From NCBI RefSeq assembly GCF_000336555.1, contig NZ_KB375281.1:2429954-2493953 (forward strand): a stretch of DNA of 64,000 bases. The letters are read 5' to 3'. The notes beneath the pieces are model-generated. The model made no database searches. It saw nothing but the letters and a program-made list of their open reading frames with translations, and was not told the origin of the DNA. Shown in pieces: positions 1 through 64,000 of this stretch. The DNA is from Afipia clevelandensis ATCC 49720. Lineage in GTDB: Bacteria > Pseudomonadota > Alphaproteobacteria > Rhizobiales > Xanthobacteraceae. The translations under genes and the position numbers were made by a program. The first letter of the stretch is position 1, and every line of letters starts with the position of its first letter.

Positions 1-650
1 GCCGCAGGAGCCGCGGCACCGGCTGCGGGAGCAGCACCGGCCGCAGGCGCAGCGCCTTCGGCACCGGCCGCCTTGGTCTCTTCGCCGTAACCCGACGGCG
101 GCACGACCGTGACCAGCGTCTGGTCGTCGCGAAGGGCCTTCACGCCCTGCGGCAACTGAACGTCGCTGAGGTGAACCGAGTTGTTGATTTCGAGCTTGGA
201 GACGTCGACCTCGATGAACTGCGGAATGTGCTCGACGTCCGCTTCCAGTTCGACGGTGTGATTGACGATGTTCACCGTGCCGCCGCGCTTCACGCCCGGC
301 GAGACTTCAGCGCCGGTGACATGCAGCGGAACGCTGACGCGAATCTTGGCGCCTGCGCCGAGACGCAGGAAGTCGACATGCAGCGGGAAATCCTTGACCG
401 GATCGAGGGAGAAGTCGCGCGGAATCACGCGGTGCTTCTTGCCATCGAGGTCGATGTTGAAAATAGTGGTGAGGAAGTGACCGGCGAAGATCGCCTGACG
501 CGCAGACTTGTCGTCGAGCGAGATGGTCAGCGGGGCCTGATTGTCACCATAGATCACAGCCGGAACACGGCCTGCGCGACGTTCTGCCCGGGCGGCCCCC
601 TTGCCGGCCTTCGGACGAGCGGTCGCCTTCAATTCCTTGACGGTCGCCAT
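1..650 (-). CDS. rplY: 50S ribosomal protein L25/Ctc (C-terminus cut by window edge)
   Basis: L25 of the long Ctc/TL5 type, which binds 5S rRNA in the large ribosomal subunit. The start ATG is at 650-648, preceded by an AAGGAA ribosome site. The product begins MATVKELKATARPKAGKGAA and continues with the L25 signature RRAGRVPAVIYG, followed by the beta-rich C-terminal domain with VSVPLHVTG and GGTVNIVNHTVELE. From about residue 190 an Ala/Pro/Gly-rich tail starts and runs off the left edge, so the stop is not visible. Such low-complexity tails are usual in alphaproteobacterial L25. In relatives pth normally lies downstream, which would be outside the window. Confidence 0.95.
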   Translation of the reverse strand, partial: MATVKELKATARPKAGKGAARAERRAGRVPAVIYGDNQAPLTISLDDKSARQAIFAGHFLTTIFNIDLDGKKHRVIPRDFSLDPVKDFPLHVDFLRLGAGAKIRVSVPLHVTGAEVSPGVKRGGTVNIVNHTVELEADVEHIPQFIEVDVSKLEINNSVHLSDVQLPQGVKALRDDQTLVTVVPPSGYGEETKAAGAEGAAPAAGAAPAAGAAAPA

Positions 651-994
651 TGTTGAATTCCTTGAGTTTTGAAAAGTGAAGGGCCGCAAAGCGGCCCGGT
701 TTTACGCCGCAGCAAGCCTCCAGGGGTGCGGGGGCCGCAGACGTGGCGGGTTCTTAGCCCCAAAGCGCCCGAAACACAAGAAAATCGGCCAATTTTATCG
801 GGGCCCGAAGACCGCAGGCCGAGCTGGCAGCCCGCATTGTCCACGTCTGCCGGCAGCGGCCAAAGCGAAAATCTTACAGGCCTTGTTCCAGCCATTTTAC
901 GTGTGTTATGTTATAACATAACAATACCGAAGGCGATCCCTCATGCCGCCACGCCGCCTCTCCCGCATCGCATTGAAAAGGCTGTTTGATTCCG
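651..994. other. Divergent intergenic region between rplY and the COG0523 gene
   Basis: About 340 bases between two divergent genes. It must hold both promoters. A perfect GC hairpin (7-bp arms, AAA loop, 681-697) sits about 30 bases upstream of the rplY start and would be in its leader. The perfect 20-bp palindrome at 904-923 lies on the COG0523 side. I see no gene in the rest; short open frames here lack a ribosome site or recognisable product. Confidence 0.6.
904..923. promoter_or_regulatory. Zur-type operator palindrome
   Basis: TGTTATGTTATAACATAACA is a perfect 20-bp inverted repeat. Its ATGTTATAACAT core agrees with zinc-uptake-regulator (Zur) boxes described for Proteobacteria. It lies about 70 bases upstream of the ATG of a COG0523 GTPase, a family often repressed by Zur under zinc sufficiency. 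Inference: zinc limitation derepresses the downstream gene. Binding is not shown by the sequence alone. Confidence 0.8.
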
Positions 995-2209
995 ATGAAA
1001 AAGCTGCCCGTTACCGTGCTCTCCGGCTTTCTTGGAGCCGGCAAAACCACCCTGATGAATCATGTTCTGAACAACCGGCAGGGCCTGAGGGTCGCTGTGA
1101 TCGTGAACGACATGAGCGAGGTGAATATCGATGCGGACCTTATTCGCGCTGGCGGTGCGAACCTGTCGCGGACGAATGAAACCCTGGTCGAGATGACCAA
1201 CGGCTGCATCTGCTGCACGCTGCGGGACGATCTTCTCAAGGAGGTTCGCACACTGGCCCGTGACGGCCGGTTCGACTACCTGCTGATCGAATCCACCGGA
1301 ATCTCCGAGCCGCTTCCGGTGGCCGCCACCTTCGATTTCCGCGACGAGAGCGGTGAAAGCCTCAGCGATGTCGCGAAGCTCGACACCATGGTGACGGTCG
1401 TGGACGCGGTGAACCTGCTGCGCGACTACGCCTCGCATGATTTCCTGCGCGACCGCGGCGAATCCCTCGGCGATGACGACAGGCGCACGCTGGTGGATTT
1501 GCTTGTCGAGCAGATCGAATTCGCCGATGTCATCATCCTCAACAAGGTGGATGACGCGACGCCGATGCAGCGCGAAACCGCGCGGCAGATCCTGATCGCG
1601 CTCAATCCCGATGCCGATATTGTCGAGGCAAATTTCTCTCGCGTTCCGCCCGAGCGGATTCTCAACACGGGACGCTTCGACTTTGAAAAAGCGCAGGAAC
1701 ATCCGACGTGGTTCAAGGAACTGTACGGTTTTGCCGATCATGTGCCGGAAACAGAGGAATATGGCGTCAGCAATTTTGTCTATCGCGCGCGGCGGCCGTT
1801 CGACCCGCAGAAATTCCACGCCTTCATTCATTCAAGCTGGCCCGGCGTGATCCGCGCCAAAGGGCATTTCTGGCTGGCGACGCGGCCGCAATGGGTCGGC
1901 GAGTTGAGCCAGGCGGGAGCGATCGTGCGCAACGAAGCGATGGGATTCTGGTGGGCGGCGATCCCGAAGGAGCGCTGGCCCGATCATCCGCAATGGCGCG
2001 CGGCGATTGCAAGAAGCTGGTCGGATGTCTGGGGTGATCGTCGGCAGGAAATCGTGTTCATCGGCGCCGGCATGAACACGGCTGACCTGACCCGCCGCCT
2101 CGACGCATGTCTCGTGGCCGACAGCGGCAAGGAGGAAATGAGAGTCGCAGCGTGGGCGAAACTGCCCGATCCATTTCCGGTGTGGCGGCGGGCAAACGAA
2201 GCGGCGTGA
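995..2209 (+). CDS. COG0523/CobW-family GTPase, probable zinc metallochaperone (ZigA/YciC-like)
   Basis: G3E-family GTPase of 404 aa. The Walker A motif GFLGAGKTT is at residues 11-19, the metal-binding CxCC motif (C71, C73, C74) follows NG, ESTG is at 99-102 and NKVD, the guanine-specificity motif, at 183-186. The C-terminal half is a CobW_C domain containing RARRPFDP. I chose ATG 995; an in-frame TTG at 986 is less likely. The perfect Zur-like palindrome upstream argues for a role in zinc homeostasis rather than cobalamin or nitrile hydratase maturation, and no such genes are near. Members of this subgroup are thought to deliver zinc to client proteins during zinc starvation; the client here is unknown. 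Confidence 0.88.
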
Positions 2210-2323
2210 CAAATCGCGGCATTATTTCAATGGTCCATTAACGACGCACGTTAAGGGACGGGAACCGGTTTTTCGCTACATCTGCGGGGTAGATACCCAC
2301 CGAACGCCCCGCAGAGGACGGAT

Positions 2324-3433
2324 ATGGCCGCTTTGGCAAAACTCCCGGCTTTGGAACACGCGCAATCGACGCGGCGCCTGCTGCTCGCATCGGATTGCGA
2401 AAACCAGAGCGAGGAGCTTGCGCGCATCCTGCGCAACGCAGGCAATGTCGAGGCGATTTCGATTTTCGATCTCCCCGATCATCCGGCCAGCGATTTCGCC
2501 GGCGTGGTGATCGACATTGACCTGACATCGGCCGCCGCCGTGCAGCGCGTACGCAGCAAGCTCACCGGCAAGGCATATCAGTCATTGCCCCGGCTGTTCG
2601 TGCTGGCCGACGCGCTTCATCACGGATCGGCGCAGGCCTGGGCGCTCGGCGCCACCGACACAATCCAGCGGCCATTCCAGCCGGAAAGCATCCTGCACCG
2701 GATCCGCCAGGTGTTTCCGGAAACGCCGGAAGACGAACATGAAGCCGACGCGCGCATCCTGAGCACCGGCGTCACCGCCGCGCTGGTCGTGATGTCGAAA
2801 ATCTTCCGCCGGCTGCCCGCCGGAATCCCGCTGTCGCTCAACGACGTGATGGAAGCCGAAACGCAGATCCTGCGCGCGCTGAAGCGCTGCTCGCTGCGGC
2901 AATGGCTGATCGCGGTGAACAAGCATCACAACAAGAGCTATCGCCACACCCTGCATGTCACCGGCTACGCCGTCGCCTTCGCGCATCATCTCGGCATGCG
3001 CGAGGACGACCAGCGCCGCCTGACCCGCGCCGCATTGCTGCACGATGTCGGCAAGGCGTTCGTGCCGCTGCCGATCCTCGACAAGCGCGGCGAACTCACG
3101 GACGAGGAACAGAACATCCTCGCCCAGCACACACAGCTCGGCTACAACGCGCTGAAGGAACAGCGCGGCTTTCCGGGCGAAGTGCTGGACGTGGTGCTGC
3201 ATCACCACGAAATGCTGGACGGCACCGGCTATCCGGACGGCCTTCGCGGGCAACAGATCAGCGACATCGTCCGCATCATGACGCTGGTGGATACCTATGC
3301 CAGCCTGCTCGAACCCGACGCCACCACAGCGGCCATGACGCCCGAACAGGCTTTCGGAATCCTGGAACTGATGGGCGGCAAGCTCGACGGCGCCCTGCGT
3401 CAGGCCTTCCGGCCGGTGGCGCTGGGGACGTAA
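2324..3433 (+). CDS. HD-GYP domain protein with degenerate receiver domain
   Basis: Protein of 369 aa. Residues about 17-132 resemble a response-regulator receiver, but the acidic pair is absent and the conserved KPF is RPF (116-118), so phosphorylation is doubtful. Residues about 200-340 form an HD-GYP domain with HDVGK (240-244) and HHEMLDGTGYP (294-304), the signature of c-di-GMP phosphodiesterases. It probably lowers c-di-GMP in the cytosol, with the N-terminal domain as a non-canonical input. It stands alone between the COG0523 gene and a transporter binding protein, with no histidine kinase beside it. Confidence 0.85.
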   Translation: MAALAKLPALEHAQSTRRLLLASDCENQSEELARILRNAGNVEAISIFDLPDHPASDFAGVVIDIDLTSAAAVQRVRSKLTGKAYQSLPRLFVLADALHHGSAQAWALGATDTIQRPFQPESILHRIRQVFPETPEDEHEADARILSTGVTAALVVMSKIFRRLPAGIPLSLNDVMEAETQILRALKRCSLRQWLIAVNKHHNKSYRHTLHVTGYAVAFAHHLGMREDDQRRLTRAALLHDVGKAFVPLPILDKRGELTDEEQNILAQHTQLGYNALKEQRGFPGEVLDVVLHHHEMLDGTGYPDGLRGQQISDIVRIMTLVDTYASLLEPDATTAAMTPEQAFGILELMGGKLDGALRQAFRPVALGT

Positions 3434-3542
3434 CCGCGTCCCGCTGCAACACCGTTGCTTTTGGCCTATCCCCGCGATTAGATGCACCTGCAACTAATTG
3501 AAGCGCGGACCGGCACGCATCGGCCGCGCAGGGAGGATTTCC

Positions 3543-4535
3543 ATGCCGATCCATGCGCCGCTCACCCGCCGCTCGTTCATGACTGCGACCGCCGCATTCG
3601 GCGCGGGGCTGGCGTCACCGTCCTTCGCGCAACAGGCCTATCCGGCGCGGCCGGTTCATCTCATCGTCCCCTACGCTGCCGGCGGCGGCACCGATTTCTT
3701 CGCGCGGCTGGTCGGCGCGTCGATGGGCACGACCCTCGGCCAGCAGATCGTGGTGGAGAACCGCCCCGGTGCGGGCACGCAGATCGGCGCGGAAGCCGCC
3801 GCCAAGGCGCAGCCCGACGGCTACACCTTCCTGCTCGGCGACACCTCCACCTACGCTTCCAACAAGAGCCTGTATCAAAAGCTCCCCTACGATTCGCAAA
3901 AGGATTTCGCGCCGATCTCGCTGACCGGACGTTTCGCCATCGTGCTGCTGGTGAACACCGACAAGCTCAATGTCACCTCGCCGCAGGCACTGATCGACGC
4001 CGCGAAGAAAGCGCCAGGCGCCATCGACTATGCCAGCGCCGGTGTCGGCTCGCCGTTCCATCTGGCGGCGGAGCTGTTCGCGCAATCTGCGGGCATCAAG
4101 CTCAACCATGTGCCCTACAAGGGCGCCGGTCCAGCGCTGCAGGATCTCGCCGGCGGGCAGATCGGCATGATGTTCGTCGACTTCGCCACCGCGCGCTCAC
4201 AACTGAATCTGAAATCGATCAAGGCGATCGGCGTGTGCTCGCCGGGCGAATTCTACGGGCTGCCCGGCGTGCCCGCCGTCGCTGCCACGGTGCCGGGCTT
4301 CGAGGCGTGGGCTTGGCAGGGTTTCTCCGCCCCGGCGAAGGTTTCGCCCGACATCATCGCAAAATTGCGCGAGGCCTATCTGAAGGCAGTCAACGATCCG
4401 GCGATCAAACAGAAGCTGATCGACGCCGGCATCGACCCGCTGCAGAGCACGCCGCAGGAGATGGCCGCCTATGTCGCGTCGGAAACCGCGAAGTGGGAGA
4501 AGGTGATCAAGACCGCTGGCATCAAGCTGGATTGA
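3543..4535 (+). CDS. Bug/TctC-family periplasmic solute-binding protein
   Basis: Protein of 330 aa of the tripartite tricarboxylate transporter receptor family (TctC/Bug). An N-terminal twin-arginine signal RRSFMTATAAFGAGLASPSF ends near AQQ. The mature protein starts with AYPARPVHLIVPYAAGGGTD, the standard Bug opening, and carries LNHVPYKGAGPALQDLAGGQ, typical of the second lobe. ATG 3543 is chosen because AGGGAGG lies 7-8 bases upstream; an earlier in-frame start at 3498 has no such site. No TctA/TctB membrane genes are adjacent, so this is an orphan binding protein, common in this family. The ligand cannot be told; organic acids are usual. Its 3' end overlaps the convergent TetR-like gene by 14 bases. 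Confidence 0.88.
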   Translation: MPIHAPLTRRSFMTATAAFGAGLASPSFAQQAYPARPVHLIVPYAAGGGTDFFARLVGASMGTTLGQQIVVENRPGAGTQIGAEAAAKAQPDGYTFLLGDTSTYASNKSLYQKLPYDSQKDFAPISLTGRFAIVLLVNTDKLNVTSPQALIDAAKKAPGAIDYASAGVGSPFHLAAELFAQSAGIKLNHVPYKGAGPALQDLAGGQIGMMFVDFATARSQLNLKSIKAIGVCSPGEFYGLPGVPAVAATVPGFEAWAWQGFSAPAKVSPDIIAKLREAYLKAVNDPAIKQKLIDAGIDPLQSTPQEMAAYVASETAKWEKVIKTAGIKLD

Positions 4536-5127
4536 CCCGGCCGTCGTTTACCGCAAGCTTGTCTGCTGTGATCGAGGCGTCGCGAAGCGCATCGAGCCCG
4601 CTCACGAACATCTCGACAGCGAACACGTAGCTCTTTTGATACTCCATGGGCCGCGCCACCGGCGCGGACATCTCGCCGAGAACGAATCCGCGCACCAGAC
4701 TCTTGAGAATGCGGATGGCATGCTTTGCGGATTCGTCGGCGATCCCCACGCCCGAGAAAACACGCCGCACCGTCTGCGCCAGTTGTCCGGCGGCCTTCTG
4801 GTATTCGGGATTGTCGACCTCCGGATCGCGGAACGACGCGACCGCCAGCCCGGGACTGCCGAGCGCGAAGCTGCGCATCGCAAACGCCATCGCCCGCACC
4901 GCATCACGGCCGGTCTTGCCCTCGACCGCCTTTTCGATCTGCCGCCGCAACCCCTGATAGCCTGCGATGGCGAGCGCCTGCTTCATCTGCGGGATGGTGT
5001 CGACCTTTCCGAAGAAGGCTTCCATTTCCGTGACGAGATCGGCGGCGATCTTCTTGTCCCAGCGCGAAGCCGGCGCCTTGATGACGCGCTCAACCTCCGG
5101 AAAATGTGTGCGGTCGAACGGAACCAT
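4522..5127 (-). CDS. TetR-type C-terminal (WHG-like) domain protein without an HTH; probable remnant
   Basis: 201 aa from ATG 5127 (GAGGTGG just upstream). From about GYQGLRRQIEKA onward it resembles the C-terminal ligand-binding domain of TetR regulators (WHG/TetR_C_33), for example GKTGRDAVRAMAFAMRSFAL and the helix RILKSLVRGFVLGE. The N-terminal helix-turn-helix of 50-60 residues expected in the family is missing; the first about 65 residues (MVPFDRTHFPEVERVIKAP...) match nothing I know. The frame stays open up to 5250 but that extension is antisense to a tautomerase remnant. I infer a truncated regulator that can no longer bind DNA. A genuine variant N-terminus is the alternative. Confidence 0.5.
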   Translation of the reverse strand: MVPFDRTHFPEVERVIKAPASRWDKKIAADLVTEMEAFFGKVDTIPQMKQALAIAGYQGLRRQIEKAVEGKTGRDAVRAMAFAMRSFALGSPGLAVASFRDPEVDNPEYQKAAGQLAQTVRRVFSGVGIADESAKHAIRILKSLVRGFVLGEMSAPVARPMEYQKSYVFAVEMFVSGLDALRDASITADKLAVNDGRVNPA

Positions 5128-5207
5128 GACCACCTCGCAACCAAGGGGGCGATTCTGAACGCCAATGGTCAACGTCCCTGGCGAAAACTCCGGCTTTTTC
5201 GATTCAA

Positions 5208-5342
5208 ATGGTTCGCACCACGCGCATCGCCGATGACCTGCACGCGCCACTGAACATCCGCCGCGAAGACGTGTTCATCAATCTGGTGGAAGTGGCGAAG
5301 GAAAACTGGTCGTTCGGGAACGGTATCGCGCAGTATGCGTAA
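5208..5342 (+). pseudogene. 3' fragment of a Tautomerase_2-type gene
   Basis: A 44-codon open frame encodes RIADDLHAPLNIRREDVF followed by INLVEVAKENWSFGNGIAQY and a final A. This is the C-terminal third of tautomerase superfamily proteins of about 125-130 aa (the ENWSFGNG ending is typical). The preceding in-frame codons show no tautomerase similarity, so the first two thirds, including the catalytic Pro1, are gone. It points away from the headless TetR-like gene, suggesting one event removed both 5' ends and the shared promoter. Confidence 0.6.
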
Positions 5343-5354
5343 CGCGCTCCGGCC

Positions 5355-5621
5355 TCACGTCTCGGCGACGGGGCCGGTCTTCTTCTCCAGCGCCTCGATC
5401 CGGGCTTTCAGCGCCTCGTTCTCCTCGCGGGCAAGACGGGCCATGTCCTTCACCGCCTCGAACTCCTCGCGCTTGACGAGATCGAGGTCGCGCAGGATGC
5501 GCTCGGCCTGACTGCGCACGACGGTTTCCACCTCGCGCTTGACGCCGGAGGCGGCGCCTGCGGCATCGTTCATCAGGCGCGCGATCTCGTCGAAGAAACG
5601 GTTGCTGGTCTGGGTCATCAT
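5355..5621 (-). CDS. ubiK: UbiK/BMFP-family accessory factor
   Basis: Small protein of 88 aa of the BMFP/UbiK family (formerly YqiC). The first half contains FFDEIARLMNDAAGAASGVK and an amphipathic stretch; the second half (EEFEAVKDMARLAREENEAL through ARIEALEKK) is a short coiled coil, as expected for a trimeric membrane-fusogenic protein. UbiK supports ubiquinone biosynthesis in Proteobacteria. ATG 5621 has GGAG about 5 bases upstream; a TTG three bases earlier could also be read. It is divergent from lgt. Confidence 0.8.
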   Translation of the reverse strand: MMTQTSNRFFDEIARLMNDAAGAASGVKREVETVVRSQAERILRDLDLVKREEFEAVKDMARLAREENEALKARIEALEKKTGPVAET

Positions 5622-5799
5622 CAAACTCCGAAGGGCCCCGGTTACCGCAGTTGAGGTGCCCAGACAATGGTGATGGCGCTGCCAGCGCGCAAGATGTCAG
5701 GAACACGTGAGTTGTTAATCGTGAATTCTTGTCGCAAACCGGTGTCACATTCACGGATACCGCGCCCTGATTCTCGCACCCGCCGGACACCGCCAACTC

Positions 5800-6648
5800 A
5801 TGTTCCTGACCGTCACGTTTCCCGTCTTCGACCCCATTGCCATCGCCATCGGGCCGATTGCGATCCGCTGGTACGCTCTGGCCTATATCGGCGGCATCGT
5901 GCTGGGCTGGCTCTACGCCCGCAAGATCATCCGCAGCGAGAGACTATGGGGCGGCAAGCCGCCGTTCACGGTGACGGATTTCGACGACTTCATCCTGTGG
6001 GTAACGCTGGGCATCATCCTCGGCGGGCGCACCGGCTATGTGCTGTTTTACAACCTGAGCTTCTTCGCGCAGCATCCCGCGGAAATTTTCAAGCTGTGGA
6101 CCGGCGGCATGTCGTTCCATGGCGGCTTCATGGGCTGCGTGATCGCGGTGCTGCTGTTCGGCTGGAAGCGCAACATTTCTGTGCTCTCGCTCGGCGACGT
6201 CACCTGCGCGGTCGGCCCGATCGGCCTTCTGCTCGGGCGGGTGGCGAACTTCATCAACAGCGAATTGTGGGGCCGCCCGGCGGACGCCAGCGTGCCATGG
6301 CGGATGGTGTTTCCGAACGGCGGCCCCCTGCCGCGCCATCCAAGCCAGCTCTACGAAGCGGGACTTGAAGGCATCCTGCTGTTCATCATCCTTGCGCTGC
6401 TCATTCGGGGAGGCGCGCTGAAGCGTCCCGGCTTCATTATCGGCGCGTTCGCTACCCTTTATGGCATCGCGCGCATCACCGGCGAATTTTTCCGCGAGCC
6501 CGATCCGCAGCTCGGATTTCTCTGGGGCGGGCTGACCATGGGCATGATCCTGTCGGTCCCGATGATCATTGCGGGCCTGGCCTTTATCGCCGCGGCATGG
6601 CGGCGCGGGCCGCGCACGGCGGGTGACGAGGCCGCCAAAGCGGCTTAA
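5800..6648 (+). CDS. lgt: Prolipoprotein diacylglyceryl transferase
   Basis: Inner-membrane enzyme of 282 aa that transfers diacylglycerol from phosphatidylglycerol to the lipobox cysteine, the first step of lipoprotein maturation. The Lgt signature [15 protein letters not shown] is at residues 146-160, HGG at 107-109, and RHPSQLYEA at 179-187. Seven hydrophobic segments can be counted. Length matches the family. The second enzyme, lspA, is present in this window at 44.6 kb but not linked. The gene following is a MidA-like methyltransferase only 52 bases downstream, so co-transcription is likely. Confidence 0.96.
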
Positions 6649-6700
6649 TACGTCAAATCATATTTGAATTTTCCATTCCCGATTTGTCCGAGAGTTTGCC

Positions 6701-7813
6701 GTGTCCGATTATTCGCCGCTCGAAACCCTGATCCGGAAGCAGATCAAAGCCAACGGGCCGATGCCGGTGTCGCGCTATATGCAGATCTGCCTGACCGATC
6801 CGCAATACGGCTACTATCTCAAGCGCGATCCGCTCGGCCGCGACGGCGATTTCATCACCGCGCCCGAGGTCAGCCAGATGTTCGGCGAACTGGTCGGACT
6901 GTGGGCGGCATCGGTCTGGCACGCCATGGGCATGCCGGCCGAAGTGAAGTTCATCGAGCTTGGCCCCGGCCGCGGCACCATGATGGCAGACGCGCTGCGG
7001 GCGGTGAAAATCCTTCCCGCCTTTCGCGAAGCGATCAGCGTGCACCTCGTCGAGAAGAGCCCGACCCTGCGCGAGAAACAGCGCGACAAGCTCGCCGACG
7101 CCGCGCATGTGGAATGGTACGAGCAGATCGAGGACGTTCCCGAAGGCCCTGCCATCATCCTCGCCAACGAGTTCTTCGATGCGCTGCCGGTCCATCAGGC
7201 CGTGCGCAGGGACAGCGGGTGGCATGAACGCACCATCGAGATCGACAGCGATGACATGCTCGCCTTCGCCACCGCGCCAAATCCGATTCCGCGCTTCGAC
7301 GTGCTGCTCCCGCCGGTGGTGCGCGCCTCCCCTCCCGGTGCAATTTTTGAATGGCGCCCCGACAACGAGATCATCACGCTGGCGCGGCGGGTCCGCGATC
7401 AGGGCGGCGCGGCGCTGATCATCGACTACGGCCATGTCCGCAGCGACGCGGGCGAAACCTTTCAGGCGGTGGCGCGGCACAACTACACCAATCCGCTGCG
7501 CAATGCCGGTCTTGCCGACCTCACGGCGCATGTCGATTTTCAGGCGCTCGCCCGCGCAGCCGAGGATGTCGGTGCACGCGCTCATGGACCCGTGGAGCAA
7601 GGTACCTTCCTCAAGACTCTCGGGATCGAAACCCGTGCGCAGGCCTTAATGAAGAACGCCAACGAAGACAGCCAGAAGCTCACCACCGCCGGCCTCGCCC
7701 GCCTGACCGGCCCAAGCCCCGAGGGCATGGGATCGCTGTTCAAGGTGCTCGGCATTTCTCATCCCGCGATCAAGACACTGGCGGCGCTGTCGGATCAGGT
7801 TGCGAAGTCATGA
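6701..7813 (+). CDS. MidA/NDUFAF7-like SAM-dependent methyltransferase
   Basis: Protein of 370 aa, GTG start. Residues 49-63 (GDFITAPEVSQMFGE) and the SAM-binding ELGPGRGTMM at 86-95 define the MidA/NDUFAF7 family (DUF185). In mitochondria NDUFAF7 dimethylates an arginine of the complex I subunit NDUFS2, and alphaproteobacterial homologues probably do the same on NuoD; that is inference. The stop codon overlaps the ATG of pgeF (ATGA), implying translational coupling, and lgt precedes. The lgt-midA-pgeF order is common in alphaproteobacteria. Confidence 0.88.
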   Translation: MSDYSPLETLIRKQIKANGPMPVSRYMQICLTDPQYGYYLKRDPLGRDGDFITAPEVSQMFGELVGLWAASVWHAMGMPAEVKFIELGPGRGTMMADALRAVKILPAFREAISVHLVEKSPTLREKQRDKLADAAHVEWYEQIEDVPEGPAIILANEFFDALPVHQAVRRDSGWHERTIEIDSDDMLAFATAPNPIPRFDVLLPPVVRASPPGAIFEWRPDNEIITLARRVRDQGGAALIIDYGHVRSDAGETFQAVARHNYTNPLRNAGLADLTAHVDFQALARAAEDVGARAHGPVEQGTFLKTLGIETRAQALMKNANEDSQKLTTAGLARLTGPSPEGMGSLFKVLGISHPAIKTLAALSDQVAKS

Positions 7814-8577
7814 CATTCTCATCGTCCCTGCTCTCCGCCGTGCCCGGCCTGCGCCACGCATTTTTTTCGCGCGAGGGCGGCGTGTCGAAAGGGATTTACG
7901 AGAGTCTCAACGGCGGCATCGGCTCCAATGACAATCCGGCGGATGTGATCGAGAACCGCCGCCGCATGGCCGGGCATCTTGGCGTTGCGCCCGCGCAGTT
8001 TCTCACCGTGTTCCAGATTCACTCGCCAGATGTCGCGGTTGCCACCGCGCCATGGGAGACGGAGACGCGCCCGCGCGCCGACGCCATGGTGACCAACGTG
8101 CCGGGCCTCGCGCTCGGCGTCACGGCTGCGGACTGCGGGCCGATCCTGTTTGTCGATCCCGACAAGCGCGTGATCGGCGCGGCGCATTCCGGCTGGAAGG
8201 GCGCAATCGGCGGCGTGCTGGAAAACACCATCGCGGCGATGGAAAAGCTCGGCGCCGCGCGCGGTTCGATCATCGCCGCCATCGGTCCCTTGATCCGCCA
8301 GCGGAGCTACGAGGTCGGCGCGGAGTTCGTCGCGCGCTTTTGCGAAGGCGCGCCCGGCAACGCGCGCTTCTTCGTGCCATCCAGCCGCGCCGATCACGCC
8401 ATGTTCGATCTGGCAGATTACATCCGGATGCGGCTGGAAAACGCGGGCATTCTGATGATCGACGATGTCGGCGTCGACACCTATGCGGATGAGCGCTTCT
8501 TCAGTTACCGCCGCACCACCCATCGCAAGGAACCGGACTACGGCCGCAACATCCACGCCATCGTGCTGGAAGGCTGA
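7810..8577 (+). CDS. pgeF: Peptidoglycan editing factor PgeF (YfiH/DUF152, laccase-domain)
   Basis: Protein of 255 aa starting at the ATG that overlaps the previous stop. The conserved metal/catalytic triad of the family is visible: H71 in FQIHSPDV, C109 in TAADCGP and H126 in GAAHSGWKG. PgeF homologues act as purine nucleosidase-type or polyphenol oxidase enzymes in vitro, and in E. coli remove mis-incorporated L-serine-containing muropeptide precursors. The end of the protein (FFSYRRTTHRKEPDYGR) is typical. Length is normal. Confidence 0.92.
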   Translation: MTFSSSLLSAVPGLRHAFFSREGGVSKGIYESLNGGIGSNDNPADVIENRRRMAGHLGVAPAQFLTVFQIHSPDVAVATAPWETETRPRADAMVTNVPGLALGVTAADCGPILFVDPDKRVIGAAHSGWKGAIGGVLENTIAAMEKLGAARGSIIAAIGPLIRQRSYEVGAEFVARFCEGAPGNARFFVPSSRADHAMFDLADYIRMRLENAGILMIDDVGVDTYADERFFSYRRTTHRKEPDYGRNIHAIVLEG

Positions 8578-8595
8578 AATCTCCGTTTATCGGCC

Positions 8596-8632
8596 TTGAC
8601 TCTCCACCTGGTGGAAGCCCCACAACGCTTCC
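8596..8632 (+). promoter_or_regulatory. MerR-type operator/promoter of the adjacent regulator gene
   Basis: TTGACT at 8596-8601 is a good -35 box. It is followed by the near-palindrome TCCACCTGGTGGA (8602-8614), and a -10 would fall at about 8621-8626, a 19-base spacing. Over-long spacers filled by a dyad are the hallmark of MerR-controlled promoters. The start codon at 8633 is so close that the mRNA would be almost leaderless. I infer autoregulation by the MerR protein. Confidence 0.65.
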
Positions 8633-9565
8633 ATGACACAGCGCACCTACACCATCGGCGAAGCGGCGCGCCTGAGCGGCATATCGGTCAGGCGGCTGCG
8701 GTTCTATTCCGACAAGGGATTGCTGCCGCCCGCCGGACGCACCGAAAGCGGCTATCGCGTCTTCACGGACGAAGAACTCGTCCGCCTCGACCTGATCCGC
8801 TGCCTGCGCGATGCGGGCATCGGCCTTGATGCCATACGCGACGTGCTCGCGCGCGAACTCTCGCTGACCGACGCACTCAAACTCCGGCTCCGCGCCCTTG
8901 AAGCCGAAATCGCGGCGCAGCGCCGCGTGGCTTCCGCGCTGCGCGCAGTACTCGCCTCCCCCGCACTCACCGAAGCCGACTTGAGGAGATTCTGGACCAT
9001 GACCAATCTGTCCCGCCTTGAACGCCGCAATGTGATCGAGCGCTTCTACACGCAGGTGTCCGAAGACGTCCGCATCGACCCCGAATGGATGCGCCAGATG
9101 ATCGAGGCCAGCACACCGGAATTGCCGGACAATCCGACGCCCGAGCAGTGCGATGCCTGGATCGAGCTCTCGTCCATCCTCGCCGATCCGGACTTTGTCG
9201 CCAATATGAGGGCCAACGCGAAGGAAGTCTGGAACCAGAACGACTTCGATCTCACCGCCTGGCAGGCGGCAGGCGAGCCGTTCGTGGCGAAAGCCAAAGC
9301 CGCGATCGAACAGGGCCATGGACCGGACTCCGAAACCGCGCATGCGCTTGCGCAGGAGTGGCTGGAAACCTCCGCGCGCGTGATGGGCCGCACGCCGGAC
9401 GATGACTACAAGGAATGGCTGCGCACGCGATACGCTGCGCACGATGCCCGTGCGGTGCGCTACTGGGAGCTGGTCGCGATCATGCGGGGCCAGCCGCCAC
9501 AGACCAGCCCCAACCGGGAATGGAACTGGATCATCGACGCGATGAAGCACCATCTGGCGGGATAG
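8633..9565 (+). CDS. MerR-family transcriptional regulator with a long C-terminal effector domain
   Basis: Protein of 310 aa. Residues 5-31 (TYTIGEAARLSG through RFYSDKGLL) are the MerR winged helix, with wing residues GYRVF at 42-46; residues about 75-105 form the dimerisation helix. From about 120 on there is a long, mainly helical domain rich in Trp and acidic residues (NDFDLTAWQAAGEPFVAKAK) that resembles TipAS-like effector domains; a ligand is not predictable. The metal-site cysteines of MerR/CueR/ZntR types are absent, so a small organic effector is more likely. It has its own MerR-type promoter and no obvious target gene beside it. Confidence 0.85.
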   Translation: MTQRTYTIGEAARLSGISVRRLRFYSDKGLLPPAGRTESGYRVFTDEELVRLDLIRCLRDAGIGLDAIRDVLARELSLTDALKLRLRALEAEIAAQRRVASALRAVLASPALTEADLRRFWTMTNLSRLERRNVIERFYTQVSEDVRIDPEWMRQMIEASTPELPDNPTPEQCDAWIELSSILADPDFVANMRANAKEVWNQNDFDLTAWQAAGEPFVAKAKAAIEQGHGPDSETAHALAQEWLETSARVMGRTPDDDYKEWLRTRYAAHDARAVRYWELVAIMRGQPPQTSPNREWNWIIDAMKHHLAG

Positions 9566-9719
9566 GCGGTTCGTATTTGGCTCAAATGCGGATCGCGCCG
9601 GTCGCCGATTGCAAACCCTGCCCACAGCCCGCCCTAGACGTTAACGCTCATTAACGATATCGCTGGACCGAACCCCGCCGCGCAGGGCACAACCCTGCCG
9701 GCGATGTATCGGGGCCGGC

Positions 9720-10346
9720 ATGGATTTCACTGAGCGAACAGTCACTTGGGCAGCCTCCCGGACAGCGTCATGGGCAGCGCCACGCGTGGTGCGGACCTCG
9801 CTGCTGCTGGCCCTGCTCGGCCTCACCGCCGCCTGCACCACCAATGGCCCGGGCCCGATGGCCACCGCCTCGTCCTTCGGGCCGACGGTCGCCTTTGAAT
9901 CGGTGGACGGCCCGCCGCCGCAGGTGTTCGACAAGCTGGTGCGGGCACTCGAAGCCGAATCCACCGCCCGCAGTTTCACCATCGTCTCCCGCGAGGCGCA
10001 GGCCTCCTACCGGGTCCGCAGCTACCTGTCGGCGCAGGTCCGCCAGGGCAAGACCACCATCGCCTGGGTCTGGGATGTCTACGACCGGGATCAGGAACGC
10101 GCCCTGCGCCTCAGCGGCGAGGAGCCAGCGGGCAAGGGCCGCGACGCCTGGGCCATGGCCGACGACCAGATGATGCGCCGGATCGCGCTGGCCGGACTGA
10201 ACGGCCTCAACGGCCTGATCAGCGGTGCCGGCGTTCCGGACTCTCCGGCTCCGCCGCGTTCCGGCCCCGCCGTCGCGCAGGCCGACGAGAATCCGCCGGA
10301 ATCGGTGCCCCCGCGAATGCAAACGCTGGCGTTCAGCGCCCATTAG
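9720..10346 (+). CDS. Hypothetical lipoprotein
   Basis: Protein of 208 aa. An unusually long N-region of about 25 residues precedes a hydrophobic stretch and a lipobox LTAAC (35-39), so C39 should be lipidated by Lgt and LspA. The central part (about 55-160) contains FDKLVRALEAESTARSFTIV and YRVRSYLSAQVRQGKTTIAW, suggesting a small alpha/beta domain for an envelope role. The tail is Pro/Ala-rich. I do not recognise a named family. The start could lie further in, near the hydrophobic segment, since residues 1-25 are atypical for a signal peptide. Confidence 0.65.
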   Translation: MDFTERTVTWAASRTASWAAPRVVRTSLLLALLGLTAACTTNGPGPMATASSFGPTVAFESVDGPPPQVFDKLVRALEAESTARSFTIVSREAQASYRVRSYLSAQVRQGKTTIAWVWDVYDRDQERALRLSGEEPAGKGRDAWAMADDQMMRRIALAGLNGLNGLISGAGVPDSPAPPRSGPAVAQADENPPESVPPRMQTLAFSAH

Positions 10347-10489
10347 GGATGCAGCCGCGGTCCTGCGCCGGTTTTTGCAGGAAAACGCATCTGAATCCCC
10401 GGCTCCGTATTGCCAGCCTTGTCATGTCCTTGTTATCACGCGCGCCTGTGAAGGCGTCAGGCCCCCGTTCCGTTTCATAGGCAAGCGAC

Positions 10490-11485
10490 ATGTTGAAAAG
10501 CGTTTCCCCCACGTCAAAAGGAGAAGCCGCGATTTCAGCGAAGAACGGCTCCATCAAGCTGGTGGCTGGCAATTCCAACCCCGAACTGGCCGCCCAGATC
10601 GCGGCGTGGCTGAAGCTGCCGCTGACCAAAGCCAGCGTGCGGCGCTTCGCCGACAACGAGGTGTTCGTCGAAATCCTCGAAAACGTTCGTGGCTCGGACG
10701 TCTACGTCATCCAGTCGACGTCGTTCCCGGCCAACGACCACCTGATGGAATTGCTGATCATCACCGACGCGCTGCGCCGCGCCTCGGCGCGCCGCATCAC
10801 CGCGGTGATCCCCTATTTCGGCTACGCCAGGCAGGACCGCAAGGTCGGCTCCCGCGCCCCGATCTCGGCCAAGCTGGTTGCGAACCTGATCACTCACGCC
10901 GGCGCCGACCGCGTGATGACGCTCGACCTGCACGCAGCCCAGATCCAGGGCTTCTTCGATATTCCGACCGACAACCTGTTCGCCGCGCCAGTGATGGCGC
11001 GCGACATCAAGGAGAAGTTCAATCTCTCCGAGGTGATGGTGGTCTCGCCCGACGTCGGCGGCGTGATCCGCGCGCGCGGCCTCGCCAAGCGCATCAACGC
11101 GCCGCTGGCGATCATCGACAAGCGCCGCGAGCGCGCCGGTGAATCCGAAGTGATGAACGTGATCGGCGATGTCGCCGGCTACACCTGCGTCCTGATCGAC
11201 GACATCGTCGATTCCGGCGGCACGCTGGTGAACGCGGCGGATGCCTTGCTCGCCAACGGCGCCAAGGACGTCTACGCCTACATCACCCACGGCGTTCTCT
11301 CCGGCGGCGCGGTCGCCCGCGTCACCGGCTCGAAGCTGAAGGAACTGGTCATCACCGATTCCATCCAGCCGACCGAAGCCGTGCGCAAGGCGCCGAATAT
11401 CCGCCTGCTCCCGATCTCGTCGCTGATCGGCGAAGCCATCGGCCGCACCGCGTCCGAAGAGTCGGTTTCGAGCCTGTTCGACTGA
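10490..11485 (+). CDS. prs: Ribose-phosphate pyrophosphokinase
   Basis: Makes PRPP from ribose 5-phosphate and ATP, feeding purine, pyrimidine, histidine, tryptophan and NAD synthesis. 331 aa with [11 protein letters not shown] at 146-156 (class I PRPP synthetase signature), RRFADNE at 51-57, and the PRPP loop DDIVDSGGT at 237-245. The N-terminus has about 15 extra residues before [13 protein letters not shown], where most homologues start; ATG 10490 is the only ATG available there, so either the extension is real or a rare start is used. Monocistronic by spacing. Confidence 0.95.
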
Positions 11486-11924
11486 GCTCCAGCCGGATTC
11501 CAAAAAATATTTTTTGTCGTGTCTGGCGCGCAGCGGATTCGCACGGCTCGCAATGCGCGAATCCGATTCCGTTTTGTTCTCGTTCGCGCCACGCGCGAGG
11601 CGCGGCGCCAGCCGGCTTAAGAGTCTGTGCAGACTCATGAATCGGCGCGCCTGATCGCAAAACACAGCGCGCTGTTTTCGCTTGTCCCGCTTCCTGTTGA
11701 AGACTGAGGAAATCAGGCCATTGCCTGTGGACGGGATTCGGCGCGGCGTTGCGCGGATTCAGCAAATCACCGATCAATTCTCTTACAAGGTTGCCGTTGC
11801 GGCGCACGTCCTGAAAGCCGGGTCGTCATGATCGTGAACGGAGAACTTGCAGCGACAGTTCTCGCTCGTTCTTTGCGTTTCGTTCGGCGTTCACATCCCA
11901 CAACAACAGAGGATGCAGGCAGGC
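11486..11924. other. Long intergenic region between prs and ybjN
   Basis: About 440 bases without a supported gene. An A/T-rich self-complementary run (AAAAAATATTTTTT) lies at about 11502-11515 just after prs and could help terminate it. A 7-bp-arm palindrome GAGTCTGTGCAGACTC is at 11621-11636, with no regulator I can assign. The region must carry the ybjN promoter. Open frames in it look like antisense shadows. Confidence 0.5.
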
Positions 11925-12425
11925 ATGTCCCATCTGGACATCACATCGGATTCGCACAGCAGCCCGCTGTCGGTGGTCGAGGAAATCGCCTCCACCAACC
12001 AGTGGTCGTTCGAGCGTTCGGGCCAGGACGAAATCACCATTCTCACGCAGGGACAGTGGACGGATTATCAGCTCGCCTTCACCTGGATGGGCGAGATCGA
12101 CGCGCTGCATCTGGCCTGCACCTTCGACATGAAGATCCCCGAGGCGCGGCGCAGCGAAGTGCAGCGTCTGGTCGCGACCATCAACGAACAATTGTGGATC
12201 GGGCATTTCGATGTCTGGCTCGCCACCGGCTCGATCATGTACCGGCAGGCGCTGATCCTTCCGGGCGGGCTGACAGCTTCGCCCGCGCAGTGCGAGCTGA
12301 TGCTGGAAGGCGCGCTGCATGCCTGCGAACGCTACTATCCGGCGCTGCAGTTCGTGGTCTGGGCCGGCAAGACCGCCGCCGAGGCCATGGACGCGGCGAT
12401 GTTCGACACCGTCGGCGAGGCGTAG
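11925..12425 (+). CDS. YbjN domain-containing protein
   Basis: Protein of 166 aa from ATG 11925 (MSHLDITSD). Earlier in-frame ATGs at 11847 and 11913 exist, but the conserved part starts near SPLSVVEEIASTNQWSFERS and the short form fits best. It contains GQWTDYQLAFTWMGEIDALH and NEQLWIGHFDVW, typical of YbjN/T3SS-chaperone-like folds. YbjN proteins are linked to stress tolerance and motility in enterobacteria; in alphaproteobacteria the function is unknown. It precedes proC, separated by a palindromic repeat, an arrangement I recall from related genomes. Confidence 0.8.
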   Translation: MSHLDITSDSHSSPLSVVEEIASTNQWSFERSGQDEITILTQGQWTDYQLAFTWMGEIDALHLACTFDMKIPEARRSEVQRLVATINEQLWIGHFDVWLATGSIMYRQALILPGGLTASPAQCELMLEGALHACERYYPALQFVVWAGKTAAEAMDAAMFDTVGEA

Positions 12426-12432
12426 GCCTGTT

Positions 12433-12524
12433 CGTCATGCCCGGCTTTATGCCGGGTATCCACGTATCCCTTGCAAGATGCTCCGTTTGAGGCGTGGATG
12501 GCCGGGACAAGCCCGGCCATGACG
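12433..12524. repeat. REP-like palindromic element, family B copy 1
   Basis: Imperfect palindrome opening CGTCATGCCCGGC and closing GCCCGGCCATGACG, with inner complementary blocks TATCCACGT and GCGTGGATG. It fills the ybjN-proC gap. A second, longer copy is at 50342-50475. Such elements are interspersed between genes in Nitrobacteraceae and may act as mRNA stabilisers or attenuators. Confidence 0.8.
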
Positions 12525-12562
12525 ACTATAAATCCTGCAATCGATATTGCAGGATTTGTCCA

Positions 12563-13393
12563 ATGACCACTTCCTCCGGCGCGCTGAAAAACTTCACCGG
12601 CTCCCTTGTGCTTGCGGGCGCGGGCAAGATGGGCGGCGCGATGCTGTCCGGCTGGCTCGACGGCGGCCTCGATCCCAAGCGCGTCACCATCATCGAACCC
12701 TATCCGTCCGACGAGACGCGCGGCTTCGCGGCGCGCGGCGTGCAGCTCAATCCGGAGATGAAGGCCATCGGCACCGCCGACGTGCTGGTGCTGGCAGTGA
12801 AGCCGCAGATGTTTCGCGATGCCGGGTCGCAACTGCGCAGCATCGCCGGCGCATCAACGCTTGTGGTGTCGATCATGGCCGGCACCACCATCGCGGCGCT
12901 GACCGACGTGTGTGGCGGCCGGGTGATCCGCGCCATGCCGAACACGCCTGCCGCGATCGGGCGCGGCATCACGGTCGCCGTCCCTGCAAGCGATGTGACG
13001 GCAGACCAGCGCGCTGTAGCGGATGCACTTCTGCGCGGCACTGGCAGCGTCGAATGGGTCGATGACGAAGCGCTGATGGACGCCGTCACCGCCGTGTCCG
13101 GTTCAGGCCCGGCCTATGTGTTCCTGCTCGCGGAAGAAATGGCGCGCGCCGGTGTCGCCGCCGGGTTGCCCGAAGCACTGGCAACGAAGCTGGCGCGCGA
13201 GACCGTCGCCGGCTCCGGCGAACTGCTGCACCGCTCCGACCAGACCAGCGCAACGCTCCGCCAGAATGTCACCTCGCCCGGCGGCACCACCGCTGCCGCG
13301 CTTGAGGTGCTGATGGGTGCAAATGGATTCCAGCCGCTGCTGACAAAGGCGATTGCGGCAGCGACCAAGCGCTCGAAGGAGCTGGCGAAGTAG
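12563..13393 (+). CDS. proC: Pyrroline-5-carboxylate reductase
   Basis: Last step of proline synthesis, reducing pyrroline-5-carboxylate with NAD(P)H. 276 aa. The Rossmann motif GAGKMGGAM is at residues 19-27, RAMPNTPAAIGRGIT follows mid-protein, and the P5CR signature SGSGPAYVFLLAEEMARAG with TVAGSGELL and SPGGTTAAAL lies near the C-terminus. ATG 12563 follows the repeat directly. It is convergent with a histidine kinase gene, with repeat A1 between them. Confidence 0.95.
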   Translation: MTTSSGALKNFTGSLVLAGAGKMGGAMLSGWLDGGLDPKRVTIIEPYPSDETRGFAARGVQLNPEMKAIGTADVLVLAVKPQMFRDAGSQLRSIAGASTLVVSIMAGTTIAALTDVCGGRVIRAMPNTPAAIGRGITVAVPASDVTADQRAVADALLRGTGSVEWVDDEALMDAVTAVSGSGPAYVFLLAEEMARAGVAAGLPEALATKLARETVAGSGELLHRSDQTSATLRQNVTSPGGTTAAALEVLMGANGFQPLLTKAIAAATKRSKELAK

Positions 13394-13406
13394 GTTTGCG
13401 TCCTTT

Positions 13407-13540
13407 CCCTCTCCCCTTGTGGGAGAGGGTGCCCGAGCACAGCGAGGGCGGGTGAGGGGTAACCCGCCATCGCAGCACCCCTCACCCGGCTCAGTTTCGC
13501 TTCGCTCAACTTCGCCACCCTCTCCCACAAGGGGAGAGGG
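13407..13540. repeat. Palindromic repeat, family A copy 1
   Basis: Outer arms are perfect 24-base inverted repeats: the left arm starts CCCTCTCCCCTTGTGGGAGA at 13407 and its exact complement ends at 13540; each arm is itself a hairpin. Inner blocks GGGTGAGGGGT and ACCCCTCACCC pair as well. It lies between the convergent proC and histidine kinase genes and could form a bidirectional terminator. Related copies are at 14951, 33088, 34899 and 37121, with a half copy at 30039. Confidence 0.85.
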
Positions 13541-13545
13541 AAAAA

Positions 13546-14934
13546 CTACACCGGCACTCTGACCGTCGCGCGCAACCCGCCCATCGGGCTGTCGCCGAGC
13601 GTGATGTCGCCGCCGTGCGAGCGCGCGATATCGCGCGCAATCGCAAGACCGAGCCCGGTGCCGCCCTCGTCCTGATTGCGCGCATCGTCGAGCCGCAGGA
13701 ACGGCTTGAAGACTTCCTCGCGCATGTCCGGCGGAATCCCGGGCCCGTCGTCGTCCACCGTCACGGTGAGATAGCGATGGTCGCGATGGCCGGTGAGCGC
13801 GAGCGCATTGGCATGACGTCCCGCATTCGACACAAGATTGGCGATGCAGCGCTTGAACGCGGCGGGTTTCACGATCACCACCGGCAGGCCGTGGAAGGTG
13901 ACCGTGGCGGCATGGCCGTGCCGCTCGGCATCGCTGCGCAGTTCTTCGAGCGCCTGCTCCATGTCGGTGGGCTGCGCCTGCTCGCCGCTGTCGCCACGCG
14001 CGAACGACAGATAGGCCTCCAGCATGGCGCTCATTTCATCGACATCCTTGCGCATGCCCTCGACCTCCGGACTGTCGCCGATCAGCGCCAGTTCGAGCTT
14101 GAAGCGCGTCAGGATGGTGCGCAGGTCGTGGCTGACACCCGCCAGCATGGCGGTGCGCTGTTCGAGGCTGCGCTCCACACGCGCCTTCATCTCAAGGAAC
14201 GCATAGGCCGCGCGCCGCACCTCGCGTGCGCCGCGCGGGCGGAAATCCGGCACCTCGCGGCCCTTGCCGAAACTCTCCGCCGCATCCGCCAGCCGCAGGA
14301 TCGGCTTGATCTGGTTGCGCAGGAACAGCACCGCGACGATGAGCAGAATCGAGGATGTGCCCAACATCCAGAAGATGAAGATTTCGGAATTCGACGCATA
14401 GGCGGCGCTGCGCTGGGCGAAGATGCGCATCACGGTATCGTCCAGCTTGATGCGGATTTCCACCAGCGAGGAGCGCCCGACAGTGTCGATCCAGAACGGG
14501 CGCGCGATCTGGCGGCTGAGTTGCACCGACAGCGTCTGATCGAGCAGCGAGAAAAACGGCTTCGGTCCCGGCGCCGGCATGTCGTTGACGGGGAGGAAAT
14601 CCACCACCAGGCCGAGCCGCTGCTGCGCGATGCGCTTGATCTGGGTCCGGTCCTTGTCCTGCGGATAGGTTCTGTAGATGTCGATCAGCGCGGAAATGTC
14701 CTGCACAACGGCAGCGGAGAGACGCCGCGTCACCGTGTTCCAGTGCCGCTCCATGAATACGAAGGCGACCACCGACTGCAGGATCACCATCGGCACGATG
14801 ATGATGAGCAGCGCGCGGGCATAGAGCCCCTTCGGCATCAGTTCCTTGAACCACCGCCCCAGCCACTCACTGGCGCTGGAGACGCGCCGTGACGCCGTGC
14901 GGATGAAGCTCAGGCCGGTGTCGAGCGTGCTCAT
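13546..14934 (-). CDS. Membrane sensor histidine kinase (EnvZ-like)
   Basis: Protein of 462 aa. Transmembrane segments at about 40-61 and 185-206 flank a periplasmic domain of about 120 residues; a HAMP linker (about 206-258) follows. The phospho-acceptor H269 lies in VSHDLRTILTRFKLEL, the N box in NLVSNAGRHA (367-375), G1 in DDDGPGIP (394-401) and G2 in GTGLGL (426-431). The arrangement is that of EnvZ/OmpB-type kinases. The likely partner is the OmpR-type regulator about 230 bases upstream on the same strand, with a palindromic repeat between them. The sensed signal is unknown. Confidence 0.9.
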   Translation of the reverse strand: MSTLDTGLSFIRTASRRVSSASEWLGRWFKELMPKGLYARALLIIIVPMVILQSVVAFVFMERHWNTVTRRLSAAVVQDISALIDIYRTYPQDKDRTQIKRIAQQRLGLVVDFLPVNDMPAPGPKPFFSLLDQTLSVQLSRQIARPFWIDTVGRSSLVEIRIKLDDTVMRIFAQRSAAYASNSEIFIFWMLGTSSILLIVAVLFLRNQIKPILRLADAAESFGKGREVPDFRPRGAREVRRAAYAFLEMKARVERSLEQRTAMLAGVSHDLRTILTRFKLELALIGDSPEVEGMRKDVDEMSAMLEAYLSFARGDSGEQAQPTDMEQALEELRSDAERHGHAATVTFHGLPVVIVKPAAFKRCIANLVSNAGRHANALALTGHRDHRYLTVTVDDDGPGIPPDMREEVFKPFLRLDDARNQDEGGTGLGLAIARDIARSHGGDITLGDSPMGGLRATVRVPV

Positions 14935-14950
14935 GAGCGCTTCTTCTTCA

Positions 14951-15067
14951 CCTCTCCCCGTGGGGGAGAGGTCGGATCGCTCTTGCGATCCGGGTGAGGG
15001 GGGTCGGATTTCAATAGCAACATTGAGAGCCCCTCACCCCAACCCTCTCCCCACCGGGGAGAGGGAG
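14951..15067. repeat. Palindromic repeat, family A copy 2
   Basis: Arms CCTCTCCCCGTGGGGGAGAGG and CCTCTCCCCACCGGGGAGAGG are each hairpins; inner GGGTGAGGGG pairs with CCCCTCACCCC. This variant has a shorter arm than copy 1. It sits inside the presumed response regulator-histidine kinase operon and could change the expression ratio of the two proteins. Confidence 0.8.
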
Positions 15068-15160
15068 CAAATTGTACTCGCCGCGCGTTCCAGGCAATCT
15101 TGTTCTGGTGCAGCGCCAAACTGACTGCATTTTTGTGGAGCACGGCAACACACTCGGCTG

Positions 15161-15886
15161 TCACGGCGACGCCACGAGGCGATAGCCGATGCCGCGCACC
15201 GCCTGCAGGAACAGTGGATTGGCGGGATCGCGCTCGATCTTGCGGCGCAGCCGGTTGATCTGCACGTCCACCGCACGCTCGTTGACGCTGCCGTCGCCGC
15301 CGGTCAGCGCCGCGCGCGGTACCGTTTCGCCCGGCGTCGCGGCCAGAATGCGCAGCATGTCCCGCTCGCGGTCGGTGAGATGGATCACCTTGTCGCCGTC
15401 GCGCAGTTCACCGCGCTCGATGTGATAGACGTAAGGTCCGAACGCGACCGACTCCACCGGCGGCGCGATCACCGGCGCGGCGCGCTTGAGGATGTTGGCG
15501 ATGCGCAGCACCAGTTCGCGCGGCTCGAACGGCTTGGCGACATAATCGTCGGCGCCGATCTGCAGTCCCTCGATCCGGCTTTCGGCTTCATGCCGCGCCG
15601 TGAGCATGATGATCGGCACCGCCGAGGTGGTGCGGATCGAGCGCGCGAGATCGAAGCCGGTTTCGCCCGGCATCATGACGTCGAGGATCAAGAGATCGAA
15701 ATGCAAACCGGTCAGCTTGGCGCGCGCATCGGCGGCGCTCTTGGCGGTGGTGACGCGATAGCCCTCATTGCCGAGAAAGCGCGACAACAGATCGCGGATG
15801 CGGCGGTCGTCGTCGACCAGCAGCAGATGCGGCGCATCGTCGGCCAGTTGCTGCCGCGCGCGCTCCGATGTTGCGATGTCGATCAC
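15161..15886 (-). CDS. OmpR/PetR-type response regulator
   Basis: Protein of 241 aa with GTG start overlapping the stop of the upstream marR gene (GTGA). Receiver: acidic residues D25-D27 in VDDD, phospho-acceptor D69 in LILDVMMPGETGFD, T96 and K118 in AKPFEPREL. C-terminal OmpR winged helix ends VRGIGYRLVASP. The MarR-plus-OmpR order with coupled translation recalls petP-petR described in Rhodobacter capsulatus near the cytochrome bc1 genes; no bc1 genes are seen here, so the parallel is only structural. A histidine kinase gene follows. Confidence 0.92.
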   Translation of the reverse strand: MIDIATSERARQQLADDAPHLLLVDDDRRIRDLLSRFLGNEGYRVTTAKSAADARAKLTGLHFDLLILDVMMPGETGFDLARSIRTTSAVPIIMLTARHEAESRIEGLQIGADDYVAKPFEPRELVLRIANILKRAAPVIAPPVESVAFGPYVYHIERGELRDGDKVIHLTDRERDMLRILAATPGETVPRAALTGGDGSVNERAVDVQINRLRRKIERDPANPLFLQAVRGIGYRLVASP

Positions 15887-16428
15887 CTTGCGTCCTTCGC
15901 CATCCTGCGGCTTCGCAGGATTTCCTCCAGCACCTTGTCCGGATCGGTCTGGTCGATCATGCCGAGCAGGAACTGGCGCACGCTTTCCGCGCCTTCGGCG
16001 TTCATGGTTTCGAGGGCGCTGTCGATGCGCGCGGTCTGCAGTCCGGCCAGTTTCACCACGAGGGCCTCGCCCTTCGGCGTGGCGAAAAGAAGACGCTGGC
16101 GCCGGTCGTTGTCGCCGGCCTTCTGCACGATATAGCCCTCATCGAGAAGCTGCTTCAAAACGCGCCCGAGCGACTGCTTGGTGATCCGCAGCACGTCCAG
16201 CAGATCAGCGACCTTGAGGCCGGGATAGCGGGTGACGAAATGCACCACGCGGTGATGCGCACGGCCGAAGCCGAATTCCTCCAGCACATGGTCGGCATCG
16301 CCGACAAAGTCGCGATAGGCAAAGAACAGCAGTTCGATGATGTCCCAGCGCAAGGGACCACCCCCCGGATTGACCGGAGAGCCGCCAGTGGGCGGATCGC
16401 CTGCTTTCAACATTTTTATGTCAGCCAT
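15883..16428 (-). CDS. MarR-family transcriptional regulator (PetP-like)
   Basis: Protein of 181 aa from ATG 16428; a TTG at 16449 would add seven residues. The winged helix spans about residues 60-135 (AHHRVVHFVTRYPGLKVADL, then LRITKQSLGRVLKQLLDEGY, then DNDRRQRLLFATPKGE). The stop overlaps the GTG of the OmpR-type gene. MarR proteins usually repress their own operon in response to a small ligand. The position, divergent from ilvE with about 290 bases between, leaves room for control of both units. Confidence 0.88.
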   Translation of the reverse strand: MADIKMLKAGDPPTGGSPVNPGGGPLRWDIIELLFFAYRDFVGDADHVLEEFGFGRAHHRVVHFVTRYPGLKVADLLDVLRITKQSLGRVLKQLLDEGYIVQKAGDNDRRQRLLFATPKGEALVVKLAGLQTARIDSALETMNAEGAESVRQFLLGMIDQTDPDKVLEEILRSRRMAKDAR

Positions 16429-16718
16429 ATTGACGTATATAGGTCTCAATGTTACAAAACAGGCGATGACAACGAAATATTAGTTCGTTTCGTTGGCCGT
16501 CCTTGGTCCTAAAGTTCGCACAGAGCTGTGCAGTAACCTCGGGCCAGGCTGGAATTTCTGTCATCGTGCGATTGTCGAGCGGCATTTCGGCAAACATACT
16601 GGACTTCACGCCTTCCGCCAAAGCGGAAACCGGCCCTCGGGCCGGCGGGCCGGGGAACAGACACTTGAATCGATCAGCCCGCCGCCGCGTGGACTGCAAC
16701 CAGAGCCGGGAGAAGACC

Positions 16719-17834
16719 ATGGGCATTTCGGGAGTTTCGTTCGAGAAAAGCGAGGGCGCAGTCGTGTTCGACATGCAGCCATCGGCGAATCCGACGCCTG
16801 CAGCAGAGCGCACCGCCAAGCTGGCCGATCCTGGCTTCGGCCGGGTCTTCACCGATCACATGGCGATTGTTCGCTACAGCCAGGACAAGGGCTGGCATTC
16901 CGCGCGCATCGAATCCCGCGCCAATTTCGCGCTCGATCCCGCCACCGCGGTGCTGCACTACGCCCAGGAAATCTTCGAGGGCCTGAAGGCCTACAAGCGC
17001 GACGATGGCGGCGTGAACCTGTTCCGTCCCGATGCCAACGCCCGCCGTTTCCGCGATTCCGCCGACCGCATGGCCATGGCGCCGCTGCCCGGGCAGGTCT
17101 TCATCGAAGCGGTCGAACAGCTCGTGCGCATCGACCGCGACTGGATGCCGGGCGGCGAAGGCAGCCTCTATCTGCGGCCCTTCATGATCGCGAACGAGGT
17201 GTTCCTCGGCGTGAAGCCGTCCGCCGAATATATTTTCGCGGTGATCGCCTCGCCGGTCGGCTCCTATTTCAAGGGCGGCCCTGCCCCGGTGTCGATCTGG
17301 GTGTCGGAAAACTACACCCGCGCCGCCATCGGCGGCACCGGCGCCGTGAAGTGCGGCGGCAACTATGCCGCGAGCCTGCGCGCGCAGGCGGAAGCGATCC
17401 AGCACGGCTGCGATCAGGTGGTGTTCCTCGATGCGGTCGAGCGCCGCTACATCGAAGAACTCGGCGGCATGAACGTGTTCTTCGTGTTTGAGGACGGATC
17501 GCTGCTGACGCCGCCGCTCGGCACCATCCTGCCCGGTATCACCCGCGATTCGATCATCACGCTGGCGAAGGCCGCAGGCACGCGCGTGCGCGAAGAGGCC
17601 TACACCATCGACCAATGGCGCGCGGACGCGGCGAGCGGAAAACTGAAGGAAGCCTTCGCGTGCGGCACCGCCGCAGTAATCTCGCCGATCGGCAAGGTGC
17701 GTTCGGCCAGCGGCGACTTCACCATCAACGGCGGCAATGCCGGCCCGGTGGCGATGGGCCTGCGCAAGCAACTGGTGGACATCCAGTACGGCCGCGCCGC
17801 CGATCCGCACAACTGGATCCGGAAGGTTTTCTGA
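16719..17834 (+). CDS. ilvE: Branched-chain amino acid aminotransferase
   Basis: PLP enzyme for the last step of valine, leucine and isoleucine synthesis and the first of their breakdown. 371 aa, of the longer BCAT type found in eukaryotes and many bacteria. K211 in GAVKCGGNYAAS is the PLP lysine; YLRPFMIANE and EELGGMNVFFVFEDG match the family. The start is ATG 16719, with GGGAG 5-9 bases upstream; the frame extends further up but without a ribosome site. A GC-rich hairpin (CCGGCCC/GGGCCGG, 16630-16645) lies in the leader. Confidence 0.94.
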   Translation: MGISGVSFEKSEGAVVFDMQPSANPTPAAERTAKLADPGFGRVFTDHMAIVRYSQDKGWHSARIESRANFALDPATAVLHYAQEIFEGLKAYKRDDGGVNLFRPDANARRFRDSADRMAMAPLPGQVFIEAVEQLVRIDRDWMPGGEGSLYLRPFMIANEVFLGVKPSAEYIFAVIASPVGSYFKGGPAPVSIWVSENYTRAAIGGTGAVKCGGNYAASLRAQAEAIQHGCDQVVFLDAVERRYIEELGGMNVFFVFEDGSLLTPPLGTILPGITRDSIITLAKAAGTRVREEAYTIDQWRADAASGKLKEAFACGTAAVISPIGKVRSASGDFTINGGNAGPVAMGLRKQLVDIQYGRAADPHNWIRKVF

Positions 17835-17840
17835 TCGAGC

Positions 17841-17875
17841 GGCGGCACGCTATCCCGTTGTGATGGCGTGCCGCC
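17841..17875. terminator. Inverted repeat between convergent ilvE and lysR
   Basis: Perfect 10-base arms GGCGGCACGC and GCGTGCCGCC separated by 15 bases, starting 7 bases after the ilvE stop and reaching into the last codons of the convergent lysR gene. There is no clear T tract on either side, so termination is inferred only from position and symmetry. Confidence 0.4.
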
Positions 17876-18767
17876 GTGCGTTGCACTGATTCACCATGAA
17901 ATCCACCAGTGCGCGCACCGACGGCAACAGTCCGCGACGCGACGGAAACACCGCGTGGATGATTCCGCTCTTGGGAATCCATTGCGGCAGAACATGCAGC
18001 AGCCTTCCCGCCTGAACATCGTCCCAGATCATCATCGTCGGCAATTGCACGATGCCGACGCCCTTGAGCGCGGCTTCGCGCAGCGCGGCCATGTCATCGG
18101 TGACCAGCCGCGGGGAATGCGGCACGATGGCCGTGCTGCCATCGCCCTGTTCAAGTGACCAGCTATGGTCGCGATGCGGCGGCCCAAGATCGAGGCTCGG
18201 CCAGTCATGAAGGTCAGCGGGACTTTCCGGATTTTTTCGTCCTTCAAGCAATGACGTGCTAGCGACAAGAGCCTGCGTGCTTTCGTCGAGCCGGCGCATC
18301 ACCAGTTCGCTCTTTTCAAGCGGTGGAAAGCGCACGCGGATCGCCAGATCGAACCCTTCGCCGATCACATCGACCCGCCGGTTGGTGCTCTCCAGATGAA
18401 CCTCGACACGCGGGTTTTCGATCATGAACCGCGCGATTATCTCGCCGAACTGGAAATTGATCAGCGCAGTCGGACACGCCATCCGGATCACGCCCTGCGG
18501 TTCGGAGCGCACACGCTCGATCACCGATTGCGCGGCTTCGGCTTCGACCAGCACGGCGACACAGCGCTCGTAATATTCCTGCCCGATCTCGGTCACCGAA
18601 AAGCGCCGGGTGGAACGCTGGATCAGCCGCACGCCCAGCCGTTCCTCCAGGAGTGCGATCCGGCGGCTCAGCTTGGATTTCTGCATTCCCAAAGCCCGGC
18701 CAGCCGCGGCAAAGCCGCCGCGATCGACGACCTGGACGAAATAGTAGAGATCGTTGAGATCCTGCAT
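17850..18767 (-). CDS. LysR-family transcriptional regulator
   Basis: Protein of 305 aa. N-terminal helix-turn-helix: MQDLNDLYYFVQVVDRGGFA and GRALGMQKSKLSRRIALLEE, then RLIQRSTRRFSVTEIGQEYY, followed by a LysR substrate-binding domain with VEVHLESTNRRVDVIGEGFD. I chose the ATG at 18767; an ATG at 18779 is also possible. It is divergent from the pirin gene and likely regulates the pirin-hydrolase pair; this three-gene layout recurs in Proteobacteria. The 114-base gap should contain the binding site. The inducer is unknown. Confidence 0.9.
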   Translation of the reverse strand: MQDLNDLYYFVQVVDRGGFAAAGRALGMQKSKLSRRIALLEERLGVRLIQRSTRRFSVTEIGQEYYERCVAVLVEAEAAQSVIERVRSEPQGVIRMACPTALINFQFGEIIARFMIENPRVEVHLESTNRRVDVIGEGFDLAIRVRFPPLEKSELVMRRLDESTQALVASTSLLEGRKNPESPADLHDWPSLDLGPPHRDHSWSLEQGDGSTAIVPHSPRLVTDDMAALREAALKGVGIVQLPTMMIWDDVQAGRLLHVLPQWIPKSGIIHAVFPSRRGLLPSVRALVDFMVNQCNARRHAITTG

Positions 18768-18881
18768 CGTCCTATTCATAGGACACAGAGTGCATATTGG
18801 CAATCTTCTGGCGAGATCGTCCCGGTTATATACCCGATACATCAGCAATCGGGGATCGCCCCGATGCCCGGGAGACCAATC

Positions 18882-19751
18882 ATGAAGAAGATTCTTGGTG
18901 TTTACAGCAATCCGACCATGCACTGGGTCGGCGACGGCTTTCCGGTCCGATCACTGTTCTCCTATGACTCGCTCGGCAAGCATGTCAGCCCGTTCCTGCT
19001 GCTCGATCAGGCGGGGCCGTACAACTTCGATCCCGCGAGCAGGCCGCGCGGCGTCGGACAGCATCCGCATCGCGGCTTTGAAACCGTGACGGTCGTCTAT
19101 GACGGCGAGGTCGAGCATCGCGACTCCACCGGCAAGGGCGGCGTGATCGGCCCCGGCGATGTGCAGTGGATGACCGCGGCGGGGGGAATCCTGCACGAGG
19201 AATTTCACTCACAAGGCTTCACGCGCAGCGGCGGACCGTTTCGCATGATCCAGCTCTGGGTGAATCTTCCCGCGAAGGACAAGATGAGCCAGCCGGGTTA
19301 TCAGACCATCACGGACAGCGACATTCCCGTGGTTGATCTGCCGGATGGTGCCGGGCGTGTGCGCGTGATCGCTGGCGACTTCAACGGCAACAAGGGGCCG
19401 GCGCGGACCTTCACACCGATCAACCTGTGGGATGTGAGGCTGAACCGCGATGCGACCGTGACCCTCGATCTGCCCAAAGGTCACACAACCATGCTGGTCG
19501 TCGTGTCCGGCAGAATCACGGTCAATGGCACACAGGATGCGGGCGAGGCGGAAATGGTGCTGCTCGACCGTGATGGCGAGGGCGCGACCATCGACGCCAG
19601 CAGCGACGCCATCGTGCTGGTGCTGACCGGCGAGCCGATCGATGAACCGATCGTCGGCTACGGCCCGTTCGTCATGAACAGCGAAGCGGAAATCCGTCAG
19701 GCGGTCGAGGATTTCAACGCAGGACGCTTCGGCGCTATCGCAAACGCCTGA
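18882..19751 (+). CDS. Pirin-family protein
   Basis: Bicupin of 289 aa. The metal ligands of the pirin N-terminal cupin are all present: H61 and H63 in GQHPHRGFETV, H105 and E107 in GILHEEFHS, at the same spacing as in human pirin (H56, H58, H101, E103). C-terminal pirin domain follows from about 170. Some bacterial pirins have quercetin 2,3-dioxygenase activity; others act as regulators. GGGAG precedes the ATG. Followed at 144 bases by a cysteine hydrolase gene, and divergent from lysR. Confidence 0.92.
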   Translation: MKKILGVYSNPTMHWVGDGFPVRSLFSYDSLGKHVSPFLLLDQAGPYNFDPASRPRGVGQHPHRGFETVTVVYDGEVEHRDSTGKGGVIGPGDVQWMTAAGGILHEEFHSQGFTRSGGPFRMIQLWVNLPAKDKMSQPGYQTITDSDIPVVDLPDGAGRVRVIAGDFNGNKGPARTFTPINLWDVRLNRDATVTLDLPKGHTTMLVVVSGRITVNGTQDAGEAEMVLLDRDGEGATIDASSDAIVLVLTGEPIDEPIVGYGPFVMNSEAEIRQAVEDFNAGRFGAIANA

Positions 19752-19895
19752 CCCATTGCTCCGGCTCGGCACACCGGGCCGGAGCATCGTCCCGGACACA
19801 TTTCAGATCAGCGGCGGCGCGCTCGCCCCGCCCGACCCGGTACGGGCATTCGCCTGTGCGCGGCACCCGTGCGAGCATTTGAAGGAGCATCTGTC

Positions 19896-20549
19896 ATGAC
19901 CAGCGAAACTATCCGAGATCCGCTCAAGGATCATCTGCTGACCCCGCAGAACGCCGCACTCATCGTCATCGACTATCAGCCGGTCCAGGTGAACTCGATC
20001 GCCTCGATGGACCGGCCAACTCTGGTCAAGAACATCGTCGGCACGGCGAAGACCGCCATCGCCTACGGCCTGCCGATCGTCCATTCCACGGTCAATGTGA
20101 AAACAGGACTGAACAAGCCGCCGATTTCGCAGCTCCAGGCCGTGCTGTCGGATTATCCGACCTACGACCGCACCACGATCAACTCGTGGGAAGACGTCGA
20201 ATTCCAGAAGGCCGTCAAGGCCACCGGCCGCAAGAAGCTGATCATGACGGCGCTCTGGACCGAGGCGTGCCTGACCTTTCCTGCGCTCGACGCACTCAAG
20301 GAAGGCTATGACGTTTACGTCGTGGTCGATGCGGTGGGTGGAACATCGACCGTGTCTCACGAGATGGCGCTGCGCCGGATCGAACAGGCGGGCGGCAAGA
20401 TGATCACCCTCGTTCAATTGCTGTGCGAACTTCAGCGCGACTGGAAGCGCACAGAGACAGTGCCGTCTTTTCTCGACATCAACATTGAACTGGGCGGCAC
20501 CGCCGGTCTTCAGTTCGCATGGGATCGGGCCGAACGCGCCAAAGCATAG
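19896..20549 (+). CDS. Isochorismatase-like cysteine hydrolase (YcaC-type)
   Basis: Protein of 217 aa. Catalytic triad of the isochorismatase-like superfamily: D26 in ALIVIDYQPV, K113 or K114 in GRKKLIM, and C125 in ALWTEACLTFPALDAL. The adjacent GGTSTVSHEMALRRIEQAGG fits the YcaC-like branch. Substrate unknown; such enzymes hydrolyse amides, isochorismate or similar. ATG 19896 has AAGGAG upstream. Together with pirin and the divergent LysR gene it forms a probable stress or xenobiotic-response unit. Confidence 0.85.
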   Translation: MTSETIRDPLKDHLLTPQNAALIVIDYQPVQVNSIASMDRPTLVKNIVGTAKTAIAYGLPIVHSTVNVKTGLNKPPISQLQAVLSDYPTYDRTTINSWEDVEFQKAVKATGRKKLIMTALWTEACLTFPALDALKEGYDVYVVVDAVGGTSTVSHEMALRRIEQAGGKMITLVQLLCELQRDWKRTETVPSFLDINIELGGTAGLQFAWDRAERAKA

Positions 20550-20685
20550 GCGGCGCGAGTGAGCTACGACAGGATTCAGGCGCGCCGCTACCCAGCGGCC
20601 GTCTTCCAGACATTGCCGCGCGCCAGTTCGATCGCATCGCACAGAAAGCGTTCAGCCGACATGGAGCTTCTCCCGGTCTCCTGAG

Positions 20686-21723
20686 TCAAAGCGCCTCGGC
20701 GGGAATCCAGAACACCTCGCCGTAGGAATCTTCGGTGTCGAGCCATAGCAGCGGCAGGTTGGGATAGGCATCGCCCAGCGCATCGCGGCCCCGCCCGATC
20801 TCGCACAGCAGCCCGCCGTCCGGCGTGAGATGATCCTTCGCGCCGTCGAGAATCCGGCGCACGATGTCGAGGCCGTCATCGCCGCCGTCGAATGCGATGG
20901 ACGGTTCGTGCAGACATTCGCGCGGCAGTCCGGCCATGCCCTCGGCATCGACATAGGGCGGATTGGTGATGATGAGATCGTAGCGTGCGTCGTTCACCGC
21001 ATCGAACAGATCGCCCTCATAGAGCGAGACGCGGTCCTCGAGGCCGTAATCGGCAACATTGCGAGCAGCCACCGCCAGCGCATCCGGCGAAATATCCACC
21101 GCGTCCACGGTCGCGTTCGGAAAACTCTGGCAGGCGAGAATGGCCAGGCAGCCGGAGCCGGTGCAAAGATCGAGCACGCGCGTCACATTGAACGGATCGT
21201 CGATCAGCGAGCCGCCCTCCTCCTCGGCATCGCCGCCGAAATGCGAGTCCAGCAGTTCGCCGATGAAAGAGCGCGGCACGATGGTCCGCTCATCGACATA
21301 GAACGGCAGACCGCGCATGTAGATCCTGTTGACCAGATAGGCGGCGGGTTTGCGGGTGGCGATGCGTTTCTCGAACAGTGCGAGAATTTTCCCGGCTTCC
21401 TGCGCGGTGACGCGGGCGTTCGCGAACATCTCGAACTGGTCGGGATGCAGATGCAGAACCTCGCAGACGATGAAGGCCGCCTCCGCCACCGGATCGGTGG
21501 TGCCGTGGGCGAACACCACACCGGCTTCGACAAAACGGCTGACGCCGTAGCGCATCAGGTCGAGCAGAGTCACCAGTTCGCCCGGCAGGACTTTCGGTGA
21601 CAAGACCTTGGGCGATGACGGCTTCAGGATTGTCTTCGCGGTCGCGCGCGACGCGCCGCGCTTCGTAGAGGCTTTCTTTGCTGACGCCTTCTTCGCAGGA
21701 GCAGTTTTCACTTTCTTCGCCAT
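20686..21723 (-). CDS. prmB: Ribosomal protein L3 N5-glutamine methyltransferase
   Basis: Protein of 345 aa. Motif I DLCTGSG at 185-191 and the glutamine/adenine-type catalytic NPPYVDAEGM at 254-263; the sequence after NPPY points to PrmB rather than PrmC. PrmB methylates a glutamine of L3. Residues 1-46 are an unusual Lys/Ala/Ser/Thr-rich tail (KKVKTAPAKKASAKKASTKR), resembling histone H1-like tails. The start ATG overlaps the moaE stop (TAATG); a GTG at 21735 inside moaE is less likely. It is the last gene of the uvrC-pgsA-moaD-moaE-prmB run. Confidence 0.9.
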   Translation of the reverse strand: MAKKVKTAPAKKASAKKASTKRGASRATAKTILKPSSPKVLSPKVLPGELVTLLDLMRYGVSRFVEAGVVFAHGTTDPVAEAAFIVCEVLHLHPDQFEMFANARVTAQEAGKILALFEKRIATRKPAAYLVNRIYMRGLPFYVDERTIVPRSFIGELLDSHFGGDAEEEGGSLIDDPFNVTRVLDLCTGSGCLAILACQSFPNATVDAVDISPDALAVAARNVADYGLEDRVSLYEGDLFDAVNDARYDLIITNPPYVDAEGMAGLPRECLHEPSIAFDGGDDGLDIVRRILDGAKDHLTPDGGLLCEIGRGRDALGDAYPNLPLLWLDTEDSYGEVFWIPAEAL

Positions 21724-22187
21724 TACTTGTTCCACCGCGCCGCTGCATTGTCGTCATGGGCCTGCGCATCGACCCACTGCGTATCGCCAGCGCGCTCTTC
21801 GGATTTCCAGAACGGCGCATTGGTCTTGAGATAGTCCATCAGAAACTCCGCCGCCTGAAACGCCGCCTCGCGATGTTTCGAGGCTGCCAGCACCAGCACG
21901 ATGTTGTCGCCCGGCACGACGCGGCCATAACGATGGATCACCGTGACGCCATCGAGCGGCCAGCGCGCGACCGCCTCGGCCACATGCCGGCCGATCTCGG
22001 CTTCTGCCATGCCGGGATAATGTTCCAGCGTCATCGCGGCGATGGCGCCCTCGCCCTCTCCGCCGCGGCAGATGCCGGTGAAGGTGACCACCGCGCCGAT
22101 GTCGCTATTGCTCCTGGTCAGCGCCGCGATCTCCGCCGCGATATCGAAATCAGCGGACTGGATACGGATGGTGACGGGCGTCGCCAT
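21723..22187 (-). CDS. moaE: Molybdopterin synthase catalytic subunit
   Basis: Large subunit of molybdopterin synthase, which with thiocarboxylated MoaD inserts two sulfurs into cyclic pyranopterin monophosphate. 154 aa. Family features include GAVVTFTGICRGGEGEG, MTLEHYPGMAEAEI, HRYGRVVPGDNIVLVLAASK and HREAAFQAAEFLMDYLKTNA, followed by FWKSE with the conserved lysine. Six bases downstream of moaD, and its stop overlaps the prmB start. Confidence 0.94.
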   Translation of the reverse strand: MATPVTIRIQSADFDIAAEIAALTRSNSDIGAVVTFTGICRGGEGEGAIAAMTLEHYPGMAEAEIGRHVAEAVARWPLDGVTVIHRYGRVVPGDNIVLVLAASKHREAAFQAAEFLMDYLKTNAPFWKSEERAGDTQWVDAQAHDDNAAARWNK

Positions 22188-22193
22188 GAGAAA

Positions 22194-22445
22194 TTAGCCG
22201 CCGGTCATCGGCGGGAAGAACGCGATCTCGCGCGCGCCCGCAATCGCGGTGTCCGATTTTACATGGGTGTGGTCGATGGCGGCGCGAATGGTTTTCGGCG
22301 ACGCGAACGCATTGGCGTATTCCTCGCCCCGCGCGATCAGCCACCGCATCAGGTCCGCGACCGTGCGCACGTCCGCCGGCGGATCGAGCGTTTCTTCCGC
22401 CTTGCCGATCCGTTCGCGCACCCAGGCGAAATAGAGCACCTTCAC
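22194..22445 (-). CDS. moaD: Molybdopterin synthase sulfur-carrier subunit
   Basis: Ubiquitin-like protein of 83 aa ending in Gly-Gly (FFPPMTGG), the C-terminus that becomes a thiocarboxylate. It starts KVLYFAWVRERIGKAEETLD. The start is GTG 22445, overlapping the pgsA stop by GTGA; a frame open further upstream runs into pgsA and has no family similarity. Coupled with moaE 6 bases on. The rest of the Mo cofactor pathway is not in this window. Confidence 0.93.
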   Translation of the reverse strand: MKVLYFAWVRERIGKAEETLDPPADVRTVADLMRWLIARGEEYANAFASPKTIRAAIDHTHVKSDTAIAGAREIAFFPPMTGG

Positions 22446-23056
22446 CGGTCTTCCTCGGTCAGATGATGGATCCCCGCACGAAGGTAATCCCATCCGGTGT
22501 AGATGGTGAGGATCGCCGAAATCCACAACAGCGTGATGCCGATCAGCACGGTCGGCGGCAGGATCGTCTCACCCGCCTCGCCCGCGATCAGGAAGCCAAT
22601 GGCGACAAGCTGCACCGTCGTCTTCCATTTCGCCAATTGTGACACCGGCACGCTGATGCGGATCGCGGCGAGATATTCGCGCAGACCCGACACCAGAATC
22701 TCACGGCAGAGAATCACCATGGCGGCCCACAGCGACCAGCCCTTGATGGTCTCGTCCGCCGCCAGCATCAAAAGGCACGAGGCCACGAGGAGCTTGTCGG
22801 CGATGGGATCCAGCATCTTGCCCAGCGACGACGACTGATCCCAGATGCGCGCATAGTAGCCGTCGAGAAAATCGGTCACGCCCGCGGCGATGAACACGAA
22901 CAGCGCCACCCAGCGCAGCCACAGCGGCGCGCCGAGGATGGACTGCGCATACATGCAGCCGATCACCACCGGAATCGCGGCGATCCGGGAGTAGGTCAGG
23001 AGATTGGGCAAAGACAGCGAGCGCTTTGCGGGTTTCGGGGCGGCGACACTGGTCAT
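22442..23056 (-). CDS. pgsA: CDP-diacylglycerol--glycerol-3-phosphate 3-phosphatidyltransferase
   Basis: Makes phosphatidylglycerol phosphate at the inner membrane. 204 aa with the CDP-alcohol phosphotransferase motif D62xxDG(65-66)xxAR(69-70)x8G79xxxD83xxxD87, here TDFLDGYYAR and GKMLDPIADK. Four or more hydrophobic helices. Its product, after dephosphorylation, is the donor lipid used by Lgt. It ends in a GTGA overlap with moaD, and uvrC lies upstream on the same strand. Confidence 0.94.
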   Translation of the reverse strand: MTSVAAPKPAKRSLSLPNLLTYSRIAAIPVVIGCMYAQSILGAPLWLRWVALFVFIAAGVTDFLDGYYARIWDQSSSLGKMLDPIADKLLVASCLLMLAADETIKGWSLWAAMVILCREILVSGLREYLAAIRISVPVSQLAKWKTTVQLVAIGFLIAGEAGETILPPTVLIGITLLWISAILTIYTGWDYLRAGIHHLTEEDR

Positions 23057-23139
23057 GGCCTTACCAATACTGCGAAACTGTCCGCGTCAACAGCCCATGC
23101 CGCGCATTTGAGGCCTTCAAGGCAAAGATGACAGCGGCG

Positions 23140-25194
23140 TCATGTATGACTGCCGGGATGGAAGAAATCGAAGATTTTACGCGCACTTTCAGCGCTGACG
23201 CCCGGAACCTTGCCGAGATCGGCGACCGAGGCCCGCTCGATCTCCTTCAGGGTGCCGAAATGGTGCAGCAGTGCGCGCTTGCGTGATGGCCCGATGCCGG
23301 GGATTTCCTGCAGGCCCGCCTCGCGAATGTCCTTCTTGCGCAGCTTGCGGTGCGATCCGATCACGAAACGGTGCGCCTCGTCGCGCAGCCGCTGGATGAA
23401 GTACAACACCGGATCGCGCGGCTCGAGCTTGATCGAGGGTCGGTCCGGCATGAACAGGGTTTCGCGTCCGGCATCGCGGTCCGGCCCCTTTGCCACGGCG
23501 ATCAGCGACACATCGGTCAGGTTCAGGCCGGTGAAAATCTCCCGCGCCGCATTGAGTTGGCCCTGGCCGCCGTCGATGACGACAAGATCGGGCCATTGCG
23601 GCACGGCATCGTCATCCTTGTCAGGCTTCCTGCCCTCGGCGGCGTTGCCGAGCAGCCGCTTGAAGCGGCGCTCCAGCACCTCGCGCATCATGGCGTAGTC
23701 GTCGCCCGGCGTCAGCCCTTCCGACTTGATGTTGAACTTGCGGTACTGGTTTTTCAGGAAACCTTCCGGCCCGGCGACTATCATCGCGCCGACCGCGTTG
23801 GTGCCCATGATGTGGCTGTTGTCGTAAACCTCGATGCGCTTCGGCACACGCGGCAGACCGAGTACGTTCGACAGGCCTTCGAGCAGACGCGCCTGCGTTG
23901 CGGTGTCGGCGAGCTTGCGGCCCAGCGCCTCGCGCGCATTGGTCAGCGCGTGGGTGACGAGATCCTTCTTCTCGCCGCGCTGCGGCGTTGAAACCTCGAC
24001 CTTGTGACCGGCCTTCACGCCAAGCGCTTCGGACAGCAACTCCTGATCCTCGATGCGGTGCGAGAGCAGGATCAATTTCGGTGGCGGCTTGTCGTCGTAG
24101 AACTGCGCGAGGAACGAACCCAGCACTTCCTCCGGCGGCATGGTCTTGTCCGCGCGCGGGAAATAGGCGCGGTTGCCCCAGTTCTGCCCGGTGCGGAAGA
24201 AGAACACCTCGACGCAGGAATAGCCGCCCTCTTGATGGATCGCGAACACATCGGCTTCCTCGACCGTGCGCGGATTGATGCCCTGCTGCGACTGGATCGC
24301 GGACAGCGCGGCAAGGCGGTCGCGATAGAGCGCAGCGCGCTCGAACTCGAGTTCGTGCGAGGCCTTTTCCATTTCGCCGGCGAGTTCCTGCTTCACCAGC
24401 CGCGAGCGGCCGGAGAGAAACTCATTCGCCTCGCGCACCAGTTCGGTGTAGCCGGGAAAGTCGATCTCGCCGGTGCACGGCCCCGAGCAGCGCTTGATCT
24501 GGTACAGCAGGCAAGGCCGCGTCCGGCTCTCGAAGAACGAGTCGCTGCAGGAGCGCACCAGGAACGCGCGCTGTAGCGCAGTGATGGTGCGGCCCACCGC
24601 CCCCGCCGACGCAAACGGTCCGAAGTAGCGGCCCGGCCGTGTCTGTGCGCCGCGATGTTTGAGAATCTGCGGCGCCCAGTGGTCGCCGGTGATCAGGATA
24701 TAGGGAAACGACTTGTCGTCGCGCAGTTGCACATTGAAGCGCGGACGAAGCTGCTTGATGAGGTTGGCTTCGAGCAGCAGCGCCTCGGTCTCGGTCGCGG
24801 TCGAGATCACTTCGACATTCACCGTCGCTGCGATCATGCGCGCGATGCGCGCCACCTGCCCGGTCGGGCGTGCATAGGACGCGAGCCGCTTCTTCACGCT
24901 CTTGGCCTTGCCGACATAGAGTACGTCGCTGGCCGCATTCAGCATGCGATAGACGCCGGGCGAGGTCGGCGCGAGTTTCACCGCGCGCTCGATGGCGGCG
25001 CGGCCCATCGCCAGCGTTCCCTCGGCCGCGGGCTCGGCAGACTCGTCCTCCTGCTCCGGAAGCCGCGCCTCTTCATCCTCATCGGCGGCAATCGAGGCCG
25101 GATCGACGTCCTGCCCGCGCAGGCTCCGCGGCGACGGTTCCTGCACAAGCGCCGGCTGCTCCGGCTGGTCGGGGTCTGAGGTGTCGTGAATCAT
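23140..25194 (-). CDS. uvrC: Excinuclease ABC subunit C
   Basis: Nuclease of nucleotide excision repair that makes both incisions with UvrAB. 684 aa. GIY-YIG domain from about residue 75 (SPGVYRM and [13 protein letters not shown]), UVR-like segment near [20 protein letters not shown], RNase H-like half with [18 protein letters not shown] and [13 protein letters not shown], and a C-terminal helix-hairpin-helix ([20 protein letters not shown]). Unlike typical UvrC it carries about 60 N-terminal acidic, low-complexity residues, common in this group of alphaproteobacteria; the true start might be internal at MGRAAIERA. Confidence 0.96.
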
Positions 25195-25452
25195 GACCGG
25201 AATTTAGGAACTCGGGACGCGGTGATCCAGCAGGCAGTGCCGCGCAAAGGAACGGGATTCGCCGGCGGCGGGGCCTCGCTTGTAACACTTTCTTAAGGAT
25301 GGAAATCGGGCCGCGCGCCGTCTTAACGCCTGTTTAACGTAAAACTCTCGATAAATTTTAAGCAGAAAAGGTGGACTTTCGTAACCACGTCGGTTCGCCG
25401 CACCGTTCTGGCCAGCGAGCAGCCACACCGGTGTGCGTTTGAGGAGAGTACG

Positions 25453-26079
25453 ATGAAGACAACAATTCTTGGCGCGATCGTCGCCGCGACATGCGTGAGC
25501 GCATCGGCGCAGGCTGCCGATATGTATGGCCGCCGCCCCTATCAGCAGCCCTATACGGTCAACCAGCCGCTCGCCAATAGCTGGATCGGCCCGTATATCG
25601 GCGGCAACATTGGTTACGGCTGGGGCGACGTCTCCAACAGCGGCGCCAAGCCGTCAGGCGTGCTCGGCGGCCTGCAGATCGGCTACAACTGGCAGAACGG
25701 CGCATGGGTCGCCGGCATCGAGGGCGATCTCCAGCTCAACGCGGCAGACGATACGTTCGCGGCGTGGAAATTCTCGAATCCGTGGTTCGGCACCGTGCGC
25801 GGCCGCGTCGGTTACGCCTTCAACAACGTGCTGCTCTACGGCACCGGCGGTCTTGCCTTCGGCTCGCTCAAGGTCGAAGCGCCCGGCGGCTTCTCTGAAA
25901 GCAGCACATCGGCCGGCTGGACCATCGGCGCGGGCGCGGAATTCGCCATCAACCAGAACTGGTCGGCGAAGGTCGAATACCTCTATGTCGACCTCGGCGA
26001 GCGCAACTACTTGCTCACGGGTCTGCCGAACGGCTACCAGTTCAGCACCGTTCGCCTCGGCGTGAACTACCGCTTCTGA
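25453..26079 (+). CDS. Outer membrane beta-barrel protein (Omp25/RopB-like)
   Basis: Protein of 208 aa with a clear signal peptide (MKTTILGAIVAATCVSASAQ then A). Mature part has alternating short strands, with PYIGGNIGYGWGDVS, LGGLQIGYNWQNGAWVAGIE, GTVRGRVGYAFNNVLLYGTG, NWSAKVEYLYVDLGE and a C-terminal GVNYRF ending in Phe, the outer-membrane insertion signal. This is the 8-strand Omp25/Omp31 family of alphaproteobacteria. GAGGAG precedes the ATG and a strong terminator follows, so it is monocistronic and probably well expressed. Confidence 0.93.
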   Translation: MKTTILGAIVAATCVSASAQAADMYGRRPYQQPYTVNQPLANSWIGPYIGGNIGYGWGDVSNSGAKPSGVLGGLQIGYNWQNGAWVAGIEGDLQLNAADDTFAAWKFSNPWFGTVRGRVGYAFNNVLLYGTGGLAFGSLKVEAPGGFSESSTSAGWTIGAGAEFAINQNWSAKVEYLYVDLGERNYLLTGLPNGYQFSTVRLGVNYRF

Positions 26080-26105
26080 TCGGCGTAACATCATCGCACA
26101 TCATC

Positions 26106-26136
26106 AATCCCGGGCCTTCCGCCCGGGATTTTGTTT
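26106..26136 (+). terminator. Rho-independent terminator of the porin gene
   Basis: Perfect 10-bp stem AATCCCGGGC/GCCCGGGATT with a 5-base loop (26106-26130), followed by TTGTTT. It stands 27 bases after the porin stop. Because the left arm is preceded by few A residues it is less likely to serve the convergent cold-shock gene. Confidence 0.8.
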
Positions 26137-26159
26137 GCGCGCTGATGTCCCGAAACGCG

Positions 26160-26375
26160 CTAGGGCGAAATCACCAGATCGACCGCCTTCGGTCCCTTGC
26201 CCTTCTTGTCGGGCTCGACTTCAAACGAGATACGCTGTCCTTCGATCAGGTCCTTCAGTCCGGCGCGCTCGACCGCGGTGATGTGGACGAACACATCACG
26301 CCCGCCGTCGTCCGGCTTGATGAAGCCGTAGCCGCGTTCGGCATTGAAGAACTTGACGACACCTGTCATGGCCAT
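26160..26375 (-). CDS. Cold-shock domain protein (CspA family)
   Basis: 71-aa single-domain CSP that binds single-stranded RNA or DNA. RNP1 is GYGFIKPDDGG and RNP2 VFVHITAVE; it starts MAMTGVVKFFNAERGYGFIK. ATG 26375 has a GGGGAGGGG ribosome site; the open frame upstream to 26435 is not family-like. The upstream gap of about 280 bases allows a long structured 5' leader, usual for cold-shock genes, with a small hairpin (TCCGGCA/TGCCGGA) at about 26430-26447. Confidence 0.94.
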   Translation of the reverse strand: MAMTGVVKFFNAERGYGFIKPDDGGRDVFVHITAVERAGLKDLIEGQRISFEVEPDKKGKGPKAVDLVISP

Positions 26376-26659
26376 CGGGAACCCCTCCCCGCAATGCACC
26401 TCTGGCGCGCAACGCGCGTCAGCCAGGTCCGGCATTCATGCCGGAAAGCGGCGGCCTTGGAGAGCAGCTTCAAACGTCGAAGCGCCCGGGGCCTCTCGTC
26501 ATTCCGCCGCGGCCATTCGCGGGCGCGGGACGTAAAAGCCGACCTTCACAACAGCAGCATAATACGGTTCCCGGCAAATTGGCCATGCCGCATTTGGGTG
26601 CTTTCTTCATCCGCCTGAAGTTTGTGCGAACGCCAACGCCAGCGTGCGTGTGCAGCGCG

Positions 26660-27520
26660 TCACGCGCGAAGTGTTTCCACGCGGAAGCGGCCCGCGCCGC
26701 CGAGGCCCAGCGGCTTTTCAAGCTCGTGCAGGATGGCGCGCAGCTCGTCGGCCAGCGTCCAGGGCGGATTGACGATCAACAGGCCCGCCGACATCAATCC
26801 TGAGTCAGCCGTCTGCGGCGCGACACTGAATTCAACACGCAGGCAACGCGCATCCTGGCTGCCCGCGTTCGCCACACGCGCCACATGATCCGCCAGGGAG
26901 TCGGTGGCGCGGCGGTCCTTGGCCGGATACCAGAGCATGTAGATGCCGGTCGGCCATTTGGCATGCGCAGCACAGAAGCCGTCGGCAAGCCGGGTGAATT
27001 CATCGCGGCTTTCAAACGGCGGATCGATCAGCACTAGCCCGCGCCGTTCGTTCGGCGGCACGAAGGCCGGCAACGCAGTCCAGCCATCAAGATCGACCAC
27101 GCGCGCCTGCTTGTCGTTGTAGAGCGCGCCGATCAGTTGCCGGCGTGCGTTGGGTTCGAGTTCGCAGGCGACAAGCCGGTCCTGGGGCCGCAGCAGCGCG
27201 CGCGCCACCAGCGGCGACCCGGGATAGGCGGTGAGATCGCGGTGCGGATTGAAGGCGCGCACGATGTCGAGATAGGGCGCGACCAGCGTCATCACCGGTT
27301 CGGAGAGACGCGTCTGCATCAACCGCGCGATGCCGGTGCGCCATTCGCCGCCGCGTTCGGCTTCGCTGCTGGTGAGATCGTACAGACCCGCGCCCGCATG
27401 GGTGTCGATCACACGAAACGCCGCCGGCTTGTCGTGCAGATAGGTCAGGATGCGCGCCAGCGCGATGTGCTTGATGACATCGGCGAAGTTTCCGGCGTGG
27501 AAGGCGTGGCGGTAGTTCAT
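26660..27520 (-). CDS. rlmJ: 23S rRNA (adenine(2030)-N6)-methyltransferase
   Basis: Protein of 286 aa. Starts MNYRHAFHAGNFADVIKH, the RlmJ/YhiR signature; SAM motif DTHAGAG at 39-45 and catalytic DPPF at 166-169. RlmJ methylates A2030 of 23S rRNA and was once described as needed for use of external DNA as a nutrient. The start is ATG 27520; the frame stays open upstream through a palindromic repeat but that part is not protein-like. Confidence 0.93.
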   Translation of the reverse strand: MNYRHAFHAGNFADVIKHIALARILTYLHDKPAAFRVIDTHAGAGLYDLTSSEAERGGEWRTGIARLMQTRLSEPVMTLVAPYLDIVRAFNPHRDLTAYPGSPLVARALLRPQDRLVACELEPNARRQLIGALYNDKQARVVDLDGWTALPAFVPPNERRGLVLIDPPFESRDEFTRLADGFCAAHAKWPTGIYMLWYPAKDRRATDSLADHVARVANAGSQDARCLRVEFSVAPQTADSGLMSAGLLIVNPPWTLADELRAILHELEKPLGLGGAGRFRVETLRA

Positions 27521-27572
27521 GGCGCGACTGTTACGACATCGCGCGATGAAAGTAACGCAGCGCGTTCGTGAT

Positions 27573-27682
27573 CCGTCATCCTGAGGTGCGAGCCATTGCG
27601 AGCCTCGAAGGATGGCGGGCGAGAAGACCGCCATCGCGCTTCGAGGCCCGCCGAAAACGGCGGGCACCTCCGGGTGACGGCA
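27573..27682. repeat. Palindromic repeat, family C
   Basis: Opens CCGTCATCCTGAGGTGCGAG and closes CACCTCCGGGTGACGG, with inner blocks GCCTCGAAGGATGG and CCGCCATCGCGCTTCGAGGC and a nested CCCGCCGAAAACGGCGGG hairpin. It fills the gap between the rlmJ start and the end of the RNase T2 gene. Elements with this GTCATCCTGAGGTG opening are widespread in Bradyrhizobium-type genomes (from memory, not searched). Confidence 0.75.
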
Positions 27683-27687
27683 GAAAA

Positions 27688-28410
27688 TCAGCCCCCGCGC
27701 ACCGGCGGCATCACCACCGTGTCGCGGCGGCAGGCGCGGCGGTCGATCTCGTCGCACGCACGGAACTGCAGATCCTTGTTCATGCAAATGCGCACTTCGC
27801 TGAGACGCTTGCTGTCGCAGGTCACGGCAATCGCCGAACTCGACAGGCCGGGATTGGCCTTGATGAAGGCCTCTTCGATCTCCAGCGGCGCAACGGTCTT
27901 TGCGCTGGAGAGTTCGAGATAGTCCGCGGGAATCTTCACCGCCGCGCGGGCCTTGCGGATGGTCTCGAAATAGGCGCGCGCGGCCATGCCCGAACAGGTG
28001 CCGTGCTTGTCCCACTCGTTGTAGATCAGGCCCGGTGCGGGCATCAGGTCGAGCATCGCGGTCATGACATTGCGCGCCAGCCGGGGCGACGGCCGCTGGC
28101 AGTAGTTGGGAAAGCCGCGCTCATATTGCGGCCACAGGCCATGCACGACAAAGGAAAACGGACGGCCCGCGCACTGGGTCTGAACGCCACGGCTGGAATT
28201 GCCGCGCTCGCTCGCCGCCTCGCAGAACGAGGGCGACCAGGACAGCGACAGCACGTAGAAATCGAATTCGCCCGGCGCATTCTGGCGCTTGTCCTGTGCG
28301 GAGGCCGAGCTTGCGGCGATGGCAGTCAACACAAGGCCGAACAGCACGGCAACGCATGACAAGCGGAATGAAAAACCGGCAACCGGCAGGCCGGACCTCG
28401 ACTGCAACAT
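27688..28410 (-). CDS. Secreted ribonuclease T2-family protein
   Basis: Protein of 240 aa with an N-terminal signal (FSFRLSCVAVLFGLVLTAIA, cleavage near ASA-QD). Both active-site blocks of RNase T2/I are intact: FVVHGLWPQ (87-95, catalytic H90) and EWDKHGTC (132-139, catalytic H136 with E132 and K135). Cysteines at 63, 80, 104 and 139 plus three near the C-terminus could form disulfides. It would degrade RNA in the periplasm, like RNase I. ATG 28410 is used; a GTG six bases earlier is possible. Confidence 0.92.
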   Translation of the reverse strand: MLQSRSGLPVAGFSFRLSCVAVLFGLVLTAIAASSASAQDKRQNAPGEFDFYVLSLSWSPSFCEAASERGNSSRGVQTQCAGRPFSFVVHGLWPQYERGFPNYCQRPSPRLARNVMTAMLDLMPAPGLIYNEWDKHGTCSGMAARAYFETIRKARAAVKIPADYLELSSAKTVAPLEIEEAFIKANPGLSSSAIAVTCDSKRLSEVRICMNKDLQFRACDEIDRRACRRDTVVMPPVRGG

Positions 28411-28531
28411 GACCACGCCCCCTTACGGCAATGGCCGAAGCCTAGCCGGGCAAAAAGAACATTTCAAGAACAAAAGAAAATCCCGTCCACCGGGACGGCG
28501 AACGGGATGAATCGAAACCGTTGTGGACAGG

Positions 28532-29002
28532 TCAGGGCCGCGCGGCCTTGCAGGACGGATTGTAGGCCCAGTTGCGGTCGAGGCCGACCACGCACCACTC
28601 GACGCCCGAATCGAATCCGGCGAAGCCACCGTCCTCGATCACGGAGTAGTGCACCTGCCGGGCGCGGCCGTCGTTCAGCATGGCGCTTGCGGTGCAGAAC
28701 CGGCGCGGAATGCTGTTGGACGCCCAGGGGCGGAAAGCCGTCTCATGCACATCGGCGAAGCCGGTGATCTCGAGCGCGGAATTCCAGAACTTGCTCTCTT
28801 TCTCGGCGAATTGCTGGACAATGGTGCCGAGCGCCTCGCTGCAGGGGCGCATGTCGCCGTCGTAGCGCGGGCCGGAGAGCCAGAAATTGCGCTCCAGCAC
28901 ATTGGCGGCCTGCGCCGCCGGAGCGAGCGCCATGAGTCCCGCCACGGCGCCCAGCGCCACGGCCAACGTCAGCTTGCGAAATGTCGAAAAAAGGTCGCGC
29001 AT
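28532..29002 (-). CDS. Hypothetical secreted protein
   Basis: Protein of 156 aa with a clear signal peptide (KLTLAVALGAVAGLMALAPA, then AQA cleavage site). The mature part has four cysteines and many aromatic residues: NFWLSGPRYDGDMRPCSEAL, KESKFWNSALEITGFADVHE, RFCTASAMLNDGRARQVHYS, GVEWCVVGLDRNWAYNPSC. The even cysteine number and secretion suggest disulfides in the periplasm. I do not recognise the family. It is divergent from the next small secreted-protein gene. Confidence 0.75.
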   Translation of the reverse strand: MRDLFSTFRKLTLAVALGAVAGLMALAPAAQAANVLERNFWLSGPRYDGDMRPCSEALGTIVQQFAEKESKFWNSALEITGFADVHETAFRPWASNSIPRRFCTASAMLNDGRARQVHYSVIEDGGFAGFDSGVEWCVVGLDRNWAYNPSCKAARP

Positions 29003-29175
29003 GAAGCGGTCCACCGGAAGTGCGGAAATGATGTTGCGCGGAAGGTGCCGCGAAGCCGACAGCCGGTCAAGTGCAGCGCGGCAACACTCGGCCGCCAACC
29101 CCGGCCGGAGCGCTCGGCCGTTCTTTCCTTGAGGGTCCGGGCGGCCTATGGTGACGGCGGAATCGAACGGAGAGC

Positions 29176-29478
29176 ATGATGCGAACGACTGCAACGGCCG
29201 CCCTGACCGCCATGTTGGGATTGCTGGCCCTGACGCCGGCGAACGCCTTTTTCGACACGGTGCCGCCCTTCAAGGGCAACGACACCGGCGGCATCATTGC
29301 CTATTCGCTCTACAAGGACGGCGCGGACATCAAGGCGATGGCTGTCGACCACTGCGCCCGCTACGGCAAGTCGGTGAAGCTGACCGGCGTCGATGCCCAG
29401 TATGGCGGCTACATTTCGTTCGCCTGCGTCTGGGTCCATCCGGGCCACGCCGACCGGCCGCTGCGCGTCGGCTACTGA
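29176..29478 (+). CDS. Small hypothetical secreted protein
   Basis: Protein of 100 aa with a signal peptide (MMRTTATAALTAMLGLLALT, PANA cleavage). Mature region of about 76 residues contains NDTGGIIAYSLYKDGADIKA, two cysteines (HCARYGKS and FACVWV) and ends RPLRVGY. GGAGAG lies 4 bases before the first of two ATGs. Function unknown. Only 20 bases before the DUF3617 gene, so likely co-transcribed with it. Confidence 0.75.
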   Translation: MMRTTATAALTAMLGLLALTPANAFFDTVPPFKGNDTGGIIAYSLYKDGADIKAMAVDHCARYGKSVKLTGVDAQYGGYISFACVWVHPGHADRPLRVGY

Positions 29479-29498
29479 TACGATCCCAAGGGGCTGCC

Positions 29499-30026
29499 AT
29501 GATGCGAACGCCTTCATCTCGTGTGACGGCGCTGACGCTCTGCGCCGCCCTGATATCGCTTCCCGCGCTGGCCGGCCCGGTGGACATGCCGCCCCGCAAG
29601 CCCGGCCTGTGGGACATCAAGGTCAGCCCCGGTCCGCAAATGCCGGCGATGACCATGCAGCAATGCACCGACGCCAGCACCGACAAGGACATGTCGTCCA
29701 CCTTCAGCCCGATGGCGAAGGAAATGTGCGCCAAACAGGACATGCAGAAGACGGCGACCGGACTGGTGATCGACGCAACCTGCACGGTGAACGGCGTCAC
29801 CTCGACCTCGCACACCGAGATCACCGGCGACTTCAACTCCGCCTATACGGTCAAGGTCGCCACCAAGAGCAACGGCAAGATTCCCGACGCCGTCACCATG
29901 ATGGAAGCGAAGTGGATGGGCGCCTGCAAGGCGGATCAGAAGCCCGGCGACATTGTCATGCCCGGCGGCATGAAGATGAACATCAAGGACATGCAGGCCA
30001 TGAAGGGCGCGCGTCCGAAGCCGTAG
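29499..30026 (+). CDS. DUF3617-family secreted protein
   Basis: Protein of 175 aa, signal peptide with cleavage near LPALA-GP. It shows the DUF3617 pattern: PRKPGLWDIKVSPGPQMPAM near the mature N-terminus, MQQCTDAST, a second pair of cysteines around KEMCAKQDM and IDATCTVNG, then TEITGDFNSAYTVKVATK. The tail is Met/Lys/Gly-rich (GGMKMNIKDMQAMKGARP). Family function is unknown; members are periplasmic. AAGGGG precedes the start. Confidence 0.82.
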   Translation: MMRTPSSRVTALTLCAALISLPALAGPVDMPPRKPGLWDIKVSPGPQMPAMTMQQCTDASTDKDMSSTFSPMAKEMCAKQDMQKTATGLVIDATCTVNGVTSTSHTEITGDFNSAYTVKVATKSNGKIPDAVTMMEAKWMGACKADQKPGDIVMPGGMKMNIKDMQAMKGARPKP

Positions 30027-30038
30027 GTCTGGCTTTCA

Positions 30039-30066
30039 CCTCTCCCCGTAAGAACGGGGCGAGGGA
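30039..30066. repeat. Half copy of repeat family A, single hairpin
   Basis: CACCTCTCCCCGTAAGAACGGGGCGAGGG forms a single imperfect hairpin equal to one arm of the family A elements, placed 12 bases after the DUF3617 stop. It may serve as its terminator. The inner and second arms are missing. Confidence 0.55.
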
Positions 30067-30070
30067 GAAA

Positions 30071-30129
30071 TTACGTTCCCGATCTTCCGGTTACGTCCCG
30101 ATCTACCAGTCACTTCCCGATCTTCCAGG
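30071..30129. repeat. Three near-identical 19-20 bp tandem units at the end of a small gene
   Basis: Units at 30071-30090, 30091-30109 and 30110-30129 share the core TCCCGATCTTCC (one copy has CTACC). The third unit contains the stop and last codons (WKIGK) of the minus-strand gene; the other two lie just beyond its stop, so the 3' end of the gene has been copied twice downstream. Confidence 0.7.
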
Positions 30130-30325
30130 GGTCGTACTTCTCTTTCGAATCCGGGATGTTCTTCATCGCTGCGCGGGCGGCGGCTTCCTCGCGCGCCATC
30201 CGCTTCTGCGGGTCCTCGCCCTTGGCCTCGGCCGGGCCGCTGGTGTCGGGCCGCGCCCTGCCTTGCGCATGCGCCTGCCCGGAGAACAGCAGCGCCGCCG
30301 CGACGATCACCAATCCACCTCTCAT
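30110..30325 (-). CDS. Small hypothetical secreted protein
   Basis: 71-aa protein. A signal peptide (GGLVIVAAALLFSGQAHA) leaves a mature chain of about 50 residues that is almost entirely charged and hydrophilic: KGEDPQKRMAREEAAARAAM then NIPDSKEKYDPWKIGK. It has no cysteine and probably a single helix. The ending PDSKEKYDPWKIGK looks conserved-type but I cannot name a family. It is downstream of the FlK-like thioesterase gene on the same strand. Confidence 0.6.
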   Translation of the reverse strand: MRGGLVIVAAALLFSGQAHAQGRARPDTSGPAEAKGEDPQKRMAREEAAARAAMKNIPDSKEKYDPWKIGK

Positions 30326-30420
30326 CGGACATCTCCGTTGGCCAGCCGCCGGGAAACTAGCGCCGTTCACGGCGCCCCCACAATCAGAAATCCTCAAGAT
30401 TGCCCGCAAAGCGCGCCGGA

Positions 30421-30816
30421 TCAGCTCACGCCGAAGCGCTTTTCAAAGGCGGCGACATTGATCACGCCGCGCCGGTGGGTGCCGTCGCCGATCTTGCGGG
30501 AGCCATCCCAGGCTTCCACCTCGAACAGCACGCTCTTGGCGTCGATCTGCTTCACGCGCGAGGTCACCCGCACCGTGCGCCCGATCGGGGTTGCCGCCAG
30601 ATGCCGGACATTGACTTCCATGCCGACGCTGACATGGCCGTCCGGCAGCAAGCCGGCGATGGAGGCGGTGCAGGCCTTTTCCATATGCAGGATCATGACC
30701 GGCGTGGCGTAGACCGGCGGCATGGTGGACAGGAAATGCTGCACCGTCATGTCGTGGGTCACCGTCACGACCGTCTCGCCGGGAATCCCGACGGTGACTT
30801 TTTCAAGCGTGCTCAT
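30421..30816 (-). CDS. Hot-dog thioesterase, FlK-like
   Basis: Protein of 131 aa. T38, E46 and H72 (ATPVMILHMEKA and VNVRHLAATPIG) are spaced 8 and 26 apart, exactly as the catalytic T42, E50 and H76 of fluoroacetyl-CoA thioesterase FlK; H114 sits in DGTHRRGVIN where the fold closes. This indicates an acyl-CoA thioesterase of that branch; fluoroacetyl-CoA specificity is not implied. It follows a tautomerase gene by 33 bases in a minus-strand run from hisS. Confidence 0.82.
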   Translation of the reverse strand: MSTLEKVTVGIPGETVVTVTHDMTVQHFLSTMPPVYATPVMILHMEKACTASIAGLLPDGHVSVGMEVNVRHLAATPIGRTVRVTSRVKQIDAKSVLFEVEAWDGSRKIGDGTHRRGVINVAAFEKRFGVS

Positions 30817-30849
30817 GCGAATGTCCCGAATCCGAAGTTCGCCCCGGGC

Positions 30850-31050
30850 TTACTTCGCCGCCGCCTTGCGCTCGAGAAAGGTCTTGCCGCCCTTCATCTT
30901 GTGGGTCAGCGGCGCCTCGTTGATCTGCACGGTGACCACTTCCGCATCCACGCCGAGGTTCTTCACCAGCGCCTGGGTGATGTCGAGCATCATGCCCTTC
31001 TTCTGATCGTCGGTGCGTCCGGCCGCCATGTTCACGATAACCTCAGGCAT
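30850..31050 (-). CDS. 4-oxalocrotonate tautomerase-family protein
   Basis: 66-aa protein. After Met removal Pro would be the N-terminal catalytic base (MPEVIVNMAAGRTDDQKKGM). The sequence continues DITQALVKNLGVDAEVVTVQ and INEAPLTHKMKGGKT, typical of the short 4-OT family that works as hexamers. Substrate unknown. It lies between DUF2000 and thioesterase genes in the hisS-led run. Confidence 0.85.
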   Translation of the reverse strand: MPEVIVNMAAGRTDDQKKGMMLDITQALVKNLGVDAEVVTVQINEAPLTHKMKGGKTFLERKAAAK

Positions 31051-31080
31051 GTTCGTTTCCCTTCATTGTTCTTGAAAATA

Positions 31081-31491
31081 TCAGGCGTGAAATTTCAATC
31101 CATCGACGATCTTGTCAATCACTTTGCGTTCGGCGCGAAAGGCCAGCCCCACCAGATTGAGGTCGGCGCGTGTCACGGCCTGCACGGCCGCGCGGTTGGC
31201 GGCGTCATGCGTTGTTTTAAACATGTCCTCGGTATAGACGGCAGCTTTCACATCCCGCGCCAATGCGCGCTCCAGCGCACGCGACAAGGCCGGGCGGTCT
31301 GCACCGTAAATCAGGATCGGCTGGCCGATCAGCGCGTGATAGGTCGTACCGGAACCGTCTGCATAGGGCTCGCCGACAGATTCGGGAAACGCCGCCGCGA
31401 TGCCGCTCGCAAGAAACGCCGCGACATTCAGCTTCTGCCAGGCTTCGAGATCGTGGCGGATAACGAGGGCAACCTTGGTATCGAACTGCAT
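31081..31491 (-). CDS. DUF2000-family protein
   Basis: Protein of 136 aa starting MQFDTKVALVIRHDLEAWQK. It matches the DUF2000 pattern (KLNVAAFLASGIAA, then YHALIGQPILIYGADR, then VYTEDMFKTTHDAANRAAV). The fold is peptidyl-tRNA hydrolase II-like by my recollection of the family; activity is not established. It starts 17 bases after the hisS stop, so it is probably in the hisS transcript. Confidence 0.8.
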   Translation of the reverse strand: MQFDTKVALVIRHDLEAWQKLNVAAFLASGIAAAFPESVGEPYADGSGTTYHALIGQPILIYGADRPALSRALERALARDVKAAVYTEDMFKTTHDAANRAAVQAVTRADLNLVGLAFRAERKVIDKIVDGLKFHA

Positions 31492-31508
31492 GCGCGACCG
31501 TTGTTGTT

Positions 31509-32993
31509 CTAGCTCTTGCTGGCCCAGCTCACATTATGACGCGCCAGAACCTCGCGGACTTTCTCGACGAGGTCGCTTTCCTTACACGCGAACTGCGCCT
31601 CGGCCTGCTTCTGCAGATAGTCGTCGCGGTCGCCGCTGGCATTGGCGATTTCCGCACCGATAATCAGGTCCTTGATCTGAACCTCACCCTTCGCCTTCTC
31701 GTCGCCGCCCTGAATGACGACGCACGGCGAATTGCGCCGGTCGGCATATTTGAACTGCACGCCGAGATTGTTCTTCGGATTGCCAAGATACATTTCGGCG
31801 CGAATGCCTTCGTTGCGCAGCGTCGCGACGAACTTTTGGTATTGCGCGATCTCGTTGCGGTCCATCACCACGACAACGACCGGACCGAATTCCGGCGTGG
31901 TGTCGATCTTGCCGAGCAGCGTCAGCGCCGCCTGCAGGCGCGAGACGCCGATGGAGAAACCAGTCGCAGGGACCGGCTCGCCGCGGAAGCGCGAGACAAG
32001 CCCATCGTAACGTCCGCCGCCGCCGACCGAACCAAACCTCACCGGGCGGCCCTTGTCGTCTTTGGTGTCGAGCAGCAGCTCAACCTCGTAGACCGGGCCG
32101 GTGTAGTATTCGAGGCCGCGAACGACGGAGGGGTCGATCTTGATGCGGTCGTCGCCGTAGCCACTCGCTGTGATCAGCGAACGGATTTGTTCAAGTTCGT
32201 CGCGGCCTTCACTCAGCAGCTTCGATTCCCCGGCGGGCTTGCCATCGGTGAAGGCAATCACCTGCTCGATCGCTTCATCGGCCAGACCAGCGCCCTTGGT
32301 AAAATCTCCGCTCTCATCCTTGCGGCCTTCGCCAAGCAGCAGACGCACACCGTCCGGACCGAACTTGTCGAGCTTGTCGATCGCACGCAGCACCGTCAGC
32401 CGTTTGCCCGCGTTCTCATCTCCGCCAAGGCCGATGCTCTCCAGCACGCCATCGAGCACCTTGCGGTTGTTGACCTTCACGACATACTGCCCACGCGGAA
32501 TGCCGAGCGCTTCCATGGTGTCCGCCGCCATCATGCACATCTCGGCGTCGGCGGCGGGCGATGCAGAACCCACCGTATCGGCGTCGAACTGCATGAACTG
32601 GCGGAAGCGGCCGGGGCCGGGCTTCTCGTTGCGATAGACATAGCCGTTGCGATAGGAGCGATAGGGCTTGGGCAGCGTGTCGAAATTTTCCGCGACATAG
32701 CGCGCCAGCGGCGCGGTCAGGTCATAGCGCAGCGAGATCCACTGCTCGTCATCGTCCTGAAACGAAAACACGCCTTCATTGGGCCGGTCCTGATCGGGGA
32801 GGAACTTGCCGAGCGCGTCGGTGTATTCCATCGCCGGAGTTTCCACCGGCTCGAACCCGTAGCGCTCATAGACCTCGCGAATGGTCTCCACCATCTGCCG
32901 CGTGGCGGCGATCTCGGCGGGCGTGCGGTCCACGAGGCCGCGCGGCAGCCGCGCGCGCAGTTTCTGGGGCTTTCTGGGCTTTTTGTCGGACAT
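31509..32993 (-). CDS. hisS: Histidyl-tRNA synthetase
   Basis: Class II synthetase of 494 aa charging tRNA-His. Motif 2 region [20 protein letters not shown], histidine-binding [14 protein letters not shown], motif 3 [13 protein letters not shown], then an HGTP anticodon-binding domain ([20 protein letters not shown]). I start at ATG 32993 ([20 protein letters not shown]); the frame extends to 33044 without a good ribosome site. First gene of a minus-strand run with DUF2000, tautomerase and thioesterase genes. Confidence 0.96.
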
Positions 32994-33087
32994 GGAATTC
33001 GCGTGCTTGGATAAGTCGACAGTCGGCTTATCACATTCGCCCACGGGTTATCAGCCGGAATAAGGACGAGCAAGCACGACGGCGCAT

Positions 33088-33220
33088 CCCCTCTCCCCTT
33101 GTGGGAGAGGGTGGCGAGCATCGTCAGATGCGAGCCGGGTGAGGGGTCTTTATCAATCGCGAGTTTACCCCTCACCCGCCTTCGCTTCGCTCAGGCACCC
33201 TCTCCCACAAGGGGAGAGGG
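33088..33220. repeat. Palindromic repeat, family A copy 3
   Basis: Same outer 24-base arms as copy 1 (CCCTCTCCCCTTGTGGGAGA... and complement) with inner GGGTGAGGGGT/ACCCCTCACCC. It lies between the tadG stop (8 bases away) and the hisS start, and so may terminate tadG transcription ahead of hisS. Confidence 0.85.
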
Positions 33221-33227
33221 TGAGTTG

Positions 33228-35036
33228 CTAATTCACCAGCACCGCGCCGTCGCAGCGGATGCCGGTGACCCAGACATCCGCCTGCCCGAGGCCGACGCCC
33301 AGCGTCTGCAGCACCGAATTAAGCAGCGTGTCGATGGAGCCGGTGGCCCCGCCGATGATGCCGGCGACCAGCGCGCCGATACCGGGGATCGGCAGGCCGA
33401 GCGGCCCGAGTTGCACGCCAAGCTGAAGATCGCCCAGCAGGCTGGTCGTCAGCGACGATGTGAACGAGGTGGTGTTCACCGTCTTCTTGGTCTGTCCCTG
33501 AATGTCTCCATAACTGAACGTGACATTGGTCGGCGAGGCATTCGCCATGGTGGCGTGGGCACGGCCCGTCACCTGGATCGCGCCGAGATTAACGATGTTC
33601 ACCGCCGGCGGATTCGGCTTCGTCGAGAAATTCGTCATCATCGCGGACGTCACGTCGCCGATCCACGCATCGACAATGCCGGGCGACACGCCGAGCGTCG
33701 CCGTGGATGTGCTCATGTTCGGATAGCCGCATGACACCGCATTGAGCGTCGCGGTGCCCGCCGCGATCTCGACATAGACCGGCAGGTTGACCACCGACAC
33801 CGAGCCCGAACCGACCAACTGAATCTTCAGCAGCACGCGGGTCTGCGCGGTGTGAACGCTCGCCCCGGCCGAACCGACCGTGACCCAGCTTGTCCCCACC
33901 GGACGCTCGCCGACGGTCGCCTGCAGCGTCACACCGGCAATGCCAGGCAGCGACAAATTCACATTCGCCGCGATCTGGTTGGTGCCGTTGGCGAGCGCTG
34001 CCATGGCCGAAACGAGATCCAGCGCCGACACGGTCGCGCCGACCTTCGGCTTTTCGCCGACCGTGAGATTTGAATACGGCCCGACGCCGATCAGCGCCGA
34101 CGGCGTGATCTTCGTGGTCATGCCGGAGATCGCCGACGAGAGGCTGGACAGCGCGGCAATCGCGCCGCTGTTGCCCATCGCCGCGGTCTGCAGCGCCGCG
34201 ACGATATCGGTCACCTTCAGGTTGCTGCTGAGTAACGTGTCATAGGTCACGCCGGTGAGGTTGACGCGCGTCGCCAGCGCCGAGAGGAAATCGAAGGCGT
34301 CGATTTTCGCCGCCAGCAGCGCGTTGTAGTCCATTGCGGAGAGCGACAGCGTGGTGCCGAGCATGCCGCCGAGCAGCGCATTCAGCAGCCCTCCGTTGAG
34401 CGACACCAGCCGCGAGCCGATCGCGAAGGTGGCAAGCTGCGTGGTGCTGGCAATGGCGCTCGCCTTGACATCCCACTGGCTCTCGCCGGTCAGCACCTTG
34501 CCGAAGTAGAGCGGTGTCTTTGTCTTCAGCGACACCCGCACCGCATTGGGGGGCGTTGCCCCCGCCACGAACCGCTGCTGCGGCGTCAGAGACGCTTTCG
34601 CCGTGTAAACACCAGGCTCGACAGCCACGAGCGAGTCCGGTGGATAGTTATTCCTGGCGACAGTCGCCGCAGCAGCGCGGGACGCATTGTTCAAATCGCT
34701 TGCGGCGACAATCGCCGCAAGATCGGCCGCGCTCTGGGTGCGGCGCTTGTCAGCGAAGATCGAACCCACATCGACGCCGAGCGCGGCGCAGGCAATGACC
34801 ATCAAAAAACTCACCGCGCCCATGATCGCGATGTTGCCGCGCTCGTCGCTGATGAAGCGGCGGAGAAGATTACGGCCTGCACCGCAATTGGACCGGCTCC
34901 CTCTCCCCGAGGGGGAGAGGGTCGGGGTGAGGGGGTTCGAGGTTTCCATACAGACACCGAGCCCCCTCACCCGCTCACTTCGCTCGCGACCTCTCCCCGC
35001 CGGGGAGAGGTGAGACACAACACCCACATTTCGCAT
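33228..35036 (-). CDS. TadG-like protein with in-frame palindromic repeat near its start
   Basis: 602 aa from ATG 35036, which has GGAGGG 8 bases upstream within the end of tadE. Residues about 8-48 (for example HLSPAGRGRERSERVRGLGV and NPLTPTLSPSGRGSR) are the translation of a family A repeat. A TadG N-terminus follows: LLRRFISDERGNIAIMGAVS and one transmembrane helix, then VDVGSIFADKRRTQSAADLA, the classic TadE/G pseudopilin-like motif. The remaining about 500 residues are a low-charge, Ala/Ser/Thr/Val-rich extracytoplasmic domain. An internal start at 34949, inside the repeat, is the alternative. Role: Flp pilus or envelope; no other tad genes here. Confidence 0.78.
   Translation of the reverse strand: MRNVGVVSHLSPAGRGRERSERVRGLGVCMETSNPLTPTLSPSGRGSRSNCGAGRNLLRRFISDERGNIAIMGAVSFLMVIACAALGVDVGSIFADKRRTQSAADLAAIVAASDLNNASRAAAATVARNNYPPDSLVAVEPGVYTAKASLTPQQRFVAGATPPNAVRVSLKTKTPLYFGKVLTGESQWDVKASAIASTTQLATFAIGSRLVSLNGGLLNALLGGMLGTTLSLSAMDYNALLAAKIDAFDFLSALATRVNLTGVTYDTLLSSNLKVTDIVAALQTAAMGNSGAIAALSSLSSAISGMTTKITPSALIGVGPYSNLTVGEKPKVGATVSALDLVSAMAALANGTNQIAANVNLSLPGIAGVTLQATVGERPVGTSWVTVGSAGASVHTAQTRVLLKIQLVGSGSVSVVNLPVYVEIAAGTATLNAVSCGYPNMSTSTATLGVSPGIVDAWIGDVTSAMMTNFSTKPNPPAVNIVNLGAIQVTGRAHATMANASPTNVTFSYGDIQGQTKKTVNTTSFTSSLTTSLLGDLQLGVQLGPLGLPIPGIGALVAGIIGGATGSIDTLLNSVLQTLGVGLGQADVWVTGIRCDGAVLVN
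34899..35011. repeat. Palindromic repeat, family A copy 4, inside the tadG coding region
   Basis: Arms CCCTCTCCCCGAGGGGGAGAGGG and CCTCTCCCCGCCGGGGAGAGG with inner GGGTGAGGGGG/CCCCCTCACCC. Unlike the other copies it lies downstream of a good start codon and ribosome site, without any in-frame stop, so it is translated as about 38 residues if the 35036 start is used. Confidence 0.8.
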
Positions 35037-35038
35037 TT

Positions 35039-35548
35039 TCAATACCCTCCGCGCGGGATCGCAGCCGTTCGCACGATGGTCGATGACGGCGCGGGCACGA
35101 ATGTCGGCAGCGAATAGATGAACATGCCGGAGGCATCGTAATTGACGGACACAATGAAGACGTTGGCGTCGGACCCCGAGGTGGCCGCGTTGACGGTGAG
35201 CCTGGCCGGGTCAATCAGCGGATAGGAATTGACATTGCCGGTGATGTAGCTGTTCGCGAGCGAACTGCGCTCGCTTTCGCTTAGGCCCGCAACGGAGGAG
35301 CGCGCCGCTTCCGCCGCCAGTTGCTGCACGCCGTGAACCACGGACAGGTACGAGCCGTACATCACGATCCCGAACACCATCATCAGGAACACCGGCGCGA
35401 TCATCGCGAATTCGACCGCAATCGCGCCGTCGCACGCGGCAGAAAATCTGCCGGCCCGGGACCGTGCCAGAGCCGCTTTCGCGCAAACCCGTTTCCGGAA
35501 AGCCGTTTTCCCGAAGGCTATTTTCCCGAAGGCTGTTTTCTTCGACAT
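35039..35548 (-). CDS. TadE-like pilus assembly protein
   Basis: Protein of 169 aa from ATG 35548. After a basic N-terminal segment containing a 5-residue repeat (KTAFGKIAFGKTAFRK) comes the TadE motif CDGAIAVEFAMIAPVFLMMV with one transmembrane helix and the conserved E near its start, then an extracytoplasmic part ending FVPAPSSTIVRTAAIPRGGY. TadE/TadF are minor pseudopilins of Flp pilus systems. The stop nearly touches the tadG start, suggesting coupling. No tadA/B/C, cpaB or flp gene is in the window. Confidence 0.82.
   Translation of the reverse strand: MSKKTAFGKIAFGKTAFRKRVCAKAALARSRAGRFSAACDGAIAVEFAMIAPVFLMMVFGIVMYGSYLSVVHGVQQLAAEAARSSVAGLSESERSSLANSYITGNVNSYPLIDPARLTVNAATSGSDANVFIVSVNYDASGMFIYSLPTFVPAPSSTIVRTAAIPRGGY
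35490..35546. repeat. 15-bp tandem repeat at the tadE 5' end
   Basis: The unit TTTTCCCGAAGGCT(A/G) occurs at 35505-35519 and 35520-35534, with a partial third copy up to about 35541 and a degenerate one at 35491-35504. Being a multiple of three it adds or removes five residues without a frameshift. Confidence 0.7.
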
Positions 35549-35759
35549 GGCGCTCACCCGTTGTGACGCGGGCATTTACGCATACAACTTTTAAGGGCAA
35601 ACTAATTCGCAAAACAACTATTGGATGTATTATGATCCGCCTGCGCACCGTGAATTCACTTACCGGCGACCATGCGTCGCTGTGCGTTCCGGGCCGCGCC
35701 GGAAGCTGATAAGGTCCTCTTCCAAGAAAGAAACTGCTCCTTGCCGGAAGGAACGTCCC

Positions 35760-37103
35760 TTGAATATTCAGCACCCTCGCCCGACTGTCGCGACGCCCAA
35801 CGATCTCGATGCCTACTGGATGCCGTTTACGGCCAACCGAGCCTTCAAGCGCAAGCCGCGCATGCTCGCCGGCGCGAAGGACATGCATTACTTCACCACC
35901 GATGGCCGCGCCATTCTCGACGGTGCCGCCGGCATGTGGTGCAGCAATGCCGGCCACAACCGCGTGCCGATTGTCGAAGCGATCCAGACGCAGGCCGCGA
36001 CCATCGACTACGCGCCACCGTTCCAGTTCGGCCATCCGAAGGCTTTCGAGCTGGCCAGCCGCGTCGCCGCGCTGGCGCCGAAGGGGCTTGAGCATGTGTT
36101 CTTCTGCAATTCCGGTTCGGAAGCTGTCGACACCGCGCTGAAGGTGGCGCTGGCCTATCATAACGGCCGAGGAGAGGCCGGGCGCACCCGCCTGATCGGC
36201 CGCGAACGCGGCTATCATGGCGTCGGCTTCGGCGGCATTTCCGTCGGCGGCATGGTCAACAACCGTAAGATGTTCGGCACGCTGCTGACCGGCGTCGATC
36301 ATCTTCCGACCACCTACGACCGCGAGAAGCAGGCCTTCACCAAGGGCGAGCCGGAGTATGGCGCGCATCTGGCTGATGAGCTGGAGCGCATTGTCGGCCT
36401 GCACGGAGCCAACACCATCGCTGCTGTGATCGTCGAACCGATGGCCGGCTCGACCGGCGTGCTGCCCGCGCCGAAGGGCTATCTCAAGCGCCTGCGCGAG
36501 ATCACCGAGAAGCACGGCATCCTGCTGATCTTCGACGAGGTCATCACCGGCTATGGCCGCCTCGGCTATGCCTTCGCCGCGGAACGTTATGGCGTGACGC
36601 CGGACATGATTACCTTCGCCAAGGGCATCACCAACGGTGCGGTGCCGATGGGCGGCGTGGTGGTGCGCGACAGTGTTTTCGACTCCTTCATGAAGGGGCC
36701 GGACTACATGGTCGAATTCTTCCACGGCTATACCTATTCGGCGCATCCTCTGGCCTGTGCCGCCGGCCTCGCCACCCTCGACATCTACCGTGAGGAAGGC
36801 CTGTTCGAGCGCGCCCGGGCGCTGGAACCGAAATGGGCCGACGCGCTGATGGACCTGCGCAAGGAGCCGAACGTGGTGGACATCCGCACCGTCGGTATCA
36901 CCGCGGGCATCGACCTCACCCCGAACAAGGACGGCGTCGGCAAGCGCGGCATGGATGCGCTGGACAGCGCCTTCCACGACCATGACCTGATGATCCGGGT
37001 CGCCGGCGACACGATCTGCCTGACGCCGCCGCTGATTATTTCGGAAAGCCAGATCGGCGAGATCATGGACAAGGTGGCCAAGGTGATCCGCGCGGTGGCG
37101 TGA
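35760..37103 (+). CDS. Omega-amino acid:pyruvate aminotransferase (beta-alanine--pyruvate transaminase)
   Basis: Class III PLP aminotransferase of 447 aa. K288 in DMITFAKGITNG is the PLP lysine, at the same position as in the characterised Pseudomonas enzyme; D259 lies in LLIFDEVITGYGRLG, and HVFFCNSGSEAVDTALKVAL binds phosphate. Start is TTG 35760 with GGAAGGA 7 bases upstream; no ATG lies nearby and the open frame upstream is not family-like. It transfers the amino group of beta-alanine or similar amines to pyruvate. The gene is divergent from tadE. Confidence 0.93.
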   Translation: MNIQHPRPTVATPNDLDAYWMPFTANRAFKRKPRMLAGAKDMHYFTTDGRAILDGAAGMWCSNAGHNRVPIVEAIQTQAATIDYAPPFQFGHPKAFELASRVAALAPKGLEHVFFCNSGSEAVDTALKVALAYHNGRGEAGRTRLIGRERGYHGVGFGGISVGGMVNNRKMFGTLLTGVDHLPTTYDREKQAFTKGEPEYGAHLADELERIVGLHGANTIAAVIVEPMAGSTGVLPAPKGYLKRLREITEKHGILLIFDEVITGYGRLGYAFAAERYGVTPDMITFAKGITNGAVPMGGVVVRDSVFDSFMKGPDYMVEFFHGYTYSAHPLACAAGLATLDIYREEGLFERARALEPKWADALMDLRKEPNVVDIRTVGITAGIDLTPNKDGVGKRGMDALDSAFHDHDLMIRVAGDTICLTPPLIISESQIGEIMDKVAKVIRAVA

Positions 37104-37120
37104 CGCGGACGCGTTCCTAC

Positions 37121-37261
37121 CCCCTCTCCCCTTGTGGGAGAGGGTGGCGAGATCGAATGAAATGAGATCGAGCCGGGTGAGGGGTCGCTGCTTACCGATA
37201 CAACCCCTCACCCGGTTTCTCGCTACGCTCGCAACCACCCTCTCCCACAAGGGGAGAGGGG
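37121..37261. repeat. Palindromic repeat, family A copy 5
   Basis: Full-length copy with outer 24-base arms (CCCTCTCCCCTTGTGGGAGA... and complement) and inner GGGTGAGGGGT/ACCCCTCACCC, located 18 bases after the aminotransferase stop and 65 before the EAL gene. The central part GATCGAATGAAATGAGATCG adds a small extra hairpin. Confidence 0.85.
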
Positions 37262-37325
37262 AAGAACTTCGCGCCGAATCAAACTTGGTGATAAGCTCGC
37301 CCCCGTTCGGGGCTGGGCACACTTC

Positions 37326-38768
37326 ATGATCCGCATTTCGACGATTTTCATCGCCATCTGCATGGTGCTGATCGCAGCCTCCCTCGGCCTGCTGGTTCAC
37401 TCGCTGGCGGGGCTGACCGTCTCCGAATCCGCCATCGTCGCGCTGACCGCGCTGACCTTCCTGATCCTCTACAACGCCGTGTCGATGCGGCTGCGTGACC
37501 GCACCGATGTCGGCGGCCAGATCGCGGACCTGTCGCGCGGCACCGCCGACCTTGCCCGCCAGGTCGCCGAATTCGGACGCCGCATGAGCGCACTCGAGTC
37601 CCGGGTCTCCGCGAACGACGCCAACGGGCAGGAGCGGGTGCAGACGGTGGCCGGCGAAATCAGCGAACTCGGATCGCTGGTCAAGCACCTCGCCTCGTCG
37701 GTCGCGGCGCATGACGATCTTCTTGCCAATACGGCGAGCGCTGTTCAGGCCCCGCCCGCGGCGCCAGCCGCCGCCATGGCCGCGCAGGAGGCATCGTCTG
37801 CGCCCGCGGCCAATCTCACCGCCGACGCTGCACCCGCCGCCGAGCCGCCGCAACAGCCGGCGGCGGCCGCACTCACCAACACCCAGCTTCTGGTCGCCGT
37901 GCGCAACGCCATCGAAGCCAACCGCATCGACCTGTTCCTGCAGCCGATGGTAACCCTGCCCCAGCGCAAGGTGCGGTTCTATGAAGCCGTGGCGCGGCTG
38001 CGCGACGACAAGGACCAGTTGCTGGCCGCGGCCGATTTTATCGGCACCGCGGAGGCCGCCGGGCTGATGGGCCAGATCGACCACACCGTGATCCTGCGTT
38101 GCGTGCAGGTGCTGCGGCGGCTGATGGTGCGCTCCAAGGATGTCGGCGTGTTCTGCAACATGTCGGGCGCGACACTCAGCAATCCGTCGGTATTCGGACA
38201 GTGCCTCGATTTCCTCGAAGCCAACCGCATCCTTGCGCCTTCGCTGGTGCTCGAATTCAAGCAGACCACCTTCCGCCAGCTTGGCCCGGTTGAAAGCGAG
38301 CATCTCGCCACGCTGCAGCGGCTCGGTTACGGCTTCTCCATCGACAACGTCACCGACCTGCGGCTCGATCCGCGCGAACTGGCCGATCGCGGCGTGAAGT
38401 TCATCAAGGTTCCGGCGGCGATGCTGCTCGACCAGAAGCAACTGTCGTCCGCCGACATCCACGCCGCCGATCTCTCCGACCTGCTCGGGCGTTTCGGCAT
38501 CGACCTCGTCGCCGAGCGGATCGAGGGCGAACGCGCCGTGGTGGACTTGCTCGACTACGATGTCCGCTTCGGCCAAGGCTTCCTGTTCGCGCCGCCGCGC
38601 CCGCTGCGGCCCGAGGGCGCAGGAAATCCATCGGAACCGGCGGCGCCAACGGTTGACGCCCCGGCCCGAAAAGAAGAAAAGCCCGAGGTCAAGTTCGAGC
38701 CGCGCGCCGAGGCTCCCCGCGTGACCGGTAATGCCGCGCTTGCTCGTCGGGCTTCCGCGCAGAAATAG
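37326..38768 (+). CDS. Membrane-anchored degenerate EAL-domain protein
   Basis: Protein of 480 aa. Two hydrophobic helices at about 5-27 and 33-52, a coiled coil (about 65-135), an Ala/Pro-rich linker (about 138-183), then an EAL domain. EAL is EAV (220-222); N278, E310 and K361 are kept, but the DDFGTGYSS loop is reduced to D340-N341-VTDLRLD. Loss of the second Asp and of the loop usually abolishes c-di-GMP hydrolysis, so a binding or scaffolding role is more likely. The acidic/basic tail (about 430-480) is disordered-looking. Neighbours (aminotransferase, HAD) give no functional clue; tadE/tadG lie 2 kb away. Confidence 0.82.
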   Translation: MIRISTIFIAICMVLIAASLGLLVHSLAGLTVSESAIVALTALTFLILYNAVSMRLRDRTDVGGQIADLSRGTADLARQVAEFGRRMSALESRVSANDANGQERVQTVAGEISELGSLVKHLASSVAAHDDLLANTASAVQAPPAAPAAAMAAQEASSAPAANLTADAAPAAEPPQQPAAAALTNTQLLVAVRNAIEANRIDLFLQPMVTLPQRKVRFYEAVARLRDDKDQLLAAADFIGTAEAAGLMGQIDHTVILRCVQVLRRLMVRSKDVGVFCNMSGATLSNPSVFGQCLDFLEANRILAPSLVLEFKQTTFRQLGPVESEHLATLQRLGYGFSIDNVTDLRLDPRELADRGVKFIKVPAAMLLDQKQLSSADIHAADLSDLLGRFGIDLVAERIEGERAVVDLLDYDVRFGQGFLFAPPRPLRPEGAGNPSEPAAPTVDAPARKEEKPEVKFEPRAEAPRVTGNAALARRASAQK

Positions 38769-38800
38769 CCGAAGTCTCCCTACAGAAGTGATCCGATTTC

Positions 38801-39676
38801 ATGACTCCGCCTGACGTGACCGCCTTGCGCTTCGCCAAAAATTTGCGCGAACTCACCAAAGACGTGGATGTCATCCTCAGCGATGTCTGGGGCGTGATCC
38901 ATGACGGTGTGAAAGGATTCCTGCCAGCCTGTCAGGCGCTGCAGTCCTTCCGCGAACAGGGCGGCACGGTGATCATGATCACCAACGCGCCGCGCCCCGC
39001 CGATTCCGTACAGCGCCAGTTGCGCAAGATGGAAATTTCCGACGAGACCTATGACGCCATCGTTTCGTCCGGCGACCTGACGCGCACCTATGTCGCCTCT
39101 CATCTCGGCCAGTCATTTTTCATGATCGGCCCGGAGCGCGACAATCCAATGCTGCGCGGGCTCGATGTCAAACTCACCACGCTGGAAAAGGCCGACACCA
39201 TCATCTGCACCGGCCCGTTCAACGACGAGGTCGAAACCGAGGAAGACTATCGCGAGATGATGGAGGAGGCGCGCAAGCGTAATCTCACCTTCATCTGCGC
39301 CAATCCGGACATCGTGGTCGAGCGCGGCCACCGCCTCATCACCTGCGCAGGCGCTATCGCCGAGCTTTATCGCAGCCTCGGCGGCGAGACGATCTTCTAC
39401 GGCAAGCCGCACCGGCCGATCTACGACCGCGCGCTTGAACTTGCTGCCGAGAAACGCGGCAAGACCACGCCGCTCAATCGCGTTCTCGCCATCGGCGATT
39501 CCGTCCGCACGGATCTCACCGGCGCGAACCGGATGGGGATGGATTGCCTGTTCCTCACCCGCGGCATCCATGCGGTTGAGTTCGAGGGGCTCGATATCGC
39601 CGACGAATTCTCGGTGCGGCGCGTGTTCGGCGAAACCAAGCCGCCGCGCGCGCTGATGCAGGATTTGACCTGGTAG
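38801..39676 (+). CDS. HAD-superfamily IIA hydrolase (TIGR01459-like)
   Basis: Protein of 291 aa. Motif I is SDVWGVIHDG (nucleophile D28, with W at the position of x in DxxG), motif II TNAPRPADS (61-69), and motif IV GDSVRTDLTGANRMGMDCL. GKPHRPIYDRALE is the IIA-type motif III region. Resembles NagD/phosphoglycolate phosphatase-like enzymes; the TIGR01459 branch in alphaproteobacteria has no proven substrate. Starts 32 bases after the EAL gene and could be co-transcribed. Confidence 0.87.
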   Translation: MTPPDVTALRFAKNLRELTKDVDVILSDVWGVIHDGVKGFLPACQALQSFREQGGTVIMITNAPRPADSVQRQLRKMEISDETYDAIVSSGDLTRTYVASHLGQSFFMIGPERDNPMLRGLDVKLTTLEKADTIICTGPFNDEVETEEDYREMMEEARKRNLTFICANPDIVVERGHRLITCAGAIAELYRSLGGETIFYGKPHRPIYDRALELAAEKRGKTTPLNRVLAIGDSVRTDLTGANRMGMDCLFLTRGIHAVEFEGLDIADEFSVRRVFGETKPPRALMQDLTW

Positions 39677-39686
39677 GCGTCCGCTT

Positions 39687-39766
39687 CGTCATTGCGAGCG
39701 AAGCGAAGCAATCTACTCTTTAAAGAAAACATGGATTGCTTCGTCGCTGCGCTCCTCGCAATGACG
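39687..39766. repeat. Palindromic repeat, family D copy 1
   Basis: Starts CGTCATTGCGAGCGAAGCGA and ends with CTCCTCGCAATGACG; the inner AAGCAATC pairs with GATTGCTT. It lies between convergent HAD and cheY-like genes. A near-identical copy is at 57501-57580. Confidence 0.85.
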
Positions 39767-39770
39767 ACGA

Positions 39771-39805
39771 TCAAAACAAAATGCCCGGCGCGAAGGCCGG
39801 GCATT
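39771..39805 (-). terminator. Rho-independent terminator of the CheY-like gene
   Basis: Perfect 10-bp stem AATGCCCGGC/GCCGGGCATT with a 6-base loop; on the minus strand it is followed by TTGTTTTGAT. It lies 27 bases after the stop of the CheY-like gene. Confidence 0.8.
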
Positions 39806-39831
39806 GAAACTCTGCGAACTGTAACGGCGGC

Positions 39832-40227
39832 TTACGCCGGCACGTTGTCCGGGAACACCGCCTCGATCTTGGTCTTGAGCGTCGCGGCATTGAACGGCTT
39901 GACGATGTAGTTGTTCACGCCGGCCTTCTTGGCGGCGATCACGTTTTCCGTCTTCGATTCAGCCGTGATCATGATGAAAGGCGTCGTCGCGAGGTTCGGG
40001 TCGCTGCGCACTTCCTTGAGCAGATCGTAGCCGGTCATCGGCTCCATGTTCCAGTCGGAGATCACGAGACCATACTTCTTGCCGCGCATCTTGTTCAGGG
40101 CGGCAGAGCCATCGCTGGCGTCGTCGATATTCTCGAAACCGAGTTGCTTGAGCAGATTGCGGATAATGCGGATCATCGTGTTGTAGTCATCCACAACCAG
40201 AACCGGCATCGACAAATCCATGGCCAT
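39832..40227 (-). CDS. CheY-like single-domain response regulator
   Basis: Protein of 131 aa, receiver only. D13-D14 in VVDDYNTM, phospho-acceptor D58 in ISDWNMEPMTGYD, T88 in IMITAE and K110 in VKPFNAATL are all present. LLKQLGFENIDDASDGSAAL is close to chemotaxis CheY, so it probably signals to the flagellar motor or another target when phosphorylated by a CheA-like kinase elsewhere. It stands alone, with its own terminator and about 240 bases upstream before ribF. Confidence 0.88.
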   Translation of the reverse strand: MAMDLSMPVLVVDDYNTMIRIIRNLLKQLGFENIDDASDGSAALNKMRGKKYGLVISDWNMEPMTGYDLLKEVRSDPNLATTPFIMITAESKTENVIAAKKAGVNNYIVKPFNAATLKTKIEAVFPDNVPA

Positions 40228-40470
40228 CGCTGATTTTCTCCCTCGAACGCAGCAACCGGCATGCGTTATTTAGCCTTGCGGCGGTCTTCTGACACCGCAG
40301 TCGGGGGGACCCTAGCATCGGTCGCTTAAACAGCCCGTTAATCCGGCGAACGCGGAATACCTGCAAGTTGCAGCAAACATGGATCGCACGGCGGCTTGAC
40401 TCGGATACCGCTCCGAGGTCAGGTCCGGGCCGGATTTTTCAATGTCTTTAATATCTTCCCGCCGGACCTC

Positions 40471-41445
40471 ATGACGACACCGTTTACGGTCATTCGCGAC
40501 ACCACTCCCGCCAGCGCCATCACCAGGGGCGCTGCGGTGGCGCTCGGCAACTTCGATGGCGTCCATCTCGGCCATCGGGCCGTGATTTCAGCCGCTGTGG
40601 ACATGGCCCGCAAGCGCGGCGCGCCGGCTTATGCGGTGACCTTCGAGCCGCATCCGCGCAGCTTCTTCAGTCCGAATACGCCGCAGTTCAAGCTGACAGA
40701 GCTGAACGACAAGCTGCGGCTGCTGGCCGGGACCGGTCTCGATGGCGCCGTGGTCATGACCTTCGATGCCAAGCGCGCCGGCACGACAGCACAGGATTTC
40801 ATTAACCACGATCTGATCGAACGGCTCGGCGTCAGCGGAATCTCGGTCGGCTTCGACTTTCATTTCGGCAAGGGCCGCACCGGATCGCCTGCCCTGCTCG
40901 CCGCCGAAGGGCCGAAGCTCGGCATCGAGGTGCATATCCAGAACCATATCGACGCCGACGGACGCGCCGTCTCCTCCACCGCGATCCGTAACGCGCTGGG
41001 TCAGGGGCAGATCGGCGAAGCCAACATGCTGCTGGGTTATCCCTGGTTCATCTCCGGCGAGGTCATCCATGGCGAGAAGCGTGGCCGCGACCTTGGCTAT
41101 CCGACCGCGAACATCCGGCTCGATCCAGCCTGCGGCCTGCGGCACGGCATCTACGCGGTGCGGGCCGGAATCGGCGACAGGCGTATCGGCGGCGTCGCCT
41201 CGTTCGGCCGCCGCCCGACCTTCGATAACGGCGCGCCGCTGCTCGAAGTCTTCCTGTTCGACTTCAAGGGTGACCTCTATGGCCAAAGGCCGGATGTCGC
41301 CTTCATCGGCTTCATCCGCGACGAACTGAAGTTCGACGGCATCGACGCGCTGGTGCGCCAGATGGACGACGACAGCGCGAAGGCCCGCGCCATGCTGGCG
41401 GCGGCGCCCGATGCGTTTCCCAACCTTGGAATTGTCACGGATTGA
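40471..41445 (+). CDS. ribF: Bifunctional riboflavin kinase/FAD synthetase
   Basis: Makes FMN and FAD from riboflavin. 324 aa from ATG 40471. The adenylyltransferase domain has GNFDGVHLGH at 26-35 and AVSSTAIRNALGQGQI; the C-terminal riboflavin kinase domain has GRDLGYPTANIRL and GIYAVRAGIG. Upstream, a CTCGGA/TCCGAG hairpin at about 40401-40418 lies beside a TTGACT box. The next gene is ileS; the ribF-ileS-lspA order is widely conserved in Proteobacteria. Confidence 0.95.
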   Translation: MTTPFTVIRDTTPASAITRGAAVALGNFDGVHLGHRAVISAAVDMARKRGAPAYAVTFEPHPRSFFSPNTPQFKLTELNDKLRLLAGTGLDGAVVMTFDAKRAGTTAQDFINHDLIERLGVSGISVGFDFHFGKGRTGSPALLAAEGPKLGIEVHIQNHIDADGRAVSSTAIRNALGQGQIGEANMLLGYPWFISGEVIHGEKRGRDLGYPTANIRLDPACGLRHGIYAVRAGIGDRRIGGVASFGRRPTFDNGAPLLEVFLFDFKGDLYGQRPDVAFIGFIRDELKFDGIDALVRQMDDDSAKARAMLAAAPDAFPNLGIVTD

Positions 41446-41625
41446 GGGGCTTACGGCTCTTTCCGATGCCCCCCATGCCTGCTATCTAGGCCCCATGTTG
41501 GCGCGGCGCACCATAACCGGCATTAGCGGCCCGGCTTCCGTCTGAGCGACCCGCTCGGCGCAAGACCGGGAACGACGTCCTTCGCCGCACATCCAGTGCG
41601 CCATTCGAGCCAAGCCAGAGCATTC

Positions 41626-44600
41626 ATGTCCGACAAGCCTCAAAAGCCCGCCGCCGCCAAAGCCGACGGCAACGATTACGCCAGCACTCTCTATCTGCCG
41701 CAGACGGAATTTCCGATGCGCGCGGGCCTCCCCCAGCGCGAGCCGGAAATCCTGGCGCGCTGGAACGAGATCGGCCTCTACGGCAAGCTGCGCGAGAGCG
41801 CGAAGGGACGCGCCAAGTTCGTGCTGCATGACGGCCCGCCCTACGCCAACGGCAACATCCATATCGGCCACGCGCTCAACAAGATCCTGAAGGACGTGGT
41901 GACACGCAGCCAGCAGATGCTCGGCTTCGATTCCAACTACGTGCCGGGCTGGGACTGTCACGGCCTGCCGATCGAGTGGAAGATCGAGGAAGAGAACTAC
42001 CGCTCCAAGGGCAAGCAGAAGCCGAACCTGAAGGACTCCGCGGCGATGCTCGCGTTCCGCAAGGAATGCCGCGCCTATGCCGACAAATGGCTCAACGTGC
42101 AGCGCGAGGAGTTCAAGCGCCTCGGCGTGGTCGGCGACTGGGATCATCCCTACACCACCATGAGCTTCCCGGCGGAAGCGCAGATCGCGCGCGAGATCAT
42201 GAAGTTCGCCGCCAACGGCACGCTCTATCGCGGCTCCAAGCCGGTGATGTGGAGCGTGGTGGAGAAGACCGCGCTCGCCGAAGCCGAAGTCGAATACGAG
42301 GATCACACCTCCGACACGGTGTGGGTGAAGTTTCCGGTCAATGCCGCGCATGGCCGCCTGGCTCATGCGTCGGTCGTGATCTGGACCACGACGCCGTGGA
42401 CGCTGCCCGGCAACCGCGCCATCAGCTTCTCGCCGAAAGTCTCTTACGGCCTCTATAAGGTCACCGATGCGCCTGCCGACAACTGGGCCAAGACCGGCGA
42501 TCTTCTGATCCTTGCCGACAAGCTCGCGGAAGATGTGTTCAAGCAGGCGCGCGTCACGTCGTACGAGAAGGCTGGCGATGTCTCCGCCGACATTCTCGAC
42601 GCCATCGAGTGTTCGCATCCACTGAAGGGCCTCGCCGGCGGCTACGAATTCACCGTGCCGCTGCTAGCGGGCGATCATGTCACCGACGACACCGGCACCG
42701 GCTTCGTGCACACCGCGCCGGGCCATGGCCGCGAGGACTTCGATGTCTGGACCGCGAATGCACGCGAGCTCGAAGCGCGCGGCATCTCGACCACCATCCC
42801 CTACACCGTCGATGCTGACGGCGCGCTGACCGACCAGGCCCCCGGCTTCACCGGCAAGCGCGTGCTCACCGACAAGGGCGAGAAGGGCGACGCCAACGAG
42901 GCCGTCATCAAGGCGCTGGTGGAGCGCGGCATGCTGCTCGCGCGCGGCCGCCTCAAGCATCAATACCCGCATTCGTGGCGCTCGAAGAAGCCGGTGATCT
43001 TCCGCAACACGCCGCAATGGTTCATCGCGATGGACAAGGACATCGCAGATGACGGCAAGGCGAAGAACGGCGACACGCTGCGCGCCCGCGCGCTGCAGGC
43101 GATCAGCGTCACGCGCTGGGTTCCCGAGCAGGGCCAGAACCGCATCACCGGCATGATCGCAGGCCGTCCGGACTGGGTGATCTCGCGCCAGCGCGCCTGG
43201 GGCGTGCCGATCGCCGTGTTCGTGCGGGAGACCGGCGACGGCTCCGCCGAAATCCTGCAGGACGAAGCCATCAACAAGCGGATCGCCGATGCGTTCGAGC
43301 TTGAGGGCGCCGATGCATGGTATGCCGAAGGCGCGCGCGAGCGCTTCCTCGGGACGCGCGCCAACGAGGACTGGACCAAGGTCGACGACATTCTCGACGT
43401 CTGGTTCGACTCCGGCTCGACCCATGCCTTCGTGCTGGAAGACCCGGTGCATTTCCCCGGCCTTGCCGGAATCAAGCGCAAGATCGACGGCGGCAAGGAC
43501 TCCGTCATGTATCTCGAAGGCAGCGACCAGCATCGCGGCTGGTTCCATTCCTCGCTGCTGGAGTCCTGCGGCACCCGTGGCCGCGCGCCCTATGATGTGG
43601 TGCTGACCCACGGCTTCACGCTGGACGAGAACGGCCGCAAGATGTCGAAGTCGCTCGGCAACACCACCGAGCCGCAGAAGGTCATCAAGGACTCCGGCGC
43701 GGATATCCTGCGCCTTTGGGTCTGCGCCACCGATTATTCCGACGACCAGCGCATCGGCCCGGAAATCCTCAAGAACACCATCGAAACCTACCGCAAGCTG
43801 CGCAACTCGATCCGCTGGATGCTCGGCACGCTGCATCACTTCAAGCGCAGCGAGGCCGTCTCCTTCAGCGAGATGCCGGAGCTTGAACGGCTGATGCTGC
43901 ATCGCCTCAGCGAAGTCGATGCGGTGGTGCGCGAGGCTTACGCGAATTTCGACTACAAGACGGTGATTGCGACGCTGGCGAATTTCATGAACACCGAACT
44001 GTCGGCGTTCTACTTCGACATCCGCAAGGACACGCTGTATTGCGATCCGCCATCGTCGCTCGCCCGCAAGGCGGCGCTGACCACCGTGGATATTCTCTGC
44101 GACGCGATCCTGAAATGGCTCGCGCCCGCGATCAGCTTCACCGCGGACGAAGCCTGGCGGCTCTATCGCCCCGATGCCGAACCGTCGGTGCATCTGACCA
44201 CGTTCCGCGACGATCTGGAGCGCTTCCGCAACGAGGCTCTGGCCAAGAAGTGGGAGACGATCCGCGACGTGCGCCGTGTCGTCACCGGCGCGCTGGAAGT
44301 CGAGCGCGCCGCCAAGCGCATCGGCTCGTCGCTGGAAGCCTCGCCGCTGGTCTATGTCTACGACAAGGCGATCTTCGCCACGCTGTTCGATATTGACCTT
44401 GCCGAAGTCTGCATCACTTCCAACGCCATGGTCACGGATGAGGACGCCCCAAGCGGTGCCTTCACCCTCGCTGATGTGCCGGGCGTCGCCGTGGTGGTCG
44501 AGAAGGCCGTAGGCACCAAATGCGCACGGTCGTGGAAGATCCTGCCCACGGTTGGCGAGGACCCGGACTATCCGGATGTGTCCCCGCGCGATGCGCAGGC

Positions 44601-44637
44601 GCTGCGCGAATGGAAGGCCTTGGGAGCCGGCGTGTGA
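41626..44637 (+). CDS. ileS: Isoleucyl-tRNA synthetase
   Basis: Class I synthetase of 1003 aa charging tRNA-Ile. HIGH motif at 79-82 in [21 protein letters not shown] at 672-676 in [12 protein letters not shown], editing domain with [18 protein letters not shown] and [15 protein letters not shown], tRNA-binding domain from about 700. The C-terminal zinc site cysteines of the E. coli enzyme do not appear. It starts at ATG 41626 and its stop overlaps the lspA start (GTGTGA), giving coupled expression. Confidence 0.97.
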
Positions 44638-45134
44638 GTCCCTTGTTCCGCTCCGGATTGATCGCCGCCGTCGCAGCCTTGGTGCTGGATCAGGCGTCAA
44701 AACTCTGGCTGCTGAACGTGTTCGAGCTCGGTCCGCGCGGCACGGTGCGGATCACGCCGTTCTTCGATCTGGTGCTCGCCTGGAACACCGGGATCAGCTA
44801 CGGCTGGTTCCAGGATTCCGGCCCGGTCGGACAGACCATCCTGCTGGCCTTCAAGGCCGCCGCCGTGATCGTCCTGGGCATCTGGATGGCCCGGTCCGGC
44901 ACGCGCCTCGCGGTGATCGGCCTCGGGCTGATTATCGGCGGGGCCATCGGCAACGCCATCGACCGGCTGGCCTATGGCGCTGTGGTCGATTTCGCCCTGT
45001 TTCACCTCGAAATCGGCGGTAAAACCTACAACTGGTACGTGTTTAACCTTGCGGACGTGGCTATCGTTGCCGGGGTGGCGGCCCTCCTGTATGACTCCTT
45101 TGTAACTCCGGATGCCGCAAAAACGCCCCGATAG
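44634..45134 (+). CDS. lspA: Lipoprotein signal peptidase
   Basis: Aspartyl membrane protease (signal peptidase II) of 166 aa that removes prolipoprotein signal peptides after Lgt has acted. Four transmembrane helices; catalytic D110 in GNAIDRL and D141 in FNLADVAI, plus the family stretch [11 protein letters not shown]. The start is GTG 44634, overlapping the ileS stop by four bases. Together with lgt at 5.8 kb it can process the lipoprotein encoded at 9.7 kb. Confidence 0.95.
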
Positions 45135-45228
45135 AAGGGGATATGCAGGCACCCGCAATTCCGTTTGCGGCGGAACGACTTGCGGCGGCACCGCCGCCCT
45201 CGGATAACGGTTTGAACGACGGATCGGG

Positions 45229-45957
45229 ATGAACGCAATGACGGGCGGCATCGGTTCAGGTTTGCATTTCGCGCCGCGCGTGACGCGCGCGCTCAAGTTC
45301 GCGGCCATCGTGCTTGGCGCCGGTCTGGTGTTCGGCTCAGGTCCCCTTCATGCGCAGGATGAAGACGCCGACGAGAACAAAACGTTTGAAGAAAAGCTGA
45401 TGGACAACCTGATGAGCGGCCTCGGCGGCAAGAAGCTCGAGGACGGCTCCATCGACTATCGCGAACGCTCTCCGCTGGTTGTCCCGTCGAAGATCGACCT
45501 GCCGCCGCCGGAGACCGGAAAGCCGAAGTTCGCGCCGAACTGGCCGAAGGATCCGGATGTCGCCGAGCGGGCGGCCGCCCGCGAGCGCGCCAAGCAGAAG
45601 CGCAAGACTCCGGAAGAAGAACGCATGCCGCTGATGCCGAGCGAACTCGCGCAGCGCGGCCCGAAGGGTTCAGGGTCGAAGGACACATCGACTCCCGGCA
45701 ACAACAATTCCAACGCGCCGACCATGATGATGCCGTCGCAGCTCGGCTATGTCGGCGGCCTGTTCACCAATCCGTTCGGCAGCAAACAGACGGAAACCGA
45801 GAAATTCACCTCGGAGCCCGAGCGGACCGAACTCACCCAGCCCCCGAGCGGCTATCAGACGCCTTCGCCGAATTATGCCTATGGCGTCGGCCAGTTGAAG
45901 GCTCCCAAGGAAGTCTGCGACTCCGCCAGCGGCAAGTGCGAAAAGCGCTGGGACTAA
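45229..45957 (+). CDS. Hypothetical secreted protein
   Basis: Protein of 242 aa. A late hydrophobic signal (residues about 23-42, ending HAQ) leads to a mature protein that is very rich in Pro, Glu, Lys and Gly, with short motifs FEEKLMDNLMSGLGGKK, RSPLVVPSKIDLPPPETGKP and GYVGGLFTNPFG, and two cysteines close to the end (VCDSASGKCEKRWD). It looks largely disordered. I recall it as conserved beside lspA and the M16 peptidases in this family, but I cannot name a domain. Confidence 0.7.
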   Translation: MNAMTGGIGSGLHFAPRVTRALKFAAIVLGAGLVFGSGPLHAQDEDADENKTFEEKLMDNLMSGLGGKKLEDGSIDYRERSPLVVPSKIDLPPPETGKPKFAPNWPKDPDVAERAAARERAKQKRKTPEEERMPLMPSELAQRGPKGSGSKDTSTPGNNNSNAPTMMMPSQLGYVGGLFTNPFGSKQTETEKFTSEPERTELTQPPSGYQTPSPNYAYGVGQLKAPKEVCDSASGKCEKRWD

Positions 45958-46116
45958 TAGCCGCCATCGTGGCGTCCGCGCGATGACCGCGCCGGGCGGG
46001 ACTGTGCGGTGTTCACGCGCCGGCTCTCAAGGCACTCTTGTCTCAAGTCCCGCAGCGCCGCCTCTCGCGGATGTGAGTGTTGTCCGGGCGATAAATCTGC
46101 GATCCGGTAAAACATC

Positions 46117-47511
46117 ATGACAAAGTCCCGCTCCCTCGTCCTTCAAGCCGTCGCGGCGCTCGGCCTTATGCTCGCGCCCGCCCTCAGCCATGGCGCGTGC
46201 GCGCAACCTGCGGCGGCGCCCGCGACATTCACCCTCGGCAACGGCCTTCGCGTGGTGGTCATCCCCGATCACCGCACGCCGGTGGTCACGCAGATGATCT
46301 GGTACAAGGTCGGCTCCGCCGACGAGACGCCGGGCAAATCCGGCCTCGCGCATTTTCTCGAACACCTGATGTTCAAGGGCACCGCGGCGCATCCGGCGGG
46401 AGAGTTCTCGCAACTCGTGTCCCGCATCGGAGGCAACGAAAACGCCTTCACGTCCTACGATTACACCGCCTATTACCAGCGCGTGGCGCGCGACAAACTC
46501 GCAACCATGCTGGCCTTCGAGGCCGACCGCATGACCGGCCTCATCCTCAAGGACGAGAACGTGCTGCCGGAGCGCGACGTGGTGCTCGAGGAATACAACA
46601 TGCGGGTCGGCAACAGCCCGGATGCGCGGCTGACCGAGCAGATCATGGCCGCGCTGTATCTCAACCATCCCTATGGCCGTCCGGTGATCGGATGGCATCA
46701 GGAAATCGAGAAACTCAACCGCGAGGACGCGCTGGAGTTCTACAAGCGCTTCTATGCGCCGAATAACGCCACGCTGATTCTCGCAGGCGACGTCACGGTG
46801 GAGGACGTGCGCCCGATGGTCGAAGCCGCCTACGGCAAGATCCCGCCGCAGCCTTCGATTCCGCCGCGCCGGATCAGGCCGCAGGAGCCGACGCCCGCGG
46901 GTCCGCGCACCGTCACGCTGGCCGATCCGCGTGTCGAGCAGCCCAGCGTGCGCCGCTACTATCTCGTGCCGTCGTCGGTCACCGCCGCGCCGGAGCAGAG
47001 CGCCGCGCTTGAAGTGCTGGCGCAACTGATGGGCACCGGCAGCAATTCGCTGCTCTATCGCGCGCTGGTGGTGGACAAGCCGCTCGCGGTCAGCGCGGGC
47101 GCCTGGTACCAGGGCACGGGAGTGGACCCGACCCAGTTCGGCATTTCAGCTTCGCCCAAACCCGGCGTCGAATTCCCGCAGGTCGAGCAGGCCATCGACG
47201 AGGTGATCGCGAAGCTGGCGCAAACGCCTGTCTCCGCGGAAGACCTCGAACGCACCAAGACCCAGATGATCGCGCAGGCAGTTTATGCGCAGGACAGCCA
47301 GACCGCGCTCGCCCGCTGGTATGGCGCGGCCATCACTGTCGGCCTCAGTGTCGAGGATGTGAGGGCGTGGCCGGACCGCATCCGCGCGGTGACTGCCGAA
47401 CAGGTCCGTCAGGCTGCGCAGACATGGCTCGACAGGAAGCGGTCCGCCACCGGCTATCTCATCAAGGAGCCGGCTCCGGCCAGCGCGAAGCGCGAGGAGA
47501 AACGCTCGTGA
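46117..47511 (+). CDS. M16-family zinc metallopeptidase (catalytic partner)
   Basis: Protein of 464 aa with a signal peptide (cleavage near HGACAQ). The inverted zinc motif HFLEH is at 79-83, and a Glu of LEEYNMR (about 158) supplies the third ligand, with NAFTSYDYTAYY in between. The second M16 half lacks the motif, as usual. Its stop overlaps the start of a second M16 gene that has no zinc site, so the two likely form a heterodimer, as known for bacterial M16B pairs. A periplasmic peptide-degrading or processing role is inferred. Confidence 0.92.
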   Translation: MTKSRSLVLQAVAALGLMLAPALSHGACAQPAAAPATFTLGNGLRVVVIPDHRTPVVTQMIWYKVGSADETPGKSGLAHFLEHLMFKGTAAHPAGEFSQLVSRIGGNENAFTSYDYTAYYQRVARDKLATMLAFEADRMTGLILKDENVLPERDVVLEEYNMRVGNSPDARLTEQIMAALYLNHPYGRPVIGWHQEIEKLNREDALEFYKRFYAPNNATLILAGDVTVEDVRPMVEAAYGKIPPQPSIPPRRIRPQEPTPAGPRTVTLADPRVEQPSVRRYYLVPSSVTAAPEQSAALEVLAQLMGTGSNSLLYRALVVDKPLAVSAGAWYQGTGVDPTQFGISASPKPGVEFPQVEQAIDEVIAKLAQTPVSAEDLERTKTQMIAQAVYAQDSQTALARWYGAAITVGLSVEDVRAWPDRIRAVTAEQVRQAAQTWLDRKRSATGYLIKEPAPASAKREEKRS

Positions 47512-48881
47512 TTGTCACCCGCCGTCAATTGCCCGCGCTCGCCGCGGCATTCCTCGCCGCCGCCACGTCGCTTGGCGCCTTCGTCACATCCGCGTCCGCC
47601 GCCGCCAAGGTGCAGCGCGTGGTGTCGCCCGGCGGCATCGAGGCCTGGTTCGTTCAGGACGCCACCGTGCCGCTGGTGGCGATGGAATATGCCTTCACCG
47701 GCGGCTCGTCGCAGGACCCGGCCGAGAAGCCCGGCACCGGATCGCTCACCGCCAACATGCTGGATGAGGGCGCAGCCGATCTCGACTCGAAGACGTTTCA
47801 CGAGCGTCTCGAGCGCCGCGCCATCGAAATGAGCTTCTCGGTGACCCGCGATTATCTCCGCGGCTCGATGCGGATGCTGAAGGAACACAGCGACGAGGCC
47901 TTCGGCCTGCTGAAGCTGGCGCTGACCTCCCCGCGTTTCGACAGCGAACCGCTGGAGCGCGTCCGCGCGCAGATGCTGTCCAATGCGCGCCGCGAAAGCA
48001 CCAATCCGGTCTCGATCGCGGGCCGCAAGTTCTGGGAGCAGGCCTACGGCACGCATCCCTATGCGCGCGCGCCGAACGGCACGCTGGAAAGCCTGCCGGC
48101 GATTCAGGCCGCCGATCTGAAGGACTACGCCAAGCGCGTGATCGCCCGCGACACGCTGAAGATCGCCGTGGTCGGCGACATCACGCCGGAAGCCCTCGGC
48201 AAGCTGCTCGACACCGCGTTCGGCGCCTTGCCCGCGAAGGCGGAGCTTGTCCCGGTGCCGATGGTCGAGGCCGCCAAGCCGCCGAAGCATACGTCCGCCA
48301 TTGTCGATGTCCCGCAGACCTCGGTGAATTTCGGCGGGCCGGGAATCGCGCGCAACGATCCCGATTTCATGGCGGCCTACATCGTCAATCACATTCTCGG
48401 CGGCGGCACGCTCTCGACGAGGCTTTACAAGGAAGTCCGCGAAAAGCGCGGGCTGGTCTATTCGGTCTCCGAATCGCTGATCTGGATGAAGAAGTCGTCG
48501 CTGTTCGCCGGCGCCACCGCGACCCGCGCCGACAAGGCGAAGGAAACGCTCGACACCATCAGCGCCGAAATCGCGCGCATGGGCAGCGAAGGCCCGACGC
48601 AGAAGGAACTGGACGAGGCGAAATCCTATCTCAAGGGATCGCAGATGCTGGCGCTGGATACGTCGTCGAAATTCGCCACCGCGCTGCTGCAGTACCAGAT
48701 CGACGAACTCGGCATCGACTATATCGAAAAGCGCAACGCCATCGTCGATGCGGTGACGCTGGAAGACACCAAGCGCGTCGCCAAACGCATCTGGGGCCAG
48801 GGCCTGCTCAGTGTCAGCGTCGGGCGCGCCGCGCAGGCGGCGACCGAGCCGCCTCCCCACACCGCGCCGAAGGCTAACTGA
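47508..48881 (+). CDS. M16-family protein lacking the zinc motif (non-catalytic partner)
   Basis: Protein of 457 aa, GTG start overlapping the previous stop (GTGA). Signal peptide with AFVTSASAAA. Where HxxEH would occur it reads LTANMLDEGAADLDS, so it cannot bind zinc. The C-terminal half keeps the R/Y substrate-binding signature (GGGTLSTRLYKEVREKRGLV and YSVSES), the usual mark of the non-catalytic subunit. It probably completes the chamber of the upstream enzyme. Confidence 0.92.
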   Translation: MIVTRRQLPALAAAFLAAATSLGAFVTSASAAAKVQRVVSPGGIEAWFVQDATVPLVAMEYAFTGGSSQDPAEKPGTGSLTANMLDEGAADLDSKTFHERLERRAIEMSFSVTRDYLRGSMRMLKEHSDEAFGLLKLALTSPRFDSEPLERVRAQMLSNARRESTNPVSIAGRKFWEQAYGTHPYARAPNGTLESLPAIQAADLKDYAKRVIARDTLKIAVVGDITPEALGKLLDTAFGALPAKAELVPVPMVEAAKPPKHTSAIVDVPQTSVNFGGPGIARNDPDFMAAYIVNHILGGGTLSTRLYKEVREKRGLVYSVSESLIWMKKSSLFAGATATRADKAKETLDTISAEIARMGSEGPTQKELDEAKSYLKGSQMLALDTSSKFATALLQYQIDELGIDYIEKRNAIVDAVTLEDTKRVAKRIWGQGLLSVSVGRAAQAATEPPPHTAPKAN

Positions 48882-48911
48882 CGCGCAGCACAAGTCCTGC
48901 GGGCCGCCCTC

Positions 48912-49361
48912 ATGATCCGTCTCGCACGCCCTGAAGATACGGCCACCGTCGCGGCCATCGTCCATGCCGCCTATGTCGGCTATCAGACCAGCATCGGCAC
49001 CACGCCCGGTCCGATGCTGGATGATTACGGCGATCTCGTCGCGCGGAAGCTGGTGCATGTTCTTGAGGAAAACGGCGAGATTGCCGGCCTCGTTGTGCTG
49101 ATCCCGGAAGAGCGGGCGATGTTGCTGGACAATGTCGCGGTTCACCCGGCAGCGCAGGGCCGCAAACTCGGATCGCGCCTGATCGCCTTCGCCGAACAGC
49201 AGGCCCGCGCCGCCGGCCATGACAGCATCCGCCTTTATACGCAGGAACTGATGACCGAGAACCGCGCGCGCTATGCGCATCTCGGCTTTGTCGAGACCCA
49301 CCGCGCCGAAGAGAAGGGTCTCAAGCGCGTCTACATGACCAAGCGGCTTTCGCCTACTTGA
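48912..49361 (+). CDS. GNAT-family N-acetyltransferase
   Basis: Protein of 149 aa. The acetyl-CoA binding region is LDNVAVHPAAQGRKLGSRLI with a variant of the Q/RxxGxG/A loop (QGRKLG), followed by IRLYTQELMTENRARYAHLG. Acceptor unknown. It starts 30 bases after the M16 pair and may be co-transcribed. The 3' end overlaps the convergent alpha/beta hydrolase gene by 8 bases. Confidence 0.88.
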   Translation: MIRLARPEDTATVAAIVHAAYVGYQTSIGTTPGPMLDDYGDLVARKLVHVLEENGEIAGLVVLIPEERAMLLDNVAVHPAAQGRKLGSRLIAFAEQQARAAGHDSIRLYTQELMTENRARYAHLGFVETHRAEEKGLKRVYMTKRLSPT

Positions 49362-50301
49362 ACAGCGGCGTGCCGGGAATGAAGGCGTCGAATGCCGCCC
49401 AGAACTGCTGGCGGTAACGATCCTGCTCCTGCAGGATTTCATGCTTGGAGCCGGCGATCACCAGATGCGAACCGGCGCGCAGGTGATAGGCGAATTCCTC
49501 GATCGCCGCGGTCGAGACGATGGTATCGCTGCTGGCGGCCATCATCAGGATCGGCAACCTGATCTGCGAGGGATAGCTCGCCTCGCGAAATTCCACGATC
49601 GCGCGGAACGCGCTGTCGGCCCAGGCAATCGTCGGCGACGCGATGCCGAGTGTCGGGTCTTCCTCATAGATCGCAGCATTGCGCGCGTAGCGCACCGGGT
49701 CCGACGTCAGCGGATTGTTGACGAAGCTCGTGGTGCCGGTCAGATCTCCGGTGCCGCCGGGCACGTAGCGGCCGCCCATGCCGAGCCAGCGCAGCGTGCG
49801 CACCAGAATGCGCGTCGGCAATTTGGTCGCATAGCCCGGCAGGTCGATCATCGGCGCGGACAGCACCATGCGGTCGAACCAGCGCTTGCCGGCATGTGCC
49901 ACCCGCAGCATCACCGCGCCGCCCATCGAATGGGCAAGCGCGTAATAGGGCGGCGGACAGTCCGGCATCATCACCTGCTGCACGAAGGTTTCGACATCGA
50001 CCTCGAAGTCGGAAAACCTGTGGACGTAGCCCTTGCGCGGATCGCGCAACTGCCGCGAGGAATGTCCTTGCCCGCGCCAGTCGATCATCGCGACCGCGAA
50101 GCCGCGCTCGCGCAATTCGCGCACCGTCTCGAAATATTTTTCGATGCTCTCGCCGCGCCCGGTGAAGACGCAGACCGTCCCTTTGCGATTGGCAGGCGGC
50201 TGCCAGCGCGCAAAGCGCAGTTCGGCGCCGTCGGGCGTCTTGATGGTCCCGCTGACCACATGGTCGGGAACGGGATTGGCGGGGATGGAAACGAGCGTCA
50301 T
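49354..50301 (-). CDS. Alpha/beta hydrolase, lysophospholipase/monoacylglycerol lipase-like
   Basis: Protein of 315 aa of the serine aminopeptidase (Hydrolase_4) group. GRGESIEKYF near 49-58, DWRGQGHSSRQ (74-84) and the nucleophile elbow HSMGG at 124-128 (S125) are clear; the acid and His lie in SSDTIVSTAA and GSKHEILQEQ near the C-terminus. Resembles PldB-type lipases. No signal peptide is visible, so cytosolic or peripheral. Its 5' end faces a long gap holding a repeat and the hsp20 promoter. Confidence 0.88.
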   Translation of the reverse strand: MTLVSIPANPVPDHVVSGTIKTPDGAELRFARWQPPANRKGTVCVFTGRGESIEKYFETVRELRERGFAVAMIDWRGQGHSSRQLRDPRKGYVHRFSDFEVDVETFVQQVMMPDCPPPYYALAHSMGGAVMLRVAHAGKRWFDRMVLSAPMIDLPGYATKLPTRILVRTLRWLGMGGRYVPGGTGDLTGTTSFVNNPLTSDPVRYARNAAIYEEDPTLGIASPTIAWADSAFRAIVEFREASYPSQIRLPILMMAASSDTIVSTAAIEEFAYHLRAGSHLVIAGSKHEILQEQDRYRQQFWAAFDAFIPGTPLFK

Positions 50302-50341
50302 GAGGACCGTGAGTCTAAGGACAACGTAAATCTATCGGCTC

Positions 50342-50475
50342 CGTCATGCCCGGCCTTCTGCCGGGTATCCACGGCTTTCTTGGAGGACCAAACTCCAAAG
50401 CCAAGACGTGGATGGCCGGGACATAGGTGTTCTTTAGAACGCCGTTCTTGCGAACGGCTATGCCCGGCCATGACG
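50342..50475. repeat. REP-like palindromic element, family B copy 2 (long form)
   Basis: Outer CGTCATGCCCGGCC and GGCCATGACG pair, as in copy 1, with inner TATCCACGG/CGTGGATGG. Compared with copy 1 it contains about 35 extra bases after GCCGGGACA that form two small hairpins (GTTCTTTAGAAC and GCCGTTCTTGCGAACGGC). It lies between the divergent hydrolase and hsp20 genes. Confidence 0.82.
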
Positions 50476-50505
50476 AAAATTCGGGTATTCAGCGGGCATA
50501 TGGAG

Positions 50506-50535
50506 CCCTTGAAAGGAATAACACCCCTCCCATAT
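50506..50535 (+). promoter_or_regulatory. RpoH (sigma-32)-type heat-shock promoter
   Basis: CCCTTGAA at 50506-50513 and CCCATAT at 50529-50535 with 15 bases between match the sigma-32 consensus (CTTGAA, spacer 13-16, CCCATnT). It is upstream of an Hsp20 gene, giving a 5' leader of about 180 bases. Confidence 0.8.
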
Positions 50536-50599
50536 CAGTTTCGTGCAGGCCAGTTAAGGCTGCACGCAGAACGAAAACCCGGCCCAATGGCGGGTTGTC

Positions 50600-50722
50600 T
50601 GCTCTTTGCAAAAGAGTGGCGCGTTGTGCATGCGAGACGGTCCTTGGAGGCGGCGCGAGCGCTGCCCGCTGGCTGTCCGTCCCGCCTGAGAACGCGCCGG
50701 TCGCTCACTTTGGAGGACTAAC
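50600..50722 (+). promoter_or_regulatory. Candidate ROSE-type RNA thermometer leader of hsp20
   Basis: The leader is GC-rich and able to form nested hairpins (for instance GGCGCG at about 50652 with CGCGCC at about 50693). It ends with GCTCACTTTGGAGGA six bases before the ATG, resembling the terminal ROSE hairpin in which a pyrimidine-rich strand covers a TTGGAGGA ribosome site. ROSE elements control small heat-shock genes in Bradyrhizobium and relatives. The assignment is by resemblance; no folding was computed. Confidence 0.5.
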
Positions 50723-51187
50723 ATGCGTAGCTTCGATCTCACCCCCTTCTATCGTTCCACCGTCGGCTTTGACCGTCTTTTCTCGCTGCTCGACCAGAGC
50801 GCCAGCGAAAGCGCGCCGGGCTACCCGCCCTACAACATCGAGCGCACCGGCGAAAACAACTTCCGGATTTCCGTCGCAGTCTCCGGCTTCTCGCCGAATG
50901 AAATCTCGATCGTCGCCAAGGAAAACACCCTGACGATCAAGGGCGAAAAAGCCGCCAACGAAAACGGCCAGACCTCCGAGGTGCTCTATCGCGGCATCGC
51001 GTCGCGCGCCTTCGAGCGCCAGTTCCAGCTTGCCGATTTCGTGCAGGTGAAGAACGCCTCGCTGGAGAACGGCCTGCTTCATGTCGATCTCGTCCGCGAG
51101 ATTCCCGAAGCCGCCAAGCCGCGCCAGATTCCGATCACCACCTCGGCCCCTGCGCAGAAGGTCGCCGCCGAGCAGGCCGCGGCCTAA
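50723..51187 (+). CDS. Small heat-shock protein, Hsp20 family
   Basis: ATP-independent holdase chaperone of 154 aa. Short N-terminal part (MRSFDLTPFYRSTVGFDRLF), alpha-crystallin domain from about 37 (YNIERTGENNFRISVAVSGF to GLLHVDLVREIPE), and a C-terminal I-x-I motif in RQIPI. Of the IbpA/HspA-type A class seen in rhizobia. Expression signals are clear: an RpoH-type promoter, a structured leader and a strong terminator frame it as one heat-inducible unit. Confidence 0.94.
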   Translation: MRSFDLTPFYRSTVGFDRLFSLLDQSASESAPGYPPYNIERTGENNFRISVAVSGFSPNEISIVAKENTLTIKGEKAANENGQTSEVLYRGIASRAFERQFQLADFVQVKNASLENGLLHVDLVREIPEAAKPRQIPITTSAPAQKVAAEQAAA

Positions 51188-51218
51188 CTCTCAGGCTTAT
51201 CGAACCTCCCCGACTCGA

Positions 51219-51247
51219 AACGCCCCGGTGCCCCGGGGCGTTTTTTT
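51219..51247 (+). terminator. Rho-independent terminator of hsp20
   Basis: Perfect 10-bp stem AACGCCCCGG/CCGGGGCGTT with a TGCC loop, running into seven T residues. 31 bases after the hsp20 stop. Confidence 0.92.
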
Positions 51248-51284
51248 ATCGTCCGCCGTGACCGTGCAATGGCTGCCCCCGGTA

Positions 51285-52148
51285 CTACTCCAGCGTCTGC
51301 ACGTCGGGCATCGCCTGCGTCGGCCATAGTTTCAGCGTCGATGGCGCGGCCGCGCCGGCAACCCCGACGGTGGTCGCAGACTTGCTTTCGGCAACCACGG
51401 GCTTTGCTGCTGCAGGTGAAGCGGGCGCATCCGCCTGCTGCGCGGGCACGGGTGACGCTGCCGTTGCCTTTGGCTGCGAGGACTGTGCATTGCGGCTGGC
51501 GGCTTTCGGGGCAGAGCGAGCCGACACTTTCGGCACCGGGGCCGGCGGACGCGGCTTGTGATGCAGGTCGAGCAGCGATCCGCGCCGGTTTTCATAGCCG
51601 GCATAAGCCACCGGCGGCGGACCCGGCGGGCCATAGACCGCCATGGTCCGCTCATCGACGGCCAGCGCGGGAATGAAACGGATGATCTGTCCGGTGCGGG
51701 CGTCGATAATCAGCCGCCCGTCTTCCCCTCTCCGGTCCATCGCCGCGACCGTATAAATCCAGCCGCGCTGGGTGACCCGGCCGAGCGGCGAAAATCCGCT
51801 CGCGCGCAGCACAGACGCGACCTGCTCCGGCGGCAGCATCGGACGCGCGGCGGGGCCGGACCGGGCGTAACGGGATGACGGGATCACGGCGGAGGGACCA
51901 GCGCCGTAAGGCCCCGGCGCATAGGGCCGTTCGTCGTAATAGCGCTCGCTGCGCGGCGGATAATAGGCCGGAGGCGGCAATGGATCGTCATCCTCGAGCA
52001 CACGCACGCGCGGCATCTCGATCCGGATATCGTCCACCACCGGCAGATCGTCCGCGGCCCGAACCGGAGACGCGGCGATGGTGCCGGTCGCAAAAATCGC
52101 CCCGGCAGCCACGATCGCGGGCCGGATCATCCTGGAAAACAGCATCAT
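51285..52148 (-). CDS. Hypothetical secreted proline-rich protein
   Basis: Protein of 287 aa from ATG 52148 (a GTG three bases earlier is possible). Signal peptide ends near ASPVRAAD. A Tyr/Pro/Arg-rich segment (PLPPPAYYPPRSERYYDERP) is followed by a compact part of about 60 residues, PPEQVASVLRASGFSPLGRV then YTVAAMDRRGEDGRLIIDAR, that resembles a PepSY-like fold. The rest is an Ala/Pro/Lys/Ser-rich tail. Probably periplasmic; function unknown. Convergent with hsp20. Confidence 0.68.
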   Translation of the reverse strand: MMLFSRMIRPAIVAAGAIFATGTIAASPVRAADDLPVVDDIRIEMPRVRVLEDDDPLPPPAYYPPRSERYYDERPYAPGPYGAGPSAVIPSSRYARSGPAARPMLPPEQVASVLRASGFSPLGRVTQRGWIYTVAAMDRRGEDGRLIIDARTGQIIRFIPALAVDERTMAVYGPPGPPPVAYAGYENRRGSLLDLHHKPRPPAPVPKVSARSAPKAASRNAQSSQPKATAASPVPAQQADAPASPAAAKPVVAESKSATTVGVAGAAAPSTLKLWPTQAMPDVQTLE

Positions 52149-52151
52149 CAC

Positions 52152-52763
52152 GCCTTATCTCCCCTGTTGTCCCTGAGCGGCTCTGCGGCCGCCTGAGGTC
52201 CGGTCGCAAGCGTCAATCGGGAATTCGGCGGAGCTAGGACCGGATGGCGGCGGGATTGCCGTATTCGTGAGGCATCGCGGCCACAGCCCGGTGCATTGCA
52301 GTGTCCCGGCCTCCGGAACGGCTGGCACCGCTTGCGGGCAGCAGCGGGTTCCGGGACCGCTCGCTTCGCAAAAGCACTGATTTCAGCGCTGTTTGCTGCG
52401 TTCGTTCGCCGGACAGACGCCCGCACCGAAGGCGCGGCAGGCGTGCAAACCCGCACACTGGCGGGGGACTCCCGCGCGCTTGTATGATAGGAAAAAGTTT
52501 GGCAATCTGGAGGTTAGGACAGGATCGCTGTCCCAATTTCCGGGCCAATTCCCGGCACGGCGTTTGCAGCGCCGGTAGTATTCGCAGGCCGCTCGGCAGC
52601 CGGAAACGGCGCGCGCGAACTGCACTTTCGAAAGCAAGGCTCGTGACAACGCGAGCGGTGGCCCCGAGGTTTCCTCAACCGGAAATTTCCGAAGGGTGCC
52701 GCGAACGCCGGAGCTGCGGCCAAAACGGGTCAAAATAGACTGCCTCTAAAGTGAGGCGTGAGG
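52152..52763. other. Long upstream region of gltB without a recognised gene
   Basis: About 610 bases between divergent genes. It is GC-rich in the first two thirds and more mixed near gltB. I searched by eye for tRNA, riboswitch, IS ends and known operators and found nothing convincing. Several short dyads exist (for example ACAGGATCGCTGTCC at about 52518-52532). The gltB promoter and probable nitrogen control sites should be here, but I cannot place them. Confidence 0.4.
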
Positions 52764-57488
<4,725 letters not shown>

Positions 57489-57500
57489 GAACTAACTTTA

Positions 57501-57580
57501 CGTCATTGCGAGCGCAGCGAAGCAATCCACTCTAAGAGCCAAAAGATGGATTGCTTCGTCGCTACGCTCCTCGCAATGAC
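57501..57580. repeat. Palindromic repeat, family D copy 2, between gltB and gltD
   Basis: Starts CGTCATTGCGAGCGCAGCGA, ends CTCCTCGCAATGAC; AAGCAATCCA pairs with TGGATTGCTT. Almost identical to copy 1 at 39687. It sits 12 bases after gltB and 31 before gltD, inside the operon. Confidence 0.85.
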
Positions 57581-57611
57581 ACCGAAACTTTGAAGGGGCG
57601 TCGGGTCTAAA

Positions 57612-59069
57612 ATGGGTAAGCCTACAGGTTTTCTTGAGATCGAGCGGCACGACCGCAAGTATGAGCCGGTCGCCGAGCGGGTGAAGAATTTCAAGGAATT
57701 CGTCATTCCGCTGAACGAGAAGGATCTCCGCGACCAGGCCGCGCGCTGCATGAACTGCGGCATTCCTTATTGCCACGGCACCGGCTCGGTTCAGCCCGGC
57801 ACGCCCGGCTGCCCGGTCAACAACCAGATCCCGGACTGGAACGACCTTGTCTACAAGGGCGACTGGCAGGAAGCCTCGCGCACCCTGCACTCGACCAACA
57901 ACTTCCCCGAATTCACCGGCCGCATCTGCCCCGCGCCGTGCGAGGCGTCCTGCACCCTGAACATCGACGACAACCCGGTCACCATCAAGACCATCGAATG
58001 CGCCATCGTGGATCGCGCTTGGGACAGCGGCTGGCTCAAGCCTGAAATCGCCCCGACCCAGACCGGCAAGAAGGTCGCCGTGGTCGGCTCCGGCCCGGCA
58101 GGTCTCGCCTGCGCGCAGCAGCTCGCACGCGCCGGTCACGACGTCCATGTGTTCGAGAAGTTCGCCAAGGCCGGCGGCCTGCTTCGCTACGGCATTCCGG
58201 ACTTCAAGATGGAGAAGGACATCATCGACCGCCGCGTGGCGCAGATGGAAGCCGAAGGCGTGACCTTCCACTACAACACGCCGGTCGGCGGCGCTTACGC
58301 CGGCGCGGTCGATCCGCAGGACCTTCTCAAGGCCTATGACGCCGTGGCGCTGACCGGCGGCGCGGAAGCCTCGCGCGACCTGCCGATTCCGGGCCGCGAC
58401 CTCGACGGCATCCACTTCGCCATGGAATTCCTGCCGCAGCAGAACCGCCGCGTCGGCAACGAGCCGCTCGGCGATGTCCGCGAGATTCTTGCCGGCGGCA
58501 AGGATGTGGTGGTGATCGGCGGCGGCGACACCGGCTCCGACTGCATCGGCACCTCGATCCGTCAGGGCGCGAAGTCGGTCACCCAGCTTGAAATCATGCC
58601 CGCCCCGCCGGAGCGCGAGAACAAGGCGCTGACCTGGCCGAACTGGCCGCTGAAGATGCGCACCTCCTCGAGCCAGGCCGAGGGCGCGGACCGCGAATAC
58701 GCGGTGCTGACCCAGAAATTCTCCGGCCGCGACGGCAAGGTCACCACGCTGCATTGCGTCCGCGTCGACGAGAAGATGCAGCCGATCCCGGGCAGCGAAT
58801 TCGAGCTGAAGGCCGACCTGGTGCTGCTGGCGATGGGCTTCGTCCATCCGGTGCATGAAGGCATGCTCAAGAAGCTCGGCGTCGAACTCGACCCGCGCGG
58901 CAATGTGCGCGCCTCGACCAGCAACTACCAGACCTCGCTGGCCAAGGTGTTCTCCTCTGGCGACATGCGCCGCGGGCAATCCCTGGTCGTGTGGGCGATC
59001 CGCGAAGGCCGCCAGTGCGCTGCCGCCATCGACCAGCATCTGATGGGCGCGACCACGCTGCCCCGTTAG
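57612..59069 (+). CDS. gltD: Glutamate synthase (NADPH), small subunit
   Basis: Protein of 485 aa that feeds electrons from NADPH to GltB. Two N-terminal 4Fe-4S cysteine sets ([10 protein letters not shown]...GCPVNN and [12 protein letters not shown]), FAD-binding [20 protein letters not shown], and NADPH-binding [20 protein letters not shown]. Ends with [20 protein letters not shown], typical of this family. Length is normal. It follows gltB and is directly followed by an YnfA-like gene. Confidence 0.96.
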
Positions 59070-59075
59070 TTGCAG

Positions 59076-59399
59076 ATGACCTTTGCCATCTACATCGCAG
59101 CAGCCCTCGCCGAAATCGGGGGCTGTTTTGCTTTCTGGGCGTGGCTGCGGCTCGGCAAATCCATCTGGTGGCTTGCCCCGGGCGTCGTGTCGCTGATGCT
59201 GTTCGCCTACTTCCTGACGCTGGTGCCGAGCGATGCCGCCGGGCGCGCCTATGCCGCCTATGGCGGCGTTTATATTATCGCGTCGCTGGCATGGCTGTGG
59301 CTGATGGAAGGCGTGCGGCCCGACCGATGGGACTTAGCAGGTGCCGCGCTATGTTTGATTGGCGCCGCCGTGATCCTGTTCGGGCCGCGCTCGGTCTGA
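59076..59399 (+). CDS. YnfA/UPF0060-family membrane protein
   Basis: Protein of 107 aa with four hydrophobic helices: [58 protein letters not shown] and [20 protein letters not shown]. The [12 protein letters not shown] and YGGVYI stretches mark YnfA/UPF0060, related to SMR transporters. The start ATG is 6 bases after the gltD stop (a TTG touches it), so it is in the glt transcript. Function unknown; a role in cation or drug export is only suggested by the SMR-like fold. Confidence 0.88.
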
Positions 59400-59406
59400 T
59401 CACAGA

Positions 59407-59433
59407 AAAAGCCCCGTCCGTGACGGGGCTTTT
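59407..59433. terminator. Rho-independent terminator after the glt operon
   Basis: Perfect 12-bp stem AAAAGCCCCGTC/GACGGGGCTTTT with a 3-base loop. As the arms end in A4/T4 it can act in both directions, for the glt operon and the convergent DUF1236 gene. It starts 8 bases after the YnfA-like stop. Confidence 0.88.
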
Positions 59434-59488
59434 CCGTTCGCATCATCCAGTGCTGCTGCTCAGACACTGTTACGCGATGATGCGAGCA

Positions 59489-59875
59489 CTACTCGATCAC
59501 GCGGACCACGCGGCGGGTCCGCGGCTCCACGATCACGCGGCGATCGTTGACCACCGCATAGCGGTACTCGGTATGGCGCGGCACCGGGCGCAACTCGACA
59601 TACTCCGGCAGCGGTTCGCCGACCACCACGCGCTCCTTCACCACGACCGACGGTCCGGGAAGGCCGGTGACCGACGAAATCACCGCCGCGGGAATGTCGA
59701 TGGCAGTGCCGACCGCCGCGCCGACCGTGCCGCCAACCGCGCCTCCGACGGGGCCGCCGATGGCATGACCGGTCGCAGCGCCCTCGCGTGCGCCTTCCAC
59801 CGTTGCGCTCTGTGCAAAGGCAATGCCCGGCGTCAGTGCAATCACCGCAACGGCCATGGCGTTCCGAATCTTCAT
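59489..59875 (-). CDS. DUF1236-family secreted protein with glycine-zipper region
   Basis: Protein of 128 aa. Signal peptide MKIRNAMAVAVIALTPGIAF-AQ, then a glycine-rich segment (GGPVGGAVGGTVGAAVGTAI) that resembles glycine-zipper membrane segments, then a DUF1236 domain ending PLPEYVELRPVPRHTEYRYA and VNDRRVIVEPRTRRVVRVI. DUF1236 is common in Bradyrhizobium and relatives and of unknown function. GGAGGATGAC precedes the ATG. A possible EcfG promoter lies about 30-50 bases upstream. Confidence 0.85.
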   Translation of the reverse strand: MKIRNAMAVAVIALTPGIAFAQSATVEGAREGAATGHAIGGPVGGAVGGTVGAAVGTAIDIPAAVISSVTGLPGPSVVVKERVVVGEPLPEYVELRPVPRHTEYRYAVVNDRRVIVEPRTRRVVRVIE

Positions 59876-59904
59876 GTCATCCTCCATTCAACAAGAGGGT
59901 GACC

Positions 59905-59929
59905 AACTGCAGGAGGCGCGAAGTGTTCC
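59905..59929 (-). promoter_or_regulatory. Possible EcfG general-stress promoter
   Basis: Read on the minus strand, GGAAC is followed after 16 bases by AGTT; the EcfG consensus is GGAAC, 16-17 bases, CGTT. One mismatch in the -10. It lies just upstream of the DUF1236 gene. Confidence 0.4.
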
Positions 59930-60039
59930 TGAGAATAGTGCTCGGGAACCCGTGAAAATTTATGCGGAACCTGCCACTGCAGGAAATGTCGTGACCGCGC
60001 GTCATTACGAGCCAACGGAATGACAGTCAGCCGCGCTGA

Positions 60040-62088
60040 TTAATCCTTCTGAATCCAGAACTGGTACATCGCTGCGAAGGTCGCGGGATTTTCGGCCTCG
60101 AAGGTCGCCCAGTTGGCCAGATTGGTCGCCGCGCGATCCTCCGGAAACCGCTGCAGGTAGCTGGTGCGCGTCGGGGTCTCGAAGCCGAGGAAGGTGAATC
60201 CGCTCTCGTGCAGAAATTCCGCGATCTGCGGAATCGAGAACTGGTGCTCTTGCACATGAAACAGCAGGTCGCGGCATTCGCTGGTGCTGAAGAAATCGCT
60301 GAAGTTCGTAAGATTATGCAGTTCATCGCCGGGCGCGCGGCCTGACGCCTCGGCGCGCAGGCGGCGCACTTCAGCCACCGAATAGTCCCTGCCCTCTCTG
60401 CCGAGAAGATCGCGCGCCGCATTGATGTCGCGCCGCGCCGCCGCGCTGTAAAGCCCGATATGCATCAGCCCGCCGGGGCGCAGCAGGCCTGCCAGCCTGC
60501 GCCATCCGGTCAGCGGTTCTTTCAGGTGATGCAGCACGCCGCTGGAATCGATGATGTCGAATGTCCTGTCGCTCCCGAGCGCGAGAATGTCGCCCTGGGC
60601 GTAGCGCAGGTTGGTCAGCCCAAGCTCGCGGGTCTTGCGGATGGCATAGCCGAGACTTGCAAGACTGAGGTCGATGGCCAGCACATTCGCCGCCTGGAAT
60701 TGCTGCGCGCGCTGGATCGCATGCTGTCCGGTGCCGCATCCCGCGATCAGCACCTCCATGGTGCGGTTGCCGAGCGGCTTGTATGGCACACCGGGAAACC
60801 GCATGGCGATATAGGCATCAATCGGCAGCGCCTGCGTGTCCGCAAACACCCTGCTCCATCGCGGATAGGGATTTTCCTCATACTGCGCGCGGACTTTTTC
60901 CGAGACCTCGTCCTCGATCGCGGTCAACTTCTCGATCGTGCGCTGAATGTCCCGCTCGCCCTGCCAGTCGACGATGTGCTGCCGGATCAGCGCCGCCATG
61001 GCATCGGGCCAGACCTGTTTGGCGAGTTTCTCCGCGCCGGGAACGGAATGCAGCGGAAGGTAGCTTGCGAGCACCGCGAGGCGGAGAGGCGCAACGGCTG
61101 CATTTTGCGCGATGGCGTCCGCGACATCGGCGCGAAGCGTTTCAACCTGCGCGCTTTCGTCGCCGGACAGATCGAAGACATATTCATTGAGGAAACCCTG
61201 CTGGCCGAGCGCGCTCACCAGCGCCAGCCACGCAGTGTCATCCTCAAGCGCGCCGGTAGCGATATCGTTCAGTGCGGCGCGGCGGATCGCGGTCAGAACA
61301 CGTTCGATGGCGAGCGTCGTCACCGGCGCCGAGGTCAGCAGCGCATTCAGCAATCCGTCACGGTCCAGCGCCGTCAGATCGGCCGTGCTGAACATTTCCG
61401 TCAGATGCGCCGTTCCATCGCGCGCGGCGTCCACGGCCCGGGCCATCGCCGGCGTGCGCAGCAGGATCGCACCCGCGATGGCCGACAGATCGCGCGGGCG
61501 GCACCATGGCTCGCGCAACGCACGCACCAGAAGGGAAACGAGATTCGAATCGGGTTTGACCGACGCCGGATCGAGCTGGCGCAACGCCATCACAAAGGTC
61601 GATTTCAGCCCCGGCGCGTCGTCGTTGCCCAATCCCTGCATCGCGGCGGCGAGCGCGTCGGACGCGCGGCCACGCAACAGCAGCAGCGCCGCGAGATTGT
61701 TGTGCGCGCCCGGAAACGAAGGATCGATCTCCAGCACCTTCCGGTTATGCACGATGGCCTCATCGTCCCGTCCGACATCCGAGAGAATGCGCGCCAGATT
61801 ATAATGCGGCTCGGGATTGCGCCGGTCCGATGCGATGGCCTTGCGCAAGAGATCAATCGCGGCCTCGCTGTGACCGGCCTGATGGGCGAGCAAACCGAGA
61901 TAGCCCAGCGCGCCGGTGTGGCGCGGATTGGCGGCGAGCACCTCGCGGTAATTCGCCTCCGCCTCGCGCATCCGCCCGGCCTGATGATGAGCAATGGCCT
62001 GCCGGAACAGTGTTTCTTCGAGAAAGCCGGATGACCGCGCAGCGTCCTTGCCGGATTTTCCTTCAGCCCGGCGTTGTTTTCTGTTCAC
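60040..62088 (-). CDS. TPR-repeat protein fused to a class I SAM methyltransferase
   Basis: Protein of 682 aa, GTG start. N-terminal basic tail MNRKQRRAEGKSGKDAARSS, then TPR repeats (about 25-150; EANYREVLAANPRHTGALGY, LLRKAIASDRRNPEPHYNLA, HNRKVLEIDPSFPGAHNNLA), a helical middle part (about 160-400), the motif QYEENPYPRW, and a methyltransferase domain starting at about residue 445 with VLIAGCGTGQHAI, followed by IDLSLASLGYAIRK and DIIDSSGVLHHLKEP. TPR-methyltransferase fusions of this kind often sit with glycan or O-antigen genes, but none are here. Substrate unknown. Confidence 0.85.
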   Translation of the reverse strand: MNRKQRRAEGKSGKDAARSSGFLEETLFRQAIAHHQAGRMREAEANYREVLAANPRHTGALGYLGLLAHQAGHSEAAIDLLRKAIASDRRNPEPHYNLARILSDVGRDDEAIVHNRKVLEIDPSFPGAHNNLAALLLLRGRASDALAAAMQGLGNDDAPGLKSTFVMALRQLDPASVKPDSNLVSLLVRALREPWCRPRDLSAIAGAILLRTPAMARAVDAARDGTAHLTEMFSTADLTALDRDGLLNALLTSAPVTTLAIERVLTAIRRAALNDIATGALEDDTAWLALVSALGQQGFLNEYVFDLSGDESAQVETLRADVADAIAQNAAVAPLRLAVLASYLPLHSVPGAEKLAKQVWPDAMAALIRQHIVDWQGERDIQRTIEKLTAIEDEVSEKVRAQYEENPYPRWSRVFADTQALPIDAYIAMRFPGVPYKPLGNRTMEVLIAGCGTGQHAIQRAQQFQAANVLAIDLSLASLGYAIRKTRELGLTNLRYAQGDILALGSDRTFDIIDSSGVLHHLKEPLTGWRRLAGLLRPGGLMHIGLYSAAARRDINAARDLLGREGRDYSVAEVRRLRAEASGRAPGDELHNLTNFSDFFSTSECRDLLFHVQEHQFSIPQIAEFLHESGFTFLGFETPTRTSYLQRFPEDRAATNLANWATFEAENPATFAAMYQFWIQKD

Positions 62089-62169
62089 GATCTCGACCTG
62101 ATGGATGTTTCAGCGGCGCGGGACACTACGTCATCGGTTTGATGCGATCCAGATGCAGGACGGCGGCGA

Positions 62170-63807
62170 TTACCAGCGTCCGAACCCGAAGAACCCCGAG
62201 AAAGGCGACGGGCTGACATTCCCCGATGGCCGCGCGAATCCGTCACGCGGGCCGCCCCGCTGGCGCTGCTGCGGCGGCGCGTTCGGATTGAACAGGCCCT
62301 GCACCACGACCTGCTGCTTTTTCGGCTTCGGCTTCGGCGGGGTTGCGCTATCCGCCGGTGCGCTGGCCACCACCGGATCGCTCGGCGGCGCACTGAGCAC
62401 GCCGACCTCGCGGCGCGGCCAGGCAAAATCATCGGCGCGGCCGGCGGGCGGCGCGAGCGGTTCACCTTTCACCAGCGTGCGCGCGGCCAGCGCATCGACG
62501 GATGCCGGGCGCGTGCCGACACCGCCGAGCAGTTCATCGGTGCCGACCTGCGAGGCCACCAGCGGCATCACCGGCCCCATCAGCGGACGCGGCCCGGCTT
62601 CACCGGGGCGGATGTTGGCATCCGGTGCAAAGGTTTCGCTCGGCACCGCCAGCGGACCATCGGTATGGGCTGCGAGCACGCGGCGGATTTCCCGCTCGGT
62701 ATAATGCGCCAGCTTGCGCGCGCCGGCCTTGGTGAAGAACACGCCATCGCCCGAGCGCAGGCGGCGAATCTGGCCCTCGAAGTCCGGGCCTTGTGTGGTG
62801 AAACGTCCGGCGTCATCGACGAAACCGTCCCAGACGTCGACATAGGTGATCCCGGCCTTGCCCGCGCCGTCGCGATAGAGCGCGTCGAGGAACAGCATGT
62901 CGGATGTCGCCTTCGGCCCGCGCACCGCGGGCAGTCCGACCCAGAGCACCGGCACGCCCTTGGATTTCAGGACGGCGATCATCTCCTCGATTTTCTTGGC
63001 GTAGAGTTCGACCCAGCGTTCGTCGCGGAAATCGTGCACGCCGCCGGCAGAGCGGCCTTTCTCCGGCGACATGATTTGCGGCTGATCGTCATCGTCGTCA
63101 GCAGCAGCGTCCGCATCGGACGCCTTGCTATCTGCGGTCTTGCTGTCGGCGCCGGTTTCAGCGGGTTTGTCGCCGGGCTTGGCCATTGCATCCTGTTCGT
63201 TCGGCTTGCCGCGCGAATCCTTCTTCGCGTTTTTCTTGTCGGCCTTGTCACCCGGTTTGGCATCGGGCTTCTTTTCAACCACCGGCTCGCGGATCGGAAT
63301 GCGGTCGTGCAGGCCGAGCATCACCACGATCACGTCCGGCTTCTCTGTCGCGAGAATGCCTTTCGCTGCCGCCGCCCAGTCCGCCGGATCGCCCTTGGGC
63401 TGATACTTGATCAGGCCCGAGACGGTCTTGTGCTTGCGGATCACGCCGAGGTCCGGCGTTTCCGACAGCGCATCTTCCAGACCATAGGCCAGCCAGTCCG
63501 CCATGGCGTCGCCGAGCACCAGCACGTTGCGGTCGGCGGGGGTGTCGCGCTTGGCAGCGGCGGGCGCGCGGGAATAATCGACACGCGGCGCAGGCTGCTG
63601 ACGGTCGGGGCCGAAGGCATCGCCGAACGGCGAGAAGAAACCGCCGCCACGCTGCGGCGCCGGGCGCTGCGGACGGCCGAAACCGAAATCGAAAAACTGC
63701 GCCGAGGCAGGCGCGACGATTCCGAACAGCATGGCGCCCGCGACGGCGAAGACCGCCAGCGGGCCTTTTCCGGTCAGGATGCGAAAAAAGGAGGTCCGTT
63801 TCGGCAT
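62170..63807 (-). CDS. DUF459 SGNH-fold secreted protein, catalytic residues apparently lost
   Basis: Protein of 545 aa with a signal or anchor helix (about 14-36, ending ASAQ). SGNH-like domain from about 93 (NVLVLGDAMADWLAYGLEDA) to about 410. Block I reads GDA rather than GDS, block III GLHDR rather than G-x-N-D, and block V DGVFFTKAG with Phe where His would stand. Between blocks there is a 75-residue Lys/Asp/Ala/Pro insertion (about 178-252). The C-terminal 130 residues are Pro/Ala/Lys-rich. Likely a non-enzymatic periplasmic protein, or the DUF459 branch uses other residues. ATG 63807 chosen; earlier in-frame starts precede a non-signal sequence. Confidence 0.78.
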   Translation of the reverse strand: MPKRTSFFRILTGKGPLAVFAVAGAMLFGIVAPASAQFFDFGFGRPQRPAPQRGGGFFSPFGDAFGPDRQQPAPRVDYSRAPAAAKRDTPADRNVLVLGDAMADWLAYGLEDALSETPDLGVIRKHKTVSGLIKYQPKGDPADWAAAAKGILATEKPDVIVVMLGLHDRIPIREPVVEKKPDAKPGDKADKKNAKKDSRGKPNEQDAMAKPGDKPAETGADSKTADSKASDADAAADDDDDQPQIMSPEKGRSAGGVHDFRDERWVELYAKKIEEMIAVLKSKGVPVLWVGLPAVRGPKATSDMLFLDALYRDGAGKAGITYVDVWDGFVDDAGRFTTQGPDFEGQIRRLRSGDGVFFTKAGARKLAHYTEREIRRVLAAHTDGPLAVPSETFAPDANIRPGEAGPRPLMGPVMPLVASQVGTDELLGGVGTRPASVDALAARTLVKGEPLAPPAGRADDFAWPRREVGVLSAPPSDPVVASAPADSATPPKPKPKKQQVVVQGLFNPNAPPQQRQRGGPRDGFARPSGNVSPSPFSGFFGFGRW

Positions 63808-63973
63808 GCGTCTCACAGCTCGGGCGGAAAAGCGTAGCGTCAAAATAATAGCAGATTCAGGCCCGAACGGGGCGGACCGGCGAGACATAACAGGCCCCGC
63901 CGGCCCGGCGTCAAGGGCGCGCGAGCGACGGAATACCGGTGTTTCAGATGTTTCTGCGATGGACACGGTTCGT

Positions 63974-63995
63974 TATATCCATTAATCTGGATATA
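63974..63995. promoter_or_regulatory. Inverted repeat near the right edge, possible operator
   Basis: TATATCCA and TGGATATA, 8-base perfect arms with a 6-base spacer. It looks like a binding site for a dimeric regulator; it could serve the DUF459 gene (about 170 bases away) or a gene beyond the window. The regulator is not recognised. Confidence 0.4.
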
Positions 63996-64000
63996 TGGAA

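Follow-up and report, generated by a model that had tools for sequence, protein, structure and literature searches.

A dispersed palindromic repeat probably read as coding sequence at the tadG start of Afipia clevelandensis, at a junction apparently reached by several repeat families

In Afipia clevelandensis ATCC 49720, the genes for the pilus proteins TadE and TadG follow each other on the minus strand of a 64,000-nucleotide stretch of contig NZ_KB375281.1 (the window, in whose coordinates all positions are given). The features at this junction are as follows:

35039..35575, minus strand: tadE (PF07811, 1.2e-11), beginning at ATG 35575 or ATG 35548
35045..35050, minus strand: GGAGGG ribosome-binding site within the 3' end of tadE, 8 nt from ATG 35036
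35041-35039, minus strand: tadE stop codon TGA, read from the sequence
33228..35036, minus strand: tadG, a TadG-like minor pilin with Pfam Tad and Tad_C domains, 602 aa if ATG 35036 is the start
35034..35036, minus strand: ATG, probable inherited tadG start, within a base of the start in the two nearest repeat-free relatives
34896..35013, minus strand: family A composite palindromic repeat, about residues 9-47, bounded by BLAST copies and alignment
34947..34949, minus strand: internal ATG inside the repeat, a rival start 31 codons ahead of the conserved Phe
34854..34856, minus strand: Phe codon of RRF..DERGN, the first invariant TadG column (F61 is invariant in 29 sequences)

The tadE gene ends in GGAGGGTATTGA, and ATG 35036 lies two bases further on. 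From this ATG no stop codon occurs until the tadG stop at 33228, the repeat and the TadG body forming one open frame. The product matches PF13400 (Tad, 7.6e-10, residues 67-114) and PF09977 (Tad_C, 1.8e-11); with its PF13400 domain, its tadE neighbor, and a pilin-like N-terminal helix followed by a beta-containing domain, it has the attributes of a TadG-like minor pilin. The window tadG carries 60 codons ahead of the conserved Phe, compared with 12 and 10 in its two nearest relatives (L032 and L033). A sequence-only reading of this DNA had proposed that a palindromic repeat at 34899-35036 is read through in frame and adds about 38 residues to TadG. The frame is indeed open from ATG 35036 into the conserved body, so that read-through would follow from translation, and the estimated contribution agrees with the approximately 39 codons (residues 9-47 of 602) found here. 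The span given covers the ATG plus the repeat, the repeat proper being confined to 34896-35013. The pilin leader encoded by tadE is expanded as well, its N-terminus (window 35480-35540, minus strand) containing an imperfect, short tandem repeat (KTAFGKIAFGKTAFRKR).

The element inside the 5' end of tadG, named family A, is a palindromic repeat of 118 bp dispersed through the 4.40-Mb one-contig genome, where it has at least 52 BLAST matches (E <= 0.01, counting partial and overlapping ones, with 40 scored out of 59 first-look candidates). The long matches span window positions 34896 to 35013, and the tadG copy and 16 others align as a single composite element with unrelated flanks, made up of the self-complementary parts CACCTCTCCCC..GGGGAGAGGTCG, CGGGTGAGGGG..CCCCTCACCC, and CCCTCTCCCC..GGGGAGAGGGAG. 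Two attributes of protein-coding palindromic repeats are therefore found: family A is palindromic, dispersed, and multi-copy, and its tadG copy is an in-frame, stop-free insertion in a gene with repeat-free orthologs. In the 17-copy alignment the consensus starts near CACCTCTCCCC and finishes GGGGAGAGGGAG, with neither a CGTC tag nor a GTAG end. The Y1 transposase domain PF01797 has no match in the window genome (G000), G013, G020, or G005, and one match in G019. Mobilization of family A by a RAYT was dropped as an explanation, since PF01797 is absent from the window genome and the GTAG end is absent from the repeat. Assignment to a known Rfam family was likewise abandoned, as the 17 matches at E <= 1, none near a gathering score, were taken as generic hairpins. 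Family-A-like pieces also occur just behind the tadG stop (window 33088-33220; G001:C1:609347, G013:C1:2330261, and G020:C1:950163), as if both gene ends were favored. Elsewhere in the window, a pair of CGTCATTGCGAGCG... palindromes (39687-39770 and 57501-57585) looks to be of the CGTC-tagged type.

Whether the repeat is translated depends on which tadG start is used. The relatives nearest on the TadG tree, G001 (93% identity) and G027 (92%), lack the repeat and have an ATG one base past the tadE stop, preceded by the same GGAGGG. Because start position and GGAGGG are shared, ATG 35036 is very probably the inherited tadG start, behind which the repeat would have entered. The Shine-Dalgarno (SD) duplex has an energy of -10.0 kcal/mol in the window and in the repeat-free loci L032 and L033 alike. 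The view that the best ribosome site and ATG lie upstream of the repeat, put forward from the sequence alone, thus gains the agreement of relatives, and the comparison with repeat-free tadG 5' ends suggested along with it places the start of the nearest two within a base of 35036. The 17 Afipia junctions without a repeat fall into two groups: in 10, an ATG at -1 to +2 relative to the tadE stop is in frame, and in the other 7 the first suitable start comes only at +11 to +26, near the body, so the tadG start has moved within the genus. In the window tadG, no start codon lies that close to the body. Its in-frame starts after 35036 and ahead of the body are GTG 35027, GTG 35018, GTG 34970, and ATG 34949, and its sequence contains no in-frame ATG, GTG, or TTG between the repeat and Phe61.

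It could be argued that TadG begins at the internal ATG 34949, in which case coding would be confined to the second half of the repeat, with the first half serving as a structured 5' leader. Ahead of this ATG lies an SD-like GAGGGGG whose duplex energy, -10.6 kcal/mol, is slightly stronger than that at 35036, and a start here would still yield a 31-codon tail with repeat sequence; L041, a related locus with another element, likewise has an internal ATG (+100, -5.6 kcal/mol). However, the 12-nt spacing at 34949 is poor and its SD-like stretch is paired in the repeat hairpin, while the inherited ATG 35036 shares its frame and has a well-spaced SD. In addition, no internal ATG is in frame ahead of the body at four other loci with insertions (L037, L053, L038, and L039). 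Internal starts would also leave the upstream part of each insertion no reason to be open, yet it is open in the TadG frame at all six Afipia loci. Initiation at 34949 is thus regarded as unlikely. When the RNA is folded in isolation, ATG 35036 and its SD both fall in paired stretches, which ribosomes coming from tadE would presumably open. Whichever of 35036 and 34949 is used, the sequence implies that some of the repeat would be translated.

The spacing between tadE stop and Phe codon was measured in 88 of 93 loci, the 93 being the sum of successive searches (26 + 4 + 6 + 57). It is 11-77 nt in 81 of the 88 junctions and 158-221 nt in the remaining 7, and the long junctions belong to 6 of 23 Afipia loci vs 1 of 65 others. 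The Afipia sample derives from 29 genomes searched, of which 24 had tadG and 23 a readable junction. The 88 junctions include at least two duplicates with identical proteins (L068/L081 and L073/L080), and near-identical copies of counted loci (L057-L065, L067, L069, L070, and L072) were kept outside the count, as were L075 and L074, the latter without an insertion. Of the five unreadable junctions (L040, L076, L084, L103, and L136), all but L040 were inspected singly: L103 has a normal start and lacks tadE, L136 has no TadG match, and L076 and L084 are described below.

The long junctions hold different elements, in families named by eye, the six Afipia insertions belonging to two of them. Family A occupies the window locus (L031), L037 (G013), and L053 (G020). 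An insertion of the CGTCATCCTGAGG family is found in L038 (G017) and L039 (G019), and L041 (G005) has a CCTCATCCTGAGG element similar to it. L079 (G068), from a different genus, has a GACCCCGAAAAGTGGG palindrome followed by a CGTCATCC family repeat. The family B copies in L038, L039, and L079 start with CGTC. On the TadG tree, repeat-free rows adjoin each of the family A loci: L032 and L033 next to L031, L036 next to L037, and L048, L050, and L051 next to L053. On a quick tree built from 33 TadG proteins with their tails removed, parsimony requires six junction changes, five in Afipia and one in another genus. Thus, the same leader region would have been struck at least six times on this tree by different repeat families. 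Judged from these junctions, the tadG start in Afipia is an unusually tolerant landing site, at which related species seem to have independently taken up other elements. L051 (G021) was excluded from the protein alignment for an in-frame TGA; this single TGA lies within the TadG match near the 3' end of the gene, and the match stops short at query residue 541 of 548.

At each of the seven long junctions, just one of the three frames is free of stops between tadE stop and Phe codon, and it is that of TadG. At the six Afipia insertion loci, an ATG in this frame lies between -1 and +4 relative to the tadE stop and is preceded by an SD within the end of tadE. The ATG adjoining the tadE stop of L079 is not in the TadG frame, which leaves initiation to an ATG further on, at +61. 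The two palindromes of L079 stand in tandem, the first (GACCCCGAAAAGTGGGACCGG) ahead of the usable start and the second read in frame. Copies of both families were counted in the genomes, and in full-length copies elsewhere 35% of frames are stop-free for family A (17 of 29 other loci usable) and 28% for the CGTCATCC family (21 of 28 loci usable). A single open repeat was therefore dropped as evidence, as about 28-35% of repeat frames are open by chance. Since one open copy is unremarkable, the case rests on the separate insertion events. The chance that the TadG frame is the sole open one in six events is about (1/3)^6 = 0.0014, a rough figure that assumes independent events.

These figures bear on the proposal that the repeat is extragenic, its open frame being accidental and TadG starting behind it or at a non-standard codon. 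An account of repetitive extragenic palindromes (REPs) allows that most N-terminal REPs may be extragenic and appear coding through misannotation (PMC3733652), and the chance openness of about 35% of repeat frames is in keeping with this. One locus with a start behind the repeat exists, and a second is probable. In G110 (L084, positions 1-90, at a contig end), a family-A-like repeat directly before tadG contains an in-frame TAG, so tadG translation there must begin at the ATG behind the repeat; either this is the true start or the assembly is in error. At the second locus, L014 (G000, about 3.692 Mb), a methionine-synthase-like ORF is open through a family A copy and its likely start lies behind the repeat, making it a likely source of N-terminal misannotation. 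If the G110 exception is counted, 6 of 7 events are in frame, with a rough chance of about 0.007 under the same assumption of independence. Against an extragenic repeat stand the lack, noted above, of any in-frame ATG, GTG, or TTG between the repeat and the conserved Phe, and the TadG frame being the sole open one in all six fully readable insertion events. The extragenic reading is accordingly held to be most improbable for the window tadG. At the other unreadable junction, in G209 (L076), the contig ends 17 nt ahead of the TadG body in GAGGGAGC, followed by ATG; GAGGGAGC may be the end of a family A copy that would supply the ribosome site of that ATG. As a check for in-frame capture in general, ORFs were listed across 29 other family A loci (of the at least 52 matches), and 10 long ORFs from 8 loci were scanned against Pfam. 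No second coding family A copy was shown among them, as the only scanned ORF with a Pfam match was the methionine-synthase-like one of L014; unscanned ORFs may hide one.

The sequence of the tails indicates how they have evolved. L038 and L039 share one inherited insertion that differs by 15 substitutions and 0 indels in 156 nt. Between them the tail has dN 0.105 and dS 0.097, vs dN 0.022 and dS 0.256 for the TadG body, though the tail ratio is based on just 15 substitutions and the total tail divergence is below the dS of the body. As a neutral control, intergenic repeats orthologous between G017 and G019 were sought; the 13 loci compared included no clean orthologous pair, and the tadG neighborhood was used instead. 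Five indels occur within 185 nt behind tadG in the same pair, a stretch, forming the 3' part of this neighborhood, that is too diverged for a clean rate. From these comparisons, selection appears to keep the frame of the tail and not its peptide, and neutrality of the tail is suggested. It has also to be considered whether the tail or its RNA hairpin has been recruited to a role such as slowing the synthesis of TadG or binding a partner. The recurrent hits at one site and the strong RNA fold (z -4.1) would suit such a role. However, tails of different families show no common peptide by eye, dN is about equal to dS in the only shared tail, and 17 of 23 Afipia loci do without an insertion. Recruitment is thus considered highly unlikely, and the tail is most likely without a function of its own.

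Structure prediction places the tail ahead of the helix, as the sequence-only reading had anticipated. In an AlphaFold model built with 29 sequences (mean pLDDT 75.1, pTM 0.60), residues 1-52 fall below 50 pLDDT and a long helix starts at residue 65. The repeat-encoded tail is thus predicted to be disordered, though its low pLDDT would be expected anyway from the few tailed rows in the alignment. In published descriptions, TadG-type minor pilins carry a leader ahead of a predicted prepilin-peptidase site (PMC12075869, PMC12607857). In the 29 TadG sequences Gly67-Asn68 is invariant, but in the translation position +5 is Met rather than the Glu of the canonical G/X4/E site, so trimming of the leader is only a possibility. 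The window genome has one match to the prepilin peptidase domain PF01478, more than one megabase away.

Taken together, it is likely that the repeat was inserted behind the tadG start and is translated from ATG 35036 into TadG as a tolerated, frame-kept, disordered leader. In this process a mobile palindromic repeat would land between the tadG start codon and the codons of the conserved membrane helix, leaving the start codon and the ribosome site at the end of tadE upstream of it. Ribosomes would then initiate at ATG 35036 and pass through about 39 codons of the repeat into TadG without a change of frame. The outcome would be a disordered cytoplasmic leader of about 60 residues, rich in Arg, Gly, Ser, and Pro, ahead of the pilin-like helix. 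The TadG leader may tolerate such changes in length and sequence through being trimmed by prepilin peptidase, or through merely hanging in the cytoplasm. Frame-breaking insertions would abolish TadG and be lost, while in-frame ones would lengthen a tolerant leader. In genomes studied previously, REPs occur close behind the stop codons of upstream genes (PMC3733652). Since the next start lies only a base or two past the tadE stop, an element landing slightly further downstream falls into tadG, and since the leader is tolerant, in-frame insertions would survive and the region would be hit repeatedly by different families. A bolder proposal, which seems unlikely at present, is that the TadG leader is a landing pad that captures palindromes as coding sequence, with tails that alter TadG amount or processing and so tune the pilus tip between species.

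Afipia is not known to be obligately intracellular. In-frame palindromes are established inside genes in Rickettsia and Wolbachia (PMC4224334, PMC5656822, PMC3733652). The likeness to Rickettsia palindromic elements (RPEs) drawn in the sequence-only reading holds for behavior, as a dispersed palindrome lies in frame within a real gene, apparently without inactivating it. It does not extend to the ends of the element, where family A lacks the CGTC tag by alignment. Family A also differs in that the N-terminus of one gene is hit repeatedly by different families, and in that no other copy examined in the window genome was shown to be coding.

Closer to Afipia, REPs of the GTAG and CGTC types both occur in Bradyrhizobium and Rhodopseudomonas palustris, and REPs inside genes are reported for several bacteria (PMC3733652). 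Family A resembles these superfamilies as a short palindrome near gene ends, some of whose members are intragenic, and the CGTCATCC... family starts with CGTC as the CGTC superfamily does. Unlike them, family A is a 118-bp composite with neither end tag, and recurrent capture by one leader does not figure in the parts of that account drawn on here (PMC3733652). Br-REP1 and Br-REP2 of the related genus Bradyrhizobium are also palindromic repeats, Br-REP1 of B. japonicum having three stem-loops; they differ from family A in sequence and are placed in 3' UTRs and intergenic regions, with no in-frame reading in the portion of the report used (PMC5082802). Given the lack of a GTAG or CGTC tag and of a Y1 transposase in the genome, family A is not classed as an RPE or a RAYT-type REP. 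On the evidence of its tadG copy, it is best described as working like a protein-coding palindrome. Among the literature matches listed, none is an earlier report of TadG repeats or of palindromes read in frame in this group, and those listed for a search on sequence words looked unrelated by title.

In-frame palindromes themselves were already known, and what is new here is the repeated hits by different repeat families on one leader. Published work cautions that palindromes at gene starts may be misannotated rather than translated (PMC3733652). The tadG junction turns this into a testable question, as it combines several independent insertions with relatives that lack a repeat and with one counterexample. 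The junction shows how a selfish repeat can turn into protein sequence at little cost, and it means that the predicted TadG N-termini in Afipia are not all mutually homologous.
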